Shown here one piece after another: positions 1 through 64,000 of a DNA stretch of 64,000 nucleotides (its first letter is position 1; every line of letters starts with the position of its first letter). Origin of the DNA: Amycolatopsis balhimycina FH 1894. GTDB taxonomy: Bacteria; Actinomycetota; Actinomycetes; Mycobacteriales; Pseudonocardiaceae. Made by a program: the position numbers and the translations under genes. The DNA lies in the NCBI RefSeq assembly GCF_000384295.1, contig NZ_KB913037.1, forward strand, positions 10,181,508-10,245,507. The letters run 5' to 3'. The notes under the pieces were generated by a model. That model saw nothing but the letters and a program-made list of their open reading frames with translations. It was not told the DNA's origin and did not search any database.

Positions 1-1
1 G

Positions 2-1492
2 GCACTGGCACTGGCGATCGTCGCCGCCCGGGTGGCCGCGCAGCCGGGAAGCCGGCTGGCCGCGCTGGCCGCCGAACTGCGCGAAAGCCGGCTCGACGCT
101 CTCGATACCGGCGAGCTGACCGCGAGCCTGCGTGCGGTGTTCGACGCCTCCTACCACTCACTCGACCCGGGTTCCGCCGCCGCGTTCCGCCTGCTCGGGA
201 TAGTGCCCACCGGCGACGTCGGGCGCGCGGCCGCGATCGCCGTGCTCGGCGACGCCCGGCCCCTGCGCGTACTGCGCGCCGCCAACCTCCTGGAGGAGAA
301 CCCGCCCGGCCGGTTCCGGATGCACGACCTCGTCAAGCTCTACGCCGCCGAGCTCGCGGCCCGGGTCGACGACCCCGGTACCCGGCTCGCCGCGTGGACG
401 CGGCTGTTCGACCACTATCTGTGCTGGGCCTCGGCGGCGATGGACCTGTTCTCGCCCCACGAGCCCTACATGCGGCCACCGGCCGGGCGGTCGGCCGGGC
501 CGCAACCGCGGTTCGCGGGTACCCAGGCCGGCCGGGCCTGGCTGGACGCCGAGTGGACCACCATGCTGACGCTGGCCACGAGCGCCCCGGAAGCCCTGGC
601 CGGGCACGTGGTCCGGTTGGCGGCGACGCTGTGGCGGTACCTGGACATCGCGGCGCACTACCACGAGGCACTCACCCTCCACACGACCGCTCTCGCCGCG
701 GCTCGCTCCGGCACGCCGGAAGAGGCTTTCGCTCGCCAGGCCGTCGAGGTGGCCTTGATCCGGCTCGGCCGCTACGACGAAGCCGCCGGTCATCTCGAGC
801 AGGTCCTGGCCTTCGCGCTGGACCAGGGGAACGACCTTCTCGAGAGCCTGGTCCGCTTCGGCTTCGCCACCATCGACGACATGCGCGGCCGGCGCCCGGC
901 CGCCCGTGAGCAGTGCGAGCTCGCCCTCGCCGCCGCCCGCCGGACCGGTCACGCGCTGCTGGAAGGGATCGCGCTGTGCAACCTCGGCGAGCACTACCAC
1001 TGGTGCGGTGACCACCGGGCGGCGATCGACCACCTGGAACGCAGCGGCGCGATCGCGCGGGAGCTGGGGTCGGCGGGACTCGGCGGACCGGTGCTCGCCG
1101 CGCTGGGCAGCGTCTACGCCGGCCTGGGGCGGCACGACGAAGCCGACGACCACTTCCGCCGTGCCCTGGATTTCGCCAGGACCGGGAACACGAACCTCGA
1201 AGTCTCGGCGCTCAACGACTTCGCGGACACGAAGACCGGCGCCGAGGCGATCGAGCGGTACGAGGAGGCGCTCGAGCTCGCCCGGCGAACCGGCCACCTG
1301 CGTGAGCTCGCCCGGGCGCATCACGGCCTGGGGCGGGTGTACCTGGCGGACGGGAACGACACAGAAGCGCAAGTTCACCTCGAAGCGGCGTTGGCCGCGT
1401 ACACCGCGCTTCGCACACCGGATGCCGACGACGTGCGTGCCCTGCTCGACCCGTCCTCGGAGAACCCGGGAAACGGTGGTGCGACGACATGA
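2..1492 (+). CDS. NB-ARC/TPR regulator, AfsR/SARP-like C-terminal part (5' truncated)
   Basis: The reading frame is open from base 2, so the gene begins upstream of the window and about 496 residues remain. The first residues (ALALAIVAARVA) match the end of an NB-ARC ATPase domain, where the conserved PLAL motif falls. A winged-helix STAND region follows, then about 300 residues of tetratricopeptide-like helical repeats rich in RxGRYDEA/HLE/AL patterns. This is the usual C-terminal half of AfsR/SARP-type or related STAND transcriptional regulators of secondary metabolism. The N-terminal DNA-binding part cannot be seen, so a SARP cannot be told from a plain NB-ARC-TPR protein. The stop overlaps the next gene's ATG (ATGA), implying co-translation. 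Confidence 0.8.
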   Translation, partial: ALALAIVAARVAAQPGSRLAALAAELRESRLDALDTGELTASLRAVFDASYHSLDPGSAAAFRLLGIVPTGDVGRAAAIAVLGDARPLRVLRAANLLEENPPGRFRMHDLVKLYAAELAARVDDPGTRLAAWTRLFDHYLCWASAAMDLFSPHEPYMRPPAGRSAGPQPRFAGTQAGRAWLDAEWTTMLTLATSAPEALAGHVVRLAATLWRYLDIAAHYHEALTLHTTALAAARSGTPEEAFARQAVEVALIRLGRYDEAAGHLEQVLAFALDQGNDLLESLVRFGFATIDDMRGRRPAAREQCELALAAARRTGHALLEGIALCNLGEHYHWCGDHRAAIDHLERSGAIARELGSAGLGGPVLAALGSVYAGLGRHDEADDHFRRALDFARTGNTNLEVSALNDFADTKTGAEAIERYEEALELARRTGHLRELARAHHGLGRVYLADGNDTEAQVHLEAALAAYTALRTPDADDVRALLDPSSENPGNGGATT

Positions 1493-2004
1493 CACCCGGC
1501 GTGGTCATCCAGGTTCGGCCGCCCGACGTCGTCGGGCCGCTGCGCCTCGGCGCCACCGACGAAGAAACCCTGGAGACGCTCCGGCGGCTCGGTGAACCCG
1601 TGTTCCTGTGCGGGTTCCAGGGCGGCCGCCCGGGATGGGGCGTCGACCGGCCGTCGGGCGTGTCCCTCTACTGCCACTTCGACGCGACCGACCGCGTCGA
1701 AGCGATCCAGCTCGGCAGCCCCGATCGCGCGGACGCGGTGATCTACGACGGACTCGACCTCTTCCGGACACCGGCCGACGAAGTCGTCGCCGCGCTCCGC
1801 GCGAGAACGGCTGTAACCGGGGACGAGAACGGGCACACCTACCACGCGCCCGGCCTGTTCCTGTCCCTCTGGCGGCCCGTGACCCCGGAAGAGCTCGGTA
1901 ACGAGGACGAAGACTGGGACGGACGCTTCTTCGCCACCGCGCTCGTCGCCCTGCCCGGCTATCGGCGGCTGTACTGCGCGACCGGTATGCCGCACAGTAT
2001 CTGA
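1489..2004 (+). CDS. hypothetical protein, 171 aa
   Basis: An acidic soluble protein without signal peptide or membrane segment. Its ATG overlaps the stop of the upstream NB-ARC/TPR gene by four bases, so the two are almost certainly translated together. I do not recognise a family. The fold looks alpha/beta, with conserved-looking segments around residues 1-25 (PPDVVGPLRLGATDEET) and 50-75. That first segment resembles the opening of small actinobacterial proteins that start with a GPLRLG-type motif. It could be a partner of the regulator. Function unknown. Confidence 0.7.
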   Translation: MTPGVVIQVRPPDVVGPLRLGATDEETLETLRRLGEPVFLCGFQGGRPGWGVDRPSGVSLYCHFDATDRVEAIQLGSPDRADAVIYDGLDLFRTPADEVVAALRARTAVTGDENGHTYHAPGLFLSLWRPVTPEELGNEDEDWDGRFFATALVALPGYRRLYCATGMPHSI

Positions 2005-2060
2005 CGAGCCCGCGCGCGCCTGAACGAGCTCGATCGGGAGCCGTCGAGGGAGGAGACCGG

Positions 2061-3134
2061 ATGGCTCGGCTGGACCGGGACCGGACGCCGGCGCTGTTCG
2101 CGGTGACCACGTCCGTCCTGAGTGGTGTCATCCTGGCTGCCCTCACGAAAGGACTGCAACTCGGCATCTCGGCCGGCGCCACGCTCGTCTGGTCCGCGCT
2201 GGTTTCCGCCGCCGTCGCCGTCGCCTTCTGGGCCGCGTTCGCGCTGAAGACGCGGAAAAGGCCGAACACGGGCTTCCTGATGACGTCGGCGTTCGAGCAG
2301 AAATACTATGTGGCGGCGCTCGTGCAACAGGTGCACCGCGCGTTCGACCGGGAAGACATCGACCTCGTGCTCAAGGTGCCGGACCGCGACTACGACGCCG
2401 GCGCGCAAGCTCGTAACCTGCGCCGCATCGTGAACAGGAAGCACTGCTACGTCGGCGGCATCATCGTCGCCGGCGAGGTGGTCCGGCTGCGGGAGGACCT
2501 GGCGGCGTTCTGCCGTGCGGCGCGCCTGCCGGTGGTGTTCTCAGATCTCGAACCCTTCCCCACCGAATCCGAATACCCGGACCGGACCGCGTTCTTCGGG
2601 TACGACACGGGGCAACTCGGGGAAATGGCCGGACAGTGGCTGGTCGGGCAGCTGCGCGGCCGGGACCGCCCGCGGGTGCTGATCATCGCCAGCCGTGAAC
2701 ACGACAGCAGGCAGAAACGCTGTGAAAAGGTGCTGCGCGCCGCGTTGCCCGACGTCGACCTCGCCACCGACGACCGGTGCGAGTTCGTGCGTTCCCGGGC
2801 GTACAACGCGGTACAGGCTCACCTCCGACACCTCGAACCCGGCCGGCGCCTCGACGCGATCTTCTGCACCAACGACGAGATGGCGCTGGGTGCCGTCGAC
2901 GCCCTCACGGCAGCCGCCTCGGCGGCCACCCGGGCCACCGTCGTGATCGGCGTCGACGGTGTGCTGGAAGCCAGAACGCTGATCGACACCGGGGACAGCC
3001 CGCTCCGGGCCACCGTCGTCCAGGACGCCCACCGCCTGGCGGTGGGCGCCGTCGACCTGCTCGTCAAGATGCGTCGCGGTGACACCGTGCCCCGGCGCAC
3101 GATCCTGAACGCGGAACTGTACGAGGCCGGCTGA
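2061..3134 (+). CDS. membrane-anchored periplasmic-binding-protein-like (LacI/PBP type I sensor) protein
   Basis: A 357-residue protein with two predicted membrane segments at about residues 12-32 and 38-62. They are followed by a PBP type I sugar-binding-like domain, about 78-355. Family hallmarks seen are the central GxxxGxxxG-type lobe, a FCTNDEMALGAVDAL segment typical of LacI/ribose-binding C-lobes, and VIGVDG near the end. There is no helix-turn-helix and no lipobox, so it is neither a normal LacI repressor nor an exported binding protein. It follows the 171-aa gene by 56 bp, with GGAGGAG about 10 nt upstream of the ATG. A membrane-tethered ligand sensor is an inference; partner genes are not seen. 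Confidence 0.7.
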   Translation: MARLDRDRTPALFAVTTSVLSGVILAALTKGLQLGISAGATLVWSALVSAAVAVAFWAAFALKTRKRPNTGFLMTSAFEQKYYVAALVQQVHRAFDREDIDLVLKVPDRDYDAGAQARNLRRIVNRKHCYVGGIIVAGEVVRLREDLAAFCRAARLPVVFSDLEPFPTESEYPDRTAFFGYDTGQLGEMAGQWLVGQLRGRDRPRVLIIASREHDSRQKRCEKVLRAALPDVDLATDDRCEFVRSRAYNAVQAHLRHLEPGRRLDAIFCTNDEMALGAVDALTAAASAATRATVVIGVDGVLEARTLIDTGDSPLRATVVQDAHRLAVGAVDLLVKMRRGDTVPRRTILNAELYEAG

Positions 3135-3260
3135 CCCGCCGGATCTTGTCGTTGCCAGGCGGTGCGGCTCGAGGCCCACGACGCGCCGCCGTCCTTCGCG
3201 GCCGGGGAGCGGGAGGACGTCGTCGAGTCGCCGTTCCACAGTCTCGGCGGATGAAAGAGA

Positions 3261-4622
3261 TCACGCGGAGAACTGCCACCAGTTCACGTTGAAGAGGTAG
3301 CCGCTGCCGCCGGTGAACCGCAGGACCACGTCCTGCGTACCCGTGGCTCCGCTGACCGGGCAGGACACCGAGGTCCACGTCTGCCAGCCGCCGGTGCCGG
3401 GGACCGTGCAGCGGCCCACCACCGTGCCGGTGGCGCTGCCCAGGCGCACCTCGATCGTTCCGCCGGCGGCCGCCGAGGCGACGCGCGCCGTGAACGACGA
3501 CGCGCCCGCGCCGAACGCGACGTTGCGGACCTTGACCGTGTCGCCGTTCTCGATCCAGCCGATGTTCATGCCGCCTTCGGAGGACGGCTCGGTCTCGATC
3601 CCCGATTCCCAGTTGATCGTTTCCGCTTCCTGCCGGACGAACGGGTTGAGCGTGTCGGCCGGCGGCGGGCCGGCGTTCGTCATGGTGATGGTGGGGATGC
3701 TGCCGTCGGCGTTGTAGGCGAACTTCTCCACCGCCACCGACCGGGTGTATCCGCCGCCGCCGGGCAGCGCGCCGTTGTGGTAGAAGAAGTACGAGCTGCC
3801 CTTGAAGTCCACGATCCCGGGGTGGTTGGTGAAGCTGCCGCCCTGCGTGGGCATCACCGTGCCCCGGTAGGTCCACGGGCCGGTCGGGCCGGGCGCGGTG
3901 GAGTAGGCGATGAACTCCGAGCAGCACTTGGCCGCGAACACGTTGTAGTACTGGCCGTTGCGCTTGTAGACCCACGGCCCTTCCTCGAACAGCGTGGGAC
4001 GGTTGCCACCGTTGGGACGCGTGCCGAACCCGGCGGTGGTGAGCGGGATCTGGGTGGGGCCGCCGGAGTAGGAGATCATGTCGGCGTTGAGCCGGACGTA
4101 CCACAGGTTGGGGTTGCCCCAGTACAGGTACGCCTGGCCGTTGTCGTCGATGAAGACCGTGGGATCGAACTCTCCGTTCTCCACCAGGGGGTGGCCGAGC
4201 GCGTCGCGGAACGGGCCGGTGGGACTGTCGGAGACGCCCACCCCGATCGCCATCCGGCCGGTCGAGCGGTCGACCATCGGGGCGTACCAGTAGAACTTGC
4301 CGTTGCGCTCGACGGCCTGCCCGGCCCACGCGTCCTGTTTGGCCCAGCTGAACGTCGTCAGGCTCATCGGGGAGCCGTGGTCGGTCCAGTTGACCATGTC
4401 CGCGGACGACCAGACTCGCCAGTCCTTCATGGTGAAGTAGGTCGAGCCGTCCTCGTCGTGCCCGGTGTAGAGGTAGACGCGTCCATTGTGGACCAGCGGG
4501 GCCGGGTCGGCGGTGTAGACGTGCTGGACGATGGGGTTGTCGGCGTGCGCGGTGCCGGCGATGGCGCCGAGGGCGCACAGCACACCGGTCAGCAAGGCGG
4601 GCAGGCGTCCTCGGCGTCGCAT
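3261..4622 (-). CDS. GH43 beta-xylosidase/arabinofuranosidase with CBM6, secreted
   Basis: A 453-residue precursor. The Sec signal peptide ends at about residue 27 (GTAHA before DNPI). The five-bladed GH43 domain spans about 30-320; the first catalytic Asp lies in YTADPAPL (about 39), the second acidic site in EFDPTVFIDD, and the acid Glu in FEEGPWV. A CBM6 beta-sandwich follows (about 330-453), starting RQEAE and ending NVNWWQFSA. It removes xylose or arabinose side units from xylan; exact specificity cannot be read. The ATG at 4622 is preceded by GGAGACCCC; the open frame continues upstream, but the signal peptide fixes this start. It is last in the xylan operon, 32 bp after GH10. Confidence 0.9.
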   Translation of the reverse strand: MRRRGRLPALLTGVLCALGAIAGTAHADNPIVQHVYTADPAPLVHNGRVYLYTGHDEDGSTYFTMKDWRVWSSADMVNWTDHGSPMSLTTFSWAKQDAWAGQAVERNGKFYWYAPMVDRSTGRMAIGVGVSDSPTGPFRDALGHPLVENGEFDPTVFIDDNGQAYLYWGNPNLWYVRLNADMISYSGGPTQIPLTTAGFGTRPNGGNRPTLFEEGPWVYKRNGQYYNVFAAKCCSEFIAYSTAPGPTGPWTYRGTVMPTQGGSFTNHPGIVDFKGSSYFFYHNGALPGGGGYTRSVAVEKFAYNADGSIPTITMTNAGPPPADTLNPFVRQEAETINWESGIETEPSSEGGMNIGWIENGDTVKVRNVAFGAGASSFTARVASAAAGGTIEVRLGSATGTVVGRCTVPGTGGWQTWTSVSCPVSGATGTQDVVLRFTGGSGYLFNVNWWQFSA

Positions 4623-4654
4623 GGGGTCTCCGTTCGTGGTGGGGGATCGGGGGA

Positions 4655-7097
<2,443 letters not shown>

Positions 7098-7221
7098 CGG
7101 GGAATCCTTCGTGCCGCGGGGCGGGTATTCCATTTCACGCTGTATCACGCTCGGGTGAACAGCGTATCCGGGTATCGGTGCCGACGACGGAATCCGGGTA
7201 ACTTACATTTCTCCCCTCTTT

Positions 7222-7232
7222 CGAAACTTTCG
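7222..7232. promoter_or_regulatory. xylan-type operator CGAAACTTTCG
   Basis: An 11-bp odd palindrome, CGAAA-C-TTTCG, lies 125 bp upstream of the first gene of the xylan operon. The same sequence is reported as a cis-element of Streptomyces xylanase genes. A second copy lies upstream of the ABC importer operon (22268-22278), tying the two operons to one regulator. Confidence 0.7.
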
Positions 7233-7251
7233 GCACCGGAAATCCTTCGGT

Positions 7252-8883
7252 TCAGGCGCGCGTCCAGTTCTGGTTCGGTTGGCCGTTGCAAGTCCAGAGA
7301 ATGGCGTGCGACCCGTTGGCGGTGCCGGCTCGTTCGACGTCGAGGCAGAGCCCGGAGCGGGCGTTGCGGATCGAGCCGTCCTGGCCGATGGTCCACTTCT
7401 GGTTGTCCTGGCCGGTGCACGACCGGCTGAGGACCTGGGCGCCGCCGGCGTTGCCGTCGAGGCACTTGTCGCCGAAGACGCGGATTTCGCCGTTCGCCCA
7501 GCTGGTCCACAGCTGGTTGGCGGCGGTCTGGCAGTCCCAGATCAGCGTGCCCGCGCCGGAGGCGGTGGAGGCGTTGTCGACGTCGAGGCACCGGCCCGAT
7601 CCCGTGTCCCGGAAGCGTGACGTGGTGGCGGCCAGCGGGGAGCCGCCGGACACGCGGTAGGCGGCGATGCCGTGTGCCGGCACGCTCGCGCTGATCGCGC
7701 CGCTGGTGGTGGCGGTCCCGCCGGTCCACAGGTCGGTGAGGGTGAACGAGCTGCCGGAGAGCCCGGCCTGTGCGGCGGTGGTACTGACGGTCGCCGTGGC
7801 GCCGCCGCGGTTGAGCAGCCCGACCGCGACCGACCCGTCGGACAGGGGCTTGGCGAAGATCTCGACGTCGCCGTCGTCGCGTACCCGGCGTCCGCCGGCG
7901 CCGAGGCGGTCCTGGTCGACGGCCAGCAGGCGTGGGTTGCGGAGGATCGCGCTGATGTCGGTGGACATGGTGCGGATGTCGTTGCCCGCCATCAGCGGTG
8001 CGGCCAGCAGCGCCCAAAGGGTGAAGTGCGTGCGGGATTCGGTGAGGGACAGGCCGGGCCGGCCGACCACGAGCATGTCCGGGTCGTTCCAGTGGCCCGG
8101 TCCGGCCTGCGCGGCCAGCGGTGCGGTGACGTCGAGGACGTTGCCCACGCCCATCGGGTAGCTGTTGGTGTTGCCGTTCTGCCAGATGTCGAGCAGGTCC
8201 TCGGTGGTGCGCCAAAGGTCGGCGACCTGGCCCCAGTCGTACTTGTCGCCGGTGATGGCGTGGTAGCTGTTGGGGTTGATGCTGTAGACGATCGGGCGGC
8301 CGGTGGCGCGCAGCGCGTCCCGCATGAGGCCGAACCGGGTCACCTGCTCGTCGCGGGTGCCGGCGGGGGAGCACCAGTCGTACTTGAGGTAGTCCACGCC
8401 CCAGGAGGCGAATGTGCGGGCGTCCTGGGTTTCGTGGCCCTGGCTGCCGGTGGAGCCGGGGTAGGTCCCGCCGCGCTGGGCGCAGGTGCGGTCGGTCGGG
8501 ACCTGGTAGATGCCGAACTTCAGGCCGCGGGCGTGGATGTAGTCGCCGAGCGCCTTCATGCCGCTGGGGAATTTCGACGAGCCCCGCAGGTTGCCCTGGG
8601 CGTCGCGTTGCGGGTCGAACCAGCAGTCGTCGACCACGATGTACTGGTAGCCCGCGTCGCGCATGCCGGAGGAGGCCATCGCGTCGGCCGCCTGGTGGAT
8701 GGTGGCTTCGCTGACGTTGCAGCCGAAGCTGTTCCAGCTGTTCCAGCCCAGGGGAGGCGTGAGCGCCGGGCTGCCTGGTGCGGCGTGTGCGGCGACGGCG
8801 GCCGGCGCGGCGACGGACAACGAGAGCGCCGCTGCCGTGGCGGCGAGCAGGTGCAGGACCCGTTGGCGGGTTCGAGCGGGCAT
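7252..8883 (-). CDS. GH27 alpha-galactosidase with CBM13, secreted
   Basis: A 543-residue precursor. The signal peptide ends at about residue 35. The GH27 barrel (about 40-320) begins PPLGWNSWN; the nucleophile Asp is in YLKYDWC (about 169) and the acid/base Asp in HWNDPDML (about 267). A beta-sandwich follows (about 325-405), then a ricin-type CBM13 (about 415-543) with three QxW-type repeats. It removes terminal alpha-galactose (melibiose, galactomannan). The frame extends upstream, but ATG 8883 has AAAGGGG before it and directly begins the signal peptide. Monocistronic by layout, with its own LacI-type operator 70 bp upstream. Confidence 0.93.
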   Translation of the reverse strand: MPARTRQRVLHLLAATAAALSLSVAAPAAVAAHAAPGSPALTPPLGWNSWNSFGCNVSEATIHQAADAMASSGMRDAGYQYIVVDDCWFDPQRDAQGNLRGSSKFPSGMKALGDYIHARGLKFGIYQVPTDRTCAQRGGTYPGSTGSQGHETQDARTFASWGVDYLKYDWCSPAGTRDEQVTRFGLMRDALRATGRPIVYSINPNSYHAITGDKYDWGQVADLWRTTEDLLDIWQNGNTNSYPMGVGNVLDVTAPLAAQAGPGHWNDPDMLVVGRPGLSLTESRTHFTLWALLAAPLMAGNDIRTMSTDISAILRNPRLLAVDQDRLGAGGRRVRDDGDVEIFAKPLSDGSVAVGLLNRGGATATVSTTAAQAGLSGSSFTLTDLWTGGTATTSGAISASVPAHGIAAYRVSGGSPLAATTSRFRDTGSGRCLDVDNASTASGAGTLIWDCQTAANQLWTSWANGEIRVFGDKCLDGNAGGAQVLSRSCTGQDNQKWTIGQDGSIRNARSGLCLDVERAGTANGSHAILWTCNGQPNQNWTRA

Positions 8884-8952
8884 CGTTGCCCCTTTCCTGG
8901 GGTGGGCGAGGAGAAACACGGCTAACGTCGGAGGTGGCCACGCACGGGCAAT

Positions 8953-8966
8953 TGTTAGCGCTAACA
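8953..8966. promoter_or_regulatory. LacI-type operator TGTTAGCGCTAACA (GH27 promoter)
   Basis: A perfect 14-bp palindrome with a central CG, 70 bp upstream of the alpha-galactosidase start. The form (even palindrome, CG centre) is that of LacI/GalR-family operators. No repressor gene lies next to it. Confidence 0.7.
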
Positions 8967-9018
8967 TTGGTTCGGGGTAAATATAGGCCAATTGCGCGTT
9001 CGAGTCCAGATCGGACGG

Positions 9019-9047
9019 CGGCCGGGCGTCTTCACGACGCCCGGCCG
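9019..9047 (-). terminator. hairpin terminator after GH12 gene
   Basis: A 12-bp perfect stem (CGGCCGGGCGTC and its complement) with a 5-nt loop, 8 bp past the GH12 stop. It has no T-run, as is common for actinomycete terminators. Confidence 0.65.
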
Positions 9048-9055
9048 GCCGTGGA

Positions 9056-9805
9056 TCAATTCACGCTGGCGGAGAACGAGTTGACCGCGAGGCCGACGCC
9101 GCCGCTCCACGGCTCGAACCCGGCCTGGATGCTCGTGAGGTACCAGGAGCGGTCGACGCGAGTGCGGGCGTCGACGTTGTTCACGAAGTCCATGACGTTG
9201 AACGAGTAGTTCGCCGTCGGGGATTGGGCCACGTAGGACAGTACGTCGTTGCCGCCGTTGTTGCCCTGCCACACGTCCCAGTTGCGGCCACCGAGGTTGA
9301 CGGTGCCGACCTTGCCGCCGACCGGCTGGACGTTGCCGGTGTGGTTGAGCCAGATCATCAGCTCCATCTGGTTGACCCCGTTGGTCTTGGCGGTCGGGTC
9401 CATCCAGATGTCGTAGGAGGCGTCGAAAACCGAGCCGCCGACGTAGTTGTAGGAGATCGACGACGGCGCGCTGCCGATCCGGCTGAGCTGCCGCGGCAGG
9501 TTCGTGCCGGGGGAGCAGTTCGTGTAGTGGCACCCGAGGTAGACCGCCGGGTACGACAGTGGCGCCCCGCCGCTGGTCGAGCCCTGCTGGGTCTGGATCC
9601 GGAACCCGCTGCCGGTGACGTTGATGCACTGGGTCGCGCTGCTGCCCCAGCGGTTGTTCATGACGACGTACCGGCCGCCGATGGTGGTCGAGCCGTACTG
9701 GTCGCAGATCAGCGTGTCCGCGTGCGCGACCGGCGCGACGGCGACCGGCGCCGCCAGCCCGGCCGCGGCGAGCATCACCGCGGACAATGCGTGCCTCAGT
9801 TTCAT
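9056..9805 (-). CDS. GH12 endo-beta-1,4-glucanase, secreted
   Basis: A 249-residue precursor. The signal peptide ends at about residue 29 (AHA before DTLICDQ). The single GH12 jelly-roll domain has its nucleophile Glu in NQMELMIW (about 148) and acid/base Glu in GFEPW (about 231). There is no binding module, which is unusual among its modular neighbours. It cleaves cellulose, beta-glucan or xyloglucan chains. GGAGG stands 6 nt before the ATG. Two CebR-like boxes lie upstream, so it is probably induced by cello-oligosaccharides. Confidence 0.93.
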   Translation of the reverse strand: MKLRHALSAVMLAAAGLAAPVAVAPVAHADTLICDQYGSTTIGGRYVVMNNRWGSSATQCINVTGSGFRIQTQQGSTSGGAPLSYPAVYLGCHYTNCSPGTNLPRQLSRIGSAPSSISYNYVGGSVFDASYDIWMDPTAKTNGVNQMELMIWLNHTGNVQPVGGKVGTVNLGGRNWDVWQGNNGGNDVLSYVAQSPTANYSFNVMDFVNNVDARTRVDRSWYLTSIQAGFEPWSGGVGLAVNSFSASVN

Positions 9806-9836
9806 GTGCTGCCTCCACCTCGTTGTGGTGTAGTTC

Positions 9837-9850
9837 TGGGAGCGCTCTCA
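9837..9850. promoter_or_regulatory. CebR-like box TGGGAGCGCTCTCA
   Basis: Matches the CebR operator consensus TGGGAGCGCTCCCA at 13 of 14 positions. It lies 31 bp upstream of the GH12 start, where a bound repressor would block transcription. Confidence 0.75.
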
Positions 9851-9934
9851 GTCTGAGTCGTACCGATGAAACCACAGTGCACGGCCGGAGCAAAGAGGAT
9901 GGCCGTGATCAATTTTCATTTTTCGGCCAGATGT

Positions 9935-9948
9935 TGGGAGCGCTCCCG
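9935..9948. promoter_or_regulatory. CebR-like box TGGGAGCGCTCCCG
   Basis: Second CebR-type box (13 of 14), about 98 bp from the first and 130 bp upstream of GH12. The spacing could allow looping. It lies just past the end of the next esterase gene. Confidence 0.75.
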
Positions 9949-9958
9949 GTTCTGCTGG

Positions 9959-11047
9959 TCATGCTGCCGCCCGCAGCGTCCACTTCTGGTTCGCCTGCCC
10001 GTTGCAGGTCCACAGGATCAGCTTGGTTCCGCTTGCCGTGCCCTGCCCGGTCGCGTCGAGGCAGCGGCCGGACTGCACGCCGGTGATCGAGCCGTCGGCG
10101 TTGACCGTCCACTGCTGGTTGGCCTGGCCACCGCAGTCCCAGATGATCACCGGGGTGCCGTCGGCCGTGCCTTGCCCGGACGCGTCCAGGCACTTCGACC
10201 CGAAGGCCGTCAGCTGTTTGCCGTTGGGTGTCCACGTCGCCCCGGCGCAGTCCTGCAACTGGACCGCGGTGCCGTTGGCGGAACCCGGGACGTCCGCGCA
10301 CCGGCCCGACTGCGCGCCGACGATCTGGCGGGCCGTCGACTGGCCGGGGGTGCCGATGCTGCCCGGGACCGACTTCAGCGCGGTGAACCAGGTGGCGGCC
10401 ATCTTGTCGTAGCCTCCGGCCGTCGGGTGGACACCGTCCACCAGTTCGGCGGTGGTGATGGCGGAGTGCATGTCCACCAGGTGCACGTGCTTGCCGGCGT
10501 TCTGGTTGCTCTGCACGATGCCGGGGATCGCGGCGTTGAACGTGCGGGCCGTGGAGTCCTGGCCGGCGTTGGCGATCGGGATGATCTGCGCGACGAAGAC
10601 CTCGGCGTCCGGTGCCGTCGCCGTGATGTGGTCGATCAGCCCGGACAGGCGGGCGGGCGCCCGTGCGACGTCGTAGTTCTGCAGGACGTCGTTGGTGCCG
10701 ATGTGCAGCAGGACGGTGTGCGGGGTCGTCGCGCGCAGCCAGGACACGATGTTCGCGTCGATCTGGTCGATGCGCCAGCCCGGGTGGCCCTCGTGGTCGT
10801 GGTCGCCGAGCGTGGCGGGCCCGTTGGCCTGTGAGCCGACGAAGTCCACCTGGTAACCGCCCGTCGTGACCCGCTGCCAGAGCCCGATCCGGTACCCGCC
10901 GGGGACCTGCGTGCCTTCGGTGATGGAATCGCCGAGGGGCATGACCCGGACTCCGCCGTTCGATTCGGCAGCGGCCGGGGCGGCCGGTAGCAGGACTCCA
11001 GTGAGCAGGGCCGCCGACGCGGCGAGCCACCCGAGTTTCGTTCGCAT
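9959..11047 (-). CDS. SGNH/GDSL esterase (CE3-like) with CBM13, secreted
   Basis: A 362-residue precursor with signal peptide to about residue 27. The SGNH domain (about 33-230) has GDSIT with Ser (about 41), HEGHPGW, GTND, and DGVHPTAGGY. A ricin-type CBM13 follows (about 238-362). It is a paralogue of the esterase at 6090-7097 that carries CBM13 instead of CBM2. Probable carbohydrate O-acetyl esterase; the polymer is unknown. ATG at 11047 has AAAGGAGC 4 nt before it. The gene lies just after the strong hairpin that ends the long sugar operon, so its expression may rest on read-through. Confidence 0.87.
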   Translation of the reverse strand: MRTKLGWLAASAALLTGVLLPAAPAAAESNGGVRVMPLGDSITEGTQVPGGYRIGLWQRVTTGGYQVDFVGSQANGPATLGDHDHEGHPGWRIDQIDANIVSWLRATTPHTVLLHIGTNDVLQNYDVARAPARLSGLIDHITATAPDAEVFVAQIIPIANAGQDSTARTFNAAIPGIVQSNQNAGKHVHLVDMHSAITTAELVDGVHPTAGGYDKMAATWFTALKSVPGSIGTPGQSTARQIVGAQSGRCADVPGSANGTAVQLQDCAGATWTPNGKQLTAFGSKCLDASGQGTADGTPVIIWDCGGQANQQWTVNADGSITGVQSGRCLDATGQGTASGTKLILWTCNGQANQKWTLRAAA

Positions 11048-11070
11048 GGTGCTCCTTTCGGGTTCGCTGC

Positions 11071-11110
11071 GAGGGCCCCGCCACTTTCACGGGAAAGTGG
11101 CGGGGCCCTC
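11071..11110 (-). terminator. 18-bp perfect hairpin ending the PUL operon
   Basis: Two 18-bp arms, GAGGGCCCCGCCACTTTC and its exact complement, with a 4-nt loop, 6 bp past the GH29 stop. It is the strongest hairpin in this part of the window and marks the likely end of the operon starting at 22165. Confidence 0.8.
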
Positions 11111-11116
11111 GGCAGG

Positions 11117-13090
11117 TCACAGGCCGGTGATGGTCCACTGGTTGTTGGTGCTGGAGTTGGGCGTCCACAGGCCCACGCTCGAGCCGGCGGTGGAGTTGCC
11201 CATGCCGTCGAGGGCCGTGCCGGTGCCCCGGTTGACGATCTGGTACCGGCCGTTGCCCAGGCTGTTCAGCCGCCACTGCTGGTTGTTGCCGCCGTTCGAC
11301 GACGCCTGCACGCAGGTGGCGCCGTTGGCGCTGTTGCCGCCGCTGTCGGCGACCAGCCCGTTGGTGCGGTTGACGATCCGGTAGTAGCCGCCGCCCGCGT
11401 CGGCGAGCTGCCACTGCAGGTTGTTGCTGCCGTCCCAGTTCCACTGCTTGAGCGGGGAACCGGAGGCGACGTTGCCACCGCCGTCGAGCACCAGCCCGGT
11501 GGTGACGTTGGCGATCCGCGCCCAGCCGGTCGGCAGGGGACCGGTGCCGGGCGCGGGGATCTGCCCGGAGAACGTCAGCTTCACCACGTACGCGAGCGCG
11601 TCGAACGGCGGGTTCGACGACGGCATGGTGATGTGCAGGCCCGAGCCGTCCTGGGTGCGGCCGGTCAGGGTCGTGGCGGCGCCGGCGCCCGGGCCGAGCA
11701 GCTGGACCGACACCAGGTTGGCCAGGTTGATCCGGTTCGAGCCGAGGGTGGTGATAGTGAAGGTGCTCCCCGGCCAGCCCAGCACTGTCGCGTACAGCAC
11801 GGTGTTGTCCTTGCTGCGGGTGAACCGGATGTCGGTCCGGGTCCCTTCCACCGGGGTGGTGAAGGAGCCGCCGCCCATCTTCGTCGGCCCCTCGCCGTAC
11901 ACCGCCCAGGCGCGGGTGCTGTAGAGGGACTCGCCGAACCGCTTCAGGTGGTCCCCGATGCCGAGCAGGATCGTGCGCTGCCCGGCGGGGATCGTGCCGT
12001 CGGCCATCGGGGCGATGTTCAGCAGCATGTTGCCGTTCTTGCTGATCCGGTCGATCAGCGAGTGCAGCATGGCCTTGACCGAGTAGTACCCGATGCCGGT
12101 GGTGTAGCACCAGCTGGAGCTGGAGATGCTGTCGTCGGTCAGCCAGTAGGGGGTCAGGATGTCCCCCGGGCCGCCGCGTTCGAAGTCGAAGACCTCGCCG
12201 CGGTTGTTGAAGCCGTCCTTGTAGCTGGCGACGACGTCCTTGTTCCAGGCGACGGCCTGGTTGTAGAAGTGCGAGAGGAAGTTGAGCCGCTGGGCTTCGT
12301 CGACCAGGTTCAGGTCGAAGTCCTGGTAGACCAGGTCGGGCTGGTAGCCGTCGACGACTTCGCGGAGCTTGTCGTACCACAGCTGGTTTTCCGCCGCGCG
12401 GCCGTTCTGACCGAACAGCCGCCGCAGCGACTCGGTCGGCTGGTTCGGCACGTGGTCGTAGTAGCCGTTGAAGTGGTACGCGTGGTGCAGCGCCGTCACC
12501 AGCTTGAGCCCCTTGGCGCGGATCGCGTCCGCGTGCAGCCGGAGCAGGTCCAGCTTCGGGCCGGTGCGCACCGAGTTCCACTCGTTGGCGGTGCTGTTCC
12601 ACATCGAATAGCCGTCGTGGTGCTCGGCGACCGGCCCGGCGAACTTCGCGCCGGCGTCGGCGAACAGCTGCGCCCACTCGGCCGGGTCGAAGTTGCCGCC
12701 CGCCGACTTGAGCTTCGGCGCGAACTGCACCCAGGTGCCCGCCTTGTCGCGGGCGCCGTTGATGAAGTTCTGGTACGGCCACGCCGAGGGATCGCCGAAC
12801 ACCGCCTTGTGGTGGTTGTTCTCGTTGGACCCGTTGACGTACATGTTCCGCGGGTACCACTCGTTGCCGAACGCGGGGACGCTGAACACGCCCCAGTGGT
12901 AGTAGATGCCGAACTTGGCGTCCTGGAACCACTCCGGCGCCGGCGGGTGCTGGTCCACCGACGACCAGCTCGGGGTGTAGCTGCTCGGTCCTTCGGTCGC
13001 CCACACGGTTCGGACGCGGAACACGCCGGCGGCCGCGGCGACCCCGGCCACCGCGATCAGCTTGCGCCGGGACAGCTCGAACGAAGACAT
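11117..13090 (-). CDS. GH29 alpha-L-fucosidase with ricin-type C-terminal module, Tat-exported
   Basis: A 657-residue protein. A twin-arginine signal (ELSRRKLIAVAG) opens it. The GH29 barrel spans about 50-400, with nucleophile Asp in DLVYQDF (about 257) and the EHHDGYSMW segment of the family. A C-terminal beta-sandwich follows (about 400-515), then a ricin/CBM13-like trefoil (about 530-657). It releases alpha-linked L-fucose. It is last in the ABC importer-GH54 operon, 10 bp after GH54. It is paralogous to the fucosidase at 56822-59095 but lacks that enzyme's crystallin-like domain. AAGGTCCCCC precedes the ATG. Confidence 0.92.
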   Translation of the reverse strand: MSSFELSRRKLIAVAGVAAAAGVFRVRTVWATEGPSSYTPSWSSVDQHPPAPEWFQDAKFGIYYHWGVFSVPAFGNEWYPRNMYVNGSNENNHHKAVFGDPSAWPYQNFINGARDKAGTWVQFAPKLKSAGGNFDPAEWAQLFADAGAKFAGPVAEHHDGYSMWNSTANEWNSVRTGPKLDLLRLHADAIRAKGLKLVTALHHAYHFNGYYDHVPNQPTESLRRLFGQNGRAAENQLWYDKLREVVDGYQPDLVYQDFDLNLVDEAQRLNFLSHFYNQAVAWNKDVVASYKDGFNNRGEVFDFERGGPGDILTPYWLTDDSISSSSWCYTTGIGYYSVKAMLHSLIDRISKNGNMLLNIAPMADGTIPAGQRTILLGIGDHLKRFGESLYSTRAWAVYGEGPTKMGGGSFTTPVEGTRTDIRFTRSKDNTVLYATVLGWPGSTFTITTLGSNRINLANLVSVQLLGPGAGAATTLTGRTQDGSGLHITMPSSNPPFDALAYVVKLTFSGQIPAPGTGPLPTGWARIANVTTGLVLDGGGNVASGSPLKQWNWDGSNNLQWQLADAGGGYYRIVNRTNGLVADSGGNSANGATCVQASSNGGNNQQWRLNSLGNGRYQIVNRGTGTALDGMGNSTAGSSVGLWTPNSSTNNQWTITGL

Positions 13091-13100
13091 GGGGGACCTT

Positions 13101-13485
13101 TCAGTTCAGGGACCACTTCTGGTTGTTCGCGCCGGTGCAGGTGGCCAGCTGCGTCAGGGTGCCGTTCGCGGTCCCGGACCCGGTGACGTCGAGGCACAGT
13201 CCGGATTGGACACCCGTGACCGTGCCGTTGGCGTTGAACGTCCACTGCTGGTTGTTCTGCCCGTTGCAGTTCCAGATGATGACCTTGGTGCCGGGGCTGG
13301 TCCCCCGCCCGCTGGCGTCGAGGCACCGCGTGCCGTCGTAGACGGTCAGCTCGCCGGCGCCGGACCGGGTCCACGTCTGGTTGGTGCCGCTGTTGCAGTC
13401 CCAGATCTGCACCTGGGTGCCGGGCGTGGTGCTGACGCCGCTGACGTCCAGGCACTTGTTCGCGCCCACCGCGTGCACCGGCCCG
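13101..13485 (-). repeat. CBM13 module, copy shared with 14586-14972
   Basis: The C-terminal CBM13 coding segment of GH54 is closely similar to the one ending the neighbouring beta-helix gene, by my estimate about 80% at protein level. Identical DNA runs such as CACAGTCCGGATTGGACAC occur in both. This points to recent module duplication or gene conversion. Confidence 0.75.
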
Positions 13486-14558
13486 GTGTTGTTCGGGCCG
13501 CCACCGGTGCCGTAGCCGGCGGCGGTGACGCTGGCCTGCACCGCGTTCTCCGTGGCGTCCGACGGGAAGCCGCTGGTCACCGCGCCTTCGAAGAACTCGC
13601 CGACGCCGGAGACGCTGTTGTCCCCGCCCGTGCCCAGCAGGATCGACGGCTCCAGCTTCATGGGCGAGTAGCCGCGCGGCAGCCCGCCGGAGTACGGGGT
13701 GGTGAGACCGCCGGTGGTGGCGTCGCCGTATTTCAGGGTGAAGTTGCTGGTGCCGTTGTTCTTCTCCCAGGCGCTGACGAACGGGTGGTGCACACCGGGG
13801 TTGTTCGGGTCCTTGTTGGACCCGGTTCCGGTGTGGTACATGCCGTTCTCCAGGTCGGCCTCGACCCACGGCCCGGTGCCGGTGCAGCCGTTGAACCAGC
13901 AGGCGGTGCCCCAGTAGATGGCGTTCATGGTGGCGTTGCCGGTGTCGTTGTGGGAGATCTCGCCGCTGCCGTAGTCGAAGCAGCACCACTGGTTGACGTA
14001 GTTCGACGAGGTGATCATGTAGATCCCCTCGGGCTGGGCGCCGACCGGCACGTTCTTGGCGTTGTCCACCCGGTAGCCCACGCCCTGGGTGACCTTGATC
14101 CCGTACGCCGGGTGCCCGCCGACCGTCACCGGCAGCGCCATCGCGTCCGCGCCGATGTCGGAGCCGTTGGGCCCGGGGCCCTTCCAGAACCCGCCCCACG
14201 AGATCGGCAGGTCGTTGTGGTTGGCGGTCTGGTCGTAGATCTTCGTGACCGTGCACCGGGTGCCGGCGCAGAACGAGACCTGCGGTGCCGAGTCCGCGTA
14301 GCCACCCGCCTCCAGCAGGCCGATGTCGAGGTACTTCTGGTCCGAGGCCCGCTGGATCTGGTACAGCGGGCCGTTGTACGCCCCGAACAGGGCGCGGGTC
14401 GTGCTGTGCGCCGTGGCGCACGGCGTGCCGCCGGCGGCGTAGATGTCGCACGCCTGCTGCGTGGCGGCCTGGGCCGCCGGAGCGGAGGCGACGGCGCCCG
14501 CGGTCAGGACGAGTGCCGCGGCCGCGGTCAGCAGCTTCCTTCTCAACGATGAAATCAT
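13101..14558 (-). CDS. GH54 alpha-L-arabinofuranosidase, catalytic domain then CBM13, secreted
   Basis: A 485-residue precursor with signal peptide to about residue 31. The GH54 domain (about 35-350) has the family's vicinal cysteine pair in CCFDYG (192-193), nucleophile Glu in ADLENG (about 237) and acid/base Asp in GTGGDNS (about 313). CBM13 covers about 358-485. It removes arabinofuranose from arabinan or arabinoxylan. GAGAGG precedes the ATG. It sits 27 bp after the beta-helix gene in the same operon and shares a nearly duplicate CBM13 with it. A second GH54 in the window (25786) has the two domains in the opposite order. Confidence 0.92.
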   Translation of the reverse strand: MISSLRRKLLTAAAALVLTAGAVASAPAAQAATQQACDIYAAGGTPCATAHSTTRALFGAYNGPLYQIQRASDQKYLDIGLLEAGGYADSAPQVSFCAGTRCTVTKIYDQTANHNDLPISWGGFWKGPGPNGSDIGADAMALPVTVGGHPAYGIKVTQGVGYRVDNAKNVPVGAQPEGIYMITSSNYVNQWCCFDYGSGEISHNDTGNATMNAIYWGTACWFNGCTGTGPWVEADLENGMYHTGTGSNKDPNNPGVHHPFVSAWEKNNGTSNFTLKYGDATTGGLTTPYSGGLPRGYSPMKLEPSILLGTGGDNSVSGVGEFFEGAVTSGFPSDATENAVQASVTAAGYGTGGGPNNTGPVHAVGANKCLDVSGVSTTPGTQVQIWDCNSGTNQTWTRSGAGELTVYDGTRCLDASGRGTSPGTKVIIWNCNGQNNQQWTFNANGTVTGVQSGLCLDVTGSGTANGTLTQLATCTGANNQKWSLN

Positions 14559-14585
14559 GACGAAACCTCTCTCAGGGGTTCGCGT

Positions 14586-14972
14586 TCAGCCGAGGGTCCA
14601 CTTCTGGTTGTTCGCGCCGGCGCAGGTCGCCAGCTGGACGAGGGTGCCGTTGGTGGTGGCGGAACCGGTCACGTCCAGGCACAGTCCGGATTGGACACCG
14701 GTGATCGTGCCGTTGCTGTTGGCCTGCCACTGCTGGTTGGCCTGGCCGTTGCAGTTCCAGATGACGACCTTGGTACCGGGGCTGGTGCCCTGGCCGCTGG
14801 CGTCGAGGCACCGCGTTCCGGTGTAGACGGTCAGCTCACGGGCACTCGTGCGGGCCCAGGACTGGTTCGTGCCGCCGTTGCAGTCCCAGATCTGGACCGC
14901 GGCGCCGGGCGTGGTGCTGACGCCGCTGACGTCCAGGCACCTGTTCGCGCCCACCGCGTGCACCGGGCCCGC
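14586..14972 (-). repeat. CBM13 module, copy shared with 13101-13485
   Basis: Partner of the CBM13 segment at 13101-13485. Both begin GPVHAVGAN and end NNQKW. Confidence 0.75.
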
Positions 14973-17057
14973 GACCGGGGCGGTGCCGCCGCCCGGACCG
15001 GCGGCGGCGATGACCTGCTGGGCGCCCGACGGCCAGTTCGTGCCGCTGACCTGGACGTTCCCGGTCAGGACGTTGTTGTGCGGCGGCCCGGTGGCCACCT
15101 GCGTCGCGCCGCCGTTGTACCAGTTGCCGCTGAAGGTGCTGTCGCTGGTGTTGTTGGACCCGTTGGCGTTGGTGAAGGCCCAGACCCCGGAGTCCTGGAT
15201 CACGTTGGCCGACACGCTCACGTAGCGGGAGCCTTCGTCCAGGTACAGCCCGACCGTGCGGTTGTTGTCGTAGATGTAGTTGTGGTCGATCGAGCTGCCG
15301 GGGTTGGCGGAGAGGTTGTAGATGCTGCCGCCGTCGTGCATCAGCTTCTTCGTGCCGTGCACCCGGTTGTAGCTGACGACGGTGTCCCGCAGCGTCGTCG
15401 GCGTGTTGTAGACGGGCTGGTAGTCGTACAGGCCGCGGTTGCGGTAGTCCTGGCTGCCGCCCTGGTCGTTGGCGCCCCAGCCCCAGCCGACGTCGATGCC
15501 GTCGTAGGTCAGGTTCGAGACGTCGTTGTGCGAGATGACGGTGTGCGTGGCGTAGGTCGAGAGGATGCCGGCCATTTCGCGGTAGTCGAGGGCGACCCGG
15601 GTCACCGTGTTGTTCGAGATGGTGATGTCCTTGTTCGTCATCGCCGCGTTGGACGGGTGGTGGGCGTCGGTGCGCACGCCGCCGACGATGACGCCGCCGC
15701 CCGAGTCCTCGGTGAACGTGTTGTGGTCGACGGTGACCGACGACGCTCCGAGGCCGATCCCGGAGGCGTGCGCGTTCGCGTCGTTGCCGATGCCGAGCGC
15801 GACCTGGCCGAGGTGGGTGAACGTGTTGCCGCTGAAGGAGATTCCGGTGGCGGCCGAGATCTGGACGGCCGCGGGCGCCTGGGCCCAGGTGCTGCGGGCG
15901 CCCTCGAACTGCTTGCAGCCCGACTGGCAGGAGGTCAGGAAATCACCCGGCATCGGAACCGCGGCCGGGAGGAAGGTGCCGGTCTGCTGGTTCGCGTACC
16001 CGACCGACGTGCTCGGCGTGAGCCACGTCGTGTGCTCGAAGTGCAGGTCCTTGAAGGCGAGGTTGCGCGCCGGGTTGTCGTAGCTGCCGCTGATCTGCAG
16101 CAGCGACGTCAGCCTCGGCAGCTCGACGTCGTGGCTGCCGGGGACCCAGCCGCCGGGTGCCTTGTAGTACAGCTTCCCGGCCTGCGGGTCCAGGTACCAC
16201 TGACCCGTGTTCTTGAGGAAGGAGTAGGAGTTCTCCAGGAAGAGCTGGCCGCCGCCGAAGGGCTTGGCGAGGGTGTCGTAGCCCCAGTTGTTGTTGTTCC
16301 ACGCGGGTTGCTGCATGACGATCGAGGTGCCGCTGATGTGGTCGACGGGGGAGTACCGGTCGGTGAACGAGTTCTGGCTCTCCACCTCGATCCGGTTCTG
16401 CTGCGGCAGCGTGGCGAGGTAGTTCAGCGCGGAGTTGGTGATCGTCATCCCGCTCGTGGTGAACTGCACGTCGTTGCGGGAGATCGGGATCTGCGCGCGC
16501 TGGGCGAGCGCGCCGTCGACGAACAGCTGCCGGGAGTCGGCGCCCTGCGGCACGGACGCCACCCAGATGTTCTGGCCCGCGTCCTGCACCGACCAGCCGC
16601 CGACCTGGGTGCCGCCCGAGAGGATCGGGGTCTGGCCGGCCGCGGCCTGCCAGGTGACGGTGTGGCCGTTCTGCCCCGAGTCGGCGCTGGTGAACGCCAG
16701 CGGGGCGGACAGCCGGTAGGTGCCCCCGGCGAGCTGCACGACCACGTCGTTGGCGCCCGCCTGGGCCCTGGCCAGCTGCTGGGCCTTGGCCGGGGTGGCG
16801 ACCGGCTGGTCGGGAGTGCCGGGGTTGGTGTCGTTGCCGTCCGGGGCGACGGCGATGGTGACGGTCGCGGCGTGGGCGGCGGGTGCGGCGACCGTGGTCA
16901 GTGCCAATCCGGCCAAAAGTAGGCCGACCCCCACGCGGCACGTAACCGCTGCTACGAAGCCATTCGGCCGTGGCTGTGGTCGGATTGGTACTGATCGGCA
17001 CAGTATCAGTGCGGTGGCGAATGTGGTGGCGAGCGCGGCGGCGGTGCGCGACGGCAT
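14586..17057 (-). CDS. right-handed parallel beta-helix enzyme with CBM13, secreted; signal peptide interrupted by a 108-nt insertion
   Basis: An 823-residue precursor. From about residue 64 it reads TVTIAVAPDGNDTNPGTPDQP, the usual start of right-handed beta-helix glycoside hydrolases and lyases. Repeated coils with NxFT/NTV/SHNDVS asparagine ladders run to about 690, and CBM13 fills about 695-823. The fold suggests a GH141/GH120-like glycosidase, but I cannot assign family or substrate. The N-terminus is odd: residues about 17-52 derive from a structured repeat (16905-17005) plus its 7-bp direct repeat. Without these 36 codons the protein has an ordinary signal peptide ending AAPAAHA. GAGAGG precedes ATG 17057. 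It is fifth of seven genes in the operon. Confidence 0.82.
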   Translation of the reverse strand: MPSRTAAALATTFATALILCRSVPIRPQPRPNGFVAAVTCRVGVGLLLAGLALTTVAAPAAHAATVTIAVAPDGNDTNPGTPDQPVATPAKAQQLARAQAGANDVVVQLAGGTYRLSAPLAFTSADSGQNGHTVTWQAAAGQTPILSGGTQVGGWSVQDAGQNIWVASVPQGADSRQLFVDGALAQRAQIPISRNDVQFTTSGMTITNSALNYLATLPQQNRIEVESQNSFTDRYSPVDHISGTSIVMQQPAWNNNNWGYDTLAKPFGGGQLFLENSYSFLKNTGQWYLDPQAGKLYYKAPGGWVPGSHDVELPRLTSLLQISGSYDNPARNLAFKDLHFEHTTWLTPSTSVGYANQQTGTFLPAAVPMPGDFLTSCQSGCKQFEGARSTWAQAPAAVQISAATGISFSGNTFTHLGQVALGIGNDANAHASGIGLGASSVTVDHNTFTEDSGGGVIVGGVRTDAHHPSNAAMTNKDITISNNTVTRVALDYREMAGILSTYATHTVISHNDVSNLTYDGIDVGWGWGANDQGGSQDYRNRGLYDYQPVYNTPTTLRDTVVSYNRVHGTKKLMHDGGSIYNLSANPGSSIDHNYIYDNNRTVGLYLDEGSRYVSVSANVIQDSGVWAFTNANGSNNTSDSTFSGNWYNGGATQVATGPPHNNVLTGNVQVSGTNWPSGAQQVIAAAGPGGGTAPVAGPVHAVGANRCLDVSGVSTTPGAAVQIWDCNGGTNQSWARTSARELTVYTGTRCLDASGQGTSPGTKVVIWNCNGQANQQWQANSNGTITGVQSGLCLDVTGSATTNGTLVQLATCAGANNQKWTLG
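16898..17012. repeat. 7-bp direct repeat TCAGTGC flanking the inserted element
   Basis: TCAGTGC occurs at 16898-16904 and again at 17006-17012, directly abutting the 101-bp element. Element plus one repeat is 108 nt, exactly 36 codons, so the host frame is kept. Deleting this unit rejoins GCA CTG A to CC ACG and restores a plain signal-peptide coding sequence, as expected of a target-site duplication. Confidence 0.75.
16905..17005 (+). mobile_element. structured 101-bp repeat element, copy 1 (in a signal peptide)
   Basis: From 16907 to 17005, 91 of 99 bases match 44608-44706 without gaps. It has no transposase and no classical terminal inverted repeats. The left flank and end (16896-16914, GGTCAGTGCCAATCCGGCC) can pair with 16978-16996 (GGTCGGATTGGTACTGATC) in 19 continuous pairs. 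Three of these are G-U if the plus strand is RNA and would be A-C mismatches on the other strand. Inside, CGGCC/GGCCG, GCGG/CCGC and CGAA/TTCG can form small hairpins. The gene it interrupts reads through it on the minus strand. It could be a non-autonomous mobile element or a structured RNA gene; family not recognised. Confidence 0.7.
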
Positions 17058-17077
17058 GGCGGGGACCTCTCGGGGGG

Positions 17078-18991
17078 TTACGGTGTGTCGAAGGGGGTGC
17101 GGTAGGACGGCGGGCGGGTGCGCAGGTCGAGGCCCAAGGTGAGCCGGACTTTCGTGGAGCGGGGAAGCCGCACGGTCAGCCACGGCCCGTCGGCGCGGGC
17201 CGGGGCCGACGTCACCCTCGGCTCCGAATGCCCGTAGTCGTAGAGACCGCCGATCCAGGACGGGTCCTCGCAGACGGTGTGGTGCACCGTGCGGATCGTG
17301 TCTTCGCCGAACGCGCCGGCCTGCACGATCACCGCGTGGTCCATCCCGGGATCCAGGTTGACCAGGTCGACGACGGTGGCGTCGGGCTCGATGCGCGAAA
17401 CCAGCGCCGCCACCGACGGCGGCAGGCCGGGGCGCCGGGCGTCGGCGTCGTGATAACGCAGGCGCGCCTGCTGCAGGCCGCCGTTGTAGAGCACCTGCGG
17501 GCCGCCCCAGGTCAGCTGCACCAGCGCCTCGGTGACTACCGGGTTGGTCTGCTGCCAGACGTGGATGTCGGCCTCGGCGACGTCCTGGCCGCGGTGGCGT
17601 TCCATGCGGGCCAGGCGGTGGCGGACCTGGGCCTGCGCGGCCGCCAGGATGCGCTCGGGGTAGGTGGGGTCGTCACCGGCCAGGAACGCGAACCAGGGCT
17701 CTTCGTGCCCGGACTCCTCCTTGTTCCGGAACGCGCGCACGGTGCGCCAGTCGTACCCGGCGGCCTCGCGCAGCCGCTCGATCCGCTTCCGGTCGGCGGG
17801 CGCGGCGGAGTGGTGCCACAGCGCGATCGGCACGGACATCAGCATCGGGTTGTAGTCGAACCAGCCCCGGTCGGCGTAGCGGAAGGGCACATGCAGCGTC
17901 GGCGTCCCGACGTCCGGGCCGAGCTGGACGGTCCAGCGGGACCGCAGGCTGGAGTCGGCTTCGGTGAAGGCCATCACCTTGCCCTGGGCGATGACCTCGT
18001 CCAGGGCCGGGCGGACCAGGTCGAGGAAGGATTCGTCCCCGGTGGCCGCGGCCCCGGCGAGGGCGGCGACGGTGGCGGCCTGCCCGACGCTGTACCAGCC
18101 GTGCGGCCAGGACCAGCCGTAGTGGCCGCCGTACCACCGGCCCTCCAGCAGCCCGCCGACCGTGCCGTCCGGGGCGACGTTGTCCGGGACGATCCCGCCG
18201 TTGGCGCTCGCGCGGGCGCACCAGGCGCCGGCGTACTCGGCGATCCAGTCCCGGTACCGCGGCTCGCCGGTCAGCATCAGGGCGTTGAGCACGAGCCCGG
18301 TCGCGGCCAGGTTGACCGCGGTGTCGCCCACGCCCGCCCGGCGGCGCAGCTGCTCGCCCAGGCGCGGGTCCTCGTCACGCGGCGGCTCCGCGGTCCCCGG
18401 CGGCAGGACCCACTCCAGCGGGAAGCCGTACATCCGGGCTTCTTCGGGGAGCCAGGGATAGGACCGGCCGTCGAACAGGCCTTCCCGGTTCCGGTCGCTG
18501 CCGTTGTGCGGCCGCCGGATGATCCGGTGCACCGGGTCGTAGTTGCCGTGGGCCGGGTCGGCGTAGAGGTCCGCGAACCGCCGCGCCCGCCCGGCCCAGC
18601 GCCCGGGCGCGGCCAGGCACAGGAAGTAGAACAGCAGCAGGCTCTCGCCCTGGTGGAACCAGTCGTACCCGCGCTCGTACTCCCGCTCCAGCATCCCGAG
18701 CTCGGCGAGCTGCCGGGTGACGCCTTCCCAGTGCCGTTCGGAGGCCGGCAGCAGGTCGTCGGCGCCGCCGAGCAGATAGAGTTGCGGCCAGTTGAAGAAA
18801 GTTTCGTAGAAGTCGTCCACCCCGTCGCGGGTGGAGAGCCGGCCGCCGTAGGCCAGCCGTCCGTCGGGTCCGGTGAAGTCGCGCTCGAACGCGCGCCAGG
18901 CGCGGTCGAGCAGGTCGAACAGGCCGCGCTGGGCCACGGCCCAGCCGGGGGGTTCGAGCAGCGGCACCGAGGCCGTGATCACGGGGTCCAT
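17078..18991 (-). CDS. DUF2264-type (alpha/alpha)-barrel protein, probable intracellular glycan-processing enzyme
   Basis: A 637-residue cytoplasmic protein with no signal peptide. It has the DUF2264 pattern: an N-terminal helical part with FFNWPQLYLLGG, YDWFHQGES, and HNGSDRNREGLFDGRSYPWLPEEARMYGFPLEW-like blocks (about 60-230), an RWYGGHYGWSWPHGWYS block (about 290), and a C-terminal beta-rich region. Aromatic and acidic residues line the conserved blocks, as in (alpha/alpha)6 glycosidases, but the reaction is not established as far as I know. It lies 30 bp after the ABC permease and 20 bp before the beta-helix gene, so it probably acts on the imported oligosaccharide. Confidence 0.75.
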   Translation of the reverse strand: MDPVITASVPLLEPPGWAVAQRGLFDLLDRAWRAFERDFTGPDGRLAYGGRLSTRDGVDDFYETFFNWPQLYLLGGADDLLPASERHWEGVTRQLAELGMLEREYERGYDWFHQGESLLLFYFLCLAAPGRWAGRARRFADLYADPAHGNYDPVHRIIRRPHNGSDRNREGLFDGRSYPWLPEEARMYGFPLEWVLPPGTAEPPRDEDPRLGEQLRRRAGVGDTAVNLAATGLVLNALMLTGEPRYRDWIAEYAGAWCARASANGGIVPDNVAPDGTVGGLLEGRWYGGHYGWSWPHGWYSVGQAATVAALAGAAATGDESFLDLVRPALDEVIAQGKVMAFTEADSSLRSRWTVQLGPDVGTPTLHVPFRYADRGWFDYNPMLMSVPIALWHHSAAPADRKRIERLREAAGYDWRTVRAFRNKEESGHEEPWFAFLAGDDPTYPERILAAAQAQVRHRLARMERHRGQDVAEADIHVWQQTNPVVTEALVQLTWGGPQVLYNGGLQQARLRYHDADARRPGLPPSVAALVSRIEPDATVVDLVNLDPGMDHAVIVQAGAFGEDTIRTVHHTVCEDPSWIGGLYDYGHSEPRVTSAPARADGPWLTVRLPRSTKVRLTLGLDLRTRPPSYRTPFDTP

Positions 18992-19021
18992 CCCGGGCGT
19001 CCTCCCGTTCGCGTGGGCGGA

Positions 19022-19954
19022 TCAGTTCTTGGTGGCGCCGGCGAGCATGCCGGCGACGAGAAATCGTTGGGAGAACAGGAAGACGACGAGCACAGGGGTG
19101 ATCGCCAGCAGGGTGGCCAATGCCAGCACCGGACGCTGGACGGCGAGCCCGGCGGCGGTCGGGTTGAACTGCGGGACGTCGTTGAGCAGGGTGCCGAGGC
19201 CGACCTGGACCGGGAACTGGCTGCTTTCCGGCAGCATCACGTACGGCAGGAAGTAGTTGGTCCAGTTGGCCACGAAGCTGAAGAACCCGACCAGCGCGAC
19301 CACCGGCGTCGCCAGCGGCAGGGCGACCCGGCGGAACGCGCCGAACTCCGAGCAGCCGTCGAGCCGGGCGGCGTCGAGCAGTTCGCCCGGCAGCGCGGTG
19401 GTGAAGTAGATGTAGGCCAGGTACACGCCGAACGGGTAGAACGCGTACGGCAGGACGATCGACCACATCGTGCCGATCAGGTGCGCGGTGTTGAGCTCGA
19501 GGAACAGCGGCACCACGAGGGTGGCGTTCGGCATGAGCATGACGACCAGGGTCGTCACGAGCAGCGCGCGCCGGCCGCGGAACTCGGTCTTGGCCAGCGC
19601 GTACCCGGCCGGGACCGCCACGCACAGCGTGATCACGAGTGCGAAGGACGAATAGAGCGCGGAGTTGCCCAGCCACTCGAAGATCGCGTTGCCCTGGTAG
19701 GCGGTCAGCGCGGCCCAGTTGGCCCGCAGGTCCGCCCAGGAGCCGAAGGACAGCGGGTGGCCGTGCACGAGCTGGTCGTCGGTCTTCGTCGCGGCCAGCA
19801 CCAGCCACAGCACCGGCACGACGAAGAACACCACGAACAGGGCGAGCACGACGCCGGGCAGGGGGTTCGGCAGCCGGCGTCGCCGGGGGGCCCGCGGCCG
19901 GGTGACGGCGGGGGCGCGGACCGGGGCGGCCGGTCGCCGCAGGTCAGTCGGCAT
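19022..19954 (-). CDS. ABC sugar importer permease, MalG type
   Basis: A 310-residue membrane protein with a basic N-terminus and about six transmembrane segments starting at about residue 30. The cytoplasmic EAA loop (CSEFGAFRRVALPLATP, about 205) docks to an ATPase. It is the CUT1 family's second permease. Its start overlaps the stop of the MalF-type gene by 11 bp. No ATPase gene is present in the operon; CUT1 importers of actinomycetes usually share a distant MsiK-type ATPase. Confidence 0.9.
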   Translation of the reverse strand: MPTDLRRPAAPVRAPAVTRPRAPRRRRLPNPLPGVVLALFVVFFVVPVLWLVLAATKTDDQLVHGHPLSFGSWADLRANWAALTAYQGNAIFEWLGNSALYSSFALVITLCVAVPAGYALAKTEFRGRRALLVTTLVVMLMPNATLVVPLFLELNTAHLIGTMWSIVLPYAFYPFGVYLAYIYFTTALPGELLDAARLDGCSEFGAFRRVALPLATPVVALVGFFSFVANWTNYFLPYVMLPESSQFPVQVGLGTLLNDVPQFNPTAAGLAVQRPVLALATLLAITPVLVVFLFSQRFLVAGMLAGATKN

Positions 19955-20843
19955 CGAAGAACCTCGACCGGGTCACGAACACGGCCGCGACGACCAGGCC
20001 GACCAGCAGCAGTTCGACCGAGATCGCGGCCGCGGTGCCGACGTCGTTGTTCTGGAAGGCGAAGTCGTAGGACAGCTGGTTGAGCGAGTAGTCCCGGCCG
20101 GCCACGCCGACACTGGCCTGGGACAGCAGCTGCGGCTCGACGAACAGCTGGGTGCCGCCGGCGAAGGCCAGGATCACCATGTAGACGATCCACTTGCGCA
20201 GCAACGGGATCTGGATCCGCCACGCGGTGTGCCAGGCACCGGCGCCGTCGATCCGGGCCGCTTCGAGGATGTCGGGGGAGATGGTGTTCAACGCCCCGTA
20301 CAGCACCACGATCCAGCCGCCCGCGCCGGTCCAGAACGCGATCAGCGTGAACAGCACCGGCAGGTGCTCGAGCGCGACGACCTGGCCGAAGGTGTCGAAT
20401 CCCAGGCCGCGCAGCAGGAACCCGGCCGGGCTGACCGCCGGGTCCAGCATGAACAGCCACACCAGGACACTGGCGGCACCGGCGAGCGCACCCGGGACGT
20501 AGTACAGGAACCGCAGTGCCTTGCCGGTGGTGCGCGCGCCGATGCGGTACAGCAGCAGGGCCAGCCCGACCACGAACACCACCAGCGCGGCCAGCCAGCA
20601 CACCAGGTACAGCGCGACGTGCCCGGCCGCGGCGGCGAACCGGAAGTCCCGCGCCGCCGTCACGAAGTTCGTGAACCCGGCGAAGCCGCCGCCGGCGTCG
20701 GTGACCGCGAAGGAGATCGCGTAGCCGGTCGGGACGACCCCGAAGGCGACCAGCAGCAGCAGGTAGGCGGCGACGAAGCCGTAGCCCGCCCGGCCGGACC
20801 ACTGCCGCCCGGACCACTGCCGGCCGGCCACCGGCGCGCTCAT
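19944..20843 (-). CDS. ABC sugar importer permease, MalF type
   Basis: About 299 residues with six transmembrane segments and an EAA loop (ILEAARIDGAGAWHTAWRIQIP, about 190). The ATG at 20843 overlaps the TGA of the binding-protein gene (ATGA). The frame is open upstream, but that part overlaps the binding-protein gene and is not needed. With the MalG-type partner it forms the pore of a CUT1 oligosaccharide importer. The binding protein precedes it; the ATPase must come from elsewhere. Confidence 0.9.
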   Translation of the reverse strand: MSAPVAGRQWSGRQWSGRAGYGFVAAYLLLLVAFGVVPTGYAISFAVTDAGGGFAGFTNFVTAARDFRFAAAAGHVALYLVCWLAALVVFVVGLALLLYRIGARTTGKALRFLYYVPGALAGAASVLVWLFMLDPAVSPAGFLLRGLGFDTFGQVVALEHLPVLFTLIAFWTGAGGWIVVLYGALNTISPDILEAARIDGAGAWHTAWRIQIPLLRKWIVYMVILAFAGGTQLFVEPQLLSQASVGVAGRDYSLNQLSYDFAFQNNDVGTAAAISVELLLVGLVVAAVFVTRSRFFDAD

Positions 20844-22165
20844 CGCTGCTTGACTTCGTAGCCGGTGGACCGGGCGTAGTTCTCGATCGCGCTCTGCCAC
20901 GCCGGGAGCAGCGACTCGATGGTCTTGCCCGCCGTGAGGCCCGGGGTGACCGTGGCCGCCCAGATCGCCTCCTGGCTGAACTGGCCGTAGCCCCAGCCGT
21001 TCCAGACCTGGCCGGCCGCGGCCTGCAGCGGCCCGGTGATGTCACCCGCGTAGTAGCCGGACGACACCTGGTTCGCCAGCCACGTCTTCGCGGCCGCCTG
21101 GTACGCCGGGTAGCCGGGGGCGACCTTGCCCTGGTAGTCGTCGGAGGTGGTCACCCAGGTGAGGAAGTCCGTGGCGGCCTTGAGGTGGTGGCTGTGCGCG
21201 GAAACCAGCCACGTCCCGCCGCCGACGTTGCCCACCGAGGGATCCGGGTCGCCGGGCCACTGCGGCATCGGGGCGACGGCGATCTGGCCCTTCGGGGTCT
21301 TGAACGTGCCTTGGAACAGCGCACCGCCGTACCAGGACGGGCCGGGCATCAGGAGGATCTTGTCCGCGGAGTTCTTGCCGAAGTCGGAGCTGAACACGCT
21401 GCTGGTGGACATGCTGCCGGCCTTGATCACGGTGTCGAGCAGCTGCGCCGCCCGGGTGCAGTTCGGGCCGGTGGCGTCCACCGTGACGGCCTTCGGCCCG
21501 GTGATCTGGTTGGCGCCGCACTTGCTCGCCCACAGGTAGATCTCCGGGGTGAACGTGTCGCCCGCCGCCCCGACCAGGTAGCCGGGGTGCTCGGCGGCCA
21601 CTTTCCGGCCCAGCGCCTGGTATTCCGGCCACGTCGCCGGGACCCGATAACCCCACTGCCGCATCAGTGTCGCGTTGTACCAGAGCACGGTCTGGGAGAG
21701 GTCGTTGCGCAGGCAGTACACCGTGCCGTCCACCGTGCACGGGTCGTTGGCGCCGGGCGCCCAGCCGTCCAAAATGGACTGTTGCAGCAGGCCCTTGTTC
21801 AGCGGTGCCGTGAACCCCGCTTGCCTGGCCCACGACACTTCGTTGTTCTGGGAGCTGAACACCACGTCCGGCCAGCCGCTGCCGGTCCGGTTGAACAGGC
21901 CGACCTTGGTCTGCAGGTAGTTCGATCCGTTCGCGTCCCCGTCGTAGCTGACGATGTCGAGCTTCGCTTCGGGATGCTGTTTCTGGTACAGCTGGGCGGC
22001 GGCCATCCGGGTCGAATCCACCCACACCGTCAGGGTTCCGTCGTCCTGCGGGGCCGGCGTGAAGCCGTTTTGGGCCGGTGCCGCGCCGCCGCCGCTCGCG
22101 CAGCCCGCCGCGATCGTCATGGCGAGTGCCCCGGCGAGGACGGCCGCGAGATTCCTGCCCCTCAT
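20840..22165 (-). CDS. ABC sugar-binding lipoprotein (CUT1)
   Basis: A 441-residue lipoprotein precursor: MRGRNLAAVLAG, a hydrophobic core, then the lipobox IAAGC (Cys about 23) followed by a Gly/Ala-rich tether. The mature part is a family 1 solute-binding protein (NGFTPAPQDDGTLTVWV start). First gene of a seven-gene operon whose later members are GH54, GH29 and a beta-helix enzyme, so the ligand is probably an arabinose- or fucose-decorated oligosaccharide; this is inference. GGAG lies 8 nt before ATG 22165. The open frame extends to 22240, but that start would place residues before a perfect lipoprotein signal. Confidence 0.9.
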   Translation of the reverse strand: MRGRNLAAVLAGALAMTIAAGCASGGGAAPAQNGFTPAPQDDGTLTVWVDSTRMAAAQLYQKQHPEAKLDIVSYDGDANGSNYLQTKVGLFNRTGSGWPDVVFSSQNNEVSWARQAGFTAPLNKGLLQQSILDGWAPGANDPCTVDGTVYCLRNDLSQTVLWYNATLMRQWGYRVPATWPEYQALGRKVAAEHPGYLVGAAGDTFTPEIYLWASKCGANQITGPKAVTVDATGPNCTRAAQLLDTVIKAGSMSTSSVFSSDFGKNSADKILLMPGPSWYGGALFQGTFKTPKGQIAVAPMPQWPGDPDPSVGNVGGGTWLVSAHSHHLKAATDFLTWVTTSDDYQGKVAPGYPAYQAAAKTWLANQVSSGYYAGDITGPLQAAAGQVWNGWGYGQFSQEAIWAATVTPGLTAGKTIESLLPAWQSAIENYARSTGYEVKQR

Positions 22166-22488
22166 GCGCTGCTCCACTTCGTCGTGGCACCCGCCGGGAA
22201 AGCCGGCCGGGCGGACCGGTGCAGGATGTGTCTGACTCATTCGACGCGGCCGGTCCGGGTCGGCGATCGAAAGTTTCGAAGCCGCAGACGGGGTTTTCCC
22301 TTGCGTACTCGGTGATCCATGAGAACAGCGAGGCTGCCCGGCGTCAAGCCGTGGGCATGCCTATTGCTCCGTCCCGGGGTCCGCGCCGCCGCCTGCGATG
22401 TAATTTTCACTTCGTCCCGACAAAGATTGACGAGATGCCGCCGTGGCGAGGTAAGGTGCTCGCCGGGCCACTAAGTCATACTCATAAT
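22166..22488. promoter_or_regulatory. divergent promoter region between ABC operon and FadR-type gene
   Basis: A 323-bp gene-free gap between divergent starts. It holds the xylan-type operator at 22268-22278. At its right end GTCATACTCATAATGTGAC (22475-22493) has GTCA/TGAC outer arms, a possible site for the FadR-type regulator. Nothing else recognisable. Confidence 0.6.
22268..22278. promoter_or_regulatory. xylan-type operator CGAAAGTTTCG (ABC operon)
   Basis: The 11-bp motif matches, on the opposite strand, the operator of the xylan operon (CGAAACTTTCG at 7222-7232). It lies 103 bp upstream of the binding-protein start, in the promoter of the long PUL-like operon. Confidence 0.7.
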
Positions 22489-23232
22489 GTGACCCGTAAC
22501 GAGGAAGTAGCACCGCCTGTCCCGTATCGCCCCGGCTACGAGGTGGTGGCCGAGCAGATCCTCCGGCTGATCGCCGAGCTGGATCTGCGGCCCGGCGACC
22601 GGATGCCGACCGAGAACGAGCTGGCGGCGCGGATGGGAACCAGCCGGACCGTGGTGCGAGAGGCCGTCAAGATCCTCTCGGCGATCGGCCGGGTGCGAGC
22701 GCACAAAGGACGTGGGCTGTATGTCTCCGACGACGAGGGCATGCTCGGCGGTTCCCGCTGGGGGAGCTTCTTCCTTCCGGCCGATCTCGACCACGTCTAC
22801 ATGCTCTTCGAGTTCCGCCGGATCCAGGAAACCGCGGCCAGCAGGCTCGCGGCGGCCAACGCCACCCCCGCCGAGCTGCGCGCGATCGAGGCCGCCGCCG
22901 AGACCTGCCGGCACGGTCACCTGACCGGTGAGTCCGTGCTCTTCGACCGGGGCGACGACGACTTCCACGCCGGGATCGCCGCCGCTTCGCACAACCAGTT
23001 CCTCGTCACGGCCGTGCGCGAGGCCCGCCGTCTGCAACGGCAGTCGAACATCATCGGGATGTCCGGCGCGATCGGCGGGCACGCGTCCGAGGCCATCGAC
23101 GAGCACGACGCGATCTACCGGGCGATCCGTGACGGCGACCCGGACGCGGCGGCCCACGCCGCCGCCGTCCATCTGGACAACACCCTGGAGGACTACCGCC
23201 GGGAGATCCAGCGCCGCCTCTTCGGCCGATAA
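22489..23232 (+). CDS. FadR/GntR-family transcriptional regulator
   Basis: A 247-residue protein. The winged helix (about 12-75) contains RPGDRMPTENELAARMGTSRTVVREAVKIL, the GntR signature; the C-terminal FCD-type helical domain (about 95-240) has conserved DxxFH and HxxH-type residues. It is divergent from the ABC sugar operon and probably controls it and/or the downstream esterase. The GTG at 22489 has no Shine-Dalgarno and a CATACT -10-like box 7 nt upstream, suggesting a leaderless message. An in-frame ATG at 22435 is a less likely alternative. The ligand is unknown. Confidence 0.85.
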   Translation: MTRNEEVAPPVPYRPGYEVVAEQILRLIAELDLRPGDRMPTENELAARMGTSRTVVREAVKILSAIGRVRAHKGRGLYVSDDEGMLGGSRWGSFFLPADLDHVYMLFEFRRIQETAASRLAAANATPAELRAIEAAAETCRHGHLTGESVLFDRGDDDFHAGIAAASHNQFLVTAVREARRLQRQSNIIGMSGAIGGHASEAIDEHDAIYRAIRDGDPDAAAHAAAVHLDNTLEDYRREIQRRLFGR

Positions 23233-23278
23233 TCGCACCCCGAATCCCGCGAGTCCCCTCCGGCGATCCGGGGTGCGA
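23233..23278 (+). terminator. weak hairpin after FadR-type gene
   Basis: TCGCACCCCG and CGGGGTGCGA form a 10-bp perfect stem with a 26-nt loop immediately after the stop codon. The long loop makes it a weak terminator candidate. Confidence 0.4.
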
Positions 23279-23311
23279 GTCCACTGTGGACGACACCCCT
23301 GAAGGACAACG

Positions 23312-23353
23312 ATGTTCGATCACCAGAGGGAGCCGTGTGATGGTGAATCATAG
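23312..23353 (+). CDS. possible leader peptide ORF, 13 aa
   Basis: ATG at 23312 has GAAGGA 6 nt upstream and opens a 13-codon frame (MFDHQREPCDGES) that ends inside the start of the esterase gene. It overlaps the esterase ribosome site, so its translation could modulate esterase initiation. It may equally be chance. Confidence 0.25.
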   Translation: MFDHQREPCDGES

Positions 23354-24713
23354 ATCCCTGTTCGCGTCGGTCGCGCTCGGAGCCGTGCTCGCGCTGAGCA
23401 TGAGCGGCACTGCGCAGGCCGGCAGTTCGATTGCGCCGACTGTGGCGTCACCGGCGGCCGCGGCCGCCGGGACCGCGGGCTGCGGCAAAGCGCCGGGGCT
23501 GGCGAGTGGCAACCACACGATTTCGAGCGGCGGCCAGAACCGCAGCTACATCCTGCGGGTCCCGAACAACTACGACAACAACCACTCCTACCGCCTGTTC
23601 GTCGGCCTGCACTGGCGCGGCGGGACCGCGAACGACGTCGACTCGGGCGGGACCGACGGCTACAACTGGTCCTACTACGGGCTCCGGCGGCTGGCTGACA
23701 ACGCGAACAACAGCACGATCTTCGTGGCACCGCAGGGCAATGGCAACGGCTGGGCCAACCCCGGCGGCCAGGACGTCACCTTCATCGACGACCTGCTGAA
23801 GCAGCTCGAGGCCGCTCTGTGCGTCGACACCTCGCAGGTCTTCGCCGGCGGGTTCAGCTACGGCGCCGGCATGAGCTACGCGCTCGCCTGCGCCCGGCCG
23901 ACGGTCTTCCGCGCGGTCGCCGTCTACTCCGGCGCGAACCTCAGCGGGTGCAGCGGCGGCACCCAGCCCGTCGCGTACATCGGCATGCACGGCATCGGGG
24001 ACAACGTCCTGCCCATCGCCTCCGGCCGCCAGCTGCGCGACCAGTTCGTCCGCAACAACGGCTGTACCCCGCAGAATCCGCCGGAGCCGTCGAGCGGGAG
24101 CCGGACGCACATCGTCACCGCCTACTCCGGCTGCCGGGCCGGGTACCCGGTCGTCTGGGCCGCCTTCGACGGCGGGCACGACCCGGGTCCGAAGGACGGC
24201 GGCGGCAGCGGCTGGCAGACCTGGACCTCGGGCGAGGTGTGGAAGTTCATCACGCAGTTCGGCCCGTCCACCCCGCCGCCACCGCCGGTCCAGACCGGCG
24301 TGAACTACAAGCTGACGGCCCAGCACAGCGGCAAGCTCGTGGAGATCACCGGCTCGTCCACGGCGGCCGGCGCGCTGATCGAGCAGATGTCGGCCACCGG
24401 CGGGCTCAACCAGCAGTTCGACTTCGTCGACACCGGTGACGGCTACTACTGGATCCGGGCCCGGAACAGCGGCCTGGTGCTCCAGGCGGCGAACGCGAAC
24501 AGCGGTGCGGACATCAGCCAGCAGCCGCAGGCGGCGAACTCGGCCCAGCAGTGGCGGGTGGTCGACCAGGGCGACGGCTCGGTGAGCCTGGTGAACCGGC
24601 TGAGCGGCCTGGCGCTGGACGTGTGGGGAGTCTCGACCGCCGACGGCGCGCGGATTTCCCAGTGGACGTTCACCGGCAACCCCAACCAGCGGTTCCAGCT
24701 CCAGCGAGCCTGA
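23340..24713 (+). CDS. CE1-like feruloyl/acetyl xylan esterase with ricin-type module, secreted
   Basis: A 457-residue precursor with signal peptide to about residue 27. The alpha/beta-hydrolase domain (about 45-315) is of the esterase-PHB depolymerase (CE1/LpqC) type: HWRGG near the oxyanion region, nucleophile in GGFSYGAG (Ser about 173), Asp in GIGDNVLP (about 221) and His in FDGGHDPG (about 280). A Pro-rich linker leads to a ricin-type trefoil (about 322-457). It probably removes ferulate or acetate from arabinoxylan. AGGGAG lies 7 nt before ATG 23340. Four bases separate it from the LacI gene, so they are co-transcribed. Confidence 0.87.
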   Translation: MVNHRSLFASVALGAVLALSMSGTAQAGSSIAPTVASPAAAAAGTAGCGKAPGLASGNHTISSGGQNRSYILRVPNNYDNNHSYRLFVGLHWRGGTANDVDSGGTDGYNWSYYGLRRLADNANNSTIFVAPQGNGNGWANPGGQDVTFIDDLLKQLEAALCVDTSQVFAGGFSYGAGMSYALACARPTVFRAVAVYSGANLSGCSGGTQPVAYIGMHGIGDNVLPIASGRQLRDQFVRNNGCTPQNPPEPSSGSRTHIVTAYSGCRAGYPVVWAAFDGGHDPGPKDGGGSGWQTWTSGEVWKFITQFGPSTPPPPPVQTGVNYKLTAQHSGKLVEITGSSTAAGALIEQMSATGGLNQQFDFVDTGDGYYWIRARNSGLVLQAANANSGADISQQPQAANSAQQWRVVDQGDGSVSLVNRLSGLALDVWGVSTADGARISQWTFTGNPNQRFQLQRA

Positions 24714-24717
24714 GCCC

Positions 24718-25749
24718 GTGTCCACGACTGAGTCCCCCCGGCTGCTCCGCCCCACGTTGGCCGACGTGGCGCGGGCGGCCGGGGTGTCGACGGCGACCGC
24801 TTCCCGCGTGCTCAACGGCTTTCCGCGGGTGAGCCCGCAGCGGCGCAAGCAGGTCGAGTCCGCGATGCTGGCGCTGGGCTACGCCCGGCAACGGGCGGCG
24901 CGCGCGACGACCTCGCGGCAGACCGGTTCGATCGCGCTGGTCGTGTGCGAGGAAGTGCCGCGGTTGTTCACCGATCCGTACTTCCCGCGGATCGCCGCGG
25001 GGGTCGGCCGGGAGCTGACGGCGGTGGGCCTGCAGCTCGTGCTGCTCACCGTCCCGGCGACGGACGACTACCAGGAGCCGGTCCTGCGTTACCTCGACGG
25101 CGGGCACGTCGACGGCGCGCTGGTCGTCGGCATGCACGGCAGGCGGCCGCTCGACGTCGGCTGGCTCGGCATTCCGGTGGTGTTCGGCGGCCGGCCGGTC
25201 CAGGCGGGCCGCTCGGACCGGCTGTCGTACGTGGACGCCGACAACCAGGGCGGTGCGCGGCTGGCGACCCAGCGGCTGCTCGACGGGGGACGGCAGACCG
25301 TGGCGACCATCGCCGGGCCGCAGGACATGACCGCGGGCGTGGACCGCCTGCTCGGGTACCGGCAGGCGGTCGCGCGGGCCGGCCGGTACGACGACGGCCT
25401 CGTGGTGTTCGGCGACTTCGGGCAGGCGTCCGGGGACTACGCCACGTCCCGGCTGCTGAGCCGCCGTCCGGACGTCGACGGGATCTTCGCCGCCTCCGAC
25501 ATGATGGCGGTCGGCGCGTTGCGCGCGCTCCGCCGGGCGGGCCGGAAGGTCCCCGAGGACGTCGCCGTCGTCGGGTTCGACGACCTGCCGATCAGCAGCT
25601 GGACGGATCCGCCGCTCACCACCGTGCGGCAGCCGGTGGAGGAAATGGGCGCGCGGATGACCGGCGAGCTGCTGGCGCTGATCGACGGCTCGCCCGCGCG
25701 CCGGTGCACCGTGCTCGACACCCAGCTCGTACCACGCAAGTCGGCCTGA
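24718..25749 (+). CDS. LacI-family transcriptional regulator
   Basis: A 343-residue protein with N-terminal LacI helix-turn-helix (TLADVARAAGVSTATASRVLNG, about 13-34), hinge, and PBP type I sugar-binding domain ending in FDDLPISSWTDPPLTTVRQP. The GTG start is 4 bp after the esterase stop. It belongs to the esterase-LacI-GH54 operon and probably represses it or one of the nearby CG-centred palindromes (CGAAACTTTCG, GAACCGGTTC, TGGGAGCGCTCCCA). Which one cannot be told from sequence. A CebR- or xylan-type repressor is plausible. Confidence 0.9.
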   Translation: MSTTESPRLLRPTLADVARAAGVSTATASRVLNGFPRVSPQRRKQVESAMLALGYARQRAARATTSRQTGSIALVVCEEVPRLFTDPYFPRIAAGVGRELTAVGLQLVLLTVPATDDYQEPVLRYLDGGHVDGALVVGMHGRRPLDVGWLGIPVVFGGRPVQAGRSDRLSYVDADNQGGARLATQRLLDGGRQTVATIAGPQDMTAGVDRLLGYRQAVARAGRYDDGLVVFGDFGQASGDYATSRLLSRRPDVDGIFAASDMMAVGALRALRRAGRKVPEDVAVVGFDDLPISSWTDPPLTTVRQPVEEMGARMTGELLALIDGSPARRCTVLDTQLVPRKSA

Positions 25750-25785
25750 TCAATCCTTTGTGGACGGACAACTCGAGGAGGAGCC

Positions 25786-27243
25786 TTGACCGTTCGTGTG
25801 ATCGTCATGGTGGCCGCGATGGTGCTGGCGGTGCTGACCGGCGCGGTGCCGGCCTCGGCGGCGCCGGCACCGCTGGTGAGCCAGGCGTCGGGCCGGTGCC
25901 TGAACGTGCGGGGCGGTACCGACACGGCGGGAACGCCGTTGGAGATCCAGGTCTGCGGCGGCCAGGCCGGGCAGGCCTACGAGTTCACCGCGGCCGGCGA
26001 GCTGCGGACGATGAACGGCACCCGGTGTGTGGACGCCTACGGCAACCAGACGTCGAACGGGACGGCCGTGATCATCTGGTCGTGCAACGGCCAGGCGAAC
26101 CAGCAGTGGCGGCAGAACGCCGACGGCACGATCACCGGCGTCCAGTCGGGGCTCTGCCTGGACGTGACCGGCGGCGGCACGGCCGACGGCACCGCGGTGA
26201 TCCTCTGGACCTGCCACGGCCAGAGCAACCAGAAGTGGAGCGCCGGGACGACCCCGCCACCGCCGCCACCGCCGAGCGGCACGGCGCCGTGCGACATCTA
26301 CGCGTCGGGTGGCACGCCGTGCGTCGCCGCGCACAGCACGGCGCGGGCCCTCTACGGCACCTACGCCGGCAACCTCTACCAGGTCCGGCGTTCGTCCGAC
26401 AACACGACCAGGAACATCGCCGTCCAGGCGGCGGGCGGGACGGCCGACGCGGCCGCCCAGGACTCGTTCTGCACCGGCACGACCTGTGTCATCACGGTGG
26501 TCTACGACCAGTCCGGGCGCGGGAACGACCTCTGGTACCAGGGATCGAGCGTGGTGCCGGGGTCCAGCCAGAGCAGCCCGGCGAAGGCGACGTCGGAGTC
26601 CCTCACGGTCGGCGGCGCGAAGGCGTACTCGCTGTACATCAATCCCGGCAACAGCTATTGGCGGGACGGGCACCTGACCGGTGTGCCGACCGGCAGCGCG
26701 CCGGAAGGCATGTACATGGTGACCAGCGGGACGCACGTCAACAGCGGCTGCTGCTTCGACTACGGCAACAGCGAGACGACGAGGAAGGCCGACGCCGCCG
26801 GGGCGATGGACGCGATCAACTTCGGCACGGAGTGCTGGTTCGGCGGCTGCCAGGGATCGGGCCCGTGGGTGCAGGCCGACCTCGAGTGGGGGCTGTACCC
26901 CGGTGGCAGCCAGTCCTGGAACCCGAACCAGCGAGCGCTGCCCAGCAAGTTCGTCACGGCGATGCTGAAGAACAACGGCACGTCCCGGTTCGCGCTCAAG
27001 GGCAGCAACGCCCAGTCGGGCAGCCTCACGACGATGTGGGACGGCGGCCTCCCCGGCGGCTACAGCCCGATGAAGAAGCAGGGAGCCATCATCCTGGGCA
27101 GCGGCGGTGACTGCTGCAAGCCCGGTGGCGGGGCCAACCTGAGCGCGGGGACGTTCTACGAAGGGGCGATGGTCGCGGGCTACCCCTCGGACGCGACCGA
27201 GAACGCGGTGCAGGCGAACGTCGTCGCCGCCGGCTACCGCTGA
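25786..27243 (+). CDS. GH54 alpha-L-arabinofuranosidase, CBM13 then catalytic domain, secreted
   Basis: A 485-residue precursor with signal peptide to about residue 26. CBM13 comes first (about 28-152), then a Pro-rich linker (about 155-165), then GH54 (about 168-485), with CCFDYG vicinal cysteines, nucleophile Glu in ADLEWG and acid/base Asp in GSGGDCCK. In the window's other GH54 (13101-14558) the catalytic domain is first. The start is TTG with GAGGAGG 5 nt upstream. It follows the LacI gene by 36 bp and is closed by a strong hairpin. Confidence 0.92.
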   Translation: MTVRVIVMVAAMVLAVLTGAVPASAAPAPLVSQASGRCLNVRGGTDTAGTPLEIQVCGGQAGQAYEFTAAGELRTMNGTRCVDAYGNQTSNGTAVIIWSCNGQANQQWRQNADGTITGVQSGLCLDVTGGGTADGTAVILWTCHGQSNQKWSAGTTPPPPPPPSGTAPCDIYASGGTPCVAAHSTARALYGTYAGNLYQVRRSSDNTTRNIAVQAAGGTADAAAQDSFCTGTTCVITVVYDQSGRGNDLWYQGSSVVPGSSQSSPAKATSESLTVGGAKAYSLYINPGNSYWRDGHLTGVPTGSAPEGMYMVTSGTHVNSGCCFDYGNSETTRKADAAGAMDAINFGTECWFGGCQGSGPWVQADLEWGLYPGGSQSWNPNQRALPSKFVTAMLKNNGTSRFALKGSNAQSGSLTTMWDGGLPGGYSPMKKQGAIILGSGGDCCKPGGGANLSAGTFYEGAMVAGYPSDATENAVQANVVAAGYR

Positions 27244-27259
27244 GCCGGCGCGGCACACC

Positions 27260-27291
27260 GAAGGGGGCCTTCCGCGAGGGAGGCCCCCTTC
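27260..27291 (+). terminator. hairpin terminator after second GH54
   Basis: GAAGGGGGCCT pairs with AGGCCCCCTTC. Inside, TCC-GCGA-GGG extends the stem to about 14 pairs with a GCGA tetraloop. It lies 16 bp past the stop. Confidence 0.8.
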
Positions 27292-27307
27292 TCGCACGTC
27301 CATCCTC

Positions 27308-27323
27308 GGCGAACCGGTTCGCC
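27308..27323. promoter_or_regulatory. palindromic operator GGCGAACCGGTTCGCC
   Basis: A perfect 16-bp palindrome with GAACCGGTTC core, 112 bp upstream of the next gene. It is paired with a second GAACCGGTTC site at 27375-27388; centre spacing is 66 bp. Typical of a LacI-family operator pair. Confidence 0.75.
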
Positions 27324-27374
27324 TCCGTTTGGCCTATTGTCGGTGAATTGCCTGCAGCGTACGTTCCTTGGTGG

Positions 27375-27388
27375 TCGAACCGGTTCGA
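27375..27388. promoter_or_regulatory. palindromic operator TCGAACCGGTTCGA
   Basis: A perfect 14-bp palindrome with the same core as 27308-27323, 46 bp upstream of the GH-A hydrolase start. Confidence 0.75.
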
Positions 27389-27434
27389 TGACCCGGGATC
27401 GTCCCCCGCACGTCCACCGCCAAAGGAGTCGTCT

Positions 27435-29282
27435 GTGGACCTCTCGCGTCAGCGGCCGCGCGTCCGCCGTGGCCTGGCCGCCCTCATGATCACGGGAGCA
27501 CTGACCGGTGCCTCCACCGTGGCTCTCTCCGAGCCGGCCCGGGCCGCGGACGAGTCGGTCTCGGTCGACTTCTCCCTCGCCGGCGGCTCGCCGTCCTACC
27601 GCGCTTCCGGCTGGATCTACGGCATGACCGAGGACGCTTCGGCACCGGCCGACCACTTCTTCCGCGACGTGAAGTTCCAGGCGATGCGGGCCGGTGGCGC
27701 GCAGCTGGACAGCCCGGGCGGCTGGGTGTCCGGCAAGTACGACCGGCGGTGGAACGCCACCCGCGCCCAGCTGCTGCGCACCCGCTCGCTCGGTGGCCAG
27801 TTCGTCCTGCTCGTGCACGACCTCTGGGGCGCGGACGGCTACCCGATCTCGCGGTTCCCCGGCGACAACGGCGACTGGACCGACTACGACAGCTTCCTCA
27901 CCCGCCTGATCAACGACGTGCGGGCCACCGGCGCCCCGGTGGAGTGGGACATCTGGAACGAGCCCAACATCTCGCTGTTCTGGAACCGGCCGCAGAGCCA
28001 GTACTTCGCCATGTGGCAGCGTGCGTACCAGCGCATCCGGGCGGCGTTCCCGGGGCAGCCGATCGTCGGCCCGAGCCTCGCCGGCGTCCCGTCGACGTCG
28101 GCGAGCTGGTGGACGCAGTACCTCGACTTCGTCCGCGGTGCCGGCGTGGTTCCGGACATCGTGAGCTGGCACTCCCTGCCGGGTGATCCGGTGGCCAACG
28201 TCGCCGCGGCCGACGCGTCCCTCGGCTCGCGCGGCATCCCGCATCCGCGTCCGTACCAGATCAACGAGTACGGGGCGTCGAACGAGCAGAACCCCGGCGA
28301 CGGCTCGTGGTACATCGCCCGGCTGGAGCGGGCCGGCGCCGACGGGCTGCGCGCGAACTGGGCGAGCGGCGGGAACCTGCACAACGACCTCGCCAACCTG
28401 CTCGTCCACAACTCCGCGGGCCAGTACCAGCCCAAGGGCGAGTGGTGGGTGTACCGGTTCTACGGCTCGCAGACCGGCGCAATCGTGGCGACCACGCCCA
28501 GCGGGTCGTACGACCCGTTCGCCACGAAGGCGACTGGGGTCGCGAAGGTCCTGGTCGGTGGCGGCGGCACGACCGGCACCGTCGCGGTGGCCCTGCGGCG
28601 CCTGGACACCACCGCGGGGATCGTCCAGAACAACCAGGTCCGGGTGCTCGTCCAGCGGATCCCGTACAACGGCGGCGCCGCGGTCGCCGGCCCGGTGACC
28701 GTCCAGAACTCGGTGGTGAACGTCTCCGGCGGCGCGGTGACCGTCAACGTCCCGCACACCAACGTCGACGACAGCTACACGATCACGCTGCTCCCGCCGG
28801 GGGACGCCGGGTTCCAGTCCGTCGCCGTCGCCCAGCACTCCCAGCAGTGCCTGGACAACACGGACCTGAGCACCGCCGACGGCAACCGGCAGCAGCAGTT
28901 CTCCTGCGAGGGCGGTGACCAGCAGCAGTGGAACTTCCGCCCGGTACCCGGCGTCGCGGGCACCTACACGCTCACCAACCAGCAGTCGGGCAAATGCCTC
29001 GAGGTGGCGGGCGCGTCGACCGCCGACGCGGCGGCCGTCCAGCAGGGGAGCTGTTCGGACGGCGCCCAGAACCAGCAGTTCACCCTGCGCAAGGTGACCT
29101 ACGGCGGCAACGACTCCCACGACTACCAGCTCGCCGCGCGGCACAGCGGAAAGTGCGTCGACGTGAACGGCGCCTCCACCGCCGCGCGGGCGCAGCTGAT
29201 CCAGTGGCCGTGCCGGGCGGTCAGCCAGGGCAGCCCGCTCAACCAGACCTGGCGCCTGTGGGGGATCGCTCCGGCCGGCTGA
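27435..29282 (+). CDS. clan GH-A glycoside hydrolase (GH39-like) with ricin-type module, secreted
   Basis: A 615-residue precursor with signal peptide to about residue 38 (ARA before ADESV). The TIM-barrel part (about 50-370) has WDIWNEPNIS (acid/base Glu about 176) and QINEYGA (nucleophile Glu about 278), the NEP/E pair of clan GH-A as in GH39 and GH5. A beta-sandwich follows (about 385-465), then a ricin-type trefoil (about 470-612). Substrate not assignable; beta-xylosidase-like or arabinosidase-like activity would fit the locus. GTG start with AAGGAG 7 nt upstream. Alone behind two GAACCGGTTC operators. Confidence 0.8.
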   Translation: MDLSRQRPRVRRGLAALMITGALTGASTVALSEPARAADESVSVDFSLAGGSPSYRASGWIYGMTEDASAPADHFFRDVKFQAMRAGGAQLDSPGGWVSGKYDRRWNATRAQLLRTRSLGGQFVLLVHDLWGADGYPISRFPGDNGDWTDYDSFLTRLINDVRATGAPVEWDIWNEPNISLFWNRPQSQYFAMWQRAYQRIRAAFPGQPIVGPSLAGVPSTSASWWTQYLDFVRGAGVVPDIVSWHSLPGDPVANVAAADASLGSRGIPHPRPYQINEYGASNEQNPGDGSWYIARLERAGADGLRANWASGGNLHNDLANLLVHNSAGQYQPKGEWWVYRFYGSQTGAIVATTPSGSYDPFATKATGVAKVLVGGGGTTGTVAVALRRLDTTAGIVQNNQVRVLVQRIPYNGGAAVAGPVTVQNSVVNVSGGAVTVNVPHTNVDDSYTITLLPPGDAGFQSVAVAQHSQQCLDNTDLSTADGNRQQQFSCEGGDQQQWNFRPVPGVAGTYTLTNQQSGKCLEVAGASTADAAAVQQGSCSDGAQNQQFTLRKVTYGGNDSHDYQLAARHSGKCVDVNGASTAARAQLIQWPCRAVSQGSPLNQTWRLWGIAPAG

Positions 29283-29309
29283 CGGCCCTCGGTCCGGCTT
29301 CCTGACGAA

Positions 29310-29364
29310 GTTCGTGAAGGCCACCTTGAGGAACTTCAAGTTCCTCAAGGTGGCCTTCACGAAC
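29310..29364. terminator. 27-bp perfect inverted repeat between convergent genes
   Basis: Two perfect 27-bp arms (starting GTTCGTGAAGGCCACCTTGA) are separated by a single base. It is a very stable hairpin between the plus-strand hydrolase and the minus-strand glycosyltransferase, so a bidirectional terminator is likely. The sequence may belong to an intergenic repeat family; no second copy is in this window. Confidence 0.7.
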
Positions 29365-29447
29365 GCACCTGCCGTGCGCCCGGAACTGGGCGATGATCCG
29401 CTCGTTTCAGCGGGCCGGTGTGATGACCTCGGCTGCTATGGCGTGCT

Positions 29448-31466
29448 TCACTTTCCGGACGAGAGAGCGGGGATGACCGGGTGGGTGGCGATGTCGGCGT
29501 AGACCCCTTCGAACTGGTCCAATGTGGACTCCAGGTCGTGCGCGCCGATCAGGTCGAGGCTGGCCTTGCCCATGGCCGTCCTGGTCCGCTCGTCGGTCAG
29601 GACGGCGGTGAGCAGCCTGGCCAGCTCCGCCGGGTCGCCGGGTGGGTAGAGCCAGCCGTTGCGTCCCGGGTGCACGAGGTGGGGGAGGGCCATCGCGTCC
29701 GCGGCCACGACGGGCTTGCCGGCCGCCATCGCCTCCATGGTCACCAGGCTCTGCAGCTCGGCGGTGCCCGGCATGCAGAACACGGCGCACCGCCGGTAGG
29801 CCCGGACCAGGTCCTCGTCCGGGACGAACCCGTGGAAGGTGACCCGGTCCGCGATGCCCAGCCGCGCGGCCTGCGCCTCCAGCCGGGCGCGTTCGCTGCC
29901 GTCGCCGACGAGCTCCACCCGCACGTGCGGTGGCAGCATGACGGCGGCTTCGAGCAGTTCGTGGACGTTCTTCTCCGCGTCCAGCCTGCCCACGAACAAC
30001 ACCGACGGCGCGGCGGCGGGTTCCGTCGGCGGGCCCGCGTAGTGCGCGCGGTCGATCCCACAGGAGATCGCCATCACCGGCCGGTTGAGGCCGTTCTGTT
30101 CGAGCAGCTGGGCCGCGCGGGGAGTCGGGGTCGTGCAGACCGTGGCCCGGCCGAAGATCCGCACGAGGTCGTGCCACGCCAGCCGGGCGAGGGGGCGGTG
30201 GGTCCAGCGGGGCAGCGGACCGTAGCCCAGCAGGTTCTCCGGCATGAAGTGGTTGGTGGCGACCACGGGGATGTTCCGTGCCGCGGTCGCGGCCCGCACC
30301 GCGCTGCGGCCGATCAGGAAGTGGGCCTGGGTGTGCACGACGTCGGGGTCGATCCCGGCGAGCAACGCGGGCACGGCCTTGGCGGTGCGCCACGGCGGGC
30401 AGATCCGGAACGTCGGGTGGAACGGCGTGCGCACGGAACCGATCCGGTGGACCGTCACCCCGCCCGCCGTCTCGGTGAACGTCTCGCCGGTGGGCGACGG
30501 GCAGACGACGTGCACCTCGTTCCCGCGGCCGGCCAGCCCGGACGCGAGCCGGTAGGCGAAGTTGGCCGCACCGTTCACGTCCGGCGGGTAGGTGTCCGCG
30601 GTGATCGCGACGCGTAACGGGCCCTCGCGACGCGGACGGCGAACCGAAGCGGTTTCCGCGGGCGCCGGTACCTCGCGGGCCAGGAGCAGCAGCCCAGCCA
30701 CGGCGACGACGCCGGGCACGGCGATGCCGGCCAGCCGGCCCGGTGTCATCTCGCCGTAGGCGAAGACGCCGATGAGGACCGCGCTCAGCGGGTCGGCGAT
30801 CGTGGTCGCGCCGGCCACGACCGGGGCGGGGCCACTGGCGTAGGCCTGGTGCAGCAGCCACGCCCCGGCGAGGGTCGCCGCCCCCGCCTCGGCGACCACG
30901 ACGGCGGCGGTCGCGCCGGTGAGCGGGGCGACCGCCGCCGCCCGGACGAGCGCCGAGGTGAACCCGAAGAGCACGGCGGTCGCGAGCGCGAGGAGCAGGC
31001 ACCGGGCACGGCCCCGGGTGAACCGGGCCGCCACGGCCAGACCCGCCGCGGCGAGCACGGCCCACTGCGCGGTCCCGAGGCCGGGCGCCGGCAGAGCGGT
31101 GTTCGTCGCCATCGCCGACAGTGCGACGAACCCCGCCACACCGGTCACGCTCATCGCCAGCGCGGCGAGCACCGCCCGGGTCAGCACGGTCCTCGCGAGG
31201 AACACCGTGAGCACGAGGGTGAGCACGCCGATCGGCTGCACCACGGCCAGCGGCGCCATGGTGAGCGCGAGGACGTGCAGGGCGGCGCCGAGCCCGGCGA
31301 GCCCGATCCCGGCGTACCAGCCGGGCGTGCGCAGGATCGTCCGGAGCCCGGCCGGTCCGAGCTCCGGGCTCGTGGTCGCCCCGCGGACGGCCTGGTGTTG
31401 CAAGTGGACGGTGGCGGCGAAGCAGCACGCACCGGCGGCCGCGAGACCGATGGCCAGTGTCAGCAT
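29448..31466 (-). CDS. fusion of DMT/EamA-type membrane domain with GT4 glycosyltransferase
   Basis: A 672-residue protein. Residues about 1-280 are nine or ten hydrophobic segments of the DMT/EamA-like type (VVQPIGVLTLVLTVFLA, then a second half with AGATTIADPLSAVLIGVFAYGE). Residues about 295-665 are a GT-B glycosyltransferase of family GT4: Gly-rich start ADTYPPDVNGAANFAYRLASG, and donor site FVGRLDAEKNV, then EX7E-like PGTAELQSLVTMEAMAAGKPVV. Such GT4 enzymes use GDP-mannose or UDP-sugars to build phospholipid mannosides or glycolipids. The fusion could couple lipid handling to glycosylation. ATG 31466 overlaps the DUF998 gene end; GAGAGG precedes it. Confidence 0.85.
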   Translation of the reverse strand: MLTLAIGLAAAGACCFAATVHLQHQAVRGATTSPELGPAGLRTILRTPGWYAGIGLAGLGAALHVLALTMAPLAVVQPIGVLTLVLTVFLARTVLTRAVLAALAMSVTGVAGFVALSAMATNTALPAPGLGTAQWAVLAAAGLAVAARFTRGRARCLLLALATAVLFGFTSALVRAAAVAPLTGATAAVVVAEAGAATLAGAWLLHQAYASGPAPVVAGATTIADPLSAVLIGVFAYGEMTPGRLAGIAVPGVVAVAGLLLLAREVPAPAETASVRRPRREGPLRVAITADTYPPDVNGAANFAYRLASGLAGRGNEVHVVCPSPTGETFTETAGGVTVHRIGSVRTPFHPTFRICPPWRTAKAVPALLAGIDPDVVHTQAHFLIGRSAVRAATAARNIPVVATNHFMPENLLGYGPLPRWTHRPLARLAWHDLVRIFGRATVCTTPTPRAAQLLEQNGLNRPVMAISCGIDRAHYAGPPTEPAAAPSVLFVGRLDAEKNVHELLEAAVMLPPHVRVELVGDGSERARLEAQAARLGIADRVTFHGFVPDEDLVRAYRRCAVFCMPGTAELQSLVTMEAMAAGKPVVAADAMALPHLVHPGRNGWLYPPGDPAELARLLTAVLTDERTRTAMGKASLDLIGAHDLESTLDQFEGVYADIATHPVIPALSSGK

Positions 31467-32152
31467 GATTTCCTCTCGGAACGCAGGACGGCGAGGGCCG
31501 GCTCGCCGAGCAGGACGAGGTAGACGACGAACACGAGCCGTTCGGTGAGCCCCTGGAACAGCGGGCCGTCGAAGGCGCGAGACGGTGCGAGGAGCACCGG
31601 CAGCTGGCTCAGCAGGAACACCGCGAGCGCGCCCCAGGCCCAGCGGGTCTGCCGCCGGATCCGCCCGGCGAGGCGGCGGTGTGCCGGGTGGGCCGCCGCG
31701 CTCCGGGCGAAGAGCCCGGCCGCGGCCGGCAGGCTGACGAACAGCACCAGGCCCGCGTAGCGGTGGACCTCGGCGGAGAACGTCATCGGCGCGCCCGTGG
31801 GCGTGGTGGGGAAGAAGGCGCAGAGCGTCAGCCCGGCACACCAGCAGCACCCCAGCGCCACCATCGGCCGGGTGACCGGCAGCCCGGCCCGGGACAGCCC
31901 GGCCGGCAGGCACCCGGTGCCCGCCGCCATCGTCAGGACGCAGACGGCGAAGCCGGTGGTGTCACCGGACAGGACGTAGTCGCTGATCACCTGCCGGATC
32001 GGATCGACCTCGGCCGCCTGCGCGACGTGCAGGACGAGCGCGGTGACCACGGACAGGCCGAAGCACACGAGCGCGGCGATGGCCCACGCGCCCGCGTTGC
32101 CTCGCCGGAGGGGCACGGACTCGGGACGGGCCCGGGATTCGACGGAGTACAC
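31460..32152 (-). CDS. DUF998 family membrane protein
   Basis: A 230-residue protein with six predicted membrane segments and the DUF998 pattern (HxxxxDPIRQVISDYVLSGDTT near residue 50, then FPTTPTG about 117, VHRYAG about 130). Function unknown; members are six-TM membrane proteins. The GTG start has no obvious Shine-Dalgarno. It overlaps the GT4 fusion by 7 bp, forming a two-gene operon. TTAAGAA repeats like those before the two-component operon lie 34-62 bp upstream. Confidence 0.8.
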   Translation of the reverse strand: MYSVESRARPESVPLRRGNAGAWAIAALVCFGLSVVTALVLHVAQAAEVDPIRQVISDYVLSGDTTGFAVCVLTMAAGTGCLPAGLSRAGLPVTRPMVALGCCWCAGLTLCAFFPTTPTGAPMTFSAEVHRYAGLVLFVSLPAAAGLFARSAAAHPAHRRLAGRIRRQTRWAWGALAVFLLSQLPVLLAPSRAFDGPLFQGLTERLVFVVYLVLLGEPALAVLRSERKSC

Positions 32153-32185
32153 GATTCGAATCTCGGGCCCGCGAATGAAAGAACT

Positions 32186-32214
32186 TTAAGAACCACCGCC
32201 GAGCCGGTTAAGAA
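32186..32214. promoter_or_regulatory. TTAAGAA direct repeats upstream of DUF998-GT4 operon
   Basis: TTAAGAA at 32186-32192 and again at 32208-32214, spaced 22 bp (two helical turns), just upstream of the DUF998 gene and at the 3' end of the kinase gene. The same 7-mer, at 11-bp spacing, precedes the response-regulator gene. Probable OmpR-type binding site. Confidence 0.55.
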
Positions 32215-33679
32215 AAGCCGAGGGCACCCGCACTTTGAGTTCCGCGCCGCCGCCCGGCGCCGCACCGGCCACCACACTGCCCTCGTGCGCCTCGACGATC
32301 TGCGCCACGATCGCCAGCCCCAGGCCGGAGCCGGGCATGGACCGGGCGGCGGTGGCCCGGTAGAAGCGCTCGAAGACCTTCGGCCGGTCCTGCTCGCTGA
32401 TCCCCGGTCCTTCGTCGGCGACCGTCAGCTCGGCGAACCCGTCCGCCGCCGACAGCCGCACCTGGACGGTCCCGCCGGGCGGGCTCCACTTCGCGGCGTT
32501 GTCCAGCAGGTTCAGCACCACGCGGGACAACCCGCCCGGCCGGCCGGACATCGCGGCGGGCACGGCCGAAACGGCGAAGACGACCTGGGGCCACCGGGCG
32601 CGGGCGCGGATGACAGCGCCGGCGACGACGTCGGCCAGGTCCAGGGGCTCGAACGGCTCCGGGTCGGTGTTCTCCGCGGCCAGTTCGACCAGCTCGGCCG
32701 TGAGGGTGGTCAGCTCCTCGGCCTGGACCCCGAGATCCCGCAGCAGCCGGGTCCGGTCGTCCGGCGAGAGCACTTTGCCGGACGCACGCTGCTGTTCGGC
32801 GTAGGTGAGCAGCTCGACGTTGGTGCGCAGGCTGGTCAACGGCGTCCGCAGCTCGTGGCCCGCGTCCTGCACGAGCTGCTGCTGGGCGGCCCTCGACGCG
32901 GCGAGCGCGGTCAGCATCCGGTTGAACGCGGTGGCGAGCCGGGCGATCTCGTCGCGGCCGTCCGCCGGGATCCAGCTGTCCAGGTCCTGAGTCCTGGCCA
33001 CCTCCTCCACGGCACCGGTGAGCCGGTGGACCGGCCGCAGGCCCGCCCGCGCGACGCCCCAGCCGACCACGCCCGCGAGGGCGGCGCCGGCGAACCCGAT
33101 CCAGGTGAGCAGGGTCCGGAGATCGTCGAGGGTGCTCTCGATGCCGACGACCCGGCCGGCGACCTGGACCGCGCCACCGGCCCGGGGAGTCGTGCTCACC
33201 CGGTAGATCGTCTCGTCGCCCGGCCCGGCGTCGGCGAGGTCCAGGCCGCTCCCGGTCGCCGCGATCCGGACGGCGGGCGAGCTCACCGGCCCCAGCCACG
33301 CCGAGCCGGCGCTGCTCGACACCGGGTGCCCGGCGCTGTCGAGGAACCGGACGACGACGGGCGGCGGCGGGCCCGCCATGCCGAGCAGCTGCGTGATTTC
33401 CGGTGACAGGTCGTTGTCCCACCAGTTGCTCGGCAGCTCGTCGGCGGCGTGCACGATGCGCAGCGCCGCCTCGGGAGTGGCCGCCCGCGAGGCCGCGCCG
33501 GTGTCGGCGCTCAGCTGGAGATCCATGTTGGCGTACATCCGGCCGTGCATCAGCCACCAGCCCGCCAGCGACACGACGATCACCGCGAGCGCGACCCCGA
33601 ACGCGGACAGCAGCCCGACCCGCGCGCGCAGGCTGAACTTCCGCCGTGCGATGACGCGCAGCCGGTCGGCCGGCCTCAC
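32186..33679 (-). CDS. OmpR-type sensor histidine kinase
   Basis: A 497-residue membrane kinase: TM1 at about 20-42, extracytoplasmic sensor about 43-185, TM2 about 188-208, HAMP about 210-262, HisKA with phospho-acceptor His in [14 protein letters not shown] (about 275), and HATPase with N box [12 protein letters not shown]1 DEGPGIS and G2 GSGLGLAIV. The GTG start overlaps the regulator's stop (GTGA). The pair resembles actinobacterial envelope-stress systems of the MprAB/PrrAB type; the signal is unknown. Confidence 0.92.
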
Positions 33680-34368
33680 AGCGGCTCCTCCCGCAGGACG
33701 TAGCCGACGCCGCGGACGGTGTGCAGGAGCCGGCCGGCGCCGTCCGCTTCCAGCTTCTTGCGCAGGTAGCCGAGGTAGACGTCGAGGCTGTTGGAGCTGC
33801 TCCCGAAGTCGAAGCCCCAGACGTGTTCGAAGAGGACGGACCGGGTGAGCACCTGCCGCGGGTGGCGCAGGAACAGCTCGAGGATCGCGAACTCGGTGCG
33901 GGTGAGCCGGATCTGCCGGCCCGCGCGGACGACCTCCCGGGTGGCCGGGTCCAGCGTGAGGTCGCCGAACATCAGCTCCGCCGGGGACTCGGGCGTGACG
34001 GCCTCGTACCGCGCGCGCCGGAGCAGCGCCCGGACCCGGGCGAGCAACTCCTGGAGGGCGAACGGCTTGGCGAGGTAGTCGTCCGCGCCGGCGTCGAGGC
34101 CCGCGACCCGCGCGGTGACGTCCTGGCGGGCGGTGAGCATCAGCACCGGCACGAGGTTCCCGTCCGCGCGCAGCCGCCGGCAGGCTTCCAGGCCGTCGAG
34201 CACCGGCATGGTGACGTCGAGGATGACCCCGTCCGGGCCGCTTTCCCGGATGACTTCCAGCGCCTCCTGCCCGTCCTTCGCGATCTTCACCGCGTACCCC
34301 TCGAACCGGAGCGTCCGCGACAACGAGTCGCACACCGCGTCCTCGTCGTCCGCGATCACGATCAGCAC
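33676..34368 (-). CDS. OmpR-family response regulator
   Basis: A 230-residue protein. The receiver domain (about 1-115) has the acidic pocket DDED, phospho-acceptor Asp in VILDVTMP (about 51), Thr in LMLTAR and Lys in YLAKPF. The winged-helix effector (about 130-228) includes [12 protein letters not shown] and [12 protein letters not shown] start with GGAGG 7 nt upstream. It probably binds the TTAAGAA repeats at 34426-34443 (autoregulation) and 32186-32214. Confidence 0.93.
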
Positions 34369-34425
34369 CCCACCACCTCCGATGCCGATTGTCCGGTGAG
34401 CGCGGCGGCGCGGCCAGGCGGGCTT

Positions 34426-34443
34426 TTAAGAAACGGCTAAGAA
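34426..34443. promoter_or_regulatory. TTAAGAA/CTAAGAA direct repeat upstream of response regulator
   Basis: TTAAGAA at 34426 and CTAAGAA at 34437 are 11 bp apart, one helical turn, 58-75 bp upstream of the regulator start. This is the arrangement of OmpR-family binding sites. Confidence 0.55.
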
Positions 34444-34509
34444 CGCTGTCCGGACACCGTCGGCGGCGCTGTCTGTAGTCTCGGTGCGTCTGTACAAGGG
34501 AGAAGCGCG

Positions 34510-34947
34510 ATGAAGGTGCGTACGACGATCGAGCTCGGCGGCAAGACCGCGACCGGTTTCGCCGTCCCCGACGAGGTGGTCGACGGCCTCGCCTCGGGGA
34601 GGAGGCCGGCGGTGAAGGTGACCATCAACGGGTTCACGTACCGGACGACCGTGGCCCGGATGGGCGATCGCTTCATGATCCCGTTGAGCGCCGACAACCG
34701 CGCGGGCTGTGGGGTGGCGGCGGGTGACGAGGTCGACGTGCGGATCGAGCTGGACACCGAACCCCGGATCGTGGCGGTTCCCGGGGACTTCGCGGACGCG
34801 CTCGACCAAGCCGGGATCCGGCCGGTGTTCGACAGGATGTCCTACACGCACCGGAAGGAATGGGTGCGCTCGATCGAGGAAGCCAAATCGGAGGCGACCC
34901 GCCGGCGCCGGATCGGCAAGGCGGTCGACGCGATCAAGGCGAAGTGA
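34510..34947 (+). CDS. DUF1905/YdeI-OmdA family protein
   Basis: A 145-residue cytoplasmic protein. Residues about 1-85 form the DUF1905 beta-barrel-like domain (KVRTTIELGGKTATGFAVPDE, then NGFTYRTTVARMGDRFMIPLSA). Residues about 100-140 are the YdeI/OmdA tail (FDRMSYTHRKEWVRSIEEAK, then RRIGKAV). The family is common in actinobacteria and linked to stress or antimicrobial protection, but its biochemistry is not clear. GGGAGAAG precedes the ATG. Confidence 0.85.
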   Translation: MKVRTTIELGGKTATGFAVPDEVVDGLASGRRPAVKVTINGFTYRTTVARMGDRFMIPLSADNRAGCGVAAGDEVDVRIELDTEPRIVAVPGDFADALDQAGIRPVFDRMSYTHRKEWVRSIEEAKSEATRRRRIGKAVDAIKAK

Positions 34948-35351
34948 TCACCGCGATCCGGTCGTGATGATGGCCGCGCCCGGCTGGACCGAACTGCTGC
35001 GCGACGAGGAGATCGCCGCGCCGGCCACGGTCGCGGCCAACGGCTCGCCGTCGGGGTCGGTCACGCACATCGCTGCCGACGGCGCACCGGAGGGCACCGA
35101 GGCCGTCGTCCTCGACCGCGCAAAATCTGACTTGGCGGGGTCGGGCACGAGTACGGCTGCGGCACCCCGCTGGGCAGCACCTGACGCTTCCGCCTGGTCC
35201 AAGCGGGCGCTTGAGCCGCGCGCCGCGCGTCGGCGCAGGGCCTCGACCTCGATGAACTCCGGCGGTCAACCGCACCGGCTCCGGGAGGGCCGTAGCCTCT
35301 TGATGAAGGCGCGGGCCGTCGTCGCGCGGGAGACCGAGCAAAGGAGTGCGT
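34948..35351. other. 404-bp region without a convincing gene; possible decayed coding DNA
   Basis: An open plus-strand frame from 34969 (MMAAPGWTELLRDEEIAAPA) has actinomycete codon bias for its first 50 codons, then runs into Arg/Ala-rich sequence with no stop before the zinc-finger gene. Minus-strand frames are similarly patchy. I see no recognisable domain. It looks like a remnant of one or two genes. AAAGGAG at the right end serves the next gene. Confidence 0.4.
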
Positions 35352-35702
35352 ATGCAAGGAATCGATCCCTCGGTACCGCCGAGCGGCACGGGGTGCGCGG
35401 ACTGCGAGGCCGCGGACCCGGCCGGCTGGTGGTTCCACCTCCGGCGCTGTGCGGAATGCGGCCACGTCGGGTGCTGCGACTCCTCGCCCAGCCAGCACGC
35501 CAGCGCCCACGCCACCGGTACCGGACACCGGATGGCGCGCAGCTTCGAGCCCGGCGAAGAGTGGTTCTGGGACTACGACGAACAAGTGCTGTACGAATCC
35601 GGCCCCGAGCTCGCCGGTCCCGAGCATCGCCCGCTCACCCAGGCCGTGCCGGGGCCGGCCGGGCGCGTGCCCGAGGACTGGACCCAGCACCTGCACCAAT
35701 AA
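35352..35702 (+). CDS. UBP-type zinc-finger protein
   Basis: A 116-residue protein. Residues about 14-70 form a UBP-type zinc finger: paired Cys in CADCE, CAECGHVGCCD, then HASAHATGTGH. The tail is acidic and aromatic (EEWFWDYDEQVLYE), typical of these small bacterial UBP proteins. In eukaryotes the domain binds the ubiquitin C-terminus; the bacterial role is unknown. ATG 35352 is 5 nt after AAGGAG; the in-frame GTG at 35346 would overlap that site and is rejected. Confidence 0.85.
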   Translation: MQGIDPSVPPSGTGCADCEAADPAGWWFHLRRCAECGHVGCCDSSPSQHASAHATGTGHRMARSFEPGEEWFWDYDEQVLYESGPELAGPEHRPLTQAVPGPAGRVPEDWTQHLHQ

Positions 35703-35760
35703 CCCCGATTCTTGTCTCGTTGGCAGCCTGTTCGGGCTGCCAGTTCGGTGCTATTCTGGC

Positions 35761-35774
35761 TTGAAACGTTTCAA
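35761..35774. promoter_or_regulatory. LacI-type operator TTGAAACGTTTCAA (GH78 promoter)
   Basis: A perfect 14-bp palindrome with central CG, ending 18 bp before the rhamnosidase start. A bound repressor here would block transcription or early elongation. It differs from the other palindromes in the window, so it implies a separate regulator. Confidence 0.75.
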
Positions 35775-35792
35775 CAATGAGGTGGAGCGTTC

Positions 35793-38700
35793 ATGTCCGG
35801 ATATCGCGTGCTGCTCGCCGTCCTGTCCGCCTTTCTCTTGCTGCCGCCCGGGAACGCCGTCGCGTCCGAACCGACGGTGCAGGTCTTCGATCTGCGCGTC
35901 GACAACGTTGTCAATCCCCTGTCCGCGAGCGCCACCCCGTCGCTGAGCTGGAAACTGCGCTCCGCGCGCCCGGGCGAACGGCAGACGGCGTACCGGATCC
36001 TCGTGGCGAGCAGTCCCCGGCTGCTCGCCGAACACCGGGCCGACGTCTGGGACAGCGGCCGCGTCGCGAGCGCGGACTCGGTCGCCGTGCCCTACCGCGG
36101 GCCCGCCGGTGCCGCCGGGAAACGGAACTACTGGACCGTCGAAGTGTGGGGTACCCGCGGGGTTGCTCCGGCCGAAGCCGGCACGGCGTGGTGGGAGACC
36201 GGGGCCGGCTGGGCCGGCGCGCAGTGGATCACACCGGACACCGGTGATGCCTACGCCTGGCAGGACTTCGTCCTGGACGTCGACTTCACGATCAAGGCCG
36301 CAGCCGCGAGCGTGGTCTTCCGGGCCGCCGGCCCCGACGACTTCCTGATGTGGCAGGTGAACGCGGCCACGACACCGGGCAAGGTGCTGCTGCGGCCGCA
36401 CGTGAAGAGTCACGGCTCGTTCGCGCTCCTCGGGGAGACCGACCTCGGCGCGGTGATCACCCCGCAGACCGTCAACGCGCCCCACCAGCTGCGGATCGAA
36501 GCGCGGGGGACCACTGTCGTCACGAAGATCGACGGCACCGAGGTGGACTCCCGGCCGGTCGACGCGGTCCGCGTGGGCACGATCGGGTTCCGCACGTCGG
36601 TCAGCCAGGGCACGGCCGAGGCCGCCGCCTACGACAACCTGACCGTGCACAGCCTCGACGGCGCACCGCTGTTTTCCGACGACTTTTCGTCCACACCGGA
36701 CGCCCGGTTCCCGGGGGCCACGGTCACCGACGGGAAGCTCGAACCCCAGGGCGACCCGCTGCTGCTCGCGCAGTCGCCGGACGCGCCGTTGCTGCGCCAC
36801 GAGTTCGTCCTGGACAAGCCCGTCGCCAGCGCCCGCGCGTACGTCTACGGCCTCGGCTTCTACGAACTGCACCTCAACGGCGGCAAGGTCGGCGACCAGG
36901 TGCTGTCGCCGGGGAGCACGCCGTACGACCGGCGCGCCCTCTACGACTCCTTCGACGTGACGGCGCAAGTCCACAAAGGATCGAATGCCGCCGGGCTGTG
37001 GCTGGGCAACGGGTACGGGCCGCGCTTCAGCCAGTACGGGTTCCGCTGGACCGGGCCGAAGCAGGGGATCGCCGCGCTGGTCGTCACCTTCGCGGACGGG
37101 ACCCGGCGGACGATCACGACCGATGATTCCTGGCGCTGGTCGGACGGCCCGGTGACGGCCAACGACCTCTACACGGGGGAAAGCTACGACGCCCGGCTGG
37201 CGCAGGACGGCTGGGACCGGCCGGGCTTCGACGATTCGGCCTGGCACCCCGTCCGGGCCGCGGCCGCCCCCGGCGCGTCGCTCACCGGCTCGACCGCGCC
37301 GCCGATCCGGGTGGTCCGCACCATCCGGCCCGTGGCCGTGAAGCAGCCGCGCCCGGGGGTGTACGTCTACGACTTCGGGGAGAACTTCGCCGGCTGGGCG
37401 CAGCTGCGCGTCGCCGGGACGCCCGGCACGACCGTCCGGATGCGCACGGCGGAAGAGCCGACCGCCGACGGGATGCTCGACACCGCCACCAACCGCAACG
37501 CCGCGTCCACCGACTCCTACACTCTCGGCGCCGCACCCGGTGTCCAGGTCTACGAGCCCCGGTTCACCTACCACGGCTTCCGCTACCTCGAGCTCACCGG
37601 CTACCCCGGGAAACCCGACCTCGGCAGCGTCGCCGGCCGGGTCGTGCACGCCGACGTCGCCGCCACCGGGCACGTCGAAACCTCCGACCCGCTGCTGAAC
37701 GCGATCTGGGCGAACAACCGCCGGGCGGTCCTGAACAACTCGATGAGCCTGCCCACCGACAACCCCGTCCGCGACGAGCGGACGCCGCCGGGCATGGACG
37801 TGCAGGCCTACCACGACGCGTCCGTCCTCGACTTCGGCATGGATTCCTTCTACGGCAAGTACCTGCTCGACCTGCCGCCCGGGACGGCGTTGCCCAGCGA
37901 CGACGGGAACGCGCAGCTGCCGGACATGGGCGGCGGCTCGGTCGACCTGGCCTGGTCGCTCTACGAGCAGTACGGCGACCGCACGCGGCTGGCGGCGGCC
38001 TACCCGGCGATGAAGTCCTTTGTGGACACCAACGCGGCCGCCTATCCCGGCCTCATCTGGCCGGAGGACCGCGGATTCGGCGACTGGTGCCCGCCCGACC
38101 GGAGCCCGAACGCCAATGGGGGACAGGGAAACCCGTCCGCCGGCGCGTGCTTCAGCGAACGCTCATTGGTCAACACCGCGTTGTCCTACCGGCAGGCCGA
38201 CGACGTCGCGAAAGCCGCGCGGGCACTGGGAAATCCCGGCGACGCGGCGCACTTCGCGGACCTGGCGGCCGCGATCGCCGCCGCGTTCAACGCGCACTTC
38301 CTCGACGCAGCCGGCACCACCTACGGCGACGGCCGTCAGACGACCAGCGTCCTCCCGCTGGCCTTCGGGATCGTGCCGCCGGACAAGGTGGCCGGAGTCG
38401 GCGCGAAGCTCGCCGACACGATCCTCACCAAGGACGGCGGGCACCTCGACACGGGCATCTTCGGCACCCGGTACCTGCCCGAGGCCCTCGCCAGGGCCGG
38501 CCGGATCGACGTCGCCTTGACCGTGCTCCGGCAGAAGACCTACCCGGGCTTCGGGTACGAGATCGTCCGTGGGGCGACGACGCCGTGGGAGCAGTGGACG
38601 TACGAGTCCGGCATGGAAACCCACGACCACGCGATGTTCGCCGGGATCAACGCCGCCTTCTACACGCAGTTCGCCGGGATCACGCCGGCGGCGCCGGGGT

Positions 38701-38930
38701 ACGCGGCGATCGCGATCGCCCCGCAGGTGCCCGCCGGGCTCGGGCACGTCGCGGCGTCGATCGACACGGTCCGCGGGCCGGTCGCGTCCGGGTGGACGCA
38801 GACCGGCTGCCGCTTCGACCTGACCGTCACCGTGCCCGTCAACACGACGGCCACGGTCACGCTGCCCACCGGGAAGCGGATCGCGGTCGGCTCCGGCACC
38901 TCGAAGTTCACCGCCCACCACTGCGTTTGA
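35793..38930 (+). CDS. GH78 alpha-L-rhamnosidase, secreted
   Basis: A 1045-residue precursor with signal peptide to about residue 24. An N-terminal fibronectin-like domain (about 30-140) is followed by a jelly-roll (about 145-305), rhamnosidase N domain with YVYGLGFYELHLNG (about 350), the beta domain with YDFGENFAGW (about 525), and the (alpha/alpha)6 barrel (about 620-965) with catalytic loop TDNPVRDER and later WEQWTYESG. A C-terminal beta-sandwich closes it. It removes terminal L-rhamnose from pectin side chains or glycosides. GGTGGAGC precedes the ATG. The esterase 16 bp downstream is in the same operon. Confidence 0.92.
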   Translation: MSGYRVLLAVLSAFLLLPPGNAVASEPTVQVFDLRVDNVVNPLSASATPSLSWKLRSARPGERQTAYRILVASSPRLLAEHRADVWDSGRVASADSVAVPYRGPAGAAGKRNYWTVEVWGTRGVAPAEAGTAWWETGAGWAGAQWITPDTGDAYAWQDFVLDVDFTIKAAAASVVFRAAGPDDFLMWQVNAATTPGKVLLRPHVKSHGSFALLGETDLGAVITPQTVNAPHQLRIEARGTTVVTKIDGTEVDSRPVDAVRVGTIGFRTSVSQGTAEAAAYDNLTVHSLDGAPLFSDDFSSTPDARFPGATVTDGKLEPQGDPLLLAQSPDAPLLRHEFVLDKPVASARAYVYGLGFYELHLNGGKVGDQVLSPGSTPYDRRALYDSFDVTAQVHKGSNAAGLWLGNGYGPRFSQYGFRWTGPKQGIAALVVTFADGTRRTITTDDSWRWSDGPVTANDLYTGESYDARLAQDGWDRPGFDDSAWHPVRAAAAPGASLTGSTAPPIRVVRTIRPVAVKQPRPGVYVYDFGENFAGWAQLRVAGTPGTTVRMRTAEEPTADGMLDTATNRNAASTDSYTLGAAPGVQVYEPRFTYHGFRYLELTGYPGKPDLGSVAGRVVHADVAATGHVETSDPLLNAIWANNRRAVLNNSMSLPTDNPVRDERTPPGMDVQAYHDASVLDFGMDSFYGKYLLDLPPGTALPSDDGNAQLPDMGGGSVDLAWSLYEQYGDRTRLAAAYPAMKSFVDTNAAAYPGLIWPEDRGFGDWCPPDRSPNANGGQGNPSAGACFSERSLVNTALSYRQADDVAKAARALGNPGDAAHFADLAAAIAAAFNAHFLDAAGTTYGDGRQTTSVLPLAFGIVPPDKVAGVGAKLADTILTKDGGHLDTGIFGTRYLPEALARAGRIDVALTVLRQKTYPGFGYEIVRGATTPWEQWTYESGMETHDHAMFAGINAAFYTQFAGITPAAPGYAAIAIAPQVPAGLGHVAASIDTVRGPVASGWTQTGCRFDLTVTVPVNTTATVTLPTGKRIAVGSGTSKFTAHHCV

Positions 38931-38946
38931 CCTCCGGGAGGACGTC

Positions 38947-40686
38947 TTGAAGCCGATCCTGCTCGCCGCACTGCTGGCCGCCGGTCTCCTCGTCCCGGCC
39001 GGGACGGCGGACGCCGCCGTCACCTACCCCGGCCTCGCCGCCGCCTTCGACAACGCGAGCACCAGCCCGGCCGCGTCGCCGGCCGCCGCGGACATCGACG
39101 GCTTCGGGCACAGCCTCGTCGCCGAAGACCTCACCGCCGCGGGCTGGGACCGCGGCCGGGTCGTCACCGTCGACGGCGCGCAGCTGCGGCTGCCCGCCGC
39201 CGCACCGGGGACGCCGGACAACGTCGTCGCCGACGGCCAGCGCGTCCGCGGCCGCTTCACCGGCGCGGCGCTGTCCTTTCTCGTGACGAGCACCGGCGCC
39301 GGAACCGAAGGCACCGGGCAGCTCGAGTACGCCGACGGGCACGTCCAGGACTTCCGGCTGGGCGCGCCCGACTGGATCGTCGGGCCGAGCAGCCGGCTGA
39401 CCGTGGCGTTCCCGCACTGGAACACCCCGGACGGCCCGGGTGCGGTCCCCGCCAAGCTCTACACCGTCTCGGTCCCGCTCGACGCTAGCGTCCCGGTCAC
39501 CGCCGTCACCCTGCCGAAGACCGGCTCGGGCGGCCGGCTGCACGTCTTTTCGCTCGGCACCCGGCCTGCGGCCGGTCCCTGGACGGCGACCTGGGCCACG
39601 GCGACGGACGACGGGCTCGCCGCCGGGCCGTGGACCGAGCGGACCCTGCGGATGGTCGAGCACACCAGCCGCGGTGGCACCCAGGTGCGGATCCGGCTGG
39701 ACAACGCCTACGACCCCGGGCCGCTGACCGTCGGCCACGCGACCATCGCGGTCCGGAGCGTCGGCGCGGTTCCGGTCCGCACGCCGGTGACGCTCACCTT
39801 CGGCGGGCGGCGCGAAGCCGCGCTGCCCGCGGGCGGCCAGGCGGTCAGCGACCCGCTGCCGTTCTCCGTGCCCGCCGGCGCGGACCTGCTGGCGAGCCTG
39901 TACCTGAAGGGCACCGTCACCAATGCGCCCCTGCACAGCGTCGCCCTGCAGGAGATGTACACGACGGCCGACGGCACCGGGGACCACGCGGGCGACGGCG
40001 TCGCGTTCCCGACGGCGGGCACGTTCGGCTTCTGGACGATCCTGTCCGGGATCGACCTGACCGGCCCGGGCGGCACCGGCACCGTCGTCGCGTTCGGCGA
40101 CTCCATCACCGACGGCTGGTCGTCCACTCCGAACACGAACAGCCGGTGGCCGGACTTCCTGGCCCGGCGCCTGCCGGGCCGCGCCGTCGTCAACGAAGGC
40201 ATCTCCGGCAACCGGATCCTGCAGGACGCCTTCAGCGGCCTCCCCGACGGCCGGACAGCCGGCGTCAACGCACTGGCCCGGCTGAACCACGACCTGATCA
40301 GCCAGACCGGGGTGCGGACGGCGATCGTCCTCGAAGGCATCAACGACATCAACAGCGGCACGAGCGCCGAGGATGTCATCGCCGGGCTGAAGGAGATCGC
40401 CGCCGAGCTGCACGCCGCCCACGTCCGGGTGCTCGCCGGCACGCTCATCCCGATCAAGGGGTGCAGCTGCAGCAGCGACGCGCACATGGCGGCGCGCAAC
40501 CAGGTCAACGCCTTCATCCGCGGCAACGGCGGGGTGTTCGACGGCTGGGCCGACTTCGACGCCGCCGTCCGCGACCCGGCGGATCCGGAGACGATGCGTG
40601 CCGTCTACGACTCCGGTGACCACCTCCACCCGAGTGACGCGGGCTACGCCGCCATGGCCGCGGCCGTCCCGCCCGGCCGGCTGTGA
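38947..40686 (+). CDS. SGNH/GDSL esterase with N-terminal beta-sandwich, secreted
   Basis: A 579-residue precursor with signal peptide to about residue 23. Residues about 25-190 form a beta-sandwich resembling carbohydrate-binding jelly-rolls; about 200-370 is a second beta-rich region. The SGNH hydrolase (about 378-575) has block I AFGDSITDG, block II GISGNRIL, block III EGINDI and block V DHLHPSDAGY. Probably a carbohydrate O-acetyl esterase. Being 16 bp after the rhamnosidase suggests rhamnogalacturonan or acetylated rhamnose as substrate. TTG start with GGGAGG 5 nt upstream. An inverted repeat follows. Confidence 0.85.
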   Translation: MKPILLAALLAAGLLVPAGTADAAVTYPGLAAAFDNASTSPAASPAAADIDGFGHSLVAEDLTAAGWDRGRVVTVDGAQLRLPAAAPGTPDNVVADGQRVRGRFTGAALSFLVTSTGAGTEGTGQLEYADGHVQDFRLGAPDWIVGPSSRLTVAFPHWNTPDGPGAVPAKLYTVSVPLDASVPVTAVTLPKTGSGGRLHVFSLGTRPAAGPWTATWATATDDGLAAGPWTERTLRMVEHTSRGGTQVRIRLDNAYDPGPLTVGHATIAVRSVGAVPVRTPVTLTFGGRREAALPAGGQAVSDPLPFSVPAGADLLASLYLKGTVTNAPLHSVALQEMYTTADGTGDHAGDGVAFPTAGTFGFWTILSGIDLTGPGGTGTVVAFGDSITDGWSSTPNTNSRWPDFLARRLPGRAVVNEGISGNRILQDAFSGLPDGRTAGVNALARLNHDLISQTGVRTAIVLEGINDINSGTSAEDVIAGLKEIAAELHAAHVRVLAGTLIPIKGCSCSSDAHMAARNQVNAFIRGNGGVFDGWADFDAAVRDPADPETMRAVYDSGDHLHPSDAGYAAMAAAVPPGRL

Positions 40687-40692
40687 ACGTCC

Positions 40693-40740
40693 ACTTCGGA
40701 GCGGGCGGGTGGTACCGCGGTACCACCCGCCCGCCGAAGT
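40693..40740. terminator. long inverted repeat with 34-bp perfect palindrome
   Basis: At 40701-40734 a perfect 34-bp palindrome (arm GCGGGCGGGTGGTACCG) is flanked by ACTTCG/CGAAGT. It lies 6 bp after the esterase stop and can act as terminator. Its centre, GTGGTACCG-CGGTACCAC, also looks like an operator for the downstream ABC operon. Confidence 0.65.
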
Positions 40741-40748
40741 TCGTCCGG

Positions 40749-40757
40749 CGGTACCAC
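40749..40757. promoter_or_regulatory. third CGGTACCAC half-site before ABC-2 operon
   Basis: CGGTACCAC here repeats the right half of the palindrome centre (40718-40726), 31 bp or three turns away. A TAGCGT -10-like box follows at about 40779-40784. It may be the site of the NarL-type regulator encoded downstream. Confidence 0.4.
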
Positions 40758-40838
40758 GGATCGCGCCGGTCCCGCTTCTAGCGTGGGGGACGAGACGGGC
40801 CGGGGATGTCCGGCCCGCGGGACCACAGGGGACGAGCG

Positions 40839-41777
40839 ATGATCGAGGCACACCAGCTCACGAAACGGTACGGGGAGAAAACCGCGGTCGACCACCTGGA
40901 CTTCACCGTCCGGCCGGGGACCGTCACCGGCTTCCTGGGCCCGAACGGCGCGGGCAAGTCCACCACGATGCGGATGGTCATCGGGCTGGACGCCCCGACC
41001 GGTGGCACCGTCCGCGTCAACGGCCGCCGCTACGACCGGCACGCCGCCCCGCTGCAGGAGGTCGGGGCGCTGCTGGAGGCCAAGTCGATCCACCCCGGCC
41101 GGTCCGCGTTCGACCACCTGCTGGCCCAGGCCCACACCCACGGGATCCCGCGACGGCGGGTGGCCGAGGTGATCGAGCTGACCGGGCTGCAGTCCGTGGC
41201 GAAGAAGCGGGCCGGCGGGTTCTCCCTCGGCATGGGCCAGCGCCTGGGCATCGCCGCCGCGCTGCTGGGCGACCCGGCGACGGTGATGCTCGACGAGCCG
41301 GTCAACGGCCTGGACCCCGAGGGCGTCCTCTGGATCCGCAACCTGCTCACCGGGCTCGCCGCCGACGGGCGCACGGTCTTCGTGTCCTCGCACCTGATGT
41401 CCGAGATGGCGCTGGTCGCGGAGCACCTCGTCGTCGTCGGCCGCGGCCGGCTGCTCGCCGACACCACCGTGGCCGACCTGGTCCGCGAGGCCGGCGGCGA
41501 CACGGTGAAGGTGGCCACCGCCGACCCGGCCCGGCTGCGCGAGGTCCTGGCCGGACCGGGCGTCGAGATCACCGGCCAGGCCGGCTCCGAAGAACTGCAG
41601 GTGACCGGTCTGTCCGCGCGGGCAATCGGGATCAAGGCCGCCCAGCACGGCGTCGCGCTGTTCGAACTCACCGCGCGGACGGTCTCCCTGGAGCAGGCGT
41701 TCATGGACCTGACCAGGGACGCCGTCGAGTACCACGGCACCACCACGAACGTCGAGACGATCCGGAGCGCCGCATGA
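40839..41777 (+). CDS. ABC-2 transporter ATP-binding protein
   Basis: A 312-residue ATPase: Walker A GPNGAGKST (about 38), signature FSLGMGQRLGIAAALLG (about 132), Walker B VMLDEPVNGLDPEG (about 155) and switch His in SSHLMSEM. The C-terminal extension (about 215-312) is of the exporter (DrrA/NatA-like) type. AGGGGA precedes the ATG. It overlaps the permease by ATGA. With the adjacent NarL-type kinase/regulator it probably exports a drug, peptide or lipid under two-component control. Confidence 0.93.
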   Translation: MIEAHQLTKRYGEKTAVDHLDFTVRPGTVTGFLGPNGAGKSTTMRMVIGLDAPTGGTVRVNGRRYDRHAAPLQEVGALLEAKSIHPGRSAFDHLLAQAHTHGIPRRRVAEVIELTGLQSVAKKRAGGFSLGMGQRLGIAAALLGDPATVMLDEPVNGLDPEGVLWIRNLLTGLAADGRTVFVSSHLMSEMALVAEHLVVVGRGRLLADTTVADLVREAGGDTVKVATADPARLREVLAGPGVEITGQAGSEELQVTGLSARAIGIKAAQHGVALFELTARTVSLEQAFMDLTRDAVEYHGTTTNVETIRSAA

Positions 41778-42598
41778 GCACCGTTGTCGAGTCCCCGGCC
41801 GGTGTCGAGCAGCCGGTCCGCCCGGCCTACCGGGTGACCGGGCCCCGGGTCCTGCGCTCGGAGTGGACGAAACTGTGGTCGCTGCGCTCCACGTGGATCA
41901 CCCTCGGCCTCGGCCTGGTGTTCCTGGTCGCCTTCGGCCTGATCGCGGCCGCGCAGTTCAAGTCCCGGCCGATGGACGAGGACTTCGCCCACGCGACCGC
42001 CGTCAGCCTGGCGCTGTTCGGCCTGAACTTCGCGCAGCTGGCGCTGGGCGTCCTGGGCGTGCTGGTCACCGCCGGCGAGTACTCCACCGGAATGATCCGC
42101 TCGACGCTGGCCGCGGTCCCACGCCGCCTCCCGGTGCTGTGGTCCAAGTCGGCGGTGTTCGGCCTGGTCGCCCTGGTGGCCGGCCTCGTCGGCGCGTTCA
42201 TCACCTTCGTGATCGCCGGCGGCATCGTCTCCGGTACGCCCGCGGCGATGACGCTCGCGGACGCGGGCGTGGTGCGCAGCCTGTTGGGCGCGGGCCTCTA
42301 CCTGGGCCTGGTCGGCGTGATCGGGACCGCACTGGGCGCGCTGCTGCGCTCGGTCGCGGGCGGCATCGCGATGCTGGTCGGGGCCCTGATGCTGATCCCC
42401 GGCCTGATGTCGCTGCTCCCGGCGAGCTGGCAGAACAACATCGGCCCGTACCTGCCCAGCAACGCCGGCCAGGCCATGTTCGCCCTGACCCACGACAGCA
42501 CCTCGTTGTCACCCACGGCCGGGCTGGTCGTGTCCCTGGGCTGGACCGTGCTGGCACTGGCCGGGGCGGCCTACCGGCTCAAGCGGACCGACGCCTGA
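41774..42598 (+). CDS. ABC-2 family permease
   Basis: A 274-residue membrane protein with about six transmembrane segments after a 30-residue cytoplasmic N-terminus (VLRSEWTKLWSLRSTW is the typical start of actinobacterial ABC-2 permeases). GEYSTGMIRSTLAAVPRR lies in the first cytoplasmic loop. It pairs with the ATPase whose stop it overlaps. A rho-independent terminator follows. Confidence 0.92.
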   Translation: MSTVVESPAGVEQPVRPAYRVTGPRVLRSEWTKLWSLRSTWITLGLGLVFLVAFGLIAAAQFKSRPMDEDFAHATAVSLALFGLNFAQLALGVLGVLVTAGEYSTGMIRSTLAAVPRRLPVLWSKSAVFGLVALVAGLVGAFITFVIAGGIVSGTPAAMTLADAGVVRSLLGAGLYLGLVGVIGTALGALLRSVAGGIAMLVGALMLIPGLMSLLPASWQNNIGPYLPSNAGQAMFALTHDSTSLSPTAGLVVSLGWTVLALAGAAYRLKRTDA

Positions 42599-42601
42599 AC
42601 A

Positions 42602-42625
42602 CGGCGGGGCACCGCCGGGCTTTTT
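42602..42625 (+). terminator. rho-independent terminator
   Basis: CGGCGG-GGCA-CCGCCG stem-loop, followed after GGC by TTTTT, 3 bp past the permease stop. The only classical T-tract terminator seen in the window. Confidence 0.8.
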
Positions 42626-42641
42626 CGTCCACTATGGACAG

Positions 42642-43937
42642 GTGAGGGAAGTGCGCACCGACGACACCGCCGAAGCCGTCCTGCCGCTGCTCGGGCATCC
42701 GCTGTTCACGCGGGTGGCCCGGATCGGCAGGCGGCTGCGGCGGGCCGACCGGGACCACCCGTGGCTGCTGGACGCCGCCGTGGTCGCCGTGGTCGTCCTG
42801 CTGTTCGGCGTGCCGGACTTCGTGCGCTGGGACGGCGACGGCCCCGGCGACGGCCCGCCGATCACGTTCGTGCAGCTCCCGACGGTTGCCATGCTGGCCA
42901 TGCAGGCCGGGCTGATCCTGCCGCTGCTGTGGCGGCGGCGGGCCCCGTACGCGGCGTTCGCCGTGATCGCGGCGGTGTTCCTGCTGCAGTGGACACTGGG
43001 GGCGTTCCTGCGGGCCGACGTCGCCCTGCTCGTCGCCCTGTACAGCGTCACCCTGCACGGCCGCTTCCGGTACCTGCCGTGGGCCTGCGCGGCCGCGGCA
43101 GGCCTGCTCGTCCCGGTGGCGGTGCGCGTCTCGGCCGTGGTGTCCGTCTGGGGAGCGCTGTTCTTCCTGGTCGGCACCGCGACCGCGGCCGTCGCCCTCG
43201 GGTTCGCGGTGCGGATCCGGCGGGCCCAGCTCGCCAACCTGCGCGACCGTGCCCTCCGCCTGGAGATCGAACGGGACCAGCGCAGCAAGCTCGCCGCGGT
43301 CACCGAACGCACGCGCGTGGCCCGGGAGATGCACGACATCATCGGCCACAACCTGTCGGTGATCATCACGCTGGCCGACGGCGGGGCGTACGCGGCCGAG
43401 GCCACCCCCGAACGCAGCCGGGAGGCGCTCCGGCTCGTCGGGGAGGCCGGCCGCCAGGCCCTGGGCGAGCTGCGGCGCATGCTCGGCGTCCTGCGCGAGC
43501 AGGCCACCGCGCCCGAACTCCATCCCCAGCCCCGCATCGCCGACATCGAGGCGTTGTGCGGCAGGCTGGGCGCGGCCGGCCCCGAGGTCGTCTACCGTTC
43601 GGGCGGCGAGCTGGAGTCCCTGGACCACGCAGTGCAGCTGATGGCGTACCGCATCGTCCAGGAGGCGCTCACCAACAGCCTGAAGCACGCCGGCTCCGGC
43701 ACCCGGATCCAGGTCGCGCTCACCGTGGAAGGCGCGCAGCTGCGGATCCACGTCCACGACACCGGACGGCCCGGCGGCACCGGCGAGCCGTCGCCCGGTG
43801 AAGGGCACGGGCTCGCCGGCATGCGGGAACGCGCGGCGCTCTACGGCGGAACCGTCACCGCGGGGCCCGAGCCCGGCGGCGGCTGGAGCGTGCGGGCCGT
43901 CCTCGACGTCACCCCGATCTCGGGCGGTGCGGCATGA
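42642..43937 (+). CDS. NarL-type sensor histidine kinase
   Basis: A 431-residue protein with four or five transmembrane segments at about 50-195, no extracellular sensor, and a HisKA_3 domain with His in REMHDIIGHNL (about 229). A HATPase of the NarX/DesK type (about 320-425) has NSLKHA and GHGLAGMRERA. Such kinases sense membrane state or antibiotics. GTG start 42642; the next in-frame GTG (42651) is possible. The stop overlaps the regulator's ATG. Confidence 0.9.
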   Translation: MREVRTDDTAEAVLPLLGHPLFTRVARIGRRLRRADRDHPWLLDAAVVAVVVLLFGVPDFVRWDGDGPGDGPPITFVQLPTVAMLAMQAGLILPLLWRRRAPYAAFAVIAAVFLLQWTLGAFLRADVALLVALYSVTLHGRFRYLPWACAAAAGLLVPVAVRVSAVVSVWGALFFLVGTATAAVALGFAVRIRRAQLANLRDRALRLEIERDQRSKLAAVTERTRVAREMHDIIGHNLSVIITLADGGAYAAEATPERSREALRLVGEAGRQALGELRRMLGVLREQATAPELHPQPRIADIEALCGRLGAAGPEVVYRSGGELESLDHAVQLMAYRIVQEALTNSLKHAGSGTRIQVALTVEGAQLRIHVHDTGRPGGTGEPSPGEGHGLAGMRERAALYGGTVTAGPEPGGGWSVRAVLDVTPISGGAA

Positions 43938-44608
43938 CCAGCGTGCTCATCGTGGACGACCAGCCCCTGCAGCGCTTCGGCTTCCGGATGCTGCTGGAAG
44001 CCACGCCCGACACCGAGGTGGTGGGCGAAGCCGCGCACGGCGCGGAGGCCGTGCGCAGGACGGCCGAACTGCGGCCCGACGTCGTCCTGATGGACATCCG
44101 GATGCCCGGGATGGACGGCATCGAAGCCACCCGGCAGATCGTCGCCAGCGGCGGACGCTCCCGGATCCTGGTGCTGACCACGTTCGACCTGGACGAGTAC
44201 GCGCACGCGGCGCTGCGCGCGGGAGCCAGCGGCTTTCTCCTCAAGGACGCGCACCCGGAGGAACTGCTGGCCGGCATCCGCGCCGTCGCCCGGGGCGACG
44301 CCGTCGTCGCGCCCGCGCTCACCCGGCGGCTCCTCGACGCCTACGCCCACCACCTGCCCGCCGCCGGCGACCAGGGCCGCGCGGATCCGCGCTGGCAGGC
44401 CCTGACCGAGCGCGAGCGGGAGATCCTGGTCGCGATCGGGCAGGGCCGGACCAACGGCGAGATCGCCGAGCACTTGGTGCTGTCGGAGTCCACCGTCAAG
44501 ACCCACGTCGGCCGGGTGCTGGCGAAGATCGGGGCCCGTGACCGCATCCAGGCCGTGATCGTCGCCTACGACCTGGGGCTGACTCGCCCCCACGAGCCCG
44601 GTTACTGA
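43934..44608 (+). CDS. NarL/LuxR-family response regulator
   Basis: A 224-residue protein. The receiver (about 1-120) has phospho-acceptor Asp in VVLMDIRMPG (about 55) and Lys in FLLKDA. The LuxR helix-turn-helix (about 155-215) contains LTEREREILVAIGQGRTNGEIAEHL and VKTHVGRVLAKIGARDRIQAV. The last codons and stop (GGT TAC TGA) lie in the left flank/arm of the structured repeat at 44606-44706, so the original C-terminus may have been altered by it. Likely controls the ABC-2 operon upstream. Confidence 0.93.
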   Translation: MTSVLIVDDQPLQRFGFRMLLEATPDTEVVGEAAHGAEAVRRTAELRPDVVLMDIRMPGMDGIEATRQIVASGGRSRILVLTTFDLDEYAHAALRAGASGFLLKDAHPEELLAGIRAVARGDAVVAPALTRRLLDAYAHHLPAAGDQGRADPRWQALTEREREILVAIGQGRTNGEIAEHLVLSESTVKTHVGRVLAKIGARDRIQAVIVAYDLGLTRPHEPGY

Positions 44609-44706
44609 TCCGGCCAAAAGCAGGCCGACCCCCGCGCGGCACGTAACCGTTGCTACGAAGCCATTCGGCCGTGACTGTGGTCGGATTAGTAACTATCGGC
44701 ACAGTA
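44606..44706 (+). mobile_element. structured repeat element, copy 2 (between convergent genes)
   Basis: 44608-44706 matches 16907-17005 at 91 of 99 positions without gaps. The left arm including flank (44600-44615) pairs with 44679-44694 in 16 continuous pairs, with three G-U if RNA is read from the plus strand. Four arm pairs differ from copy 1 on both sides (double changes that keep pairing). The left side gives the TGA of the LuxR-type regulator and the right arm gives the TAA of the minus-strand FucU gene. No flanking direct repeat is visible here. A bidirectional terminator role is possible. Confidence 0.7.
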
Positions 44707-45129
44707 GCCGCCGGCGGGCAGGAATCCCACTGTCAGCAGGAGGTTCGCGTAAAGGCGGTCGTCGCCGGTGGCGATGCACAGTGCCACCTCCGGTTCGCGG
44801 CCCGCCCGGTAGAACTCGAACCGTTCGACCGGCCGCAGCGGAAGATCCGGGCCGAGCAGCTCTTCGTAGCCCTTCCAGCATTCGGGCGGGTTTCCGTCGT
44901 CCGGCAGCATCGCCGTCACCGATTCGACCGGCACGGCCGTGAGCAGGGGAGCGAGAACGTCGTCGACGGTCACCAGCCCCCGGCGCAGGTTCAGGTGGAT
45001 CAGCTCGGCGCCCGGAGCGACGTTGGTGGCGTGCGCGTAGTTGGCGTCGGCGATCAGGACGCGCGAACCGTGGCCGGTCGCCGCGAGGGCCCGCAGCAGC
45101 GGGGGATGGAGCAACGGGTAACGCAGCAT
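44686..45129 (-). CDS. fucU: L-fucose mutarotase/RbsD-type pyranase
   Basis: A 147-residue protein of the RbsD/FucU family: opening TGHGSRVLIADANYAH with catalytic His (about 20) and Asp (about 28), and C-terminal ATGDDRLYANLLL. It interconverts sugar anomers, here probably L-fucose because of its operon. The last six or so residues (YCADSY) and the stop codon are encoded by the structured repeat, an unusual tail for this family. GGAGAA precedes the ATG. It is last gene of the fucose/lar operon, 19 bp after larE. Confidence 0.88.
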   Translation of the reverse strand: MLRYPLLHPPLLRALAATGHGSRVLIADANYAHATNVAPGAELIHLNLRRGLVTVDDVLAPLLTAVPVESVTAMLPDDGNPPECWKGYEELLGPDLPLRPVERFEFYRAGREPEVALCIATGDDRLYANLLLTVGFLPAGGYCADSY

Positions 45130-45148
45130 CGCGGGTTCTCCGTTCGGG

Positions 45149-45952
45149 TCAGTCCGGTTCGTGGTTGAGGGCACCGGAGCGGAAGGAAGCGACGGCGACC
45201 TCGGTGAAACCGAGTGACCGCACGGCATCGAGCAACCGCGGATCGTCGTGGACTTCGGCGGCCACCGCCGCGTCGAGCTCGATCCGGGCGGTCCCGCCCA
45301 GGTCGCGGACCCGCAGGTCGCGCCAGCCGGGACCGCGGTCGTCCAGGAACCGGCGAACGGCCGATTCGGCCTGCTCGACCCTCGCCAGGGTGGCCGTGGT
45401 GATCGGGATGCCGAACCGGACCCGGCTCGCCAGGCAAGGCGCGGCCGGCTTGTCCGCCCACGCCAGACCCCAGCCCCGGGCGATGGCGCGAACGTCCTCT
45501 TTGGACAGTCCGAGCGTGCGCAGCGGGGTGTGCACGCCGATTTCGTCCCCCGCGCGGATGCCCGGCCGGAACGGGTCGACGGCGTCGTCGGCGTTCGTGC
45601 CCGTGGCCAGCGCCGGGAACCCTTGGGCGGCGGCCACCGCCGCGATCGTCGTGAGCACGGTGGTCTTGCAGAAGTAGCAGCGTCGACGACCGTTGGCCGC
45701 ATACCCGGGCTCGGCCAGCTCGGCGGTCTCCGGAGTCAGGTGGCGGACGCCGAGATCGGCCGAGATCCGCCGCGCGTCGGCCAGCTCCACCACGGCCAGG
45801 CTCGCGGAGTTCGCCGTCACCGCGAGCACGTCCGCCGGGCCGAGGGCGCGGACGGCGGCCGCGAGGACCAGCGCCGAGTCGGCGCCTCCGGAGAAGGCGA
45901 CCGCCAGCCGTCCGAGGCCGGCGAGGTGCGTGACGAGCCCGGTGCCGTCCAT
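45149..45952 (-). CDS. larE: LarE, pyridinium-dicarboxylate sulfur transferase (lactate racemase cofactor)
   Basis: A 267-residue PP-loop protein: ATP site in AFSGGADSALV (about 19-29). Three cysteines fit the family's sulfur site: CYFC (about 92 and 95) and PCLASR (about 173). One-cysteine LarE sacrifices its own sulfur; three-cysteine LarE proteins bind a [4Fe-4S] cluster and can be catalytic, so this one is probably of the latter type. It thiolates the two carboxylates of the nicotinate-derived cofactor. Its start overlaps the larC stop by one base (TGATG). Confidence 0.92.
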   Translation of the reverse strand: MDGTGLVTHLAGLGRLAVAFSGGADSALVLAAAVRALGPADVLAVTANSASLAVVELADARRISADLGVRHLTPETAELAEPGYAANGRRRCYFCKTTVLTTIAAVAAAQGFPALATGTNADDAVDPFRPGIRAGDEIGVHTPLRTLGLSKEDVRAIARGWGLAWADKPAAPCLASRVRFGIPITTATLARVEQAESAVRRFLDDRGPGWRDLRVRDLGGTARIELDAAVAAEVHDDPRLLDAVRSLGFTEVAVASFRSGALNHEPD

Positions 45953-47085
45953 CAGCGCCCCGCGGCGATCGTCGCGACGACGCGGGCAGGCAGGCCGAGT
46001 TCGCGCGCGGCCGCCACGACGTCGTCGTGCTCGGGTTTCGCCCCGTGCGGTCCGCGCTTGCGTCGCACCGGCATCCCGAGGACGTCGACCGTTTCGGTCT
46101 CCCGCTCGAGCGCGGTGCGGCGAACCGGGTACTGGCGCAGCCCGAGGCTGCCGGTTTCGGCGAGCACCAGGTCGCCGAGCCGGGAGGCGTGCTCCGGCGC
46201 GGCCAGTACGTGCAGGACGTGGGCCGGCCGGCCCTTCTTCATGGTCACCGGGCTGATCCACGCGTCGAGCGCGCCGGCCGCCAGCAGTTCGCCGACGGCG
46301 TGGCCGAGCACCTCGCCGGTGACGTCGTCGAGGTTCGTCTCGAGCACCATCAGCTCGCGGGTCCCGGCGTCCGCCGTTTCGCCGAGGTGCACGACCGCGA
46401 CGTTCGGCCGGTCCGGCAGCGACCGGGTGCCCGCGCCGTACCCGGTGGCCAGCAGGCGGAACTCCGGCGGCGGTTCGAATCGAGCACCGGCGGCCTTCAG
46501 CAGCGCGGCCGCGGTGGGAGTGACCGTCTCGCCGGTCAGTTCGCTGCCGACCGTTCGCGCACCCTTCAGGAGGCTCGCGGTCGCAGGCGCGGGACAGGGC
46601 AGGACGCCGTGCGCGGTGCGGACCGTCCCGCCGCCGAGCGGCAGCGCGCCACAGTACACAGTGGACACTTCGAGCGCGTCGAGCGCGGCGAAGACGCCGA
46701 TGACGTCGACGAGCGTGTCGTGCCCGCCGAGTTCGTGGAGGTGGACGCGCTCGGGGGCCTCCCCGTGCAGCCTGCCTTCCGCCTCGGCGATCGCGCGGAG
46801 CGCGGCGACCGAGCGTTCCGCGACCGGCGCAGGCTCGACCCGCCCGGCCATGGCGATCAGTTCGGCCGCGGGCCGGCTGGTGGCGTCGTCGGTGACGTCC
46901 ACGAGGGCGCGGGCCGCCGTCAGCCCGTGGGTGAGCAGGGACTGGACGCGCAGCTCCCAGCCCGTCAGCCCGCTGGCGGCGACGGCCGAGCGGATCCGCT
47001 CCAGCGGGGCTCCGGCGTCGACCAGCGCCGCCAGCAGCATGTCCCCGGCCAGGCCGGTGAACGGCGAGATGACGCAGATCTTCAC
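45952..47085 (-). CDS. larC: LarC, nickel insertase for the lactate racemase pincer cofactor
   Basis: A 377-residue protein with the family's N-terminal PFTGLAGDMLLAALVDAG, the VHLHELGGHDTLVD histidine-rich block (about 115), and TNLDDVTGEVLGHAV in the C-terminal half (about 252). It inserts Ni into the pyridinium bis-thiocarboxylate mononucleotide using CTP. Here it is one continuous frame, unlike Lactobacillus where larC is split and read by frameshift. GTG start overlapping the larB stop (GTGA). Confidence 0.93.
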   Translation of the reverse strand: MKICVISPFTGLAGDMLLAALVDAGAPLERIRSAVAASGLTGWELRVQSLLTHGLTAARALVDVTDDATSRPAAELIAMAGRVEPAPVAERSVAALRAIAEAEGRLHGEAPERVHLHELGGHDTLVDVIGVFAALDALEVSTVYCGALPLGGGTVRTAHGVLPCPAPATASLLKGARTVGSELTGETVTPTAAALLKAAGARFEPPPEFRLLATGYGAGTRSLPDRPNVAVVHLGETADAGTRELMVLETNLDDVTGEVLGHAVGELLAAGALDAWISPVTMKKGRPAHVLHVLAAPEHASRLGDLVLAETGSLGLRQYPVRRTALERETETVDVLGMPVRRKRGPHGAKPEHDDVVAAARELGLPARVVATIAAGR

Positions 47086-47753
47086 CGTGGCCTCCGCAGG
47101 ACGTGGGCGAGGCGGAAGGCGGCCATGGCCGCGCCGAACCCGGAGTCGATGTTGACGACCGTGATGCCTGCCGCGCAGGAGGCGTGCATCGCGAGCAGCG
47201 CGGTCACGCCTTCGAGTCCCGCGCCGTACCCGGTCGAGGTGGGGACGGCGATCACCGGGCAGGCGACCAGGCCGCCGACGGCCGAGGCCAGCGCTCCTTC
47301 CATGCCCGCGACGACGATGACCGCGTCGGCTTCGCGCAGCCGTTCCGTCTCGGCCAAGAGGCGGTGGAGACCGGCCACCCCCACGTCGGTGACGGTTCGC
47401 ACGCCCAGGCCGATGGCCGCGGCGACTTCGGCGGCCTCTTCGGCGACCGGACCGTCGGACGTGCCCGCGGCGGCCACCGCGACGGCGAAGTCCGTGGTCT
47501 CGGCCGGGCGCCAGACCAGGAGCCGCGCACCCGGCGCGTACCCGCCACCGGGGACCGCGGCCAGTACGGCACTCGCCGTCTCGCGCTCGACGCGGGTGAC
47601 CAGGACCGGGCCGGTGTTGTGCGCGAGCAACGTCCGCACGATGGCGACGATCTGCCCGGGCTGTTTTCCCGGCCCGTAGACGACTTCGGGGAGTCCTTGG
47701 CGGTGTTCGCGGTCCAGGTCGACGCGCGCGAAACCGAGGTCGGCGGTACTCAT
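47082..47753 (-). CDS. larB: LarB, pyridinium-3,5-biscarboxylate mononucleotide synthase
   Basis: A 223-residue protein with the AIR-carboxylase-like C-terminal domain (about 90-220): AAAGTSDGPVAEEAAEVA, GMEGALASAVGGLV and PTSTGYG. It carboxylates and hydrolyses nicotinate adenine dinucleotide in the first step of the nickel-pincer cofactor. It overlaps larA by ATGA and larC by GTGA, so larA-B-C-E are translated as a block. Confidence 0.93.
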   Translation of the reverse strand: MSTADLGFARVDLDREHRQGLPEVVYGPGKQPGQIVAIVRTLLAHNTGPVLVTRVERETASAVLAAVPGGGYAPGARLLVWRPAETTDFAVAVAAAGTSDGPVAEEAAEVAAAIGLGVRTVTDVGVAGLHRLLAETERLREADAVIVVAGMEGALASAVGGLVACPVIAVPTSTGYGAGLEGVTALLAMHASCAAGITVVNIDSGFGAAMAAFRLAHVLRRPR

Positions 47754-49030
47754 GGCTGTACGTAAGGGATCGTGAGCGGGCCTTCCGGGAGCACGCAGGC
47801 CCGCGCGTCCGGCCCGGCCCGGTCGAGTGCCTCGGCGACGGTGGCCGCGATGTCGGTGGTCCGGGTCAGGTGGGCCGTCGCGAGGTCGGCGTCGGTCAGG
47901 TGGTCGCTGCGCAGGACGACCCGGCAGTCGTCCTGGATCTTCGCCTGGATCTGGACCTGCCACTGGTCGGGCACGGTCACCGGCCGGGCCGAGATCTCGG
48001 CGAGCAGGGCCGCGGGTGAACTCGCCGAAGCGAGCACCTCGCGGTAGGAACCGTGGTCGGGGAAGCCGTCCCGGCACTCTGCGGCGCAGACGATCGTCCC
48101 GCCCGGCTTGGTGATCCGGTGCGCCGCCGACATCCCTTTGACGGCTTGGTAAAGATTTTGATCGAGGGGGTACCCGGAGTTCGTCGTCACCACGACGTCG
48201 AACGGCGCCGGGACCGGCCGCATGGCGACCTCGCGGGCGGCGTGGGTCGCGGCCGCGTGCATGGCGAGCAGGTCGCCGCCGAACGCCCCGATGACCGCCT
48301 TGTCGCGGTTGAGGATGACGTCGAGGGCGAAGGTGACGCCGGTGGCCGCGGCGATCGCGCGGACGTCGTCGTGCACGGGGTTGCCTTCGGTGATCCCCCA
48401 GGTGGCGTTCCGGTGCCCGATCCGGCGGGCGTCGTGCAGCACCAGCACGGTCTCCAGCGCCGCCAGCCCGGGCGCGACGAGCTTGGGGCCGCCCGAAAAG
48501 CCCGCGAAGAAGTGCGGTTCGACGAACCCGGTGGTGATCCGCACATCGGCGGCCACCCACTCGCTGTTCAGCCACACCGGGACGTCGTCGCCGTGACGCC
48601 CCAGCCAGGTCAGGCTCGCGCGGTCGCGCGCGTCGTGGTTGACGATCCGGACCGTGCCGGCGACCTCGTCGCCGAACATCGCGCGCAGTTCCGGTCCGGA
48701 GTTGCCGCGGTGGGTGCCGGTGGCGACCAGGATGACGACGTCCTCGAGGCGGACGACGCCGTCGAGTTCGGCGAGGATCGCCGGGATCATCAGTTCGCGC
48801 GGCTGCGGCCGGGTCCCGTCGCACGCCGAGATCGCGACAGTCTGTCCCGGCCGCACCCGCTCCCGCAGCGGCGGTCCGGCGACCGGTTCCCGCAACGCCC
48901 GGCGCAGCAGCACCGCCGCGGGTTCGATGACCGGGTGGTGCACCGGGGTCACCACGGTGGTGACCGCCGGGTCGATGGCCAGGTCGAGGCCGGTGTCGCC
49001 GTAGGCGAGCCGGACCGTCCGGGCCGTCAT
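47750..49030 (-). CDS. larA: LarA-family nickel-pincer racemase (probable lactate racemase)
   Basis: A 426-residue enzyme. The catalytic residues known from Lactobacillus LarA are visible one position earlier: His107 in GTHR, His173 in EPHFFAG, cofactor-tethering Lys183 in FSGGPKL and Ni-binding His199 in LVLHD; DGTRP (about 71-75) binds substrate. LarA homologues act on various 2-hydroxyacids, so the substrate is inferred. The surrounding fucose pathway should yield L-lactate, which makes lactate racemisation the best guess. It overlaps the fuconolactonase gene upstream by ATGA. Confidence 0.9.
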   Translation of the reverse strand: MTARTVRLAYGDTGLDLAIDPAVTTVVTPVHHPVIEPAAVLLRRALREPVAGPPLRERVRPGQTVAISACDGTRPQPRELMIPAILAELDGVVRLEDVVILVATGTHRGNSGPELRAMFGDEVAGTVRIVNHDARDRASLTWLGRHGDDVPVWLNSEWVAADVRITTGFVEPHFFAGFSGGPKLVAPGLAALETVLVLHDARRIGHRNATWGITEGNPVHDDVRAIAAATGVTFALDVILNRDKAVIGAFGGDLLAMHAAATHAAREVAMRPVPAPFDVVVTTNSGYPLDQNLYQAVKGMSAAHRITKPGGTIVCAAECRDGFPDHGSYREVLASASSPAALLAEISARPVTVPDQWQVQIQAKIQDDCRVVLRSDHLTDADLATAHLTRTTDIAATVAEALDRAGPDARACVLPEGPLTIPYVQP

Positions 49031-49875
49031 CGCGCAGCCAGCCCGTACACGCGGGTCGCGGTGCCGCCGCGGACGGCGTCGCGTTCGGCCGGCGTCAGGC
49101 CGTCGATCAGGCTGTCGGCGGCGGCCATGACTTCCGCGTACGTCCCCGCGAGCAGGCACACCGGCCAGTCGGACCCGAGCATCAGCCGGTCGGGGCCGAA
49201 GGCGGCGAGCGCGGTTTCCGCATACGGCCGCAGCTCGGCGGGCGTCCAGTTCCGCCGGTCGGCTTCCGTGACGAGACCGGAAAGCTTCGCGACGACGTTG
49301 GGTTCCCGGGCCAGGGTGGCCAGCCCGGTCGCCCATGGCTCGAGGTCCCCGGTGGCGACCGGGGGTTTCCCGAGGTGGTCGAGGACGAAGGTGAGTTCCG
49401 GCAGCGCCCGGGCCGCGGTGATGGCCGCCGGGAACTGGTGGGGCAGCACGAGCAGGTCGTACACCAGACCGGCGTCGCGCACCGCCGCGAGCCCGGCCAG
49501 GACTTCTTCGCGGGCCAGCCAGTGCGGGTCGGGCTCGGCCTGGACGAGGTGCCGGATGCCGGCCAGGAGTTCGCCGCCCGGCGCCGACCGCAGCCGTTCG
49601 AGGTCCCGCGCCGGCGAGCCGGTGAGGTCGAGCCAGCCGACCACGCCGGCGATGAGCGGTTCCGCGGCCGCGGTCGCGAGGAACTCGACCGACTCGTCGA
49701 AGTCCGGCAGGACCTGGACGAGCACCGTCGCGTCGATCCCCGAAGCGGCCGCCCGCAGGTCGGCGGTGGTGTAGTCACGCCGGATCGCCGCGGTGTCGTC
49801 GCCGTCCAGCCACTCGTGGCGGCGGACGGAGGTTTGCCACAGGTGGTGGTGCGCGTCGACGCGCCGGCCGGTCAT
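49027..49875 (-). CDS. amidohydrolase-2 family, probable L-fuconolactonase
   Basis: A 282-residue TIM-barrel hydrolase of the amidohydrolase-2 type: N-terminal RVDAHHHLWQ, FVLDHLGKPP in the centre (about 165), and LMLGSDWPVC (about 235) with the metal-site Asp. Relatives hydrolyse L-fucono-1,5-lactone or related sugar lactones. It lies between the FAH hydrolase and larA with ATGA overlaps on both sides, supporting a place in L-fucose oxidation. L-rhamnono- or galactonolactone activity is also possible. Confidence 0.85.
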   Translation of the reverse strand: MTGRRVDAHHHLWQTSVRRHEWLDGDDTAAIRRDYTTADLRAAASGIDATVLVQVLPDFDESVEFLATAAAEPLIAGVVGWLDLTGSPARDLERLRSAPGGELLAGIRHLVQAEPDPHWLAREEVLAGLAAVRDAGLVYDLLVLPHQFPAAITAARALPELTFVLDHLGKPPVATGDLEPWATGLATLAREPNVVAKLSGLVTEADRRNWTPAELRPYAETALAAFGPDRLMLGSDWPVCLLAGTYAEVMAAADSLIDGLTPAERDAVRGGTATRVYGLAAR

Positions 49876-50723
49876 GCCCGGCCGATCCCGTGGCGCTGGC
49901 GGCCGAGGCCGTCGATGTCCACGGTCACTTCGTCCCCTTCGGACAGATAGGGGAAGTCGTTGGCGCCGAACGCGACGCCCGCCGGGGTGCCGGTGTTCAC
50001 GACGTCGCCCGGTTCGAGCACCATGAACTGGCTGAGGTACCAGACGATGTGCCGGACGCCGAAGAGCATGTTCTTCGTCGTGCCGTCCTGGCGCTGCTGA
50101 CCGTTGACGGCCAGCCGCAGGCGAAGATCCTGCGGGTCGCCGGCTTCGTCCGGGGTGACCAGCCAGGGGCCCAGCGGGTTGAACGTCTCGCACGACTTGC
50201 CCTTGGTCCACTGGCCGCCGCGTTCGTGCTGGAAGTCGCGCTCGCTGACGTCGTTCGAGATGGCGTACCCGGCGATGACCGCGTCGGCGTCTTCCGGCGT
50301 CGCCAGGTACCGCGCCCGCCGCCCGAGCACCACGGCCAGCTCGACCTCGTAGTCGGTGCGGGTGCTGGTCCGCGGGATGAGCACGGTGTCGTCGGGGCCG
50401 ACGATCGTGTTGGTGGCCTTGAGGAACACGACCGGCTCCGCGGGCGGCTCGGCACCGGTTTCGGCGGCGTGGTCGGAGTAGTTCAACCCGATGCAGACGA
50501 GGAGGCCGGGCCGGGCCACCGGGGCGCCGACGCGCAGGCCCGCCGGGTCGAAGGCGGGGAGGGTGCCGTCGCGCAGGGCGGTTCCGGTCCGCGCGACGCC
50601 GTCGCCGGCGAGGAAGGTCCCGTCGATGTCCGCGGTCAGCGGCCGCAGGTCCCGCGCCGCACCGGTCTCGTCGAGGACGACGGGGATCTCGTGACCGGGG
50701 TCGCCAAGGCGTTGGAAGCGCAT
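49872..50723 (-). CDS. FAH-family hydrolase, probable 2,4-diketo-3-deoxy-L-fuconate hydrolase
   Basis: A 283-residue protein of the fumarylacetoacetate hydrolase fold: CIGLNYSDHAAE (about 77), metal ligands in DYEVELAVVLG and SNDVSERDFQ, TKGKSCETFNPLGPWL (about 172) and NTGTPAGVAFG (about 243). In the non-phosphorylative L-fucose route this class cleaves the diketo acid to pyruvate and L-lactate. ATG 50723 has GAAGGA upstream; the longer frame adds no family sequence. First gene of the minus-strand fucose operon, with a GntR-type box 58 bp upstream. Confidence 0.88.
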   Translation of the reverse strand: MRFQRLGDPGHEIPVVLDETGAARDLRPLTADIDGTFLAGDGVARTGTALRDGTLPAFDPAGLRVGAPVARPGLLVCIGLNYSDHAAETGAEPPAEPVVFLKATNTIVGPDDTVLIPRTSTRTDYEVELAVVLGRRARYLATPEDADAVIAGYAISNDVSERDFQHERGGQWTKGKSCETFNPLGPWLVTPDEAGDPQDLRLRLAVNGQQRQDGTTKNMLFGVRHIVWYLSQFMVLEPGDVVNTGTPAGVAFGANDFPYLSEGDEVTVDIDGLGRQRHGIGRA

Positions 50724-50780
50724 CGTCGGGTCCTTCGGGTAGGCGTGCCGCGCCCGCTCCGGCGCTCGCCGGACCGTAGC

Positions 50781-50795
50781 AGACATATGATGTCT
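50781..50795. promoter_or_regulatory. GntR-type operator AGACATATGATGTCT
   Basis: A 15-bp palindrome: perfect 6-bp arms AGACAT/ATGTCT around ATG. It lies 58 bp upstream of the FAH gene. Three related copies occur at 50919, 62177 and 62273. Confidence 0.75.
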
Positions 50796-50918
50796 CGATC
50801 AAAGATCCGACGCGTCATCACAAGTAAAACCACGAAAAGTAGCTATTGGCTACTTAGAGTCCAAGTTATCGCCGTGTTACGGATCGGGGCTGGACAATCC
50901 CTGGGCTGCCGCGTAGCC

Positions 50919-50933
50919 ATACATATGTTGTCT
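50919..50933. promoter_or_regulatory. GntR-type operator ATACATATGTTGTCT
   Basis: Matches the 15-bp box at 50781 in 13 positions. It lies 24 bp upstream of the FucD start and covers the plus-strand promoter of the divergent fucose region. Confidence 0.7.
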
Positions 50934-50956
50934 GCGCCGAGTGAGAGGTGGCCACG

Positions 50957-52270
50957 TTGGCCGAAGTGATCAGCGCCATCGACGCCGTCGACGTTCGCTT
51001 CCCGACTTCGCTGAGCCTGGACGGGTCGGACGCGATGAACCCCGAACCCGACTACTCGGCGGCGTACGTGACCATCCGCACGAGTGCCGGTGACGAGGGC
51101 TACGGGCTCGCCTTCACCGTGGGCCGCGGCAACGACGTCGAGGTCGCCGCCGTCCGGGCGCTCGTGCCGCTGGTCGTGGGGATGCCGGTGGCCGACGCGC
51201 TCGCCGACCTCGGCGCGTTCTCCCGCCGGCTGACCGGGGACAGCCAGCTCCGGTGGCTGGGCCCCGACAAGGGCGCGATCCACATGGCCGCGGCTGCGAT
51301 CGTCAACGCGGTGTGGGACTTGCGGGCCCGCCGCGAAGGCAAGCCGGTCTGGCGGCTGCTGGCCGAAATGCCGCCGGAAGACCTGGTCGACCTGGTCGAC
51401 TTCCGGTACCTGCAGGACGCCCTGACCCGCGACGAAGCCCTCGACATCCTCCGCCGCGCCGAACCGGGCCGCGCGGCGCGCCAGGCCGAACTCCTGGAAT
51501 CCGGTTTTCCGGCCTACACCACGACTCCCGGCTGGCTCGGGTACTCGCCGGAGAAGCTGGCGGCGCTCGCGGCGGAGGCGGTCGTGGACGGGTTCACCCA
51601 GATCAAGCTCAAGGTCGGCGCCGACCTCGACGAAGACATCCGCCGGCTGCGGCTGGCACGCGACGTCGTCGGGCCGGACGTCCGGATCGCCATCGACGCC
51701 AACCAGGCGTGGGGAGTCGGGCAGGCCATCGAATGGCTGCGCCCGCTGGCGGAGTTCGATCCGTACTGGATCGAGGAGCCGACCTCCCCCGACGACGTGC
51801 TCGGCCACGCCGCGATCCGCCGGGCGGTCGCGCCGATCAAGGTGGCCACCGGCGAGCACACGCACAACGCGGTGATGTTCAAGCAACTGCTGCAGGCGGA
51901 GGCGATCGACGTCCTCCAGCTCGACGCGAGCCGCGTCGCCGGGGTCACCGAGAACATCGCGATCCTGTTGCTGGCCGCGAAGTTCGGCGTCCCGGTGTGC
52001 CCGCACGCGGGCGGGGTCGGGCTGTGCGAGATGGTGCAGCACCTGTCGATGTTCGACTTCGTCGCGGTGAGCGGCACCCAGACCGACCGCGTCATCGAGT
52101 ACGTGGACCACCTGCACGAGCACTTCGTCGACCCGGTGCGGATCGAGCGGGGCCGCTACCTGGCTCCGCTCGAGCCGGGACTCGGCGCGCGGCTGCACGC
52201 GGAATCCGTGGCTCAGTACCGGTTCCCCGACGGACCGGTCTGGCAGCGGGACGCGGTGGTGGTCGCGTGA
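50957..52270 (+). CDS. fucD: L-fuconate dehydratase (enolase superfamily)
   Basis: A 437-residue enzyme matching FucD closely. Known catalytic and metal residues appear one position earlier than in the Xanthomonas enzyme: Lys217/Lys219 in IKLKVG, Asp247 in IDANQAW, Glu273 in [10 protein letters not shown], Glu300 in TGEHTHN and His350 in CPHAGGVGL. It dehydrates L-fuconate to 2-keto-3-deoxy-L-fuconate. GTG at 50948 touches GAGAGG, while TTG at 50957 is 8 nt after it and fits the family N-terminus ([15 protein letters not shown]), so TTG is chosen. The stop overlaps the SDR start. Confidence 0.93.
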
Positions 52271-53040
52271 CCGGCGGAGAGTTCGACGGTGTCCGCGCCG
52301 TCGTGACGGGCGGGGCGTCCGGGATCGGGCTCGCCACCGCGCGGACGCTGTCCCGGCGCGGCGCCCGCGTCGTCTGCCTCGACCTGAACGACAAGGTCGA
52401 GGAGCCCCTGACCGGGGTGCGGGCCGACGTTTCGGACGACGGTTCGGTGCGGGCCGCGGTCGCCGCCGCGGCCGAGCACCTCGGCGGCTTGGACGTCCTG
52501 GTCAACAACGCCGGGATCGGTGCGCAGGGCACGGTTTCCGACAACGACGACGCGGAGTGGCACCGCGTCTTCGACGTCAACGTCGTGGGCATGGTGCGGG
52601 TGACCCGCGCGGCCCTGCCGCACCTGCGCGAGTCGCCCGCGGCGGCGATCGTGAACACGTGCTCGATCGCGGCCACCGCCGGGCTGCCGCAACGGGCGCT
52701 CTACAGCGCCACGAAAGGCGCGGTCCTCGCGCTCACCCGCGCGATGGCCGCCGACCACCTGGCCGAGGGCATCCGCGTGTGCTGCGTCAACCCGGGCACC
52801 GCGCACACCCCGTGGATCGACCGGCTGCTGGCCGAGGCCGACGATCCCGAAGCCGAGCTGGCCGCCCTCGCCGCGCGCCAGCCCACCGGCCGGCTCGTCA
52901 CCGCCGAGGAGGTCGCCGCGGCGATCTGCTACCTGGCCGGCCCGGACTCCGGCGCCACCACCGGCACCGATCTCGCCGTGGACGGCGGTATGTCCGGCCT
53001 GCGGCTCCGCCCCAAACCTGTCAACGAGGAGAGGTCATGA
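52267..53040 (+). CDS. short-chain dehydrogenase, probable 2-keto-3-deoxy-L-fuconate dehydrogenase
   Basis: A 257-residue classical SDR: NAD site TGGASGIG (about 15), NNAG (about 82), catalytic Ser in CSIAA, Tyr/Lys in YSATKGA (about 150), then [14 protein letters not shown] and [14 protein letters not shown]. The latter resembles known 2-keto-3-deoxy-fuconate dehydrogenases more than L-fucose dehydrogenases, though either step is possible. GTG start overlaps the fucD stop (GTGA), and its stop overlaps the binding-protein ATG (ATGA). Confidence 0.85.
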
Positions 53041-54104
53041 AGTTCCAGCACCTGCGTGCCGCCACTGTCGTCACAGCCGGCGTCCTGACCGCGGCCGCAC
53101 TGGCCGGATGCAGTGGCGGCGGCTCGACCGCCGCCTCCGGCGGCAAAACCGTCGTGGGGGTCGACTACCCGCGCTCGGACACCGACTTCTGGAACGCCTA
53201 CATCAAGTACGTGCCCCAGTTCGCCGGGCAGTTCGGCCTCGACCTCAAGACCACGAACTCGCAGAACGACGTCGCCAACCTGACGGCCAACGTGCAGACG
53301 ATGATCAGCCAGGGCGTCAAGGGCGTGGTGATGGCACCGCAGGACACCGCGGCGATCATCCCGACCCTGCAGCAGCTCGCCGGGAAGAAGATCCCGGTCG
53401 TGTCCGTCGACACCCGTCCCGACCAGGGCAACGTCTACATGGTCGTGCGGGCCGACAACCGCGCCTACGGCGAGAAGGCCTGCCAGTTCCTCGGCACCAA
53501 GCTCGCCGGCAAGGGCAAGGTCGTCATGCTGCAGGGCGACCTCGCGTCGATCAACGGCCGCGACCGGACCGAGGCCTTCAACGACTGCATGAAGAAGGAC
53601 TTCCCGGGCATCACGGTCTTCGGCGAGGCCACCAACTGGGACGCCAACACCGCGGCCCAGAAGCTGCAGACCCGGCTGACCGCGAACCCGGACATCAAGG
53701 GCGTCTACATGCAGTCCAGCTTCGCCCTGTCCGGCACGCTGCAGCTGCTCAAGCAGCGCGGCCTGGCGGTCCCGGCGAGCGACCCGAAGCACGTGTTCAT
53801 CGTGTCCAACGACGGCATCCCCGAGGAACTGGCCAAGATCCGGGCCGGCGAGATGGACGCGACCGTGTCCCAGCCCGCGGACCTGTTCGCCAAGTACGCC
53901 CTGCAGTACGTCAAGGACGCGATCGCCGGCAAGACGCCCACGCCGGGCAAGACCGACCACGACAGCACCATCATCCAGGTCCGCGACGGCCTGATGGAGG
54001 ACCAGCTGGCCGCACCGCTGGTCACCGCGGACGGCGCCACGTTCGGGCCGGTGAGCAGCGTCAAGGTCGACGACCAGTCCCTGTGGGGCAACAGCAAGAG
54101 CTGA
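53037..54104 (+). CDS. ABC sugar-binding lipoprotein, ribose type (CUT2)
   Basis: A 355-residue lipoprotein precursor with lipobox LAGCS (Cys about 24) and a Ser/Gly tether. The PBP type I fold contains YPRSDTDFWNAYIKYVP at the first strand, NVQTMISQGVKGVVMAPQD, and FIVSNDGIPEELAKIRAGEMDATVSQP. Likely ligand is L-fucose, by operon context. Expressed with fucD and the SDR through ATGA overlap. Confidence 0.92.
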   Translation: MKFQHLRAATVVTAGVLTAAALAGCSGGGSTAASGGKTVVGVDYPRSDTDFWNAYIKYVPQFAGQFGLDLKTTNSQNDVANLTANVQTMISQGVKGVVMAPQDTAAIIPTLQQLAGKKIPVVSVDTRPDQGNVYMVVRADNRAYGEKACQFLGTKLAGKGKVVMLQGDLASINGRDRTEAFNDCMKKDFPGITVFGEATNWDANTAAQKLQTRLTANPDIKGVYMQSSFALSGTLQLLKQRGLAVPASDPKHVFIVSNDGIPEELAKIRAGEMDATVSQPADLFAKYALQYVKDAIAGKTPTPGKTDHDSTIIQVRDGLMEDQLAAPLVTADGATFGPVSSVKVDDQSLWGNSKS

Positions 54105-54127
54105 GGCGCTCCGGAGAGGAACCGAAC

Positions 54128-55627
54128 ATGAACACCGTGCCGGTCGTCGAGGCCCGTCAGGTGGTCAAGCGCTACGGCGCCACCGTCGCGTTGGACGAAG
54201 CCGACCTGACCGTCCTACCCGGACAGACGCACGCACTCGTCGGCCGCAACGGCGCCGGCAAGTCGACGCTGGTTTCCGTCCTGACCGGACTGACCGAGCC
54301 CGACGCCGGAGCTGTGCGGCTGAACGGGGAACCGGCCCCGGCCCTGGCCGACCGGGACGCCTGGCGGTCGCGCGTGGCCTGCGTGTACCAGCGGTCGACG
54401 ATCATCCCCGAGCTGTCGGTGGCGGAGAACCTGTTCCTCAACCGGCAGGAGACTCGCGGCGGGCTGGTCCGCTGGTCCTCGTTGCGCCGCGCGGCCGCCG
54501 AACTGCTCGAACGCTGGTCGGTGGACGTCGACGTGCACCGGCCGGCCAAGGAGCTGAGCGTGGAGCAGCGGCAGTTCGTGGAGATCGCGCGGGCGCTGTC
54601 GTTCGGGGCCCGGTTCGTCATCCTCGACGAGCCGACCGCCCAGCTCGACGGCACCGCCATCACCCGGCTGTTCGGTCACATCGCCGAGCTGCAGCGGCAA
54701 GGCGTCACTTTCCTGTTCATCAGCCACCACCTGCAGGAGGTGTACGAAATCTGCGACACGGTCACGGTCTACCGCGACGCCCGGCACGTCCTCACCGCGC
54801 CGGTCGCCGAGCTGCCGAAGGCCGACCTCGTCGCGGCGATGACCGGGGAGAACGCCATCGTGGCCGAGGAGCGCGCCTCCTCGGCCCGGCACGGCCTCGA
54901 ACCCGTGCTCCGGGTGGACGACCTGAGCCTCGCCCCGCACTACCAGGACGTTTCGTTCGACATCGCGCCCGGCGAGATCGTGGGGCTGGCCGGGGCGGGT
55001 GGCAGCGGCAAGACCGAGGTCGCCGAGACACTCGCCGGGCTGCGCAAGCCGACCTCCGGAACCGTCTTCGTCGGAGATCGGCGGCCGCGGCCCGGCGACG
55101 TCCCGTCGGCGCTGGCCGCCGGGATCGGGTTCGTCCCGGAAGACCGCCACCACCAGGGTTTCGTGCCGGAGATGTCCATTGCGGACAACTCCACGATGAG
55201 CGTCATGGACCGGCTCGGCCCGGGCATCTTCGTCCGGTCCGGCCTGCGCGACCGGCTCGCCGGGCAGCTGATCGCGCGGCTGGCGGTGAAGACCCCCGGC
55301 CCGGAACTGCCGGTGTCCGCGCTGTCCGGCGGCAACCAGCAGAAGGTCGTCATGGCCCGCGCGCTCGCCGGCGACCCCCGCCTGCTCGTGCTGATCACCC
55401 CGACCGCCGGGGTCGACGTGCGGTCGAAGGAGTTCCTCCTGGGCAAGGTCGCGGAAGCCGCCGCAGCGGGCACCGCGGTGCTGATCGCCTCCGACGAGGT
55501 GGACGACCTGCGGCTGTGCGACCGCCTGCTGGTCGTGGTCCACGGCCGCATCACCACCGAAATGCCCGCAGGCTGGCAGGACCGCGAGGTCGTGGCCGCC
55601 ATGGAAGGAGTCGACCTCGATGCCTGA
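54128..55627 (+). CDS. ABC sugar importer ATPase, two-domain RbsA type, with degenerate second site
   Basis: A 499-residue protein with two ATPase halves. Half one: Walker A GRNGAGKST (about 39), signature LSVEQRQFVEIARAL and Walker B FVILDEPTAQLDG. Half two: Walker A GAGGSGKTE (about 296), signature LSGGNQQKVVMARAL (about 400), but Walker B reads LLVLITPTAGVDV (about 420-432), so the Asp-Glu pair is Ile-Thr. The second site probably binds but does not hydrolyse ATP. Energises L-fucose uptake with the neighbouring permease, whose start it overlaps by 8 bp. Confidence 0.92.
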   Translation: MNTVPVVEARQVVKRYGATVALDEADLTVLPGQTHALVGRNGAGKSTLVSVLTGLTEPDAGAVRLNGEPAPALADRDAWRSRVACVYQRSTIIPELSVAENLFLNRQETRGGLVRWSSLRRAAAELLERWSVDVDVHRPAKELSVEQRQFVEIARALSFGARFVILDEPTAQLDGTAITRLFGHIAELQRQGVTFLFISHHLQEVYEICDTVTVYRDARHVLTAPVAELPKADLVAAMTGENAIVAEERASSARHGLEPVLRVDDLSLAPHYQDVSFDIAPGEIVGLAGAGGSGKTEVAETLAGLRKPTSGTVFVGDRRPRPGDVPSALAAGIGFVPEDRHHQGFVPEMSIADNSTMSVMDRLGPGIFVRSGLRDRLAGQLIARLAVKTPGPELPVSALSGGNQQKVVMARALAGDPRLLVLITPTAGVDVRSKEFLLGKVAEAAAAGTAVLIASDEVDDLRLCDRLLVVVHGRITTEMPAGWQDREVVAAMEGVDLDA

Positions 55628-56645
55628 AAGCCCCGCCGCGGTGGACGTCCCGCCGCGGACCGAGCCCGGCGCCACGCGGCCGCCGCGGCGCATCGCCCTC
55701 GCCCGCATGCGCGACTTCGCGCTGGTGCCCGGGATCATCGCGATCGCTGTCGTCGGCCAGCTGGTGAACCCGGTGTTCCTCCAGTACGACAACGTGATCA
55801 ACATCCTGCAGACGATGTCGGAGATCGCGCTGCTGGTGCTCGCCCAGACGATGGTCCTGGTCGTCGGCAAGATGGACCTCTCGCTGGAGTCCACGTTCGG
55901 CCTGGCACCCGGCGTGGCGGCCTGGCTGACGATCGGCGGCGGCCATTCGCTCGGGCTGCTGCCGTCGTGGGCCGCGGTACCCGTGGTGCTCCTGGTCGGC
56001 GTGGTCGTCGGTGCGCTCAACGCCCTGCTGATCGTCCGGTTCGGGCTGAGCGGGTTCGTCGTCACCCTCGGCATGCTGATCGTGCTGCGCGGCCTGCTGA
56101 CCGGGATCTCCGGCGGCCAGACCTTCTTCGGGCTGCCCGATTCGGTGCTCTACCTCGGCACCACGCTGTGGGCCGGTGTCCCGGCCTCCATCTGGATCTG
56201 CGTGCTGCTGTTCGCCGGCGGGATCGTCCTGCTCGGCTACACCCGGTTCGGCCGCAGCCTCTACGCGATCGGCGGGAACGAGGACGCGGCGAAGGCCGCG
56301 GGCATCCGGACCGACCGCATCGTGTGGATCGTGCTGATCGGGGCCAGTGTCCTGGCCGCGCTCGGCGGGCTGCTGCTCTCGGGCCGGCTCGCCTCGGTGG
56401 CCGCGGCACAGGGCAACGGCTACATCTTCACGGTGTTCGCCGCCGCCGTCATCGGCGGGGTGAGCCTGAACGGCGGCCGTGGCACGCTCTTCGGCGCCTT
56501 CACCGGCATCCTGCTGCTGTACATGATCCAGAACGTGCTGACCCTGGCCGGCGTGCCCGCGCAGTGGATCGGCGCGCTCAACGGCGCGATCATCCTCATC
56601 GCGCTGGTGATGTCCCGCATCACCAGCGGGAAGCGCCAGACCTGA
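55620..56645 (+). CDS. ABC sugar importer permease, RbsC type
   Basis: A 341-residue membrane protein with eight to ten transmembrane segments after a 35-residue cytoplasmic start. Family marks are VLVVGKMDLSLES (about 82) and GRSLYAIGGNEDAAKAAGI (about 212), the loop that meets the ATPase, and AAAVIGGVSLNGGRGT (about 278). The same operon as fucD, so L-fucose is the likely cargo. Confidence 0.93.
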   Translation: MPESPAAVDVPPRTEPGATRPPRRIALARMRDFALVPGIIAIAVVGQLVNPVFLQYDNVINILQTMSEIALLVLAQTMVLVVGKMDLSLESTFGLAPGVAAWLTIGGGHSLGLLPSWAAVPVVLLVGVVVGALNALLIVRFGLSGFVVTLGMLIVLRGLLTGISGGQTFFGLPDSVLYLGTTLWAGVPASIWICVLLFAGGIVLLGYTRFGRSLYAIGGNEDAAKAAGIRTDRIVWIVLIGASVLAALGGLLLSGRLASVAAAQGNGYIFTVFAAAVIGGVSLNGGRGTLFGAFTGILLLYMIQNVLTLAGVPAQWIGALNGAIILIALVMSRITSGKRQT

Positions 56646-56687
56646 CGCTTCCGGCGAAGCGGCCGCGGTCCCCAGCGAGATGTGAAG

Positions 56688-56740
56688 CGCCCCAATGTGG
56701 CGTTCGGTGCGTCCAACGCACCCAATGCCACATTGGGGCG
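56688..56740 (+). terminator. 25-bp imperfect inverted repeat after importer operon
   Basis: Arms starting CGCCCCAATGTGGC pair over 25 bp with two mismatches and a 3-nt loop, 42 bp after the permease stop. Likely terminator, and possibly a member of a dispersed intergenic repeat family. Confidence 0.65.
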
Positions 56741-56821
56741 TTTGAGCCGGGCCGGTCGCCGCCCGACCCTGCGGTACCGGTTGGTTTCCTGTTAGCTCCC
56801 CGTCACCCTCTGGAGAGTGCA

Positions 56822-59095
56822 ATGACGCCCCCTGCCCAGAACCCGTTGTCCCGCAGGCAGTTCGGTGCCCTGGCGGCGGCCGGGCTCGCGGCCGCCGCCG
56901 TGCCGCCGGCGCTGGCCGGCCCGGCGGCCGCCGCCACGCCGTCCGAGCCGTACCAGCCCACCTGGCCCTCGGTCGACGGGCACCCGCCTGCGCCGGAGTG
57001 GTTCCAGGACGCCAAGTTCGGCATCTACTGGCACTGGGGCGCGTTCACGACGCCGGAGTTCGGCAGCGAGTGGTACGGCCGGAACATGTACATCCCGGAC
57101 AGCGGCGAGAACAAGCACCACAAGGCGACCTACGGCGATCCCACGGTGTGGGGCTACGACCGGTTCATCGACGGCGGCACCGACACGGCAGGCAACCACG
57201 TGCAGTTCGCGCCGGAGCTGGTCTCCCGGGGCGGGCAGTTCGACCCGGAGGAGTGGGCGAGGGTGGTCAAGGCGTCCGGGGCGAAGTTCGCCGGCCCGGT
57301 TGCCGAGCACCACGACGGGTTCTCGATGTGGGACAGCAAGGTCAACGAGTGGAACTCGGTGGCGCGGGGGCCGCGGCTGAACCTGCTGGACCTGTTCGGC
57401 AAGGCCATCCGCGGGCAGGGCCTGAAGCTGCTGGTCGCGATGCACCACGCGTTCAACTACAACGGCTTCTACGACTTCGCCCCGCCGCAGACCACCCCGA
57501 GCCTGCGCAAGCTGTACGGCCAGCTGCCGCGCGCCGAAGAAGACAAGCTCTGGCTGGCCAAGCTCAAGGAGGTGATCGACCGCGCGAAGCCGGACATCCT
57601 CTGGCAGGACTTCTCGCTGAACTCGCCCGGCTACTGCATCAACAGCGGCCCGTGCGCGGTGGGGGAGCAGCAACGGCTGGAGTTCCTGGCCTACTACTAC
57701 AACCAGGCGCAGAAGTGGGGCAAGGACGTCGTCTCGACGTTCAAGCACTTCGACCACGGGTTCACCACCCACGGCGAGGTCGCGGACTACGAACGCGGCG
57801 GCCCGGCCGACATCGTCACGCCGTACTGGCTCACCGACGACGCGATCAGCAGCAGCAGCTGGAGCTACACCCAGGGCATCGGCTACTACTCGAGCACCCA
57901 GATGATCCACTCGCTGATCGACCGGGTCAGCAAGGGCGGCAACATGCTGCTCAACATCTCCCCGACGCTCGAGGGGACCATCCCGGCCGAGCAGCGCGCG
58001 GTCCTCGCCGACTTCGGCACCTACCTCGGCCGCGTCGGCGAGTCGATCTACGCCACGCGCGCCTGGGACGTCTACGGCGAGGGCCCGACCAAGATGGGCG
58101 GCGGCTCGTTCGTTTCGCCGAAGGTCGGCACGGCCAAGGACTTCCGGTTCACCCGCGACAAGGCCGGCCGTGTGCTCTACGCGACCGTGCTGGCCTGGCC
58201 CGGTGCGACGGCGGACATCACGACGCTGTCCGGCAAGCGGATCGACCTGAGCGGCCTGCGGCGCGTCGAACTGCTCGGCGCCCCCGGCCCGCTGAAATAC
58301 ACCCAGGACGCCGGCGCCCTGCACGTCACGCTGCCGTCGGCGAAGCCCTACGGGTCACCCGCCTACGTGCTCAAGCTGACGTTCGACGGCCGGATCCCGG
58401 TGGTGGGGCCCGCGTCCGGCGCGACCGTGTTCGCCGATGTCGGTTACCGTGGCGTGAGCGCGGCGCTGGCGGTCGGCAGCTACCCGGCCGCGCAGCTGCA
58501 GGCGAAGAACGTCCAGCCCAAGACGATTTCCGCGATCTGGCCGGGAGACGGCTACCAGGTCCTCGGCTACCCCGGGGACAACCTCACCGGCACCCCGCGC
58601 AAGTTCGTGACGGCGACGCCGGATCTGCGAACCTCCGGGTTCAACGACGCGATCGTCTCGATGCGCGTCACGTTCGATCCCGCGCGGTGGTTCCGCATCG
58701 TCAACGTCACCAGCGGACTGGCCGTGGACGGCGGCGGCGCGGTCGAGGCGGGCAGCACGCTGAAGGTCTGGACGCCGGACGACAGCACGAACCTCCAGTT
58801 CGGGATCGAGGACGCCGGAGACGGGTTCGTCAAGCTGACCAATCGCACCAACGGTCTCGTGATCGACGGCGCCGGTGCCACCGCGGCGGGCGGCAATCCC
58901 GTGCAGTCGGCCTACACCGGCGCGGCGAGCCAGCAGTGGTCGATCACCGACACCGGCGGCGGCGTCTTCGCGATCGCGAACCGAGCCACCGGCCTGGTCC
59001 TCGACGGCGGCGGGAACGTCCCCTCCGGCTCCCCGCTCAAGGTGTGGTCCGACGACGGGAGCCCGAACCTCCGCTGGCAGTTCTCGGTGGTCTGA
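56822..59095 (+). CDS. GH29 alpha-L-fucosidase with beta/gamma-crystallin-like and ricin-type domains, Tat-exported
   Basis: A 757-residue protein. Twin-arginine signal LSRRQFGALAAAG. The GH29 barrel covers about 50-400, with nucleophile Asp about 263 (DILWQDF) and EHHDGFSMW. A beta-sandwich follows to about 525. Residues about 534-615 match a double beta/gamma-crystallin motif (FADVGYRGVSAALAVGSY and PGDGYQVLGYPGDNLTG), then a ricin-type trefoil to the end. It frees L-fucose for the importer encoded just upstream. The homologue at 11117-13090 lacks the crystallin part. GGAGAG precedes the ATG. Confidence 0.92.
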   Translation: MTPPAQNPLSRRQFGALAAAGLAAAAVPPALAGPAAAATPSEPYQPTWPSVDGHPPAPEWFQDAKFGIYWHWGAFTTPEFGSEWYGRNMYIPDSGENKHHKATYGDPTVWGYDRFIDGGTDTAGNHVQFAPELVSRGGQFDPEEWARVVKASGAKFAGPVAEHHDGFSMWDSKVNEWNSVARGPRLNLLDLFGKAIRGQGLKLLVAMHHAFNYNGFYDFAPPQTTPSLRKLYGQLPRAEEDKLWLAKLKEVIDRAKPDILWQDFSLNSPGYCINSGPCAVGEQQRLEFLAYYYNQAQKWGKDVVSTFKHFDHGFTTHGEVADYERGGPADIVTPYWLTDDAISSSSWSYTQGIGYYSSTQMIHSLIDRVSKGGNMLLNISPTLEGTIPAEQRAVLADFGTYLGRVGESIYATRAWDVYGEGPTKMGGGSFVSPKVGTAKDFRFTRDKAGRVLYATVLAWPGATADITTLSGKRIDLSGLRRVELLGAPGPLKYTQDAGALHVTLPSAKPYGSPAYVLKLTFDGRIPVVGPASGATVFADVGYRGVSAALAVGSYPAAQLQAKNVQPKTISAIWPGDGYQVLGYPGDNLTGTPRKFVTATPDLRTSGFNDAIVSMRVTFDPARWFRIVNVTSGLAVDGGGAVEAGSTLKVWTPDDSTNLQFGIEDAGDGFVKLTNRTNGLVIDGAGATAAGGNPVQSAYTGAASQQWSITDTGGGVFAIANRATGLVLDGGGNVPSGSPLKVWSDDGSPNLRWQFSVV

Positions 59096-59096
59096 G

Positions 59097-59149
59097 CGGC
59101 GGCGACGCGCCGGACCCGGGTGCCGGCCCGGTCCGGCGCGTCGCCGCCG
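59097..59149 (+). terminator. 20-bp perfect hairpin after fucosidase
   Basis: CGGCGGCGACGCGCCGGACC and its exact complement, 13-nt loop, immediately after the stop codon. Strong terminator for the fucosidase gene. Confidence 0.8.
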
Positions 59150-59394
59150 AGGTGAGAAAGGCGTGAAAGAATCGGCGGTTCTCTTGTTCTCGGCCGTCGT
59201 TCCGGATTGAATCCATCGAATCGTGTGAGCATGTGTTGACACGCCGATGGGGGCAAACGGATGCTGGCTTGTCGGCCAAAGGGCCGATACGCCGGACCGG
59301 CACGGGAGGGCCGAGCCATGATCACCGAACCGAGGGCGTTTCCCGGCATGTCCGGCGGCGATACCGGTGAACCGTCCCGGGTGGCCGGGTGACG

Positions 59395-61419
59395 ATGGAG
59401 CCGGAACTCGTCGAGATCAACGTTACCGTGCCGCATTCTCCCGCGAAGCTGTGGACGATCGTGGGAAACCCCCAGCTCTATCCGCGGTTCGTCCGCGGGA
59501 TCACGTTCTGCGAGCCCGTTTCGGAGACCGCCGGCCGGGGCGCCCGCTACCGGTACCGGGCCGGCGGCGAAGGCGAGGCCGAAATCTTCGTCCACCGCCG
59601 GGACGAGCACCTGGCCTGGTCGAGTGTGCACGGCAGGCAGCACCGGATGTCCGTCGTGCTGCGTCCGGTGCCGGAGGGCTCCGCGGTCACTGTCCTGCTC
59701 ACGGTGCTCGACGGCCGTTCGCCGGCGGTCCCGAAGATCCGCCGCCGGATCCTCGAGGCGATCGAGACGATGTGCGATCACCTCAGCGGGGTCCCCGCGG
59801 CGGATCCGCCCCCGCGCCGCCCCTCGAAGCGCGAGCTGGGGCGGGTCCTGGTCCGGGCCGGCGTCCTCACCCCCGCCCAGCCCACCGGGACACTCAAGCA
59901 GCTGCGGTCGGTGGGCCGGTGGGGCTCGACCCTGGCCGGTGGCTACGAGTCGGTGGCCCGCCGCACGCCCGAGGCACTGGCGCTGTGTGACGAGCGGTCC
60001 GAGCGGACCTTCGGCGAGGTCGACGAGCGCACGACCCGGCTGGCCGCGGTGCTGAAGCGCTACGACATCACCGAGGGGGCACGGGTACTCCTGATGTGCC
60101 GCAACCACAACGCGATGGTCGAAACGATGATCGCCTGCAGCAAGCTGGGTGCGGACCTGACCCTGATGAACACCGGCCTGGCCCTGGGCCAGGCCGCCCA
60201 ATTCGCCATCCGGCACCGATCACAGCTGGTGCTCGCCGACGCCGAGTTCGCGGCCCTGCGCGGGCAGCTGCCGCCGGAGGTCCCGCAGCTCTGGACGTGG
60301 CCTCCCGGCGGCGGGTGGCACGGTTCGACCATCGAAGAACTGATCGACGCCGAGCCGCCCGCCCGCATCGCCCCGCCGAGCAGGCCCGGCCGGCTCGTCG
60401 TGCTCACCTCGGGCACGTCCGGCCCACCGAAAGGGGCGCGCCGCCCGACCCCGCACAGCGTCGCCGACGCCGCCGCGGTGCTGTCGGAGATCCCGCTGCG
60501 GGCGGGGGAATCGATCCTGGTGGCCGCCCCGCTGTTCCACACCTGGGGCTTGGCCGCGCTCCAGCTCGGCATGGCCCTGCGGGCCGGTCTGGTGCTGCCC
60601 CGGCGCTTCGACCCGGAAGCGACGCTGGCGATGATCGAGCGGCAGCAGTGCACGGCGCTGTTCGCGGTGCCGACCATGCTGCGGCGGCTGCTGGACCTGC
60701 CGGAGAAGACGCGGACGCGCTACGACCTTTCCTCGCTGCGCGTGGTCGCCAGCTCCGGCGCGGGGCTGCCGGGTCGGCTCGGCGAGGAGTTCATGGACGC
60801 GTTCGGGGACATCCTCTACAACCTGTACGGCTCGACGGAGGTGTCGTGGGCGGCGATCGCCGGCCCCCGCGATCTCCGGGCGGCCCGCGGCACGGCGGGC
60901 AGGCCACCGATCGGCACGGCGATCCGCGTCCTCGACCGCACGGGTGCCCCGGCTCCGCCCGGCGCGACCGGACGGCTCTACGTCGGCAACCGCCTGCTCT
61001 TCGACGGGTACACCGACGGGGCGCAGCTGGACGTGCGGGACGGGCTGATGGACACCGGCGACCGCGGCTACGTCGACGCCAACGGCCTGCTGTTCGTCGA
61101 GGGCCGCGAGGACGAAATGATCGTGTCCGGCGGCGAGAACGTCGCGCCGGCGTCGGTGGAGGAAGTCCTGCTCACCCTCCCGGAGGTGCGGGAGGCGGCC
61201 GTGGTCGGGGTCCGCGACGCCAAGTACGGCCAGCGCTTGGCGGCTTACCTCGTGCTCGTCCCCGGCGCCCGGCTGGACGTCGACACGGTCCGGTCCCACG
61301 TGCGTGAGCGGCTCGCCCGGTTCGCGGTGCCGCGGGACGTCGTGTTCGTCGACGACCTGCCGCGCAACGCCACCGGCAAGGTCGTCAAGCAGGTCCTGCG
61401 CCGCATCTACCGCTGGTGA
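59395..61419 (+). CDS. SRPBCC domain fused to ANL-family acyl-CoA synthetase
   Basis: A 674-residue cytoplasmic protein. Residues about 1-140 form an SRPBCC/START-like lipid-binding domain (VEINVTVPHSPAKLWTIVGNPQLYPRF). Residues about 175-670 are an ANL adenylate-forming enzyme: P-loop VLTSGTSGPPKGARR (about 340), YGSTEVSW (about 480), DTGDRGYVDANG (about 560), hinge GREDEMIVSGGENV and C-terminal NATGKVVK. It should activate a fatty or aromatic acid as CoA thioester; the SRPBCC part may present the hydrophobic substrate. No Shine-Dalgarno is clear; GTG 59389 is an alternative start. Not obviously linked to the fucose genes. Confidence 0.87.
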   Translation: MEPELVEINVTVPHSPAKLWTIVGNPQLYPRFVRGITFCEPVSETAGRGARYRYRAGGEGEAEIFVHRRDEHLAWSSVHGRQHRMSVVLRPVPEGSAVTVLLTVLDGRSPAVPKIRRRILEAIETMCDHLSGVPAADPPPRRPSKRELGRVLVRAGVLTPAQPTGTLKQLRSVGRWGSTLAGGYESVARRTPEALALCDERSERTFGEVDERTTRLAAVLKRYDITEGARVLLMCRNHNAMVETMIACSKLGADLTLMNTGLALGQAAQFAIRHRSQLVLADAEFAALRGQLPPEVPQLWTWPPGGGWHGSTIEELIDAEPPARIAPPSRPGRLVVLTSGTSGPPKGARRPTPHSVADAAAVLSEIPLRAGESILVAAPLFHTWGLAALQLGMALRAGLVLPRRFDPEATLAMIERQQCTALFAVPTMLRRLLDLPEKTRTRYDLSSLRVVASSGAGLPGRLGEEFMDAFGDILYNLYGSTEVSWAAIAGPRDLRAARGTAGRPPIGTAIRVLDRTGAPAPPGATGRLYVGNRLLFDGYTDGAQLDVRDGLMDTGDRGYVDANGLLFVEGREDEMIVSGGENVAPASVEEVLLTLPEVREAAVVGVRDAKYGQRLAAYLVLVPGARLDVDTVRSHVRERLARFAVPRDVVFVDDLPRNATGKVVKQVLRRIYRW

Positions 61420-61428
61420 CGCGGCCGG

Positions 61429-62136
61429 CTACTCGCCGTCCAGGTCCTGGATGCCGGCCAGGTGGGACCGCAGCCAGCGTTCCGACGTGTCGACGTGCAT
61501 CAGCGCGGCGGCGGTGGCCACCGCCGGCTCGCGGGCGGCGAGCGCGTCGTAGATGGCCTGGTGCTGGGACAGCGTCACGTGCGTCACGCCCCGGTCGACG
61601 GTGCCGCGCCAGACCCGCGCCCGCAGGGTCCGGGAGGAGATCCCGTCCAGCAGGGCGGTGAGCGTTTCGTTGCCCGTCGCGGTGACCACCGCGCGGTGGA
61701 AGGCGGCGTCGAGCACGGTCAGGCGTTCGACGTCCTCGACGGCCTCGTGCATCGCCTCGAGGAGCTCGCCCACCGCGCGCAGCTGCGAGTCGGTGATCCG
61801 GGTGGCGGCCAGCCCGGTCGCCGCGGGTTCGAGGAGCCGGCGTACTTCGGTCAGCTCGAGCACGCTGCCGCCCCGCATGAGCGACACCGCGCTGCCGAGG
61901 CCTTCCAGGAGCAGGCTCGGCGCGAGGCTGGTGACGTACGTGCCGTCGCCGCGGCGGACTTCGAGGACCCTGGCCAATGCCAGTGCCTTCACGGCTTCCC
62001 GGGTGGGACTCCGGGAGATCCCCAGCTCGGTGGCCAGCTCGTGTTCCGGCGGCAGCTTGGCGCCTGCCGGGAACCGGCCGGAGCGGACGAACTCCCGGAT
62101 CCGGTCGATCGCCTCGTCGGTCAACGACCTCGCCAT
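61429..62136 (-). CDS. GntR/FadR-family regulator, probable fucose-regulon regulator
   Basis: A 235-residue protein. Winged helix (about 5-70) has FPAGAKLPPEHELATELGISRSPTREAVKAL; the FCD domain (about 85-220) carries the metal-binding Asp and His residues (LDAAFHRAVV, then LSQHQAIYDAL). A 15-bp box like those in the fucose divergent promoter lies 41 bp upstream, and a second 137 bp upstream, so this protein probably binds them all and regulates itself. It converges on the SRPBCC-ligase gene with a 9-bp gap. Confidence 0.87.
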   Translation of the reverse strand: MARSLTDEAIDRIREFVRSGRFPAGAKLPPEHELATELGISRSPTREAVKALALARVLEVRRGDGTYVTSLAPSLLLEGLGSAVSLMRGGSVLELTEVRRLLEPAATGLAATRITDSQLRAVGELLEAMHEAVEDVERLTVLDAAFHRAVVTATGNETLTALLDGISSRTLRARVWRGTVDRGVTHVTLSQHQAIYDALAAREPAVATAAALMHVDTSERWLRSHLAGIQDLDGE

Positions 62137-62176
62137 CGCACTCCTCGGGCCTGGTTTCCTGAGAGGCCACTCTAGC

Positions 62177-62191
62177 AGTCGTATGATGTCT
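62177..62191. promoter_or_regulatory. GntR-type operator AGTCGTATGATGTCT
   Basis: Matches AGACATATGATGTCT (50781-50795) at 13 of 15 positions, 41 bp upstream of the GntR gene. Likely autoregulatory. Confidence 0.7.
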
Positions 62192-62258
62192 CAGGCCGGG
62201 GGTGCCGTTCGTCTTCGGCGATTTCGACAGATTCACCGTGATGGGGCCGCGGGGAGCG

Positions 62259-62372
62259 TCAATCAGTACCGAGGACATGTGATGTCTCGCCAGTCGGTGC
62301 CAGGGCGTCCAGGTACTTCAGGAGCCCTTCGACACCGAGCGGGAACGTTTCGCGGATCGGCGCCGGCGACAT
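62259..62372 (-). CDS. small ORF, 37 aa, possible gene remnant
   Basis: ATG at 62372 overlaps the DUF1772 stop (TGATG) and opens MSPAPIRETFPLGVEGLLKY, a plausible start of a soluble protein, but ends after 37 codons within a GntR-type box. It may be the 5' stump of a lost gene. Expression is uncertain. Confidence 0.3.
   Translation of the reverse strand: MSPAPIRETFPLGVEGLLKYLDALAPTGETSHVLGTD
62273..62287. promoter_or_regulatory. GntR-type operator GGACATGTGATGTCT
   Basis: Fourth copy of the 15-bp box (13 of 15 matches), 137 bp upstream of the GntR start and inside the small ORF. Confidence 0.6.
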
Positions 62373-62833
62373 CACGGGATCTGCGCCGCGAAGGCGATGA
62401 CGAAGCAGACGAAGGCGGCGATCGCCGCCGTGGACCGCGCGACGTCGATCCGTTGCCAGCGCAGCACGGTGGCCCGCCAGTCCGGCGGCGGGTTGTCCGG
62501 CTGCCAGTCGATCACCCGCATGTTGAGGGGCACCGTGCCCAGGAACGAAAACAGCAGGAACGCCACCAGCGCGGCCATTCCGGCCCAGCGGAAGCCGGCA
62601 CCGTCGCCGCCGCTGCCGGCGATCAGCACGGCGGCACCGGCGAGAACCGTCGGAACCATGATGCCCGGGACGACGACGCGCAGGGTGCGCACGAGAGCGA
62701 CGCGCGCGGCGACGTGCGCGTGGTCGCCGAGGCGGCGCAAGGCCGGCTGGACCCCGTACCGGACGACGAACTCCTCGCCGGCGAGGAGACCGGCCAGGGT
62801 GAGCCCGGTTGCTTGCAGGACGACCGAAGGCAC
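62372..62833 (-). CDS. DUF1772-type membrane protein
   Basis: A 153-residue membrane protein with four hydrophobic segments: N-terminal VVLQATGLTLAGLLAGEEFVVRYGVQPAL, a central pair, LGTVPLNMRVIDW (about 105), and a last segment. This is the pattern of DUF1772/anthrone-oxygenase-like proteins. Substrate unknown. GTG start with AGGAG 5 nt upstream; a longer frame into the TetR gene is rejected. A perfect-armed TetR-type operator lies 14 bp upstream. Confidence 0.75.
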   Translation of the reverse strand: MPSVVLQATGLTLAGLLAGEEFVVRYGVQPALRRLGDHAHVAARVALVRTLRVVVPGIMVPTVLAGAAVLIAGSGGDGAGFRWAGMAALVAFLLFSFLGTVPLNMRVIDWQPDNPPPDWRATVLRWQRIDVARSTAAIAAFVCFVIAFAAQIP

Positions 62834-62846
62834 GGCGACTCCTAAA

Positions 62847-62874
62847 GCTACAGTGACAGTAAAGTTACTGTAGC
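62847..62874. promoter_or_regulatory. TetR-type operator with GCTACAGT arms
   Basis: A 28-bp palindrome: GCTACAGTGAC and GTTACTGTAGC arms (10 of 11 paired) around six bases, between the TetR and DUF1772 genes. The TetR protein encoded directly upstream is the likely ligand-controlled repressor. Confidence 0.75.
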
Positions 62875-62891
62875 AAAAAGTTTGTTCTCGC

Positions 62892-63533
62892 TCAGGCAAG
62901 GCCGCTTTCGAGCAGGGAAGCCGCACGCCGGACTTGCCCGGCCACGGTGGCAACCGCCTCCGCGATCGGCCGGCCCGGACGCAGGTGGGTGCGCAGGGCG
63001 TGCACCTGGATGCGCCACAGCCCGATGAGTGCCGCCGCGGTGATCTGGACTTCGGGATCGGTGGGCTCGAGCCCGGTTCGCGAAGCGAGTGCTTCGGCGG
63101 CGATGTCGACATACCGGTAGGCGACGTCGCTGCGGTAGGCCCGCAGCGAAGGTGTGTCGCGGATGAGGTCACCGAACCTGCGGTAGGTGGTGAGCGCGTC
63201 GTCGTGGTCTCCGGCCGCGGTCAGGGTCGTTTCGAGGCCGGCCAGTTCGCCGTCGAGGACCCGCAGCATCGCGCCGACCGGCGGGAGCGCGGGATCCGCG
63301 AGGTGGTGGCGCAGCGCGCCGGCCGTGGCCTCGAGCCGATCCAGGAGGAGGGCCTCCTTGCTCGGGAAGTAGTTGAAGACCGTCTTTTCGGACACGCCGC
63401 ACGCTTCGGCCACGTCGGCGACGCGGACCGGCTCGAAGCCGCGTTCGAGGAACATGGTCATCGCGGTGTCGGACAGCTGCCGGCGCATCGCGCGCTTCTT
63501 CCGCTCGCGCAAGCCCTCTTCCGTGCGGGTCAT
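62892..63533 (-). CDS. TetR-family transcriptional regulator
   Basis: A 213-residue protein. HTH at about 14-60: AMTMFLERGFEPVRVADVAEACGVSEKTVFNYFPSKEALL. The C-terminal helical domain (about 75-205) is of the type found in actinobacterial repressors of membrane proteins and oxidoreductases. It probably represses the DUF1772 gene 58 bp downstream through the 28-bp palindrome between them. Ligand unknown. Confidence 0.9.
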   Translation of the reverse strand: MTRTEEGLRERKKRAMRRQLSDTAMTMFLERGFEPVRVADVAEACGVSEKTVFNYFPSKEALLLDRLEATAGALRHHLADPALPPVGAMLRVLDGELAGLETTLTAAGDHDDALTTYRRFGDLIRDTPSLRAYRSDVAYRYVDIAAEALASRTGLEPTDPEVQITAAALIGLWRIQVHALRTHLRPGRPIAEAVATVAGQVRRAASLLESGLA

Positions 63534-63581
63534 GCGCTCAGGTTACTGCGGTCACCGGAGAAATCCCGCCGCTATAAGGTT

Positions 63582-63989
63582 CTAGCGGCTGAATCCGGTC
63601 GCCACCGCGGCCGGCTCGCTCGCCGAGACGGCCTGATAGCCGGAACACAGGATGCGGAGCCAGTCGATCGCGCCGTCGCGCGCCGTGTAGTACGCCTGTT
63701 GCCCGACGAGGTGGTCGACGCCGTCGCGCTCGACTCGCAGCAGGTAACCGACGTGCCGGCAGCCGGCGATCCGGCCGGTCGTCACCGAGCACAGTTCGGT
63801 GATCCGGCGGCCGGGGCCGAACCAGCGGCCGAGGACGATCTCGCCGACGACTTCGGCGGGGTCGGTGGACGTCCAGTGACGGCCCGGGGTGAGGGCGGCG
63901 AAGTCGATCCGATCGGCCAGTACCGCGCGGAGCGCGGCCGGGTCCTGTTCGGCGAGTGCGCTGGCGAACTGTTCGCCTTCGGTGGTCAT
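63582..63989 (-). CDS. NTF2/SnoaL-like protein
   Basis: A 135-residue protein with the cone-shaped NTF2 fold pattern: N-terminal helices FASALAEQDPAALRAVLADRIDF, then WTSTDPAEVVGEIVLGRWFG, and beta strands ending AIDWLRILCSGYQ. Such proteins can be isomerases, cyclases or simple binders; nothing here fixes the activity. GGAGAGCACC precedes the ATG. Its promoter lies at or beyond the window edge. Confidence 0.75.
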   Translation of the reverse strand: MTTEGEQFASALAEQDPAALRAVLADRIDFAALTPGRHWTSTDPAEVVGEIVLGRWFGPGRRITELCSVTTGRIAGCRHVGYLLRVERDGVDHLVGQQAYYTARDGAIDWLRILCSGYQAVSASEPAAVATGFSR

Positions 63990-64000
63990 GGTGCTCTCCG

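Follow-up and report, generated by a model that had tools for sequence, protein, structure and literature searches.

To our knowledge, few DNA elements are known to choose their target through base pairing, and all of these have a known enzyme. With the IS110 bridge RNA, base pairing directs insertion and the junctions are precise. The HEARO/IscB-associated omega RNAs are structured mobile stretches that sometimes lack an ORF, and RUP is an example of a small TA-target MITE of the IS630/Tc1 type. IS608 inserts 3' of TTAC, a target that is kept in the left flank and that one account of this system describes as being read through pairing with a guide carried by the element (PMC5934647). REPs are described as high-copy, gene-less, palindromic sequences and are proposed to be mobilized in trans by TnpA_REP (PMC8266576; PMC6006769; PMC3733652; PMC3686654); CGTC-tagged REPs are reported in one of these sources without a dedicated transposase (PMC3733652).

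The window analyzed here is a 64,000-nucleotide stretch of the Amycolatopsis balhimycina FH 1894 genome, and it contains two copies of a gene-less element of about 102 nt. The element is dispersed, its plus strand can fold into a hairpin, and it has inserted precisely at many sites; three bases of its right arm (the guide) are often complementary to the three host bases next to its left end. A search of the open-licence literature found no published description of such an element. Left-side bases are given negative numbers, with the first element base, N', at -8, and right-arm bases carry the prefix R. The features of the two copies are as follows.

16903 to 17004, plus strand: first copy of the element (copy 1), with a length of 102 nt, N' at -8 as its first base, and the T of CACAGT as its last (column counts and the empty site in relative G078)
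16900 to 16902, plus strand: AGT, the host target triplet bordering copy 1 on the left (the same triplet is in the G078 empty site, L167)
16903 to 16914, plus strand: left arm of copy 1, within the element (folding, covariation)
16978 to 16989, plus strand: right arm of copy 1, paired with 16903-16914 (folding, covariation)
16990 to 16992, plus strand: guide triplet of copy 1, which is ACT where the consensus is AAC and complements host AGT (alignment, pair counts, empty site)
16993 to 17004, plus strand: single-stranded 3' tail of copy 1, GATCGGCACAGT (conserved columns outside the helix)
44604 to 44705, plus strand: second copy of the element (copy 2), also with a length of 102 nt and with probable bounds set by homology to copies that have empty sites
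44601 to 44603, plus strand: GTT, the triplet that flanks copy 2 on the left, putatively host by analogy
44604 to 44615, plus strand: left arm of copy 2 (folding, covariation)
44679 to 44690, plus strand: right arm of copy 2 (folding, covariation)
44691 to 44693, plus strand: guide triplet AAC of copy 2, complementing GTT (copy alignment, window sequence)
44694 to 44705, plus strand: 3' tail of copy 2, TATCGGCACAGT (window sequence, copy alignment)

The first-pass annotation of this DNA had reported a structured repeat of about 100 bp that is present twice, was not assigned to any family, and has arms that pair in both copies. When recomputed, the ungapped alignment of 16907-17005 with 44608-44706 indeed had 91 identical positions out of 99, and RNA folding of both copies paired the right arm with the left end and its flank. 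Relative to shuffled sequence, plus-strand folding had a z-score of -3.04 for copy 1 and -3.71 for copy 2, whereas the minus strand hardly differed from it (-1.10 for copy 1 and -0.26 for copy 2), and a 27-base core motif occurred twice in the window but in none of 100 shuffles. The statement about families also held, as Rfam gave no match in the window at the gathering score; with E values up to 5 at three loci, there were two weak matches, neither of them at the element. No tRNA or tmRNA was found in the window.

The element consists of one long plus-strand hairpin, as predicted by folding, and a 12-nt tail ending in CACAGT. The consensus ends are N'CYRATCC and CACAGT, and N' pairs with right-arm base R2. 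In column counts of 40 copies from the A. balhimycina genome, conservation fell to the random level beyond TTAC on the left side and beyond CACAGTA on the right side, which indicated sharp ends. In an alignment of 39 of these copies, 97.9% of the cells paired, and two-sided changes occupied 35 cells compared to 7.0 in shuffles; when the partners were slid against each other, pairing fell to 15.4-47.3%. A copy with a rearranged right half (L036) was excluded from the 39-copy alignment, the covariance model, and the pair counts. Among 155 distinct copies, 90 were exactly 102 nt long and 142 were between 98 and 105 nt. The exceptions included two short copies from the same genome (L234, 64 nt; L233, 43 nt) and ten 91-nt copies from two other genera, and L173, L197, and L198 formed a subfamily with a different apical sequence. 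Because the apical half was replaced or missing in some copies, the apical part of the hairpin is dispensable. The 91-nt subfamily (L272-L274, L283-L285, and L292-L294 of g19; L275 of g6) had a longer stem, a left arm that was mostly CCAAGAAG, and a guide whose complement was mostly GAT rather than GTT. At the site of the 43-nt copy L233, genome G028 carried a long copy (L354), a difference that might reflect an internal deletion or two insertions.

The annotation had proposed a search for further copies, with their absence from related genomes counting against a conserved structure; dozens more were found in the same and related genomes. In the A. balhimycina genome (10,858,503 bases, one contig), blastn gave 41 matches, which corresponded to 40 copies and one short opposite-strand piece of another copy, and a covariance model built from the 39 aligned copies gave 47. 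The same model matched 44 of 80 genomes of the genus (A. balhimycina included), with up to 48 matches in one genome, and 55 of 390 genomes of the family, which represented 4 of 46 genera, or three besides Amycolatopsis. The 11 matched genomes outside the genus had up to 92 matches in one genome (E up to 0.01). A scan of named genomes with a sequence pattern returned 36 stretches, every one with an Amycolatopsis title, but the pattern was strict and the scan therefore does not bound the range of the element. Exact left-end and right-end patterns each had 0 occurrences in viral contigs, and a distant blastn search of plasmids and phages gave no match. No replication-strand bias of the blastn copies was evident by eye. 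One copy (L003, minus strand, G000:C1:10245644-10245745) was located just past the right end of the window and another (L009, plus strand, 10263362-10263461) was nearby, making four copies in about 65 kb. Head-to-tail arrays of three copies were present in G059, G173, and G050. Such arrays are expected if the left flank of an inserted copy remains a target, and they may also have originated by tandem duplication.

To define the insertion point, 34 sites in the A. balhimycina genome were probed in relatives via joined-flank searches. Many of the sites were empty in relatives, and the comparisons revealed precise insertion. Nineteen sites passed a filter that required at least 88% identity and a junction free of nearby gaps (88-98% identity). 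The join that best restored the host sequence ran from the left flank through -9 to the right flank from +18. At the 19 clean sites, the first host base past the cut agreed with the base after CACAGT in 16 cases and with the base at -8 in 13. Seven sites discriminated between the two; five favored the base after CACAGT and two (L007 and L016) favored -8, while the L003 site fit neither cut. The T of CACAGT was assigned to the element because it was retained at four sites (L011, L021, L025, and L173) whose relative has no T at -9. Thus, the insertion is best described as GTT^N with no target duplication, and the bases from -11 to -9 are host sequence outside the repeat. Junction indels at L030, L039, L040, L198, and L234 were incompatible with any exact cut, and relatives had copies at the same sites as L029, L039, L232, and L233.

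Duplication of a TA target was also considered. Among the 147 copies used for pair counts, A followed CACAGT in 111 and A was at -8 in 125, which gives a TA on either side of the element at most junctions. A TA duplication was dropped, however, because only 2 of 16 copies with G at -8 had G after CACAGT (11 had A), which is unlike the behavior of a duplicated base, and because the host base was not A at four of the 19 clean sites (L003, L006, L008, and L025), being C in L006, L008, and L025 and T in one.

The pair counts were based on the 155 distinct copies, which were hand-listed on one strand each. Eight were dropped, including L095, which had unusual arms that were well paired by eye, and 147 were in register: 46 from A. 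balhimycina, 54 from other genomes of the genus, and 47 from other genera. One genome may be represented in this set under two designations, but identical elements were counted once. The R3/-9, R4/-10, and R5/-11 positions were paired in 137, 135, and 92 of the 147 copies, compared to shuffle means of 123.4, 110.7, and 74.0, and 0 of 2,000 shuffles, which take no account of relatedness among copies, reached these values. Within the element, R2 paired with -8 in 134 copies versus 107.9 in shuffles. Pairing of R6, R7, and R8 with the flank was at the shuffle level, which indicated that covariation is already gone one base beyond the triplet. All three host positions were complementary to the guide in 82 of the 147 copies (shuffle mean, 48.7; maximum, 61 of 5,000 shuffles), and an exact match was found for 20 of the 49 nonconsensus guides (shuffle mean, 2.1; maximum, 8). 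By group, exact triplet matches numbered 32 of 46 in A. balhimycina (shuffle mean, 18.3) and 32 of 54 in the rest of the genus (18.1). The excess was weak in the other genera, with 18 of 47 copies matched versus 12.7 in shuffles (maximum, 19) and 1 of 16 nonconsensus guides matched. Flanks other than GTT were matched by their own guide in 20 of 77 copies. Copy 1 of the window was a clear case, with guide ACT instead of AAC facing host AGT.

Since the matched bases are host DNA, the arms covary in part because one arm is matched to its landing site. The four two-sided covarying pairs that the annotation had listed between the window copies were all present by eye, but the fourth (C-G/G-U, -12 with R6) is located where covariation had already ended in the 147 copies and is probably a chance pair. 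The annotation had also suggested that further copies in which the arms lose complementarity would speak against a conserved structure. The arms held together in the 39-copy alignment, as noted above, but 65 of the 147 copies were mismatched at one or more of the three host positions. The annotation had read the wobbles as G-U from the plus strand only; in the outer pairs (R0-R5) of the 147 copies, plus-strand cells that were not Watson-Crick were more frequently G.T (43) than A.C (17).

The variant guides are not simply inherited, as the nearest neighbor by interior sequence shared the four-base variant guide in only 7 of 62 cases. Matching is also not immediate, because L305, whose interior is identical to that of L297, carries a guide mismatched to its own GTT flank.

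The clean empty sites were then informative about target preference and about the direction of matching. In the 19 preinsertion triplets, 42 of 57 positions agreed with GTT, whereas random flank triplets gave a mean of 13.3 and at most 29 in 5,000 draws. Guide-directed choice predicts a one-sided target preference equal to the guide complement, although a GTT preference could equally be read by a protein. The host triplet was not GTT at 12 of the 19 sites. At four of these (L001, L015, L019, and L025), the guide was the exact complement of the host triplet; at four others (L002, L011, L021, and L173), the guide fits the GTT that flanks the copy today, but the closest relative differs; and the remaining four (L003, L004, L007, and L016) showed neither pattern. 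Differences between flank and relative affected 9 of 57 positions from -11 to -9 compared to 90 of 1,371 in the background, a modest excess, and by eye six of the nine were toward the guide and three were not. Position -13, which is outside the pairing, differed in 6 of 19 cases, and this was not predicted by the guide model; lineage differences may be a partial source of the flank changes. Orthologous copies in different species (L039/L355 and L232/L356) had two-sided changes at shared sites, which suggested that matching goes on after landing via repair, template switching, or selection. In the nine g19 copies, the guide complement was GAT in seven, and five of the present flanks ended in AT.

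No candidate for the mobilizing enzyme came from the profiles of single-strand transposases. The Y1 transposase profile PF01797 (E up to 0.001) matched none of the 80 genomes of the genus and 5 of 14 control genomes, and this profile covers RAYTs and TnpA_REP only partly; in one description, TnpA_REP proteins show only partial alignment with it (PMC6006769). The Y2 transposase profile PF04986 matched 0 of 80 genomes of the genus, but the control was also 0 of 14, so this negative carries no information. When the A. balhimycina genome was scanned for the element ends with up to 3 mismatches, there were 38 right-end and 36 left-end hits, all of which were within short elements, and no long form with the element's ends was found. 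Of these hits, 32 right ends and 33 left ends were in the 40 blastn copies, and the remaining 6 and 3 were in other short copies. A second guide of the kind expected from IS608 (tail CACAGT against an internal RCTGTG) showed no covariation in 136 copies.

The resemblance to IS608 and the IS200/IS605 family is close in several respects: precise insertion 3' of a short retained left target without duplication (16 of 19 clean sites), a folded strand, and a left target that pairs with an internal guide, which may have a causal role. Unlike IS200/IS605, the element belongs to a genus in which no Y1 gene was detectable (0 of 80 genomes), and no second guide was supported. Unlike IS608, it is one long hairpin instead of two end hairpins, its guide is across the stem, and the guides often fit the individual site. 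The element resembles the REP/RAYT system in being high-copy, gene-less, and palindromic, but it is far longer than a single REP hairpin and has no terminal GTAG/CGTC tag; its empty sites define an exact insertion with a host-matched arm, and no PF01797 match was found in the 80 genomes. In its logic, the element behaves as a single-strand element with guide pairing would, but because the defining enzyme was looked for and not found, it was not filed under IS200/IS605 or REP. Small IS630/Tc1-type MITEs share its size of about 100 bp, lack of genes, many copies, and predominance of TA junctions, but they differ in that no base was duplicated at 5 of 7 discriminating sites here and the GTT target is one-sided. 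HEARO is likewise structured, mobile, and sometimes without an ORF, but the window had no Rfam family match. The IS110 bridge RNA shares pairing-linked insertion and precise junctions, but the element shows only one short guide.

The pairing of the right arm with three adjacent host bases suggests that the site is chosen or adjusted by base pairing. We give about an even chance to the reading that this is a nonautonomous element of about 102 nt that is moved in trans via a folded single strand, with the right arm pairing with the target. An enzyme supplied in trans, which would not be a detectable Y1 protein of the IS200/IS605 or RAYT type, would cut and join the folded strand, most likely as single-stranded DNA. 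The target would be recognized by pairing with the right-arm triplet, so that the hairpin is rebuilt across the left junction, and mismatches between host and guide could later be resolved either way by hairpin repair or by template switching between the arms. A bolder version, in which a self-guided, gene-less hairpin is moved by a non-Y1 enzyme, its arm picks the site, mismatches are rewritten in both directions, and the guide is re-programmed during spread, is more tentative, and we hold it as a possible but doubtful reading.

A classical MITE is a rather unlikely alternative. In this case, a transposase or recombinase (e.g., a TA-targeting DDE enzyme of the IS630/Tc1 type) would read the target through protein contacts, the near-palindromic arms would later be homogenized by template switching during replication, and the apparent guide would be a by-product. 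The TA junctions on both sides of most copies fit this scheme, as do the postinsertion changes in the orthologous pairs, and template switching is described as able to create and mend stems (PMC8794818). The base at -8 does not behave as a duplicated base, however, the host base was C at three clean sites and T at one, and the preferred target lies on one side only, where it equals the complement of the guide. In an RNA-borne or RNA-guided route, a transcript of the plus strand would pair with the target, and either an IS110-type recombinase (bridge RNA) or a reverse transcriptase would insert it. The plus-strand structure with its G.T excess and the precise insertion without duplication are in line with such a route, which we nevertheless regard as distinctly unlikely given the lack of an Rfam match and the single guide.

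The annotation had favored a conserved RNA or single-stranded DNA structure. The single-strand structure was upheld and is better on the plus strand, but a fixed RNA or gene-like feature was not supported because the element is dispersed and mobile, and close relatives lack it at many of the corresponding sites. A cis- or trans-acting RNA retained for a host function could explain the strong covariation and the two-sided changes between same-site copies of different species, but the orientation of copies relative to flanking genes is mixed, one copy is read in frame as part of a signal-peptide region, close relatives have many empty sites, and the apical half can be replaced or missing; we consider this idea very unlikely. 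The element could also derive from a REP or an IS200/IS605 element and be mobilized by a Y1 transposase (RAYT or TnpA). Such a derivative would have the same general logic, in which a folded hairpin inserts 3' of a short target that is retained and copies without a gene are mobilized in trans. It is nonetheless the least probable of these readings in view of the PF01797 result, even though that profile aligns only partly with TnpA_REP (PMC6006769).

A high-copy family with this pairing logic in genomes that have no detectable Y1 enzyme points to an unrecognized mobilizing enzyme in the Pseudonocardiaceae, a family rich in antibiotic producers. With its many copies and their sequenced empty sites, the family allows the origin of matched hairpin arms to be tested. 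It also provides a caution, namely that covarying arms by themselves are no proof of a functional RNA.

Both window copies touch a protein-coding gene.

14586 to 17057, minus strand: gene encoding a secreted, beta-helix/GH141-like protein that carries a ricin-type lectin (carbohydrate-binding) domain (translation, Pfam)
43934 to 44608, plus strand: gene for a LuxR-type response regulator, whose last codon and stop (TAC TGA) are partly in copy 2 (translation, Pfam)

In the case of the secreted protein gene, copy 1 is on the opposite strand and contributes 34 in-frame, stop-free codons with a hydrophobic run to the signal-peptide region; the protein of the G078 relative lacks these codons. For the response regulator, the earlier stop was probably TAG, judging from GTT^A and the right flank. 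Crude GC3 ORF calling placed 24 of the 46 copies in the A. balhimycina genome between two ORFs and 17 inside an ORF, and five had one side uncalled. The strands of the ORFs flanking the 24 intergenic copies were +/+ in 8 cases, -/+ in 6, -/- in 6, and +/- in 4, which is the mixed orientation referred to above. In addition, window positions 9967-14884 contained three stretches that are related to each other, with lengths of at most 300 nt and 61-84% identity to a reference copy, and two of the three were in neighboring secreted proteins with a common lectin-like end.
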